A stretch of 33,378 bases of DNA, from assembly GCA_030610815.1 (NCBI GenBank), contig JAUWRA010000007.1, positions 1-33,378 on the forward strand. The letters run 5' to 3'. The stretch's first letter is position 1. Each line of letters starts with the position of its first letter. Below the pieces are notes generated by a model, which was given only the letters and a program-made list of their open reading frames with translations, had not been told where the DNA came from and made no database searches. This document shows, in pieces, positions 1 through 33,378 of this stretch. This DNA comes from Methanosarcinales archaeon (lineage in GTDB: Archaea > Halobacteriota > Methanosarcinia > Methanosarcinales > Methanocomedenaceae). A program made the position numbers and the translations under genes.

Positions 1-27
1 AATAACCTTTCTATATCGGGATTTAAA

Positions 28-1191
28 ATGAACAAGCAACCTGTACTCAATATACTAAAGGATATTTTCCAGGCTTATGGATATAATATTGATTCATCAT
101 ATATTTCGGATCTGGTGGCATCTAAAGGAGTCTCAGACCACATTTACATCAAACTTGATAGTGATGTGGATTATAGCTCAATGCGCAGGTTTGCTGACTC
201 CATAAAGAACACCGAAGGTACCGGGTTATACATCCTGAATAACAGAGCACCGGGTGAAGTTGCCGGTTTTGCCTCCCAGCAGGATATTATATTCTGGGAT
301 AAGCATGATCTGGAAAGCCAGATTGGTAAGGCCATCCTGGCAAACACGGAAGGTCTTCCAATGAAACTGGATCTATCCCCGCACGATAGCCAAAGGATTG
401 CAGAAAGACCTGAGCCGACCCCGCCAGCAGGGTCCCGGGACGACAGCATCTTCGGAATGTTCGCCGAATCACCTTCATCAAAACCTGAACCTGCTCCAGT
501 TCCGATTCCTGCTCCTGAACCAGTTCATGAACCTGCTTTTAAATGGCCAGGCCTTGGCACACCTCCCGGGCAGACCTACCCGGAAAGTATAGGGGCCGGG
601 AGATTTGGTGTGAATCAGGAAGAGGAGATAGTACGAATCCCACTTCCTTCCCTGCCCATAAACATGGCAAAGACCAGCGCCATCAAGATAAGCCAGGCAA
701 AGATCGGGGAGGTCCAGGACTTACTTTTAAAATTCATACCCAATTATATTTATAAATATGAATTTGATACGAAGAGGAAGTTCAGGTCAAAGATAATTAA
801 CCTTAATGGCCAGGGTGAGGGCATGGTAAATGCCATTACAGGTGAGCACACCATCACCCGTTCCCCGGACATACTGGAATATGCTGAGATCATAACAGAG
901 AATTACCAGATAAAAGAACCAACATTAAGTGACGAGGAGGCTAAGGAAAAAGTATTGGATGCGATTATCCTGAAGCATTCTAATAAGATTAAAGTGGACG
1001 AGGTCAAAGGTGATGCCATAATTTCCGAAAGCAAGACGCTGGCACCTCTGGAAAATGAGATTGATCTTGCAATAAATATAGTATATGTTCCGGTGTGGGA
1101 AATTCAGGGAAAGCAAAATACTATTGACATAAATGCCTATGACGGGCATATTCTTGAGACTCCCGTCGACGATGATGCGGAGTTTGTTTAG
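28..1191 (+). CDS. Hypothetical protein with Pro-rich linker and PepSY-like C-terminal region
   Basis: 387-aa ORF; central PEPAPVPIPAPEPVHEPA linker; C-terminus '..INAYDGHIL' resembles PepSY-type repeats; no confident family for the N-terminus. Confidence 0.7.
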   Translation: MNKQPVLNILKDIFQAYGYNIDSSYISDLVASKGVSDHIYIKLDSDVDYSSMRRFADSIKNTEGTGLYILNNRAPGEVAGFASQQDIIFWDKHDLESQIGKAILANTEGLPMKLDLSPHDSQRIAERPEPTPPAGSRDDSIFGMFAESPSSKPEPAPVPIPAPEPVHEPAFKWPGLGTPPGQTYPESIGAGRFGVNQEEEIVRIPLPSLPINMAKTSAIKISQAKIGEVQDLLLKFIPNYIYKYEFDTKRKFRSKIINLNGQGEGMVNAITGEHTITRSPDILEYAEIITENYQIKEPTLSDEEAKEKVLDAIILKHSNKIKVDEVKGDAIISESKTLAPLENEIDLAINIVYVPVWEIQGKQNTIDINAYDGHILETPVDDDAEFV

Positions 1192-2249
1192 GTATTTGAC
1201 AGGTATATATCAAAACCCGATGATGTAAGTATCTCATTATTTGGGGTTACAAGTATACACTCTGTATTGTGTATATTCTCAATAAGTTTTAGACCTTTGT
1301 CGGGTCCCAGTACGAAAACGGTGGTGGCCAGTGTATCTGCTTCTATGGCCGAACCTGCTATTATTGTTGCACTCAAAAGACTTTCTGATGACTTTCCTGT
1401 CCTTGGGTCACTGATATGGGAGAGCCGGGCAGATTCATTGAAGTAGCGCTCATAATTTCCGCTGGTGGCCACTGCCATGTCTGATATCTCCATAACAACA
1501 ATAGACTGGCTCTTATTCTCCGGATTTCGAAGTCCCACTTTCCAGTCAGAACCGTCCGGCCTGGTGCCAAAATACATACCGTCACCTCCGGCATTTACAA
1601 AACCACTTGCATATCCGTTATTTTTTAACACTTTGACTGCCTGGTCTACAGCATACCCTTTGGCTATGCCATCCACGGTAATGGACATACCTTCTGCATT
1701 GAAGTAAATGGTTTTGTTCTCTACTGTAATATTACTATAGTTCACAAGGGTCAGGGTTTCATTGATTTCCTGCCCAGTGGGATATTCGCCTGCAATTATT
1801 TTTGTTTTCCACAGGTTAAGTATGGGCTTTATTGTGACATCAAAGGCTCCGTCACTTATATTACCATAGTATATTGACTGTTCGATTACATAAATGAGGT
1901 CATCGGATACGTTATCCACCTGCCCCTCAGCGTTCAATATACCTATTTCGCTGTTGGAATCAAAAGTGGTCATTAATTTTTCAATGCGGTCAATTTCCTT
2001 AAAAGCACTATTTATTGTGGTTTCTGCATTGGTTTTTGTGCCGATTATCTCTATAGTAACAATAGTCCCCATCAATTGCTGGCTTTCTGCAATGACATCA
2101 TTGCTGTTCACATTACTTTCTTCAATGAGATTATTGTTCCCCTCATTATCAGTACCGACCGGAAAATGGGTATAGATTGTAAACAGGGCTACTGTCATTA
2201 CTATCAGCGCAAACAAATATATGATTATCCTTTTGTGGTGGTCGTCCAT
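1188..2249 (-). CDS. apbE: FAD:protein FMN transferase (ApbE family)
   Basis: 353-aa ORF with N-terminal TM/lipoprotein-like segment; ApbE-type motifs 'MGTIVTIEI', 'DGIAKGYAVDQAVKVLKNNGYASGFVNAGGDG', 'SHISDPRTGK', 'ADTLATTVFVLG'. Confidence 0.93.
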   Translation of the reverse strand: MDDHHKRIIIYLFALIVMTVALFTIYTHFPVGTDNEGNNNLIEESNVNSNDVIAESQQLMGTIVTIEIIGTKTNAETTINSAFKEIDRIEKLMTTFDSNSEIGILNAEGQVDNVSDDLIYVIEQSIYYGNISDGAFDVTIKPILNLWKTKIIAGEYPTGQEINETLTLVNYSNITVENKTIYFNAEGMSITVDGIAKGYAVDQAVKVLKNNGYASGFVNAGGDGMYFGTRPDGSDWKVGLRNPENKSQSIVVMEISDMAVATSGNYERYFNESARLSHISDPRTGKSSESLLSATIIAGSAIEADTLATTVFVLGPDKGLKLIENIHNTECILVTPNNEILTSSGFDIYLSNT

Positions 2250-2364
2250 ATCTATTCACACATTATTGGATGTTATATCTATGTTTTGTTATTTATGGTG
2301 CAGGTAAAAAACAATTCGATAAATTTAAATAAAGCAGTGTAAACCCATATATAGGGTTCGAAAT

Positions 2365-3186
2365 ATGGTGAAATTTCAATATATATTAACATTAAATGAA
2401 TCGGTGTATGCGGAAATAGCAGCAGACAATGCTATGAAGTTGGCTAAGATGTATAATGCTGAAATTTCCATCATAAATGTAGTAGATAACAGTTTGTTCA
2501 AAGAAGAAGAAATTGGGATCCAAACTGAATTGGGCCAGACACTGGTTGATGAATACAAACAGATCTGTGAAAAAAATGGAATTAGTATAAACAATGCTAC
2601 TGTGGTAATAGGATCACCAGTATTTGAAATTATTAAGATGCAAGAGGAGATCGATGCCAGTTTAATTATTTTAGGTGCATCTAAAAACAAACTTGGGAAA
2701 ATAGCTGAGAAGCTTGTGAAAGATGTTAAGTGTCATGTGCTGATAGCCCGTAAAAATACTTTTGGTGAAGAGCTATTCAGCAATATTCTTGTTCCAGTGG
2801 ATAGTACAAAAGATGCAGAGTATGCTGGAAAATTTGCATCCAGCATTGCACATCGCTCTCATTCGAACCTGACGGCCTGTCACATTTTTCCACATAAGAT
2901 AAAAGAGGATGAGGGGAATGAAATAACTAAACTGGTATTAGATATTGCGAAATCAAAAGGAATTCAAGCGGAATCTTTAACAGGTGAAGGAAAAACAGCC
3001 GATGAGATTCTAAACATAATTTACGATAAATCCTTTAACCTGGTGGTTTTGGGATATTCAGGTCGTGGTAGAGTTTCCAGGTTTGTACATGGAAGTATCT
3101 CGGAAAAAGTTATTCATTCGGCAACGTGTTCTATTTTTGTAGTTAAAAGTATAAGACCTGAAAGAGTGTATACTGTGAAACAATAA
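2365..3186 (+). CDS. Universal stress protein, tandem UspA domains
   Basis: 273 aa; two USP domains; C-terminal domain has G-x2-G-x9-G-S motif 'GYSGRGRVSRFVHGS'. Confidence 0.9.
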   Translation: MVKFQYILTLNESVYAEIAADNAMKLAKMYNAEISIINVVDNSLFKEEEIGIQTELGQTLVDEYKQICEKNGISINNATVVIGSPVFEIIKMQEEIDASLIILGASKNKLGKIAEKLVKDVKCHVLIARKNTFGEELFSNILVPVDSTKDAEYAGKFASSIAHRSHSNLTACHIFPHKIKEDEGNEITKLVLDIAKSKGIQAESLTGEGKTADEILNIIYDKSFNLVVLGYSGRGRVSRFVHGSISEKVIHSATCSIFVVKSIRPERVYTVKQ

Positions 3187-3200
3187 TACAGGAGTATTAA

Positions 3201-4145
3201 ATGACAAAATTCCAATTCTTAGTTCCAGTGGACGGTTCTGATAGTTCAAGAGCAGCTGCCAAACATGCAGTTGAATTAGCAGGGAAATATGGAGCAGAGA
3301 TTTCAACGATGTATGTAGCTGATATCAGGAAGTACATTCCACACGATGAAATTCTCGAAATAATAGAGGGTGCAGGTGAAGAATATGTTGGCCAGGTAAG
3401 GGAACTGGCCCTAAGTAAAGGTATAACTGTAAAATCGACAAAAGTGCTTACAGGATCTCCGGTGGATAAGATACTCATTGAAGCCAAAGAGTTAGATGCC
3501 AGTTTGATAATAATGGCTGCCAGTGGAAGGACACACACCAAGGCCACACCAATCGGAGTGGTTGCAAACCGCGTACTTAGAAGTTGTGATACAAATATTT
3601 TATTGGTACGGAATACTGAAAATGCAGAGCATTACAAAAAAATAATGATACTTACAGACGGATCAAAGGATGCCGAATATGCTGCACAGTTCGGCATGAG
3701 CATAGCAAAACGATATAATGCTGAAGTATATGCATGTACTATTGTTGATACCCAGCAAAAAATAATTCAGAGGCATGTTACTACTCTTGAAGATGTTGGA
3801 CACGGAAAAATACTGGGCGAAACGATGGGATATTCAGAAGCCATAATTAATCGGTTACGACAGCGTCTACTGGATGATGCGGCCAAATTGGCAGAAAATG
3901 TCAGGAAGATCGCTGATGAAAAGGGTATTAAAGCTGAAATAATTGTAAAAGACGGAAAGCCTGCAATTGAAATACTTAAAATTGCCAGGGATCAGCAGAT
4001 CGACCTGCTTGTATTAGGCAGCACTGGAAAAGGTTCTATATCAAAAATGATGGTGGGAAGTATATCAGAAAAGGTTGCGTCAACAGCAAAATGTTCAGTC
4101 CTTGTTGTCAGGAGTTCAAGGATTGAAAGGGTTGTGCCTGAATAA
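3201..4145 (+). CDS. Universal stress protein, tandem UspA domains
   Basis: 314 aa; 'LVPVDGSDSSRAAAKHAVELAGKY' start; C-terminal 'GSTGKGSISKMMVGSISEKV' ATP-binding motif. Confidence 0.93.
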   Translation: MTKFQFLVPVDGSDSSRAAAKHAVELAGKYGAEISTMYVADIRKYIPHDEILEIIEGAGEEYVGQVRELALSKGITVKSTKVLTGSPVDKILIEAKELDASLIIMAASGRTHTKATPIGVVANRVLRSCDTNILLVRNTENAEHYKKIMILTDGSKDAEYAAQFGMSIAKRYNAEVYACTIVDTQQKIIQRHVTTLEDVGHGKILGETMGYSEAIINRLRQRLLDDAAKLAENVRKIADEKGIKAEIIVKDGKPAIEILKIARDQQIDLLVLGSTGKGSISKMMVGSISEKVASTAKCSVLVVRSSRIERVVPE

Positions 4146-4173
4146 CCATTGAATTAGTGAGATCAATTGATAT

Positions 4174-4223
4174 AAATGCTCATATTTATCTGTAAATGTT
4201 CATATTCCATTTGAAATGCTCAT
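4174..4223 (+). promoter_or_regulatory. Three direct repeats AAATG(C/T)TCAT at 4174, 4194 and 4214 (20-bp period), followed by a TATA-like box at about 4234-4242
   Basis: Read directly: AAATGCTCATAT / AAATGTTCATAT / AAATGCTCATTA, then GAAAAATATAAG; upstream of the 4336 operon. Confidence 0.6.
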
Positions 4224-4335
4224 TAAAATAGAAAAATATAAGTCAAAGGGATAACTATGAAGTTTAAAATAATGGTATTATAATAATTTTTGAAGGTGAA
4301 AACGGGAACAAGCTAATATCCAAGGTGAGTACTTA

Positions 4336-4584
4336 ATGGGGTCAATAAAAAATAATATAGGATTTGTATCTTTAATTTTAACAGTCTTAATCGTGATCAG
4401 CATATTTTTATTTATTAATATAAATTCTATTTTTGAAAATATTATTGCAACTGGTTCCGGAGATATACTATGGGCAAATTATTTAATAAAGTTTTACGTG
4501 ATCTTCAGCGTAATTGGCCTTACAGCAAATCTCATATTGATGCATTATAAATTTATAAAAATGAAAGGATTCCATGAATGGTGA
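4336..4584 (+). CDS. Small membrane protein (2 predicted TM helices)
   Basis: 82 aa, hydrophobic; stop overlaps the start of the cytochrome b ORF. Confidence 0.7.
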   Translation: MGSIKNNIGFVSLILTVLIVISIFLFININSIFENIIATGSGDILWANYLIKFYVIFSVIGLTANLILMHYKFIKMKGFHEW

Positions 4585-5267
4585 TTACCTTGAATGAACA
4601 CATTGAAAGATTTTCCACAAACCAGATAATTGTTCATTTTATTTTTGCATTATCTATAATGATATTATACATGACAGGGATTCCTCGACTTTACCCTGAG
4701 CATCTGGGATGGATATTGGATCTGATAGGCCTGTCAAGGTCTTTGTTTATTCACAGACTTGCTGCAATAGTGTTAATATCAGCTTCAATTTACTATCTGA
4801 TATATTCAATATTGTACTGGAACCTAAAAAATAAAAAATATTTCAATCAAATTATTTTTCCAAATTCAAAAGATATATTTGACTTTGTGAATGATAACCT
4901 ATCAATATTAGGCCTTAAACATGTACGGATCAATTATGCTAAATATAGCTGGCTCGAAAAGGGGCTTATCTGGAGCGTCATTATTGTTGATGCTATAATT
5001 CTTGGCATTACAGGAATTGTACTGTGGGTACCATGGCTGTTTGCACCATACTTTACAATGTCACATTTTTCTACAATTAATCTCATTCATGGCAGTTTTG
5101 CCATATTGAGCCTTTGTGTAATAATACCGCATTTTTATAAAGTTCATTTAACTCCTTTCAAATTCCCAATGGATTATTCAATGTTTACAGGAGTTATTCG
5201 AAAAGAAGTGGCAGAAGAAGATTATCCATATTGGTACGAAGAAATTTCTGGTGAGAAACATGATTGA
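4578..5267 (+). CDS. b-type cytochrome membrane subunit (FdhI/VhtC/cytochrome b561-like)
   Basis: 229 aa, about 4 TM helices with conserved-looking His residues (IIVHF, FIHR, LIHG, PHFYKVH). Confidence 0.75.
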   Translation: MVITLNEHIERFSTNQIIVHFIFALSIMILYMTGIPRLYPEHLGWILDLIGLSRSLFIHRLAAIVLISASIYYLIYSILYWNLKNKKYFNQIIFPNSKDIFDFVNDNLSILGLKHVRINYAKYSWLEKGLIWSVIIVDAIILGITGIVLWVPWLFAPYFTMSHFSTINLIHGSFAILSLCVIIPHFYKVHLTPFKFPMDYSMFTGVIRKEVAEEDYPYWYEEISGEKHD

Positions 5268-5526
5268 AAGATTTGGTTATCCATTGATATTGTTTTCGAT
5301 GCTGACAATCGTACTGTATGAAACAAATATCCTGACAACTGGCATTATAATAACACTTGGTCTGAACATTGCCATGCTGTTGGTATTATTCCAGATCATA
5401 GCATTATTATACGGTTTCACAAAATCGCTTATAACACTCTATAAAATTGAGTGCTATCCGCTTTATTCACCAATTCGGGATGTTGCGATCACTGAACAAC
5501 AAAAGTTAATAAAAGAAGAAAATTAA
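5251..5526 (+). CDS. Small membrane protein (2 predicted TM helices)
   Basis: 91 aa, hydrophobic; start overlaps the end of the cytochrome b ORF. Confidence 0.65.
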   Translation: MRNMIERFGYPLILFSMLTIVLYETNILTTGIIITLGLNIAMLLVLFQIIALLYGFTKSLITLYKIECYPLYSPIRDVAITEQQKLIKEEN

Positions 5527-5587
5527 ATCTGAATCATCACTGCTCTAATAAAACATGGAAGTTGAATTGAACTATGAGTCTGAACAA

Positions 5588-5607
5588 CTTTAAAGCGAGC
5601 TTTAGAG
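5588..5607 (+). other. RNA hairpin, 8-bp stem (one G-U) with CGAG tetraloop, between the cytochrome b module and the multiheme cytochrome
   Basis: CTTTAAAG-CGAG-CTTTAGAG. Confidence 0.4.
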
Positions 5608-5653
5608 AAACTGTACAGCTAATACAAAGGAAAACTATAGGTGGAGGATTAAA

Positions 5654-7108
5654 TTGAAAAAAATTATCACAGTTTTATCTGTTATAATTCTGACAGGTAT
5701 AATCATAATATCCTATGGCAATCTTAATTACAATGGAAACCAAGCTCGTGCAGCACATTCTATTTGTAATAATACATGGTCAGATGAGAAATGCATAAAC
5801 TGTCATACTAATGTTTTCAATGAAGTAGTCAATTCATATCATGTACAGCAGGTCAATAGAGATGTTGTAGATGGACAATGGGATTTACTTTTCCTGAACC
5901 TTGTTGAAAAACAGGACACAACGAGACTCGTTAGAGGATGCGGTCAGTGTCATCCAAGGGGTACTCCTCCACATGATCCAACCATTGAAGCAGCAGCCGG
6001 ACAATCGGAATGCAGTCGGTGTCATTCAAAAACCGACCTGGTTTTTGAGATCCACGACACTGATGAAATTGTAGGGGGAACTATCACTACAGATTGTACG
6101 ACATGTCATGTTACTACTGAAGAATCTAATTCAGCTCATATTTCTGATGCTACATGTGCCAACAAGTGCCATCATACTGATGTTGCAAAACGGGCCGTGA
6201 TGTGGTGTAGTGATGATTATGCTACATATGATGTTCATGCCAACGCAGGTATTGGATGTCTTCAATGCCATATTACATCCGATCACCAGATCGGTAAGGG
6301 GAACATTATCGATCGTTCTGATCAAACAGTAACTATTGATCAACCTGTGAAACAGTGCATTGATTGCCATATGGAAGTTACACATGGAATGATCGTGGAT
6401 GCCCATCTTGAAAAGGTGGCATGTGAAGCTTGTCATATACCAAAACTTCCGGGTGGTCAACTACCAGGAGATACTGCTATAGATTCCATTGACTGGACAA
6501 ATGGTAACAAGGATATCGAATATAAAAATGTAGATTTCCAACCGGTTTTGGCATGGTTTAACGGTACTGTGAATGGAATTCCTCAACCTTCCGATAAAGA
6601 TGACCCTGGAGCAGTCTTAAAACCATTCAATGTTATAACTATTACCTGGTGGGATGAGGGAATTGACTTAAATGTTGTTAACAATCCCAATACAAGCTTA
6701 TACTGGGGTGACCCGATCACTCTTTCGCACATTAGATCTGCCGATATCAATGGCGATGGTGAAGTTAGCACTGAGGAGATAAGGGAATTTGACTTGAAAT
6801 TATATGGAATAACTGGTTATCCCGACACTGTCTTAAGGCAAATGGATATGCATTATTCAGTAAGTCATAATATTGTGGGAGAAGAAAGTGCGCTTGGAAA
6901 AAGTGCATTGTGGTGTGCTGATTGTCATGGTAATACATCCGGGATCGACTGGGTGTTGTTGGGATATGAGGCAGATCCGGCCCAAACCGATCCACCAACC
7001 GATTTCACTACCTACGAGGTCACTGTCGAGGTAGTACCGGCAAGGCCAAAACCGGTAGAGGTGGTAAATGAACCTTGGTTATTTGACCCATTCAAGGCTG
7101 GTGAGTAA
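5654..7108 (+). CDS. mmcA: Secreted multiheme c-type cytochrome, MmcA-like/OTR-family-like
   Basis: N-terminal signal-like segment; CINCH, CGQCH, CSRCH, CTTCH, CANKCH (CX3CH), CLQCH, CIDCH, CEACH, CADCH; immediately upstream of rnfC. Confidence 0.88.
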   Translation: MKKIITVLSVIILTGIIIISYGNLNYNGNQARAAHSICNNTWSDEKCINCHTNVFNEVVNSYHVQQVNRDVVDGQWDLLFLNLVEKQDTTRLVRGCGQCHPRGTPPHDPTIEAAAGQSECSRCHSKTDLVFEIHDTDEIVGGTITTDCTTCHVTTEESNSAHISDATCANKCHHTDVAKRAVMWCSDDYATYDVHANAGIGCLQCHITSDHQIGKGNIIDRSDQTVTIDQPVKQCIDCHMEVTHGMIVDAHLEKVACEACHIPKLPGGQLPGDTAIDSIDWTNGNKDIEYKNVDFQPVLAWFNGTVNGIPQPSDKDDPGAVLKPFNVITITWWDEGIDLNVVNNPNTSLYWGDPITLSHIRSADINGDGEVSTEEIREFDLKLYGITGYPDTVLRQMDMHYSVSHNIVGEESALGKSALWCADCHGNTSGIDWVLLGYEADPAQTDPPTDFTTYEVTVEVVPARPKPVEVVNEPWLFDPFKAGE

Positions 7109-7172
7109 CGAATTATGTATAGCAATATGTGCAACATGATTGCAAATAATGATCCTTTGTGTGAGTGATGAA

Positions 7173-8519
7173 ATGACAAAAGAAGAGATGAAAAATAATT
7201 CAAAAACACCTAAGGAAGCGGAAGAGTACCGCCAACAGGTGGTCATCCCACTATTACAGCACAGGGGCGCTATTTGTGAACCATTGGTAGATGTGGAAGA
7301 TAATGTGCTAATCGGCCAGAAGATCGGAGAATGTGATAATGATTACGCTGCACAGGTCCATTCAAGTATTTCAGGACATATAATTGCCATTGAAGAAAGG
7401 CCCCATCCAAGTTGTGTAAAAAAACCAAGCATAATTATCGAATCTAATGGGACCAATGAATCAATTAACTTTAAAACCTGCACAAATCCCTCAAAGGAAT
7501 ACATATTCGATACCTTACAAGATTCGGGTATAGTCGAACTGGACGGATACCCTGTTTTTAATACATTAATCTCTAAAAAAATAATAGACACGGTCATGGT
7601 AAATCTTACTTACCCGAGCGATGCAAATAGTAACTGTACATCTGATAATATCCCGAAAATAATTGAAGGAATGAAACTCTTGATGAAAGCATCTGATGCA
7701 GAGGGAGTAATTATAATAAACAAGACTGATGGACAGCTTGCATCATCTATCCGCTCGAGTTTAAATGGAGACAATATTAAAATCATCAATACCAAACGAA
7801 ATTATATTCCATTAATGAATAACCTTCTTGCCCATGATATGACGGGCATAAGGATATCAAATAGGGATACACCGGGATATGCGGGAGTGATGATATCCAG
7901 TGCTTATGGAGCACTGGCAGTCAGTAAAGCAGTACTGGAAGGAATTCCTCCAATAGAGGTCAATGTCACAGTATCCGGGGCAGTGAAAAACCCCATGATC
8001 AATACAGTAAGTATTGGAACAAGTTTCAAGGATGTGATACAGTCCAGCGGCGGATATTTGGGTGAGCCTGGTAAGATCATCATGAACGGGATACTTTCAG
8101 GTACGGCCCAGGCAACCGATGAGGTCCCTGTTATTAAATCTACAACTGAGATCACAGTTCAGTCCATTGACGAAGTTGTGCGGGACAAACCTGGTCCTTG
8201 CATCCACTGCGCACGATGCGTGGATGTGTGTCCTGTAAATATTCTACCGGGCCGAATAGCTTCCTTTTCAGATATAGGTAGATACGACGAATGTAGTAAA
8301 CTTCATGTTAATAGTTGCGTTGAATGCGGTCTATGTGATTATGTCTGCCCTTCCAGCAGACATATTCTGCAGTTAATTAGGTTCGCCAGGACCGCACTTA
8401 TAAGATTATTTAATATTCCTGAAGAGAAGGAGTCTCCCAACCTGAAACTGGGCTGTGAATCATGTGAAACCCCTTGCGATACAGGTACATCATCAGTTAC
8501 AGAAGGAGGTAAAAAATGA
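7173..8519 (+). CDS. rnfC: Rnf electron transport complex subunit C
   Basis: 459-aa ORF (open from 7140; ATG 7173 likely); 'RQQVVIPLLQHRGAICEPLVDVEDNVLIGQKIGE', two 4Fe-4S motifs CIHCARCVDVCP and CVECGLCDYVCP. Confidence 0.92.
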   Translation: MTKEEMKNNSKTPKEAEEYRQQVVIPLLQHRGAICEPLVDVEDNVLIGQKIGECDNDYAAQVHSSISGHIIAIEERPHPSCVKKPSIIIESNGTNESINFKTCTNPSKEYIFDTLQDSGIVELDGYPVFNTLISKKIIDTVMVNLTYPSDANSNCTSDNIPKIIEGMKLLMKASDAEGVIIINKTDGQLASSIRSSLNGDNIKIINTKRNYIPLMNNLLAHDMTGIRISNRDTPGYAGVMISSAYGALAVSKAVLEGIPPIEVNVTVSGAVKNPMINTVSIGTSFKDVIQSSGGYLGEPGKIIMNGILSGTAQATDEVPVIKSTTEITVQSIDEVVRDKPGPCIHCARCVDVCPVNILPGRIASFSDIGRYDECSKLHVNSCVECGLCDYVCPSSRHILQLIRFARTALIRLFNIPEEKESPNLKLGCESCETPCDTGTSSVTEGGKK

Positions 8520-9406
8520 AACTGTCTGTTTCGCATCCACCCCACATAAAACAGGGAGTAACTGTCAAGACCATAATGTGGAGCAAAATAGCGATACTGA
8601 TGGCTGTCAGCCTGATGGCAGTTTTTGTGTTCGGTTTGTCAGCTCTGGCAATGATATTGGTAAGTACCATATCTGCGGTAATCACTGAAGCAGGCATCCA
8701 GAAATTGACAAAGCAGGAATTGACAATAAAAGATGGAGATGCTGTTTCAATAGGCATGCTAATTGCACTGCTGTTGCCCCATACGGTTCCGATATGGGTT
8801 CCGGCAATTGGAGCATTTTTTGGTGTTGCCCTGGTAAAACATGCTTTTGGCGGTCTTGGATCTACATTATTTAATCCAGCGATAGCTGCCTGGGTATTTA
8901 TGAACATGTCGTGGGGAGCGTTAACAAAAATAAGTTCAGTATCGCATATCGGCTCAGCATCATATAATATACTGTTTTTAGGCAAGTATTCAGACGTTAT
9001 ATTTGAATCTGGAGCAGGGACGCTGGCAGAAGTATCATCTTTCATTTTGGTTATTGGCGGTGTATACCTCATATATAAGAAATATATCGACTGGCGTATC
9101 CCATCCAGTTTTATTGTCACTACGGTTGTGATGGCTTTATTGCTTGGAGAGGACCTGTCATATGTGATAACTGGAATGCTTTTCCTTGGAGTGTTCATAC
9201 TTGCCACCGAAACTGCCACATCTCCAATCACGAAAAACGGTAGATTCATTTATGGTTTATTGTGCGGCGTACTGACTGTAATGTATGGATTTATTAGTTG
9301 CAATTATGTGGTGGCTGTCCTGTATGCCGTATTCTTCGCCAATGCCGTTGCGCCATTTATTGAAAAGAATACATCCCCTAAGCCTGTTGATGAGGTGGCA
9401 TTGTGA
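8516..9406 (+). CDS. rnfD: Rnf complex subunit D
   Basis: 296-aa polytopic; 'FNPAIAAWVFMNMSW', 'LATETATSPITKNGRFIYG'; position in rnf operon. Confidence 0.92.
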   Translation: MKLSVSHPPHIKQGVTVKTIMWSKIAILMAVSLMAVFVFGLSALAMILVSTISAVITEAGIQKLTKQELTIKDGDAVSIGMLIALLLPHTVPIWVPAIGAFFGVALVKHAFGGLGSTLFNPAIAAWVFMNMSWGALTKISSVSHIGSASYNILFLGKYSDVIFESGAGTLAEVSSFILVIGGVYLIYKKYIDWRIPSSFIVTTVVMALLLGEDLSYVITGMLFLGVFILATETATSPITKNGRFIYGLLCGVLTVMYGFISCNYVVAVLYAVFFANAVAPFIEKNTSPKPVDEVAL

Positions 9407-9942
9407 AAATGGATAAGGAAATGGGTGTGGTGCTGTTAAAACTGGTGGTATTGTCAGTAGTTGCCGCAGCAGTTCTCGGTGCCGTCTATATTCCCACACA
9501 AGTGCAGTTAAAGATATATCAACAAGAGCAAAAAGAACTGGCCCTCGTAGATGTAATGCCTTTAGCAGACCATTTTGATCCTGTGAGATCCGGAGAGGAA
9601 ATATTATATTACAGAGCTCTCGATGCTGATAACAATCTGGTGGGATATAGTTTTTTCCATGACCAGAGCGGCTCGCAGGATATGATCACTATTGCAGGCG
9701 GCATTGATACTGAATACAAAGTGAGTGGAATAAAAATCATGTCACATGCTGAAACTCCGGGTCTGGGTGCAAAGATAACTGAACTCGCATTCACAGACCA
9801 GTTCATAGGAGTAGCCCAATCTGATCTAATGCTTTCCAAGAACGATGGTGCAATAGATGCAATTACAGGTGCCACTGTTTCTTCCGTGGCTGTGATAGAT
9901 GGAATACAGGCAAAAATTTTGGAAATTAAAGCAAATGAATGA
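9403..9942 (+). CDS. rnfG: Rnf complex subunit G (FMN-binding)
   Basis: 179 aa; 'HAETPGLGAKI' and flavinylation motif 'DAITGATVSS'. Confidence 0.93.
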   Translation: MKMDKEMGVVLLKLVVLSVVAAAVLGAVYIPTQVQLKIYQQEQKELALVDVMPLADHFDPVRSGEEILYYRALDADNNLVGYSFFHDQSGSQDMITIAGGIDTEYKVSGIKIMSHAETPGLGAKITELAFTDQFIGVAQSDLMLSKNDGAIDAITGATVSSVAVIDGIQAKILEIKANE

Positions 9943-9961
9943 ACTATAGATGGGACTTATC

Positions 9962-10591
9962 ATGGCAGAAAAGACAATTTTGGGTGAATATCTTAGAGGA
10001 ATAGTAAAGGATAATCCTGTGCTTGCTCTTGTACTGGGATTATGTCCTGCTCTTGCGGTCACAACATCTGTAGAGAACGCTATAGGTATGTCAGGTGCGG
10101 CTTTATTTGTACTGTTAGGGTCAAACGTAATGATATCTGCGCTAAGAAAACAAATACCTCCAATAATCCGCATACCGATGTTTATTATAATAATATGTAC
10201 TTTTGTTACTATCATCGATATGGTGATGGAAGCCTATACACCTCCGCTGTATAAGGCACTGGGAATATTCATACCCTTGATAGTGGTCAACTGTATTATT
10301 ATAGGTCGTGCCGAAGCCTATGCAATCAAGAACAATGTAAAATACTCCATTGTCGATGCATTTGGGATTGGGACCGGTTTTTTAGTCGTTCTGGTGGCGA
10401 TCGGAGCCATAAGGGAATTATTAGGTACAGGGGCCATTGTGTTATTTGGATTTAAATTGATCAGTATACCAATATATTCAGATACTCCGGCTACATTCAT
10501 GATATTGCCTGCCGGAGCATTCATGACCATCGGTGTCTTGATGGCATTAGTTAATTACAACCGTATCAGAAAACTGAAAAAGGGGGCATAG
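9962..10591 (+). CDS. rnfE: Rnf complex subunit E
   Basis: ORF open from 9950; 'NPVLALVLGLCPALAVTTSVENAIGMSGAALFV'; start at 9962 (MAEKTILGEY) likely. Confidence 0.93.
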   Translation: MAEKTILGEYLRGIVKDNPVLALVLGLCPALAVTTSVENAIGMSGAALFVLLGSNVMISALRKQIPPIIRIPMFIIIICTFVTIIDMVMEAYTPPLYKALGIFIPLIVVNCIIIGRAEAYAIKNNVKYSIVDAFGIGTGFLVVLVAIGAIRELLGTGAIVLFGFKLISIPIYSDTPATFMILPAGAFMTIGVLMALVNYNRIRKLKKGA

Positions 10592-10594
10592 TAA

Positions 10595-11182
10595 ATGGAG
10601 GATGTCAGCTTATTTGCCATAGCAATAAACGGTATTTTTGTTAAGAACTTCTTGCTTGTCCAGTTCCTGGGATTGTGCTCATTCCTGGGTGTGTCAAAGG
10701 AGACAAAAAGTGCAGTAGGCATGTCGGCTGCCGTGATGTTTGTGATGATATTGGCTTCAACGGCTGCATTTTTAATATATGAGTTTCTTCTGAAACCTTT
10801 TGGGCTTACGTTTTTGACAACCATCAGTTTTATCATCATAATCGCCGCCCTTGTACAGCTGGTGGAATTCATTATTCGTAAATTCAGTCCTCCCCTGTAC
10901 AGGTCGCTGGGGATATTCCTGCCCCTGATAACCACCAACTGCGCCATACTTGGTGTAGTGATACTTAATGTAAGGCTTGAATACGGCTTTATTGAGAGTG
11001 TTTTCTACGGTTTTACAGCCGGTGTAGGTTATACTATGGTCATGCTGCTTATGTCTTCGATCCGAGAAAAGTGCACTGTGCTCAGGATACCCGAAGCTGT
11101 CCAGGGTATCCCACATGCTTTCTTTATTACCACATTGCTTTCAATGGCTTTTGTTAACTTCTTCGGAGTGATCCCAACATGA
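10595..11182 (+). CDS. rnfA: Rnf complex subunit A
   Basis: 195 aa; 'INGIFVKNFLLVQFLGLCSFLGVSKETKSAVGMSAAVMFVM'. Confidence 0.94.
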   Translation: MEDVSLFAIAINGIFVKNFLLVQFLGLCSFLGVSKETKSAVGMSAAVMFVMILASTAAFLIYEFLLKPFGLTFLTTISFIIIIAALVQLVEFIIRKFSPPLYRSLGIFLPLITTNCAILGVVILNVRLEYGFIESVFYGFTAGVGYTMVMLLMSSIREKCTVLRIPEAVQGIPHAFFITTLLSMAFVNFFGVIPT

Positions 11183-12000
11183 CCGGTACGTTACTGATCG
11201 CCCAATCAGCAATGGTGATCGGAGGTATAGGATTTTTGGTAGGTATCGTACTTATATGGGCATCAATAAAATTTGCAGTAGAGACAAATCCACTTGTGGA
11301 TGAAGTCATTGAAGTATTGCCAGGTGCCAATTGCGGTGCCTGCGGATATGCGGGGTGTGCTGATTTCGCTGAAAAAGTTGTTGAAGAAACAGCACCAATT
11401 GATGGATGTCCTGTGGGTGGTTTTGATGTTGTAAAAGAGATCGGCGCGAAGTTGGGTCAGGAAGTTAAAGAAGCAGAAAGCATATATCCATTTGTCAGGT
11501 GCAACGGTGGTGTGCACTGTACAGATAAGATCGATTATGTGGGCATCGATGACTGCAGGGCTGTCATGATGATATCAGACGGTGAAAAAGGATGTAGCTA
11601 TGGATGTGTAGGGAGGGGAACCTGTGTGCGTGCGTGTCCGTTTGGTGCAATTACCATTGGTGATGACCGCCTTCCACATATTAATAAGAATATGTGTAAA
11701 AGCTGCGGTATATGTGTTGATGAATGTCCCAACGACATATTGGTTATGGCAAACGAGACTGAAACAGTGCATGTGCTGTGCCGGTCGAATGATAAAGGAA
11801 AGCTTGTAAAATCAGTATGTGAATTCGGATGTATCGGATGCCGCATATGTGCCAAGAACTGTCCGGAAGATGCAATTACTGTAACCGGGTTTTTAGCAGA
11901 GATCGATCAGGAGAAATGTACAAACTGCGGTCTATGTGTGGATAATTGTCCGCAAAAAACAATTGAAATGATCTCTACATCTGTTGAAGCCGCAGCCTGA
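11179..12000 (+). CDS. rnfB: Rnf complex subunit B (iron-sulfur)
   Basis: 273 aa; 'PGANCGACGYAGCADFAEKV' plus several 4Fe-4S motifs. Confidence 0.94.
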   Translation: MTGTLLIAQSAMVIGGIGFLVGIVLIWASIKFAVETNPLVDEVIEVLPGANCGACGYAGCADFAEKVVEETAPIDGCPVGGFDVVKEIGAKLGQEVKEAESIYPFVRCNGGVHCTDKIDYVGIDDCRAVMMISDGEKGCSYGCVGRGTCVRACPFGAITIGDDRLPHINKNMCKSCGICVDECPNDILVMANETETVHVLCRSNDKGKLVKSVCEFGCIGCRICAKNCPEDAITVTGFLAEIDQEKCTNCGLCVDNCPQKTIEMISTSVEAAA

Positions 12001-12003
12001 TGA

Positions 12004-13470
12004 TTACTGTGTATAAATATAGACATCACAGTATTCATCACCATGGCTGAGTAATTTAATTGCATCTACGTCTGCTAAATCACCAAATGCGTATTCAATT
12101 GCACCTTTGAATATTTCCCTGTGCATATGACATTTATTTGGATCATTTGCATATGCGCATTCATGGACTGTGTACCTTAAAGAATTTGGCCGCAATTCCC
12201 AATTTGACTTTATCTGTCTATCAGCCGGCTCGATTGCTTTTTTGAAAGTTTGGATATCCCAGTATTTTGATCCATATTTTTGTTCATACTGAATCATAAG
12301 CATCCTGCCCAGTCCCCGTCCGAAACTCTTTATCTGTTCAATGAAATCAATATCCTTAACGGTTCTTAGAAAATCTACAAATTCTGATATTATTTTTTGC
12401 ACAACTTCCCCATTTTCAGATAATTTCCTGAATAGTTCCTGTGTTTTATCTTCAATTTCAGGATGATGTCTCAAATAAATAAATGTACTTGTAATTTCCG
12501 CATCATAGTTATGACCACTACCTTCCAGTATATTGATGAAAACATTTTTAATATTTTCAACAGCTTTCATATTCCTGAAGCCATGCCTGATCTTGAGATT
12601 TTCTCCTTCTACATATACCTTGTTTACCACTCGTGAGGTTTCGGAAGTAATCTTTATTGTATGGAGAAAACGGGATAAGGGCATATCTTCTAAAGGCTGG
12701 CTGGTTGCACTTTCTATAGTAAATAACGCTCTTGGTATCTTGCCGGACATAAGGTCTTCATAAAAATTTTTTTGAATGGAAACTAGATTATAGTTAGTAG
12801 CACTGTGCTCCCCGATAAGCCGATTCCAAAAATTAGGATGAGATTTTAATTCCTTTTCGATATGTACCATATATCCCAGATTATCAATTAGATCCTGACG
12901 GGCCTCATCAGTTGATGATTTTAATTTTAATTCAATTTCAAGTTCACCTAACTGGGGATGAACTGAAACAATACCCAGTTTTTTATAAATAGCTAAAAAT
13001 TCACCAAGCATTCTTGCCAGGTGATATATATTTTCTTTATGTGTACCTGTGAATGTCACAGTGGCATTGGTGGGATTATCGTCATTATCACAGTCGATCA
13101 TAACCTCAACATGCCATCCAAAATCCCGGCACATATTATTAATAAAATCTTCAAGTTCAGTGATAGAAGTGATACTAAAAGGATCAATTATGTAGTCAAG
13201 TATCTGTTTATCAATAATTAATCCCCGTGTTTTTTTTAAAAGCCACTGGAATAAAGGCACCTGGATAATAACCTGGTCTTCCTGTATCTCCTTTAAAGTA
13301 GTGATTAATGATTTCGCATCTTCAACAGTAGGATAATATTGAAGAGCAATACTTGTCAATTCTATAGCATCCCGAATTGCAGCACTTAAATTACCGTTGT
13401 GCTTGTCGATCAAGGACTGTATTTTTTTTACATTTTCGTCCTCAAGTGCGATGTGTTTCCTTTGTACCAT
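12004..13470 (-). CDS. Putative transcriptional regulator: ribbon-helix-helix-like N-terminus, V4R-like Cys-containing C-terminus
   Basis: 488 aa; N-term 'KHIALEDENVKKIQSLIDKHNGNLSAAIRDAIELT'; C-term 'CAYANDPNKCHMHREIFKGAIEYAFGDLADVDAIKLLSHGDEYCDVYIYTQ'. Confidence 0.6.
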   Translation of the reverse strand: MVQRKHIALEDENVKKIQSLIDKHNGNLSAAIRDAIELTSIALQYYPTVEDAKSLITTLKEIQEDQVIIQVPLFQWLLKKTRGLIIDKQILDYIIDPFSITSITELEDFINNMCRDFGWHVEVMIDCDNDDNPTNATVTFTGTHKENIYHLARMLGEFLAIYKKLGIVSVHPQLGELEIELKLKSSTDEARQDLIDNLGYMVHIEKELKSHPNFWNRLIGEHSATNYNLVSIQKNFYEDLMSGKIPRALFTIESATSQPLEDMPLSRFLHTIKITSETSRVVNKVYVEGENLKIRHGFRNMKAVENIKNVFINILEGSGHNYDAEITSTFIYLRHHPEIEDKTQELFRKLSENGEVVQKIISEFVDFLRTVKDIDFIEQIKSFGRGLGRMLMIQYEQKYGSKYWDIQTFKKAIEPADRQIKSNWELRPNSLRYTVHECAYANDPNKCHMHREIFKGAIEYAFGDLADVDAIKLLSHGDEYCDVYIYTQ

Positions 13471-13547
13471 AGTAAGAATCCCGTCGTAGATTGATTGAAA
13501 TTAATGTATTTTTACAGAGAATGATGTTCCTTTGTTACCCATCTAAT

Positions 13548-13620
13548 CTTATATATCTATTTGTTGAACAATGATGAACTAATTATTTATTTGAATGAAC
13601 ATTATATGAAATATATGAAC
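13548..13620 (-). promoter_or_regulatory. Minus-strand promoter region: TATA-like ATATATAAG (13548-13556) preceded by phased GTTCA(T) motifs
   Basis: TGAAC on + strand at 13565, 13575, 13596 and 13616; on the minus strand AATTGTTCATAT and TAATGTTCATTC are 20 bp apart. Confidence 0.55.
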
Positions 13621-13788
13621 AATTATGATTAATGATGATGAATAGTATGTGTTTTTCCCCTTTATAGCTTTATTGTCGTTCTCATTGTGCTAATTTGGAA
13701 AAATTATGATGCTCACATATATACGATGGCCATTACAAAATGAAAATTAGACGTGAAAAACCTTAATGGTTCAAGGAGGAAGAATATC

Positions 13789-14712
13789 ATGAAATTAGTA
13801 AACAAAATCCAACTGGTAATCGATCGGTCTGAAAACTCAGATAATGCCACTTCACAAGCCATGAAGATGGCAAAGAAACTCGATGCAGAGGTTTCATCAC
13901 TATATGTGGTAAATACTCATATGCATCAAACCCCTAATGTTATCGAAGCCATGGTACGCACAGGGAAGAAACATCTTGAAAACCTGAAAGATCTGGCAAA
14001 TAATATCGGAGTTAATATGTCCAAATCCAAGGTTCTTGTGGGTGGTCCTACCCATGATATCCTGAAAGAGGCAAATGCCAATCACTCAGATTTCCTGATC
14101 ATGGGAGCTGGAGAGAACAGTCCGAAAGGTAGTGTACAGGCAAAATTGATCCGTAAAGCCAAGTCCAACCTTATGCTTGTGAGAGACAATTCGGATGACC
14201 AGGATCTGAAAAAGATACTGCTTCTCACCAATGATACTGAACTGGAAAAGGCACCTTTATTTGCAGCAAACCTGTCCAAAGAATTTGGCGCAGAACTTAC
14301 TGCTTGCCATGTTGTAGATGTGGAAGAGGGATTGATCAAAGAAAGAGTGGTCTATCTGCCGGAAGCTGCAGGTCGATCAGGTAATATGTCACGCAGAGGG
14401 CTTGGTGAGAATGTTACACTTTCACCGACTTTGATCCAGAAGCTGAAAAATGACCTTACCATGGAAGGTTATAAAGTGACAGACACTGTCGCAGAAATTG
14501 CAAAGACTGTGGGTGTTGACACTAAGTCAGTAGTCCTGAATGGTAAGCCTGCTGAAGAAATTATCAGGTTTGCCAGGGAAAATGACTTTGACCTTATAAT
14601 CATGGAACACACAAAGAGGGGCAGACTCTCACAGCTTATTTCGGGAAGTGTTCCTGAAAAGGTTGCAAGAAATGTTCCTTGTTCAGTGTTGATGGTAAAC
14701 AGCGCATCATAA
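13789..14712 (+). CDS. Universal stress protein, tandem UspA domains
   Basis: ORF open from 13753 (GTG); ATG at 13789 follows AAGGAGGA; two USP-like domains ending 'SGSVPEKVARNVPCSVLMVNS'. Confidence 0.88.
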   Translation: MKLVNKIQLVIDRSENSDNATSQAMKMAKKLDAEVSSLYVVNTHMHQTPNVIEAMVRTGKKHLENLKDLANNIGVNMSKSKVLVGGPTHDILKEANANHSDFLIMGAGENSPKGSVQAKLIRKAKSNLMLVRDNSDDQDLKKILLLTNDTELEKAPLFAANLSKEFGAELTACHVVDVEEGLIKERVVYLPEAAGRSGNMSRRGLGENVTLSPTLIQKLKNDLTMEGYKVTDTVAEIAKTVGVDTKSVVLNGKPAEEIIRFARENDFDLIIMEHTKRGRLSQLISGSVPEKVARNVPCSVLMVNSAS

Positions 14713-14730
14713 AATCAGAATGTTTCACAT

Positions 14731-14775
14731 CTCCCATCTAACGGGTGGGAGAAGTGTTATTTTTTTACGTTTTTG
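14731..14775 (+). terminator. Stem-loop followed by T-rich tract
   Basis: CTCCCA-TCTAACGGG-TGGGAG then TTATTTTTTTACGTTTTT downstream of uspA. Confidence 0.5.
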
Positions 14776-15032
14776 TATTGTTTTATGCAAAAATGTATCA
14801 ATTAGTTACAACTATTTTTAAATTATAAAAGAAATTTTAAACCACAATATATTAATATGACATATGAATCTTAGGTAAAACTTGGTTAAATCTGGCATTT
14901 TTGTTAATGCCTGGATTGACTTGAAGATATAGGATCATACTCCACATCAAGAAAATGCTCGCTAACGCACGCATTTACTTAGAGTACATGGTCTTATAAA
15001 TTAAATACAACAAAAGATCAGGAAAGATATGA

Positions 15033-15524
15033 ATGAAATTCACGAAATTCTTAGCATTATTTATCCTGTTATTTTCATTCTGGTTATTATTGTCTACAAA
15101 ATTTGAAGGATGGTTCCATTTATTTTTTGGCCTGCTAAGTACGGCACTTGTTACACTGTTCACATATGATATGGTGTTTGTAAGTGAGGATAGAGGGAAT
15201 AATATTAAAAAGCTATTCAGGTTCGCTTTGTATCTCCCCTGGATTTTGTACCAGATCATACTTGCGAACGTGGATGTTGCAAAAAGGGTTCTTGACCCCA
15301 AAATGCCCATCGACCCTCGAATGATAACATTTAGATCTGTTCTGAAAACCGACCTTTCAAAGACAACACTTGCCAATTCCATCACATTGACCCCCGGTAC
15401 TGTAACTATCGATATAGATGAAGATACTTTTTTAATTCATGCTATTGCTAAGGAGTCGGCTGACGATCTGCTTGAGGGCACCATGGAGAGAAAAGTAGCA
15501 CATGTGTTTATGGAGGATGAATAG
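15033..15524 (+). CDS. mrpE: Mrp/Mnh antiporter subunit E (MbhA-like)
   Basis: 163 aa; 'FEGWFHLFFGLLSTALVTLF', 'TLANSITLTPGTVTIDIDED'. Confidence 0.92.
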   Translation: MKFTKFLALFILLFSFWLLLSTKFEGWFHLFFGLLSTALVTLFTYDMVFVSEDRGNNIKKLFRFALYLPWILYQIILANVDVAKRVLDPKMPIDPRMITFRSVLKTDLSKTTLANSITLTPGTVTIDIDEDTFLIHAIAKESADDLLEGTMERKVAHVFMEDE

Positions 15525-15767
15525 ATGGAAGATTTATTTTTGCTGGCAGGGTTGCTACTCATATTAACCAGTTTTCTCTCGCTTTATCGTGCCATACACG
15601 GGCCAGGTATATTTAACAGGATAATTGCAGTGAACGTGATCGGCACCAAGACCATACTGTTATTGGTGCTTATTGGATTTATCTACGGCAGACCCCATTT
15701 CCTGGACATTGCACTGGTGTATGCACTATTGAATTTCATAATGACCATAGCAGCAACAAAATATTGA
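15525..15767 (+). CDS. mrpF: Mrp antiporter subunit F (MbhB-like)
   Basis: 80 aa; 'YRAIHGPGIFNRIIAVNVIGTKTILLLVLIG'. Confidence 0.88.
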   Translation: MEDLFLLAGLLLILTSFLSLYRAIHGPGIFNRIIAVNVIGTKTILLLVLIGFIYGRPHFLDIALVYALLNFIMTIAATKY

Positions 15768-15768
15768 G

Positions 15769-16086
15769 GTGAACAACATGCTCATAACTGTAATAAATGT
15801 GATTTCTGCGGTGTTTATAATCGTTGGTTTATTTTTCATTGTAGTTGGCACTATAGGTTTACTACGGCTTCCTGATTTTTATTCAAGGATGCATGCTACT
15901 GGAAAATGCGACACTCTCGGAGTAGGATTGACTATCATCGGATTAATAATCTACAATGGTTTCAACTTTATCAGTGTAAAACTGCTCTTTTTAGTCGTTT
16001 TCATTTTCGTGGCCAATCCTGTAGCCACCCATGCAATTGCAAGAGCAGCATATAAAGTCGGATTACAACCATGGAGGCGGCAATAA
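15769..16086 (+). CDS. mrpG: Mrp antiporter subunit G (MbhC-like)
   Basis: 105 aa; 'GTIGLLRLPDFYSRMHATGKCDTLGVGLTIIG', 'NPVATHAIARAAY'. Confidence 0.92.
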   Translation: MNNMLITVINVISAVFIIVGLFFIVVGTIGLLRLPDFYSRMHATGKCDTLGVGLTIIGLIIYNGFNFISVKLLFLVVFIFVANPVATHAIARAAYKVGLQPWRRQ

Positions 16087-16087
16087 T

Positions 16088-16333
16088 ATGATCTGGGCTC
16101 TTGATATTGCCATGCTGTTCTTCCTTGTAGTTGCAGCACTGGCCGCTATTTCAGTAAAGGATCTGCTCAGTGCAGTAATAATCCTGTCATTATACAGCCT
16201 TATCATGGCCATCGTATGGGTGGAACTGCGGGCCGTAGATGTCGCGTTTACGGAAGCATCAGTGGGAGCAGGCATTACCACTGTGCTCTTCATTTTTGCT
16301 CTGGTCAGGACCACAGGGAGGTCTGAAGATTGA
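16088..16333 (+). CDS. Stand-alone DUF4040/MbhD-like subunit (equivalent to part of the MrpA C-terminus)
   Basis: ORF open from 16031, ATG 16088; 'AISVKDLLSAVIILSLYSLIMAIVWVELRAVDVAFTEASVGAGITTVLFIFAL'. Confidence 0.88.
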   Translation: MIWALDIAMLFFLVVAALAAISVKDLLSAVIILSLYSLIMAIVWVELRAVDVAFTEASVGAGITTVLFIFALVRTTGRSED

Positions 16334-16602
16334 GGATATTGCCATTGATCACCGTATTACTTGTCGGGGCTCTGCTGATATGGTCGGCACAGGACATGCC
16401 TGACATGGGAGATCCCAATGCCCCGACAAACCTGCATGTTGCGCCATATTATATTGAGCACAGCGAAGAAGAAGTAGGCGTTCACAACATAGTATCAGCC
16501 ATTCTGGCAGATTACAGGGGTTACGATACTCTTGGAGAGACCACAGTGATATTTACTGCCGGTGTATCAGTCCTGCTCTTGCTAAGGAGGCGGGAAGATT
16601 GA
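16330..16602 (+). CDS. MbhE-like subunit (equivalent to the extreme C-terminus of MrpA)
   Basis: 90 aa; 'NIVSAILADYRGYDTLGETTVIFTAGVSVLLLLRR'. Confidence 0.85.
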   Translation: MRILPLITVLLVGALLIWSAQDMPDMGDPNAPTNLHVAPYYIEHSEEEVGVHNIVSAILADYRGYDTLGETTVIFTAGVSVLLLLRRRED

Positions 16603-17042
16603 AGGAGGAAGACGTGATCATCAGGACGGTTATCAGGTTGATGATACCCTTTATCCAGATATTTGGGTTGTATGTGATATTTCACGGTGGCAGCGGTCCA
16701 GGTGGCGGATTCCAGGGCGGTGTGATCCTGGCAGCCAGCATGATCCTGTATGTCATGGCCTTTGGGGTCACTGAAGGAAGGAGAAAGCTGACAGAAAAGA
16801 CCAATATGATCATGCGCTCAACAGGCGTGTTAATTTTTTCAGGGATCGGGTTACTGGCAATTATTTTCGGAGGAAAATACTTGGATTACGGGGCAGTACC
16901 CCTGCCTTTCGTACATGATGTTGTAAAAGTCAGGGAACTCTTGATAGATGGCGGAGTTGAAGTTGGTATAGGTATCACAGTAATGGCTGTGATGGTCACC
17001 ATATTCCTTGAATTCTATCCCGGAGGTACCAGTGATGATTGA
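16599..17042 (+). CDS. mrpB: Mrp antiporter subunit B (MbhF-like)
   Basis: 147 aa; 'PFIQIFGLYVIFHGGSGPGGGFQGGVILAASMILYVMAFG'. Confidence 0.92.
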   Translation: MKEEDVIIRTVIRLMIPFIQIFGLYVIFHGGSGPGGGFQGGVILAASMILYVMAFGVTEGRRKLTEKTNMIMRSTGVLIFSGIGLLAIIFGGKYLDYGAVPLPFVHDVVKVRELLIDGGVEVGIGITVMAVMVTIFLEFYPGGTSDD

Positions 17043-17394
17043 AGATTTGATCCTTGCCAAATACAATTACTGGATATATGTGACCCTGATGATGATTGGG
17101 TTCTATGCTGTCATTGCCAAGAATAACCTTGTTAAAAAAGTGATCGGATTGAATATTTTCTCCACAGCCATATTTCTTTTTTATATATCAATAGGGGATG
17201 TGATCGGCGGTACTGAGCCTATTTATATCCATGGGGAGGATGTGGTTTACGTAAATCCTATCCCTCACGTATTGATACTCACAGGAATTGTAGTCAGTGT
17301 AAGTATTACAGCAGTGGCCCTGGCCTTGATCATAAAGATATATGAGGAGTTCGGGACCATCGAAGAAGACCAGATACTGGAGTTGCAGTCATGA
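17035..17394 (+). CDS. mrpC: Mrp antiporter subunit C (NuoK/MbhG-like)
   Basis: ORF open from 17008; ATG 17035; 'PIPHVLILTGIVVSVSITAVALALIIKIYEEFGT'. Confidence 0.9.
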   Translation: MIEDLILAKYNYWIYVTLMMIGFYAVIAKNNLVKKVIGLNIFSTAIFLFYISIGDVIGGTEPIYIHGEDVVYVNPIPHVLILTGIVVSVSITAVALALIIKIYEEFGTIEEDQILELQS

Positions 17395-18872
17395 TATTTG
17401 ATAATGCTCCTGCCCTGGTGGTGATATTTCCACTCATTGCAGCCGTTGCTGTACCTTTTATCGGATATTACAACAAGAGACTGATACCTTATTTCGTTAC
17501 GCTTATAACATTTTGTTCATTGATCTTCTCGATATCGAATCTCCGGACAGTTATGCAAACTGGCAGTATAAGTTATACCATGGGTGGTTGGGAACCCCCG
17601 TTCGGCATCGAATATGCCATTGATTACCTGAATGGGTTCGTCAGTATAGTGGTAATTTTCATAATCTTCATAGTCTCAATATATGCAAAAAAGAGTGTTG
17701 AACAAGAACTTCCCGGAAGGACCATCAATTTTTATACCGTGTTCTTGCTGCTTACTGCGGGTCTGCAGGGGCTGATAGTCACAGGTGATCTTTTCAATAT
17801 ATATGTATTTCTTGAGATTTCTTCCATTGCAGCCTATGCATTGATCTCGGTGGGTAAAAGCAGGGATGCCTTAATGGCAAGCATGAATTACCTTATTATC
17901 GGGACAGTTTCAGCGTCATTTATCCTGCTGGGTATTGGCTATCTCTATATGGTGACAGGGACCTTGAACATGGCAGATCTGGCAGACCGCCTTCCCCTGG
18001 CATTTGATGAGCGGCCCAAAGTAGTGCTGGCCGCCTTTGCTTTCTTCCTTGTGGGTTTTAGTATTAAAGTAGGATTGTTCCCGCTGCACACCTGGATGCC
18101 TGATGCATATTCCCTGGCACCTTCGGCGGTCAGTGCAATGCTGGCATCCACCTTTACAAAAGTGGCGGCATATGTGATGATACGGGTGATGTTCACCATA
18201 TTCAAACCTGATTTTATCATTTCCACTGTCCACGCCCATACCATTCTGGCATGGCTTGCAGCCATTGCGATCATTGCCGGGTCGGTACTGGCCATTGCCC
18301 AGACAGATTTTAAAAGAATGCTGGCATATTCCAGTGTGAGCCAGATAGGATATATCATCCTGGGCGTGGCCCTGATGAACCAGATCGCAATGACAGGCGG
18401 GATCATCCATATCATGAACCACGGTATCATGAAGGCTGCTTTGTTCATGGTGGCCGGTGCCATAATCTATAAGACCGGCATTCGTAACATCAACGATTTT
18501 AAAGGTCTTGGTAAGACGATGCCGTATACATCTGCGGCATTCACCCTCGTGGCATTATCCATGATAGGAATCCCGCCCACTGTGGGATTTGTCAGTAAAT
18601 GGTATCTGGCCCTTGGTGCAATCGAGGCTGGCATGTGGGTTTTTGTCGGAGTGATAATGCTAAGCAGCCTGTTGAATATCGTGTATTTCTGGAGGGTGTT
18701 TGAGAACATGTATTTCTATAGGGCAGAAGGGGGCAAGGTGGACGAAGTTCCATTGAGTATGCTTCTACCCATATTGATACTGGCGGCACTGACATTCCTG
18801 TTAGGGGTGCTGGCATTGTATCCCCTTAAGGAAATTATGGCACCAATGGTACAGATCATTTTACCCGGGTAG
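17391..18872 (+). CDS. mrpD: Mrp antiporter subunit D (MbhH/NuoN-like), first antiporter-type subunit
   Basis: 493-aa polytopic; 'VGFSIKVGLFPLHTWMPDAYSLAPSAVSAMLASTFTKVAAYVMIR'. Confidence 0.92.
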   Translation: MIFDNAPALVVIFPLIAAVAVPFIGYYNKRLIPYFVTLITFCSLIFSISNLRTVMQTGSISYTMGGWEPPFGIEYAIDYLNGFVSIVVIFIIFIVSIYAKKSVEQELPGRTINFYTVFLLLTAGLQGLIVTGDLFNIYVFLEISSIAAYALISVGKSRDALMASMNYLIIGTVSASFILLGIGYLYMVTGTLNMADLADRLPLAFDERPKVVLAAFAFFLVGFSIKVGLFPLHTWMPDAYSLAPSAVSAMLASTFTKVAAYVMIRVMFTIFKPDFIISTVHAHTILAWLAAIAIIAGSVLAIAQTDFKRMLAYSSVSQIGYIILGVALMNQIAMTGGIIHIMNHGIMKAALFMVAGAIIYKTGIRNINDFKGLGKTMPYTSAAFTLVALSMIGIPPTVGFVSKWYLALGAIEAGMWVFVGVIMLSSLLNIVYFWRVFENMYFYRAEGGKVDEVPLSMLLPILILAALTFLLGVLALYPLKEIMAPMVQIILPG

Positions 18873-18883
18873 GAGATAAAAAC

Positions 18884-20371
18884 ATGGAAACAATAATTAC
18901 TATAAAACCATTACTCGCGGTCCTGATCCCTTTGATCTGTGCGGTCATGATCATATTCTCTTCCAAGCATCCCAATATCAGGGACGGGTGGTCAGTTGCT
19001 GCAGGAGCCGTATTGTTCCTTACCGTCCTTTCCATGCTACCTGATATACTGGCAGGTAGTGTGATACAATTCACAGTTATCGAGATGCTTCCCAACCTGC
19101 CTATCAAGTTCAAAGTGGATGCATTCGGTGAACTGTTCGCCCTGACATCATCGTTCTTGTGGATATTCACCACTTTTTATTCCATTGGCTACATGCGGAG
19201 TTTGAAAGAACATGCCCAGACCAGGTACTTCTTCTGTTTTGCCATCGCCATCGTGGGTGCTATCGGGATTGCATTCTCAGCCAACCTGTTCACCCTGTTC
19301 CTGTTCTATGAGGTACTTACAGTTTCCACATATCCACTGGTGATACACAACGAAACTCCGGAAGCCATGAGCGGTGGACGCAAATACCTGCTATACCTGA
19401 TGACTGCAGGTATATTCCTATTCTTCTCTGTAGCAGCGGTATATTACTATACAGGTACAACCGATTTTGCGTTTAACGGGATTCTGGACGGGCATGGTAT
19501 ACCTGTTGTCATGCTAAAGATACTCTTTATCACATTCATGATCGGCTCGGCAAAAGCGGCATTTATGCCCCTCCATTCATGGCTGCCTTCAGCAATGGTG
19601 GCACCCACACCCGTATCTGCCTTACTTCACGCAGTGGCTGTAGTAAAAGCCGGTGTGTTCACAGCAACAAGGGTGATACTTTATGTGTTTGGTGTAGACC
19701 TGATGGGAGAGACGGGAATTGGTCTGATGATGGCGTATTTCGTATGTTTTACCATCATTGTGGCATCCATTTATGCCCTGACCCATGATAACCTGAAAAA
19801 GAGGCTTGCCTATTCCACTGTGAGCCAGCTTTCCTATATTGTGCTTGGCGTTTCAATGCTGACACCGGACGGTATCACAGGCGGGATGCTGCATATACCG
19901 TACCATGCTTTTATGAAGATCACATTGTTCATGTGTGCAGGTGCTATCATCGTTACTGCGAAGATGGAGAATATCAGTGAAATGAATGGAATTGGCAGGA
20001 AGATGCCAATAACCATGCTGGCATTTACCGTGGGAGCCCTGGGTATGGTCGGAGTGCCGCCAGTTGCCGGGTTTGTAAGTAAATGGTTCCTGCTGCTGGG
20101 GTCTGTTGAAATGAACCAGTTACCTATACTGCTAGTGCTATTGGCCAGTGCCATGTTGAACGTAGGTTATTTTTTCCCTGTGATATATGTGGCATTTTTC
20201 AAAAAGCCTGAAAAAGAACTTAATTTTGGAGAGGCATCACCGTTCTTATTGGTTCCCCTTACACTTACTGCTATTATTTCATTGATCCTGGGAATCTGGC
20301 CAGACGCACCCTACCTGTTCCTTGAACTGGTCAATGTGGCTGTTCAAAATGTAACCACTGGAGGGATATAA
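18884..20371 (+). CDS. Second antiporter-type subunit (MrpD/NuoL family)
   Basis: 495 aa; 'GSAKAAFMPLHSWLPSAMVAPTPVSALLHAVAVVKAGVF'. Confidence 0.9.
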   Translation: METIITIKPLLAVLIPLICAVMIIFSSKHPNIRDGWSVAAGAVLFLTVLSMLPDILAGSVIQFTVIEMLPNLPIKFKVDAFGELFALTSSFLWIFTTFYSIGYMRSLKEHAQTRYFFCFAIAIVGAIGIAFSANLFTLFLFYEVLTVSTYPLVIHNETPEAMSGGRKYLLYLMTAGIFLFFSVAAVYYYTGTTDFAFNGILDGHGIPVVMLKILFITFMIGSAKAAFMPLHSWLPSAMVAPTPVSALLHAVAVVKAGVFTATRVILYVFGVDLMGETGIGLMMAYFVCFTIIVASIYALTHDNLKKRLAYSTVSQLSYIVLGVSMLTPDGITGGMLHIPYHAFMKITLFMCAGAIIVTAKMENISEMNGIGRKMPITMLAFTVGALGMVGVPPVAGFVSKWFLLLGSVEMNQLPILLVLLASAMLNVGYFFPVIYVAFFKKPEKELNFGEASPFLLVPLTLTAIISLILGIWPDAPYLFLELVNVAVQNVTTGGI

Positions 20372-20372
20372 T

Positions 20373-20621
20373 ATGGGATACCTGGACGAACCCCGGAATA
20401 TAGCCAAACTGCGTAAAGTGTTTTACTTAAGTTTAGGAATTGTGGTATTACTTGAGTTCATTCTGATCAAAAGAGAACATATTGATTTTTCCATTGAGCA
20501 TATTGCCGAGTTCCCTGCATTCCATGCCTTCTATGGTTTCATAGCCTGCGCACTTATCATCCTGGTTTCCAAGTTCATAGGACACCTATTTCTCATGAAG
20601 GAGGAGGATTACTATGATTGA
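20373..20621 (+). CDS. Small membrane protein within the Mrp operon (2 TM)
   Basis: 82 aa; overlaps the start of the following antiporter subunit. Confidence 0.75.
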   Translation: MGYLDEPRNIAKLRKVFYLSLGIVVLLEFILIKREHIDFSIEHIAEFPAFHAFYGFIACALIILVSKFIGHLFLMKEEDYYD

Positions 20622-22458
20622 CTGGATCCCTCCTGCAGCCATATTCATTTTGGGCGGACTGTTTATCCCGCTGTTCAAGGGTCGAGCCCAAAAAATGTAC
20701 ATTTTACTGCTGCCCGCAATTGCATTTACTAGTTTATTGTCCACGACCCATGGTACCAACTGGGTGTATAACTACCTTGGATATGAACTGATCTTCGGCC
20801 AGGTTGATAAATTGACCATGGTGTTCGCGTATGTGTTTGTGATAATGGCGTTTATCGGGATGCTGTATGCCCTGCATATTAAAGAACAGGGACAGCATAT
20901 TTCTGCATTCCTGTATATCGGGAGTGCCCTCGGTGTCGTATTTGCAGGGGATTTGTTCTCACTGTTCATATTCTGGGAAATCATGGCATTCTCATCTGTC
21001 TTTTTGGTCTGGTACCAGAAGGACAAGGCATCGATCGATGCAGGTTTCAGGTACTTGCTTGTTCATACGGCAGGCGGACTTTTCCTGCTTGGCGGTATCG
21101 TGCTCAGGGTTGTGGAGACCGGTTCCATAGAATTCGGGCATATAGGACTTGACGGACTGGATTCATATCTGATACTTATAGGCTTTTTAATAAATGCGGC
21201 CGTTCCTCCACTGCATGCGTGGTTATCTGATACTTATCCCGAGGCCACGATTACCGGAGCTGTGTTTTTGACTGCTTTTACCACCAAAACAGCAGTTTAT
21301 GTGTTGTTAAGAAGTTATTCCGGAACCGAGATACTGGTATACCTCGGAGCGATCATGGCCCTGTATGGAGTGGTTTATGCTGTACTGGAAAATGATATAC
21401 GAAGGCTGCTTGCATATCACATAATCAGCCAGGTCGGATATATGGTGGCCGGAGTAGGTATGGGTGCGGCGATAATTGGCGGATTTGCCCAGATGCAGGA
21501 AGTTGCTACTCCGGGACAGATGCTGGCCACTAATGGTGCTGCAGCACATGCTTTCGCCCATATCCTGTACAAGGGCTTATTGTTCATGGGTGCAGGGGCT
21601 GTCATATATATGACAGGTAAAAGGAAACTCACTGAACTGGGCGGCTTATACAAGACCATGCCCATAACCCTGATATTGTATATGGTAGGGGCTTTTGCCA
21701 TCTCGGCCGTACCATTGTTCAGCGGTTATGTCAGCAAGACCATGGTGATTGCAGGTGCGGAAAAGTCACACCTTACTCTTATCTTCCTGATGCTCACATT
21801 TGCCTCGGCCGGGACTTTCCTTCATACGGGCCTGAAGTTACCCTATTTCACGTTCTTTGCCAAGGATAGCGGCATACGGGTCAAGGAACCGCCGCTAAAT
21901 ATGTTGCTGGCCATGGGTGTGGCAGCTTTCATGTGCATCCTTATCGGTGTTTATCCCCAGATGCTTTACAATATGCTTCCATATCCGGTGGATTACCATC
22001 CTTTTACAGTGGGGCACCTTGTTGGCGAAATGCAGCTTCTGTTGTTCACTGCCTTTGGTTTCTTCCTGCTGCTTGATAAATTGTATGGAGAGCGCACCAT
22101 CAGCCTTGATACCGATTGGTTCTACCGGAAGGGGAGCAATGTCTTTATGTGGTTTATCAACGGCCCGCTGGCCAGGGGCTCACAGTGGCCTGTGGATGTC
22201 TGCATGCGGGCAATTTCGTTTTTGAAATGGTTTTCCAAAAACCCGGTACTTGCGATCATGCTGTTCAAGGACAGTTTGACACTTCGATTTTTTGGACATA
22301 TAGGCAGTAGAACCCAGACGGATTCTATACGGTATTTGGAAGATGAAAAGAAACATTATCCAAGGGATCCAGTTAAGAGAAACCCGGTTGGGGATTCGTT
22401 GCTGCTTGCATTGATGTTTATGGCAGTTTATGTCATGTACTATATGTTCGCTGCATAA
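20614..22458 (+). CDS. Third antiporter-type subunit (NuoL/MrpD family) with C-terminal extension
   Basis: 614 aa; 'INAAVPPLHAWLSDTYPEATITGAVFLTAFTTKTAVYVLLR'; C-terminal 'LDTDWFYRKGSNVFMWF..' extension ending in a TM helix. Confidence 0.9.
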   Translation: MIDWIPPAAIFILGGLFIPLFKGRAQKMYILLLPAIAFTSLLSTTHGTNWVYNYLGYELIFGQVDKLTMVFAYVFVIMAFIGMLYALHIKEQGQHISAFLYIGSALGVVFAGDLFSLFIFWEIMAFSSVFLVWYQKDKASIDAGFRYLLVHTAGGLFLLGGIVLRVVETGSIEFGHIGLDGLDSYLILIGFLINAAVPPLHAWLSDTYPEATITGAVFLTAFTTKTAVYVLLRSYSGTEILVYLGAIMALYGVVYAVLENDIRRLLAYHIISQVGYMVAGVGMGAAIIGGFAQMQEVATPGQMLATNGAAAHAFAHILYKGLLFMGAGAVIYMTGKRKLTELGGLYKTMPITLILYMVGAFAISAVPLFSGYVSKTMVIAGAEKSHLTLIFLMLTFASAGTFLHTGLKLPYFTFFAKDSGIRVKEPPLNMLLAMGVAAFMCILIGVYPQMLYNMLPYPVDYHPFTVGHLVGEMQLLLFTAFGFFLLLDKLYGERTISLDTDWFYRKGSNVFMWFINGPLARGSQWPVDVCMRAISFLKWFSKNPVLAIMLFKDSLTLRFFGHIGSRTQTDSIRYLEDEKKHYPRDPVKRNPVGDSLLLALMFMAVYVMYYMFAA

Positions 22459-22495
22459 GAACCAATCAATATGCTGTGTTTATTTATAGGCTGAC

Positions 22496-22523
22496 TACCA
22501 ATAAAGAATAATCTTTATTGGTA
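22496..22523. other. Near-perfect inverted repeat TACCAATAAAG-AATAAT-CTTTATTGGTA between mrp operon and 22540 ORF
   Basis: 11-bp perfect arms, 6-nt spacer. Confidence 0.7.
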
Positions 22524-22539
22524 TTTTCAAGGAGATTGC

Positions 22540-23151
22540 ATGGTTAAATGGGTTGTCGTACAACTGAGTGATAGGGAATATCAGATACTTGAAAAATTAG
22601 ATGATATTGAAGGAGACTCTTCCCAGAAGTTGAGGATGCTTTTAAGAGATTATCTTTTTACTACACCCAAATTTCAGAAAGATTACCATATAATCCATCT
22701 TGAAGAGAAAAAGGATTTACTATTTGAAATATTGGTATCTATATGGAAAGAATATGATTCATCGACCTCACCCTTAGAGAAATGGGATGAGGAAAAGGTG
22801 AAGAGCGTACGTGATGAACTCATGGAGATCGATGCTATTCGTCCTGTAGGTCCATTCAGTTTCACTGTTACTGGTCTGTTAAAAAAACCATGGTTGGCAG
22901 CGTACTATCACGTAAATAATATTTTCGAGGAGTTAGATGAATTCAGCCAGGCATGCATAGCCTCAATATATGTACTCGATTTTCTGTCCAAAGGTACTTT
23001 TAAATCCGAGTTACTGAAAAACAGCACAATATTGTTGAATGAATTATTTATGTTCTCATATGCAGTGGCCAGGAAAAAGGCTCACGAAACTCAAGAATCA
23101 TTTAAACATAGAAGCAGTTCACCCTGTTCTGACGACCAGCTTGCGGCCTGA
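22540..23151 (+). CDS. Hypothetical protein with RHH-like N-terminus
   Basis: 203 aa; 'VVVQLSDREYQILEKLDDIEGDSSQKLRMLLRDYL'. Confidence 0.65.
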   Translation: MVKWVVVQLSDREYQILEKLDDIEGDSSQKLRMLLRDYLFTTPKFQKDYHIIHLEEKKDLLFEILVSIWKEYDSSTSPLEKWDEEKVKSVRDELMEIDAIRPVGPFSFTVTGLLKKPWLAAYYHVNNIFEELDEFSQACIASIYVLDFLSKGTFKSELLKNSTILLNELFMFSYAVARKKAHETQESFKHRSSSPCSDDQLAA

Positions 23152-23550
23152 CTGGATGCTTTTAATATCAGTCCTGCCTGTTACGTGGATATCACCCGTG
23201 CATTCGGCAGCCCTTGCTGAAACCATGGGTCGTATGATCATATTGCCATCGGCATAGGCCAAACCACCGATCTTTGTCCTGTCCAGCAGGGTAAGATTGC
23301 CGACAACCTTGATGTTGCCCTTTATGTCGCAATCGGCACCTATTATTGCCTTCTCAGCAATAACATCACCCTTTACCTTTGAGCCTTTGCCCAGTGTAAG
23401 GTTACCTTTTACCACAAGGTCTCCCCAGAAGTCGCACCCCATGCCCACTACGGCATTTCCCGGTAGAATCACTTCATTTTCAAAAAAGGAGAATTTTTTA
23501 ATTATGAAAGTTTCAGATTCCGGATGTCTTTTTATGAATTTTGGGTCCAT
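23119..23550 (-). CDS. Bactofilin-like polymer-forming protein
   Basis: ORF open from 23565, ATG 23550 likely; repetitive beta-helix pattern 'GDLVVKGNLTLGKGSKVKGDVIAEKAIIGADCDIKGNIKVVGNLTL'. Confidence 0.8.
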   Translation of the reverse strand: MDPKFIKRHPESETFIIKKFSFFENEVILPGNAVVGMGCDFWGDLVVKGNLTLGKGSKVKGDVIAEKAIIGADCDIKGNIKVVGNLTLLDRTKIGGLAYADGNMIIRPMVSARAAECTGDIHVTGRTDIKSIQSGRKLVVRTG

Positions 23551-23621
23551 GAGAATCACTATCAAAGAATATTACTTATCACTACTTTTAACTACTTTGA
23601 ATAAACTTAAACTTTTGGAAC

Positions 23622-23637
23622 TTTCAATCGATTGAAA
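23622..23637. promoter_or_regulatory. Perfect 16-bp palindrome TTTCAATCGATTGAAA upstream of thyA
   Basis: Read directly; just upstream of the probable thyA start. Confidence 0.5.
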
Positions 23638-23646
23638 AATGTAGAG

Positions 23647-24291
23647 ATGGAAAATATGACACTTCAAATAGGCAGGATCATTCGGGCAAATACTATCAGT
23701 GATGCCTGGTACAGGGGGATAAACATGATCTGGAACCAGGGACATGAGGTTACGGACGAGCGGGGTAGCAAGATAAAGGAATACCTGAACCTGATGATCG
23801 TTGTCAAGGACCCTTATACTGACCGGATACCGGCTGATATCTCCTGGAATGAGGAGCGGCTTGAGGAATATGCCAAGCAGTTGATCACCGGGGAGAATGT
23901 CCAGGATTTCGAGTATACCTATGGGCAGCGCCTGCGTAACTGGAACGGACAGATCGACCAGATTGCATATGTGATCGACAAACTCAAGCACAATCCGACA
24001 ACCCGCAGGGCCACCGCAGTTACCTGGGTGCCTACTGTGGATACGGTAGTGGACGAGGTGCCCTGCATGATCATTGACGATTTCAAGATAAGGGGGGGAA
24101 TGGTCAACCTGACTACACTGTTCAGGAGTCATGATTTTGCCGGGGCCTATCCTGCTAACCTATACGGCCTGTCCAGATTGCTGGAGTATGTTGCCGGCGA
24201 GGTGGGTGTTAAGCCGGGTATGATCACTACTATCAGTGCCAGTGCACATATATACGAACATGACTGGGATATGATCGATGAAATCCTTTGA
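23647..24291 (+). CDS. thyA: Thymidylate synthase, archaeal type
   Basis: ORF open from 23632 (TTG); 'FEYTYGQRLRNW', 'DEVPCMIIDDFKIRGGMVNLTTLFRSHDFAGAYPANLYGLSRLLEYVA'. Confidence 0.88.
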   Translation: MENMTLQIGRIIRANTISDAWYRGINMIWNQGHEVTDERGSKIKEYLNLMIVVKDPYTDRIPADISWNEERLEEYAKQLITGENVQDFEYTYGQRLRNWNGQIDQIAYVIDKLKHNPTTRRATAVTWVPTVDTVVDEVPCMIIDDFKIRGGMVNLTTLFRSHDFAGAYPANLYGLSRLLEYVAGEVGVKPGMITTISASAHIYEHDWDMIDEIL

Positions 24292-24384
24292 TGCGGGGAT
24301 TTGAAAAACATTAATATGGGTTGGAAACCCCATGTGTAATTCTACTGAATATTAATGTAAGTATGATATTAATTAATTTAAGTG

Positions 24385-24678
24385 ATGTTTATGATTAGTG
24401 CAAAATCCGGTGAAGTAAAAAAGTACAAAAGAAAATGCGTTGTACTGAATGTGCTTGAAGCTAAAGCATGGCGGAATGTGAGCGTCCTTGACTCTAAAAC
24501 AAAAGATAAATATTTTTTCGGGAAGGTCAAACAGGCACCGCCAGAGATCAATGTGGGGGATGAACTTTATATCGGGTATGAGGAACTACCCTATGACCTA
24601 CCTGATGGTTCGAGTAAGATAGTACTTATGGCCCTGGATGGTCTATTGCTGGATTGGGCAATGATCACACCACATTAA
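24385..24678 (+). CDS. Hypothetical small protein
   Basis: about 97-aa ORF, balanced composition, preceded by AT-rich promoter-like region. Confidence 0.6.
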   Translation: MFMISAKSGEVKKYKRKCVVLNVLEAKAWRNVSVLDSKTKDKYFFGKVKQAPPEINVGDELYIGYEELPYDLPDGSSKIVLMALDGLLLDWAMITPH

Positions 24679-24744
24679 GGTTACAGCGCCCGTTACATTT
24701 AGGTTACAGCGCCCGTTACATTAAGGTTATAGTGCCTGTTATAT
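24678..24744 (+). repeat. Three tandem copies of a 23-bp unit (AGGTTACAGCGCCCGTTACATTW)
   Basis: Copies at 24678, 24701 and 24724; third copy carries four C-to-T differences and overlaps the radC stop. Confidence 0.85.
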
Positions 24745-25425
24745 GAGGTTTTGCTCTTTCATACTCAGGTACCTGCCGTCCCCGATAATGATGTGGTCGT
24801 AGAGCTCGATGCCCACTATCTTGCCGGTGTCTATGAGCTTGCGTGTGATATCTATATCGTTCTGGCTGGGTGCAGGGTCGCCGCTGGGGTGGTTATGGGC
24901 AACAATGATGGCAGCGGCGCTTTCCTGGATAGCAGTCTTGAACACCTCGCGGGGGTGGACAATGTTGGCGTTCAGGCTGCCTATTGATACGGTCTCCTCA
25001 CAAATAAGCTGGTTTTTAGTATCCAGGTGCAGGGCAATGAATGACTCTTTTTTCTGCTCACGCAGTTTTGGATAGATAAACTGGTAGGCTGCTTCCGGAC
25101 TGCTTATACGGGGTTTTTCCTCTTCAGTGAAGGTCTCAAGCCTGCGGGCCAGTTCGAACAGTGCGGTTATCTCGGCGGCCTTGGCAGTTCCCACGCCATG
25201 TATTTCCTTCAGTCTGGTAGGGGGGGTGCGGCTGAGTTGCTGGATGTTATATGTGGCCAGTATGCGGCTGCAAAGGTTCAGGACGTTCTCGCCTTTGGTG
25301 CCGGTGCGCAGGATGATGGCCAGCAGTTCAGAGTCAGAGAGTGCGGATGGGCCGTTTTTAAGGAGCCTCTCCCTTGGACGGTCCTTGGGCTGGATGTCCT
25401 GGATCCTGATATGGTATTCAGACAT
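24739..25425 (-). CDS. radC: RadC family protein (JAB/MPN domain)
   Basis: ORF open from 25482; start MSEYHIRI at 25425 favoured by a TATA-like CTTATATA about 28 bp upstream; 'GVGTAKAAEITALFELARR', 'AHNHPSGDPAPSQNDIDIT'. Confidence 0.92.
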   Translation of the reverse strand: MSEYHIRIQDIQPKDRPRERLLKNGPSALSDSELLAIILRTGTKGENVLNLCSRILATYNIQQLSRTPPTRLKEIHGVGTAKAAEITALFELARRLETFTEEEKPRISSPEAAYQFIYPKLREQKKESFIALHLDTKNQLICEETVSIGSLNANIVHPREVFKTAIQESAAAIIVAHNHPSGDPAPSQNDIDITRKLIDTGKIVGIELYDHIIIGDGRYLSMKEQNLI

Positions 25426-25889
25426 GTGGATTGCTGTAGCGATTTTTGGGTATATAAGGGGTGCGATTTTTACTGGTGACAATGAATTGCACTACCTTGC
25501 CGACCCGATAGATGGCTGAGTGACAGAAACCGACCTTTGTCTCGATCTATGCGGCCCTGTAAAGCAATTTATTTGGGATTAGGACTATGGCGGTGCCACA
25601 GTCGGCTGACTGAATGCATCGCAGCAAGAACAAATGTGTATTTAATTTAGTAGATACATGCCTATAAGATATAAATAATACAAAAAGCTCGGCTATTCAT
25701 GTGGGGGTCATAAGGGTGCTCGTTGTAACTGATGGTTGATGTAATTTGTTACGCTTAAAGAGGTTGGACATACTGTATCAAAAACATAACATATTAATAT
25801 CAATTAAATAGTTTGTTTGATAATTACCCAAAACTTTCAAATTTGCAGGACAGTTGAACTGCACAAAATAACTCGGGAGATATATATAT

Positions 25890-26870
25890 TTGTTCGATAA
25901 ACTGCTGGGAAAAAAGGAACTTGAAGAACACATCCGAACACTGGAAACTCAGATGGAACAGTTGAGGTCTGAAAATGAATCCACCTCGGCCCGGCTGGCA
26001 TCCAAAGACGAAACTACGCGTAAAGCAATATCTCAAAAGCAGGTTGTTGAAGAAGAACTAAACAGTGCAAAGAAGAAAATAGAGACCCTGGAGCATGAAA
26101 TTTCAGTGTTTAGCAAAGATACATCCCTGGATGTTACCTTTCGAAATATCAGTAGTATCCCTATAAGATCCATGGCTAAGTATGTCTACCAGATAGGGTC
26201 CATGCGGGCACTGGATAATAGTCTGGTCACGGCATACCTCCAGCCCGGGCAATCACTACCAGACCTTGAAAATGGACGTGAACTACTGGAATCCCTTGGA
26301 CATGAAACCGCAGGTCTGGTCGATAAGATCGTTTCTCCTACAGGGGTTGCGGTCTTCTATGATACGCTTGGCATGGTAAGGGAAGCTGTGGCACCGTTTT
26401 TACCAGTGGACGTATCTTCCTGGCAAATGGATGCCAGGTTTGATGCCACAGCCTTGCAGGAACTTATAGATCGAAAGGTAAACCTCTGTGTTCTCCTTGC
26501 TCATGCAGGAGAGTCATTTATTGGCATAACTGACAACCCGGGATCATTTGCAGACTACCAGATCGTAAGAAGCAGCGTTAAGGGAAAGCATACCAAAGGT
26601 GGCTGGAGCCAGCGAAGGTTCGAGCGGCTGCGGGATGAAGATATCCAGCATCATGTAAAAAAGGTGAAAGATGCGCTAAAGAAGATGGTTGACGGTTCGG
26701 GTACTGAAATTACTTTTATATTAACAGGGGGAGAGTCCAGGCTGGTATCCGGGATACTGGCGGGTTTTGATTATCCGGTAGTGGATAGAAGGTTTGATGT
26801 GGTAGTTGATAAGAAGATGATCGATAGAATATTGAAAGAAGTATGGTCTTCAAAACGGTATGGGATATGA
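25890..26870 (+). CDS. Vms1/ANKZF1-like (VLRF1/eRF1-fold) protein with N-terminal coiled coil
   Basis: 326 aa, TTG start after CGGGAGAT; coiled coil then eRF1-like segment 'ADYQIVRSSVKGKHTKGGWSQRRFERLRDEDIQHHVKKV'. Confidence 0.75.
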   Translation: MFDKLLGKKELEEHIRTLETQMEQLRSENESTSARLASKDETTRKAISQKQVVEEELNSAKKKIETLEHEISVFSKDTSLDVTFRNISSIPIRSMAKYVYQIGSMRALDNSLVTAYLQPGQSLPDLENGRELLESLGHETAGLVDKIVSPTGVAVFYDTLGMVREAVAPFLPVDVSSWQMDARFDATALQELIDRKVNLCVLLAHAGESFIGITDNPGSFADYQIVRSSVKGKHTKGGWSQRRFERLRDEDIQHHVKKVKDALKKMVDGSGTEITFILTGGESRLVSGILAGFDYPVVDRRFDVVVDKKMIDRILKEVWSSKRYGI

Positions 26871-26948
26871 TAAGTCAGGAATAATGCACTTTCGGCTTAT
26901 ATTTGTCAATATCCTCCCGGTTAAGGTGTAACTGTTCCTCAAGGCTGG

Positions 26949-26984
26949 CTGCCACCCTGCCGCCCTGACGGGCTGCGGTGGCAG
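26949..26984. other. GC-rich hairpin in convergent intergenic region
   Basis: CTGCCACC-ct-GCcGCCC-tgac-GGGCtGC-GGTGGCAG. Confidence 0.6.
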
Positions 26985-27024
26985 GGTAAAGTGCAAGTAT
27001 AGTTAAGGGCACAAAAAAAATCGG

Positions 27025-29619
27025 TCATGCTCTTTCAACCACGACCATTACATCCCAGATCTCCAGCACATCAACCGCATGTCCCTCTGACATGATCTCA
27101 CGCTCAAATTCCACAGCCGCAGGTTCCAGCGTGATCGTTTCACCCTTAACCTCAAGTTCAACTGCCCCGCCTGCTGCCTGTTGTGCGATGGACTCAGGGT
27201 CGGCTGATTTCAGTGCACCGATGATGGGGCCGGCCTTGTCCCTGAACTTCGGACCGATAATGCTCATCTTGGGCTTTACGCCGCTGACCCTGTACTCGAA
27301 CTCGGGCTCCCCCTCCATCACCTCGATATCAGCACTTACCGTACCCGCAATATCGGTCACATCCTCTATGCGCCCGTATATTCTGAGTCTTCCCAGTGGT
27401 GCATTCAATGCCATGCCCTTATCAGACTTGAAACGCCTGATGGCGGCCGTGATCTCCTTCACCTTTTCGCCTGAGGCTTCTGCCCCCCGATCAATGGCAG
27501 ACTCATCCACATCCGGCCAGCTTGACTGGTGCACACTCTGCCGGTGCAGCAATGAGAACACTTCCTCTGCGAAATAGGGAATGAAAGGTGCAAGCATCCG
27601 TGCCAGGGCATCCACTGTAAAATACAGGGTCTGTTGTGCCGCACGCCTGGCATCTACATCCTCGCCGTACAGCCTGGACTTGATCAGTTCAATATAATTA
27701 TCTGCCAGGGTCTCCCATGCAAAACCCCTGATATTCTTCATGGTCTCATCGAACTGGTATGCATCCATGCTGTCAGTGGCTTCCTTGATAAGGGTGTTCA
27801 GTTTACTCAGCAGCCAGGTGTCGATCGTCCTGTACTCTACATCACCACCTGGCTGGAAATCCTCAAGATGTGGCATGCAGAACCTGACAATGCTCCATAG
27901 TTTCTGCTGGAACCGGTTTCCAGCTACTACATCCTTCCAGCTGAATACGATATCTGACCCGGTAGACCCGCCAATGGCGGCCCACTGCCTGAAGGCATCC
28001 GAACCATACTCCTTGACCACTTTTTCAGGCATCACGATATTGCCCAGGCTCTTGCTCATCTTCTGCCCGTCCTCACCCAGCACCATACCGTTTATCACAA
28101 TATCGTCCCAGGGGCGTAGACCCGTTAGTGCGCTTGCGCGCAGGATTGTATAGAAAGCCCAGGTCCTGATGATATCATGACCCTGCGGCCTCATCTGGGT
28201 CGGCAGGCGTACATCGTCACGGGACAGCCAGCCGGCAACGTTCAGGGCTGAGATGGACGAGTCCATCCAGGTATCAAGCACGTCTTTCTCGGGTGAGAAC
28301 GAAGTGGAGCCGCAATTACAGGCCTCGGGCGGCTGGGAGTTGTTAGGGTCCAGGGGCAGCCATTCTTCTTTCGCCACCATGACCTCGCCACACTGGTTGC
28401 AGTACCACACAGGAATGGGGGTTGCAAAGATACGCTGCCTGGAGATGCACCAGTCCCATTCCATTGTACCGGTCCAGTTCTTGAGCCGTGTCTCCATATA
28501 GGGCGGCATCCAGTTGATCTTAGATGATTTGGAAATGATGTCGTCAGCATCTATCTTCACGAACCACTGCCGTTCTGAAAGTATCTCGATGGTCGTTTTG
28601 CAGCGCCAGCACAGTCCCACATTCTGGTCCAGGGTCTCCTGGTCATAGATGATGCCTGCATCCTTCATGTCCCTGGTGATGGCCTCCTTGCACTCGGTAA
28701 GGGACATCCCCTCGTATTTGCCTGCAATGGAGGTCATGATGCCCTGTTTGTCAATGGCTTTGCGAATAGGCAGCCCCAGTTCGGCCCACCATCTCACATC
28801 CTGCTTATCGCCAAAGGTACATATCATGACCACGCCGGTACCGAATTCAGGGTCAACCTCAGGATCGGACAGCACCTTTACCTTATGGCCAAATACAGGA
28901 ACCTCAATTTCCTTACCCACAAATTTATTGTACCTGTCATCATCAGGGTTCACGGCAACGGCTACGCAGGCTGCCAGCAGTTCGGGCCGGGTGGTGGCCA
29001 CATCCAGTTCATCGAAATGGAAATAGTTCAAAGTGGTCTGCCTGGCATCATATTCCACTTCAGCAAATGCGATGGCTGTCTCGCAGCGGGGGCACCAGTT
29101 CACAGGATGGTCTGCCTGGTATATCCGGCCGCTATTGTACATCTGTACAAAGGAGTGCTGTGTCTTGCCGTAGTACTCTGGCTTCATGGTGATGTACTCA
29201 TTGCTCCAGTCGATGCTGAAGGCCAGCCTGCGCATAGTATTGCGCATCTTCTCTATGTTACCGGCTGTCAGTTCTTCGCACAGCCGCCTGAACTCAGCAC
29301 GCGGCACCTGGTTCTTGGTGATGTTGTGTATCTCTTCCACCTTGACCTCGGTAGGCAGGCCGTGGCAGTCCCAGCCCTGTGGGAACATCACATTATATCC
29401 GCGCATCCGTTTGTACCTGGCAACGAAATCGATATAGCACCAGTTCAGGGCATTGCCTATATGGAAATTGCCTGTGGGGTAGGGCGGCGGCGTATCAATA
29501 ATATACTGCGGTTTCGCAGAATCCCAGTCAAAGTAGTTCACTGAATCTTGCCATTCCCCCATCCACCTGGGTTCGACCTCCTGTGGGTTGTATTCTTTTG
29601 GCAGTTGTGTTATAGACAT
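27025..29619 (-). CDS. valS: Valyl-tRNA synthetase
   Basis: 864 aa; '[17 protein letters not shown]' HIGH-type motif, 'KMSKSLGN', class I aaRS architecture. Confidence 0.96.
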
Positions 29620-29700
29620 GTAATGCTCCTTTTGAAGTGTGAAATTTGGTATTTACTATGATGTGAGTATGAACACAAAACACGCACAAGATAAATATTA

Positions 29701-30162
29701 TTATCGGTGTTGCAGCAGGTTGCCGTGAATATCTATCTCACCACGAAGAACCCTGGTTGAGGATATGGGACGACCGTCACCTGCCAGCACGTACTCTACC
29801 AGCTCAATGTTGATGGGCTGTTTCCCCTGTTCAGCCCGCCGGGTGTTTATCAGGTGTGCCGTGGGTTCGGTCTCGGGGGAGACTACAAGGTAATCAAAAT
29901 CCTCGTATATGGTTGGGCCGAAGGGGTCGTCCAGCCTGACTGTGAGCGGGCGGATACCGAAGGTATCCTGCATAAAGGCCATGACCTCCTGCCTCCTTGC
30001 CTCCCAGTCTTCCACTTCATGGTACTTTTTCCCTGCCATCTCGTTAGAAGTTATGCCGATCAGCAGTTCGCCGCCGCTGCTTAACTGGTGTGCTCTGGTA
30101 AGCAGGGCCCTGTGGCCGTCATGTAAGGGATTAAAGGTACCACCTACTGCAACTCTTGACAT
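29701..30162 (-). CDS. coaD: Phosphopantetheine adenylyltransferase, archaeal type
   Basis: 153 aa; nucleotidyltransferase motif 'VAVGGTFNPLHDGHRALL'. Confidence 0.88.
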   Translation of the reverse strand: MSRVAVGGTFNPLHDGHRALLTRAHQLSSGGELLIGITSNEMAGKKYHEVEDWEARRQEVMAFMQDTFGIRPLTVRLDDPFGPTIYEDFDYLVVSPETEPTAHLINTRRAEQGKQPINIELVEYVLAGDGRPISSTRVLRGEIDIHGNLLQHR

Positions 30163-30196
30163 TGAGGTGTCTTATTGCAATGAGGCACAATAATAG

Positions 30197-30730
30197 TTAT
30201 CGATAATTACCTTTATTACTGCGGGTGAGATACAAAGTGACTGCAGCAGTACACAGCACCAGCATTACCATGACTGCATAGGTATGTTCGGTCAGCAGGA
30301 TATAGTACATTTTACGATTTATGGGATACAGCAGCATGATGCCTTCGGCAGCCAATCCGCTCACCACTGTTTCATTGAACTCGCTGGCCGCTGTATCATT
30401 GGTAATTGCAATGTCTATGATCTGCCTGATGGTACCTTTTGAGTTGTCAAACAGGAATATGTCCAGCAAGTTGTGGCTCAGCAGACCTGCCAGTAGCGGC
30501 CTGAAGGATATGGGATATACTAACCCTATGACACCAGCCAGTGCCGTCAGCACCAGCGGGGCGTGGATCTCACTTCGGTGGGTGGTGAGAATGTCCAGGT
30601 CAGGGAAGAGGCTTGCAGCTATTGCTATTGTTATGATAATGTTGCGGTGCTTTTCCCACTCCTGCGGGTGGTTTATATAAACCAGTCTGGTAATTGCGAG
30701 ACCGAAAATAATGTGTGATATCCAGTCCAT
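30197..30730 (-). CDS. YdjM-like membrane-bound metal-dependent hydrolase family protein
   Basis: 177 aa; 'SHIIFGLAI', 'LFPDLDIL', 'HAPLVLT', 'LLSHNLLDIF'. Confidence 0.7.
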   Translation of the reverse strand: MDWISHIIFGLAITRLVYINHPQEWEKHRNIIITIAIAASLFPDLDILTTHRSEIHAPLVLTALAGVIGLVYPISFRPLLAGLLSHNLLDIFLFDNSKGTIRQIIDIAITNDTAASEFNETVVSGLAAEGIMLLYPINRKMYYILLTEHTYAVMVMLVLCTAAVTLYLTRSNKGNYR

Positions 30731-30807
30731 AATGAGTATAGTATATTATAATTTATTTATAAAATAGTATTTATATTATAATCTGCTTATAATATTCTGC
30801 TTATAGC

Positions 30808-31662
30808 TCATTCCTTGGATCTTAGCAGTATAATATTCCCCCGACCCTTTTTGACCTTGTGTACCAGTCCCCTGTCCTCAAGGTCGGTTATCATCAGGCT
30901 TACCTTTGCCTCAGAACAATTCAACCTGCCCCTCAGGTCTATCTGGGTCATCCTGCCTCCCAACTTCTCCAGTATTTCGATAATCTCTTTCAGGTCTTCG
31001 GGAAGCTTATCAATATCGCGTGCAGGTCCCGGGTCATTGGAACGAGCATTTTCACTATGAACTCCAGGCACGGGTTCTGCTGATTCTGCTGGTTTTTTCG
31101 GTTCTATCGATTTTTTCGATTTTCCCGGTTCTATTGGTTCTGCGGGCTCTGACTCATCTTCCAGTCCATCACTCCTTTTGTAATGATGATATGCAGCAGC
31201 ACCCATTATCATCAATAATAATAACGCAACAACAGTATAGGTCAGGTCAAATTCGGGCAGGATGTTATCTTCAACATCATAGGTGACATTGCCAATATCT
31301 TCATCAGGGAACTCTTCTACCTCCTCATGCAACGGGAACATCAGGATATCGAACACATAGTCCCCTTCGTAGTCAGTCACTGTTAGCGTATCTTCACCGT
31401 AATACACCAGGGTATCATTTCGATAGTAACTGGTTTTGATAAGGTAGTCCCCCGGCGGCAGGTTAAAGGAATATACACCCGAAGCCGCTACCCTGAACTG
31501 GGTGGGTGTGGAGTTAACTTCGACAAGGGCATTATCCAGAGGCTCGAAGGTGGACCATTCGTATACGGTACCGTGAATGGTGATGGCACTGACTGTCTGT
31601 GGAATAAGTATTATTACGATGGCTATTAGCAGAAGGCGTGCATTAAACATTTGTGAAAACAA
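30808..31662 (-). CDS. Membrane-anchored protein: signal/TM, carboxypeptidase-regulatory-like beta domain, TM, C-terminal winged HTH
   Basis: 284 aa; 'IHGTVYEWSTFEPLDNALVEV..GDYLIKTSY', TM 'LTYTVVALLLLMIMGAAAY', C-term 'RMTQIDLRGRLNCSEAKVSLMITDLEDRGLVHKVKKGRGNIILL'. Confidence 0.78.
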   Translation of the reverse strand: MFSQMFNARLLLIAIVIILIPQTVSAITIHGTVYEWSTFEPLDNALVEVNSTPTQFRVAASGVYSFNLPPGDYLIKTSYYRNDTLVYYGEDTLTVTDYEGDYVFDILMFPLHEEVEEFPDEDIGNVTYDVEDNILPEFDLTYTVVALLLLMIMGAAAYHHYKRSDGLEDESEPAEPIEPGKSKKSIEPKKPAESAEPVPGVHSENARSNDPGPARDIDKLPEDLKEIIEILEKLGGRMTQIDLRGRLNCSEAKVSLMITDLEDRGLVHKVKKGRGNIILLRSKE

Positions 31663-31699
31663 TTTGAATGACCAGTATAAAAATATAGGGGTTTTCTAC

Positions 31700-33091
31700 T
31701 TAGATCCTTGCTTCAATATCTTCTGATGACAAGAGAATAAAATTGTTCTGTTTGGCGAATATCTTTGCTTCATTGGTAAAACCTGATTTGGAAGCAGCCA
31801 TATAATATTCTTTTCTCAAATCATTGTTCCAGTTCACATGTTTTGCTTTATCCATTAATTCCTTTAAGACATTAACATTTGTTTTTTTGTTTTGCCATTT
31901 GCATTCACAAAAGAGGATTTCATTCGTGTTCTCATTTATTGCCACAATATCGATCTCGATATCCTTGTGCCACCATTTTCCAATCCTTGAATACTTGAAA
32001 ATGCCAAAATGTGGAATGAGTTCCATTACAATGCGCTCAAATTTGTTCCCGAGATACATCGGAAATTCGCTTTGTATTGTATTGACAATTGAACCGGAAT
32101 TCCCCCTTTCCAGTTCTGTCAGGTTAGTATAAACAAACCTGAACCAAAAATCAAAGAAATTATCCTTGATAGAATACCTGGCACCAATTGCTTTTAATTT
32201 TCGCTTGAAATTCAACGTAGGGGGTTGATTTTTTTCAATTATACCTGTTTTTTCAAGGATGGACAGGTATTTTGACAGAAGGCTTTTATCAAGCCCGGTT
32301 TTGTTGTATATCTCATTAAAACGTGTCAGTCCGCCCGCAACTGCGGACAGTATGGACATATAATTGGAAGGGTCCCTGAATTCTTCACGCAGCAGTATCT
32401 CAACTTCTTCATACAGGAACTCGCCTTTTGCAAGGATCTTTGTTTCTATATTCTTCCAGACCGACAGGTCACAATCAAACTTGGCAACATATCCTGGTAT
32501 GGTATCTATGACAGAATAAACTGTTAAGAGGTCTTCGAAGGTGTACTTTTGGAATAATTCTTTCAGATGAACTACATCAAGGCGGTCTACCATCCACTGT
32601 CCGGTCCGCCTTCCATAGATCGGGCTTTTATAATCCAGGGTATATTTTTCCATCTTGCTGATGGAAGAGCCGCATAGTACAAGCATTAATTTGGTGTTTA
32701 TCAACTGGGAATCCCAATTATCCTGGAGCACTGATAGGATCTCAGGGAATTTATTTACTATGAACGGGAATTCGTCAAAGACCAGAACAACCCTGTCTTT
32801 GCTGTTTTCGGCTATGTAAAGTAAAAAATCATCCCAGTTTGACAGCGGTGAGCGTGCCAGTGAGATGTCATTGAAGAATTCCATTACCATTAAATTTAAC
32901 CTGCGCAGGGTATCCTCTTTTGATTCTGCCCTGCCAAGGAAAAAAAGAACACGTTTATCTTTGGCGAATTTATTTAAAAGTTCGGTTTTCCCGATTCTCC
33001 GCCGACCGTATATAATGATGAGTTCGGCTTCTTTTGAGTTGTACTTTCTCTGCAGGAACTCCAATTCGCGAGTTCTGTTTATGAATTTCAT
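31700..33091 (-). CDS. Archaeal AAA-type ATPase (DUF234-like C-terminus)
   Basis: ORF open from 33118; P-loop region 'IIIYGRRRIGKTELLNKF', 'VLVFDEFPFIV', C-terminal nuclease-like 'DIEIDIVAINENTNEILFCECKW'. Confidence 0.88.
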   Translation of the reverse strand: MKFINRTRELEFLQRKYNSKEAELIIIYGRRRIGKTELLNKFAKDKRVLFFLGRAESKEDTLRRLNLMVMEFFNDISLARSPLSNWDDFLLYIAENSKDRVVLVFDEFPFIVNKFPEILSVLQDNWDSQLINTKLMLVLCGSSISKMEKYTLDYKSPIYGRRTGQWMVDRLDVVHLKELFQKYTFEDLLTVYSVIDTIPGYVAKFDCDLSVWKNIETKILAKGEFLYEEVEILLREEFRDPSNYMSILSAVAGGLTRFNEIYNKTGLDKSLLSKYLSILEKTGIIEKNQPPTLNFKRKLKAIGARYSIKDNFFDFWFRFVYTNLTELERGNSGSIVNTIQSEFPMYLGNKFERIVMELIPHFGIFKYSRIGKWWHKDIEIDIVAINENTNEILFCECKWQNKKTNVNVLKELMDKAKHVNWNNDLRKEYYMAASKSGFTNEAKIFAKQNNFILLSSEDIEARI

Positions 33092-33198
33092 TATGATTAT
33101 ATACTTATAATTCAACAAATTTAAGTTTATCGGATAATAATGAGACTTTTTAATTTATTCTGATCAAGTATGATAAATGGATCATGGCAAAGAAAATC

Positions 33199-33293
33199 AA
33201 CCACAGAGAGCACAGAGAGCACAGAGAGCACAGAGAGCACAGAGAGCACAGAGCGTTATTGCCTTCTCTGTGCTCTCTGTGCACTCTGTGGTT
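33199..33293. repeat. 9-bp tandem repeat (CACAGAGAG x5 plus one degenerate copy) forming one arm of a long inverted repeat
   Basis: Left arm AACCACAGAGAGCACAGAGAGCACAGAGA..; right arm 33265-33293 is its reverse complement with 1 mismatch over 29 bp. Confidence 0.9.
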
Positions 33294-33378
33294 ATAAACC
33301 GTTCCAGGAAATAATAAAAAGTCTCAAAATAATACCTGCAACCTTCTGTTATTAGATATGGCTGCCAGGGTCGGAGGA

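Follow-up and report, generated by a model that had tools for sequence, protein, structure and literature searches.

A helically phased tandem-site array shared by the Rnf/cytochrome b promoter and the promoter of an adjacent candidate regulator gene in ANME-2a/b archaea

The Rnf locus and its promoter array

We analyzed a stretch of 33,378 nucleotides (hereafter, the window) from a member of the ANME-2a/b family (Ca. Methanocomedenaceae), which encompasses a cytochrome b/Rnf operon on the forward strand and, on the reverse strand, the gene of a probable cognate regulator (12004..13470, -), which in Methanocomedenaceae is convergent with the RnfB gene. In the operon, the genes for cytochrome b and for an MmcA-like multiheme cytochrome are separated by a small ORF; an 82-aa ORF lies ahead of them, and the Rnf genes lie behind. 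The 82-aa ORF (4336..4584, +) encodes a small membrane protein and is probably the first gene of the operon, with a similar ORF starting at the same place in relatives. It is followed by the cytochrome b561-type subunit of the Rnf cluster (4578..5267, +; Pfam Ni_hydr_CYTB, 5e-10) and by the MmcA-like multiheme cytochrome c and the Rnf genes up to RnfB (5654..12000, +), a region with profile matches to methano7heme (2e-116), rnfC_Methano (1e-117) and rnfB_Methano (4e-136). Rnf clusters with cytochrome b are known from ANME-2a, -2b and -3 (PMC9012536); the main text of that study does not contain the word "regulator". An initial annotation of this DNA had described a repeat array in front of the cytochrome b/Rnf operon; the placement of the array holds, with the correction that the operon probably begins with the 82-aa ORF, ahead of cytochrome b. 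Upstream of the operon, ApbE and the first universal stress protein (window 1188-3186) are 87-92% identical to their counterparts in two relatives (G003 and G004), whereas the adjoining second stress protein, the Rnf genes and the regulator are just ~60-80% identical, an identity mosaic that suggests recombination.

The array itself consists of three copies of the word AAATGYTCAT, namely S1 (4174..4183, +; AAATGCTCAT), S2 (4194..4203, +; AAATGTTCAT) and S3 (4214..4223, +; AAATGCTCAT), which start 62, 42 and 22 bp 5' of the ATATAAG motif, S3 adjoining the BRE region on its upstream side. The TATA-like box of the operon lies at 4234..4242 (+; AAATATAAG). As originally described, the copies begin at 4174, 4194 and 4214, that is, at steps of exactly 20 bp, and the last one closely precedes the TATA-like box: when extended to a 12-mer, S3 ends at 4225, 8 bp 5' of AAATATAAG. 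Across the Rnf promoters compared, the proximal site ends 12-14 bp 5' of ATATAAG and does not overlap it.

To assess the regularity of the array, we shuffled the 192-bp intergenic region (74% AT) 3000 times with its dinucleotides preserved and scored, in each case, the top set of three 10-mers placed at equal intervals of 10-30 bp (maximum score, 30). The observed trio scored 28/30, compared to 26 for the best shuffle, and none of the 3000 shuffles reached 28. By comparison, single matches to AAATGYTCAT with at most one mismatch were just mildly enriched in the window (17, against 9.9 +/- 3.3 expected), so that the signal resides in the arrangement of the sites. Judging from these sequence statistics, the repeat trio is a real cis-element. 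A single perfect AATTGTTCAT also occurs at 4628-4637, within the start of the cytochrome b gene, with no good partner at 20 bp.

Recurrence, conservation and loss of the tandem sites

A second tandem array, overlooked in the initial annotation, is present in the promoter of the 12004-13470(-) gene itself, with the same word and the same 20-bp step. Here, a first strong site (13615..13624, -; AATTGTTCAT) is followed exactly 20 bp further by a second site (13595..13604, -; TAATGTTCAT) and, after another 21 bp, by a third, weaker one (13574..13583, -; ATTAGTTCAT), which starts 29 bp 5' of the TATA-like box of the gene (ATATAAG, 13548..13554, -). Scanning the whole genome (~2.37 Mb) with the fixed pattern AWTGYTCAT-N11-AWTGYTCAT yielded exact pairs only in the Rnf promoter (two, overlapping) and in the regulator promoter (one), and not at random or within coding sequence, so that the first of two sequence-level tests that could have refuted the initial annotation was passed. 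All remaining matches carried two mismatches each. At this tolerance, there were 11 forward matches, four of which were the two arrays, compared to 2 for a reversed control pattern; viewed collectively, the two-mismatch matches were either at about the level of the reversed control or represented recurrent conserved, probably coding, sequence. We therefore rejected a global regulon, given that the tandem pattern had no exact match elsewhere in the genome.

A complementary scan of the window employed a 10-bp position weight matrix (PWM) trained on the Rnf promoters of relatives, with the window genome (G000) and its nearest relative (G005) left out. The top-scoring 20-bp pairs were those at 4194 (27.1), 4174 (27.1) and 13615(-) (21.5), followed by 13635(-) (13.5), which also lies in the regulator promoter, with the window background at or below 9.7. 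Because the matrix was derived from Rnf promoters and ranked 13615(-) high, the promoter of the regulator gene can be predicted from that of Rnf. In three relatives, the promoter of the regulator gene scored 27.1 (G005), 24.7 (G004) and 20.2 (G003); in G008 and G010, the regulator gene is intact but the sites in its promoter are degenerate or inverted, with no high PWM score. G005 (S7142MS1) belongs to the same genus as the window genome, and its regulator is 96% identical; S7142MS1 has been assigned to ANME-2a, Ca. Methanocomedens, and HR1 (G008) to ANME-2b, Ca. Methanomarinus (PMC9012536).

Footprinting of the Rnf promoters of seven relatives (G003, G004, G007, G008, G009, G010 and G013), registered on the TATA element, identified 2-4 sites in each, so that the initial annotation also passed the second of these tests, conservation of the motif in front of orthologous clusters. 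Both proximal sites are 20 bp apart in all seven, and the distance from the start of the proximal site to the TATA element is 23-24 bp in the relatives and 22 bp in the window, such that the relatives' promoters, like that of the window, carry helically phased repeats directly upstream of BRE/TATA. The distal part of the array is more variable: there are three sites in G007, a third at a 19-bp interval in G008, and four, exactly 20 bp apart, in G009, so that a counterpart of S1 is present in G007, G009 and, with a 1-bp shift, G008, and absent from G003, G004 and G013. Mean pairwise identity across five clades was 0.88 for S2, 0.80 for S3 and 0.45 for S1, with the spacers and upstream blocks (0.28-0.44) below S2 and S3, and the mean autocorrelation peaked at 20 bp (0.46 vs ~0.3 elsewhere), with a smaller rise at 10 bp. 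The ATATAAG motif is kept in 8 of the 9 other aligned promoters, including those of the operator-less G006 and G014, and reads ATATAAA in G008. Weaker similarity at the 10-bp half-step between the main sites, such as AATTAATCAC, was seen in the Rnf promoters of G003 (L047), G004 (L046), G008 (L044) and G010 (L043); this half-step repeat may be an extra low-affinity site. Outside the family, no tandem sites were detected at the promoters of the ANME-3 and ANME-2c Rnf loci, nor was a regulator found near the ANME-3 cytochrome b-Rnf clusters.

The distribution of the sites largely follows that of the regulator gene. Close orthologues of the regulator are encoded in 8 of the 17 Methanocomedenaceae genomes analyzed. 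In seven of these, the Rnf promoter can be read (the contig of G005 ends inside cytochrome b), and it carries the sites in all 7 cases, each alongside an intact regulator gene. Conversely, three genomes that carry the cluster without a close regulator orthologue (G006, G012 and G014) have no tandem sites, although the TATA-like element remains. In G014, a decayed 21-codon remnant of the regulator C-terminus adjoins rnfB (L087, 12813-12876). G009 likewise carries a decayed C-terminal remnant of 36 codons next to rnfB (L084, 3948-4055), yet has the best-kept array, with four sites. The simplest reading of these sequences is parallel decay of the gene and the operator, with G009 at an earlier stage; in G009, the gene may have been lost recently, its assembly may lack a copy, or the sites may be used by another protein. 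All counts of regulator absence come from MAG assemblies, in which contigs may be missing, and, the lineages being few and related, we claim no p-value for the association between sites and regulator. A 249-aa ORF beside the G009 remnant matched nothing in Pfam, and no terminal inverted repeats of a convincing kind were found around it, so we do not propose an insertion-element origin. The initial annotation had singled out the 12004-13470 product as the predicted binder, a choice reinforced by two observations: its gene has matching sites in the promoter, and in relatives the gene and the sites have been lost together.

The candidate regulator and its homologues

The 12004-13470(-) product comprises an RHH-like N-terminus, a central region and a V4R/H-NOX/TRAPPC3-like C-terminal domain. 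A profile of 34 homologues searched against the PDB matched the RHH head of NikR (1q5v) over residues 3-51, weakly (E 0.56), and TRAPPC3 over residues 327-406 (E 0.0039). In Pfam, RHH_1 was recognized in 5 of the 34 members (best 0.011), with the window protein below the curated cut-off, and V4R in 8 of the 34 (best 0.0013), both assignments being weak by sequence. The AlphaFold2 model of the regulator (mean pLDDT 77, pTM 0.46) contains helices at residues 10-22 and 27-44, with residues 1-5 at low confidence and no strand assigned there, and a Foldseek search of this model against the PDB returned TRAPPC3 (E 3.6e-4), H-NOX (E 1.2e-3) and the PoxR sensor (0.02). Foldseek, the profile and Pfam thus all place the C-terminal domain in the V4R/TRAPP/H-NOX fold, rather than with the C-terminal nickel-binding domain of NikR; the HTH and RAM domains of Lrp/AsnC were absent from Pfam and NCBIfam scans. 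The N-terminal region of the homologues contains a conserved NxSAAxR motif, and the predicted recognition strand, RKHIA, is common to the ANME-2c homologue, with RKNIA or RRNIT in the paralogues. Three C-terminal cysteines (C437, C446 and C480, in the numbering of the homologue comparison) are invariant, which suggests a metal or redox site. Altogether, the protein looks like an RHH head fused to a V4R/H-NOX-like sensor domain.

Homologues of the regulator occur in other neighborhoods. In Methanoperedens (L132, 4437-14187; L144, 9956-13136), they adjoin genes for multiheme cytochrome c and cytochrome b561, in L132 along with FeS and NrfD genes, with several regulator copies in a row. The homologue of ANME-2c and a relative (L099, L107, L048-L053) is 42-43% identical and adjoins stress-protein genes, not Rnf; where its flanks were read, they contain apparent Mrp-type antiporter genes. 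The ANME-2c copies have a strongly conserved upstream block in common, the sequence of which is different. A family-wide operator was rejected, as no comparable array is present upstream of the homologue genes in ANME-2c, Methanoperedens and Argoarchaeum.

Proposed mechanism, alternatives and relation to known systems

We estimate a probability of roughly 0.8 that the repeats are the dedicated operator of an autoregulated 12004-13470(-) regulator. They are candidate docking sites for this protein because they also precede its own gene, are kept across genera and are mostly gone where the regulator is lost. Each unit of ~10 bp, with the consensus AAWTGYTCAT and the pseudo-palindrome ATG-NN-CAT, would be the site of one RHH dimer, and, since the sites are two helical turns apart, successive dimers would line up on one face of the DNA, making cooperative assembly possible. 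The regulator would thus assemble immediately in front of the BRE/TATA that serves the small-ORF/cytochrome b/MmcA/Rnf operon, and would bind the matching sites in its own promoter, resulting in autoregulation. The signal, which may be a metal, heme or redox state, or a small hydrophobic ligand, is probably carried by the V4R/H-NOX-like C-terminal domain. Several observations speak against this reading, namely, the weakness of the RHH and V4R assignments by sequence, the four sites that accompany a mere remnant in G009, the poor regulator-promoter sites in G008 and G010, the lack of an own-promoter array for the ANME-2c and Methanoperedens homologues, and the small number of independent lineages.

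If the rest of this scheme holds, activation by recruitment of TBP/TFB seems somewhat likelier than repression, because the proximal site lies upstream of BRE/TATA without overlapping it. In archaea, the binding sites of activators, which recruit TBP or TFB, are typically located 5' of the BRE, and those of repressors in the promoter or downstream of it (PMC5512572); archaeal Lrp-type activation commonly involves a dimer site immediately 5' of the BRE (PMC2995911). The Rnf array shares this geometry, which favors activation and leaves repression as the main rival.

Under repression, the same operator and regulator would operate with the opposite sign, the array blocking TBP/TFB or polymerase until ligand release, an alternative that we regard as possible, if clearly less probable. 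Many RHH regulators repress and autoregulate, and in the regulator's own promoter ATTAGTTCAT is close to the TATA element, starting 29 bp before it; nevertheless, the gap of 12-14 bp between the proximal Rnf site and ATATAAG, and the position upstream of the BRE that is typical of archaeal activators (PMC5512572, PMC2995911), both argue the other way. It is unlikely that the sites serve another binder, such as a global regulator or a paralogue (~29-34% identical), with the neighboring regulator gene being incidental. The four sites of G009, which has only a regulator remnant and still encodes two paralogues, would fit such a binder, but a global regulator would not be expected to have its exact tandem pairs at the Rnf and regulator promoters only, and paralogues, which differ in the recognition strand (RKNIA or RRNIT vs RKHIA), are also present in G006, G012 and G014, where the sites are not. 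The AT-richness of the region might be taken to indicate that the repeats reflect chance or low complexity, or that they are a structural element of the DNA to which no dedicated protein binds; given the shuffle result, the conservation of the sites over their spacers, the independent recurrence at the regulator promoter and the absence of the sites where the regulator was lost, we consider this highly improbable, and the shuffles and footprinting led us to reject chance and low complexity.

In the open-access literature on Rnf or ANME regulators that we searched, nothing describes this regulator or operator, and little was found on transcriptional control in ANME-2a/2b, for which, to our knowledge, there are no pure cultures. 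The proposed regulon, with two promoters, a defined operator and a candidate regulator encoded next to it, would offer a specific, testable handle on how these archaea set their Rnf and cytochrome levels. The Rnf/cytochrome module has a proposed role in energy conservation and extracellular electron transfer (PMC9012536). Given that the combination of RHH and V4R/H-NOX-like domains recurs beside cytochrome genes in Methanoperedens, the present case may open up a wider regulator family. We tentatively suggest, as a possibility with the odds against it, that an RHH and V4R/H-NOX-like sensor-regulator sets Rnf/cytochrome expression in ANME-2a/2b in response to a redox, heme-gas or methanophenazine-like ligand via an operator phased at two helical turns, and that it is one member of a larger family, as yet undescribed, by which anaerobic methanotrophs such as Methanoperedens control their cytochrome clusters.

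Several known systems share individual features with the one described here. The gene cluster is the same as in the Rnf-cytochrome b clusters already described for ANME-2a, 2b and 3 (PMC9012536). Archaeal Lrp-type activators (Ptr2, LysM and Ss-LrpB) resemble the Rnf array in that one dimer site adjoins the BRE on its 5' side and others follow further 5', their centres two or three helical turns apart along one face of the DNA, and autoregulation, as proposed for the Rnf regulator, has been described in this group (PMC2995911). However, Lrp-type proteins have an HTH-RAM architecture, whereas the Rnf regulator is RHH-like and V4R/H-NOX-like, with no Lrp homology in the searches run. EarA of Methanococcus maripaludis recognizes four sites of 6 bp each in front of the fla BRE and, as in the Rnf array, several short sites lie directly upstream of an A-rich, weak BRE to control one large operon (PMC5512572). 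Nevertheless, the protein, the target and the site length all differ. NikR, which gave the best PDB match to the N-terminus (1q5v, E 0.56), combines an RHH head with a separate ligand domain, as we propose for the regulator. It uses one inverted pair of half-sites, in contrast to the 2-4 direct repeats observed here, and the sensor domain of the present regulator is V4R/H-NOX-like, not the nickel domain of NikR. Finally, V4R/H-NOX/TRAPPC3 sensors such as PoxR have a fold like that of the regulator C-terminus, based on the comparison of the AlphaFold2 model with the PDB; here, a sensor domain of this type appears to be joined to an RHH-like head in an archaeal regulator.
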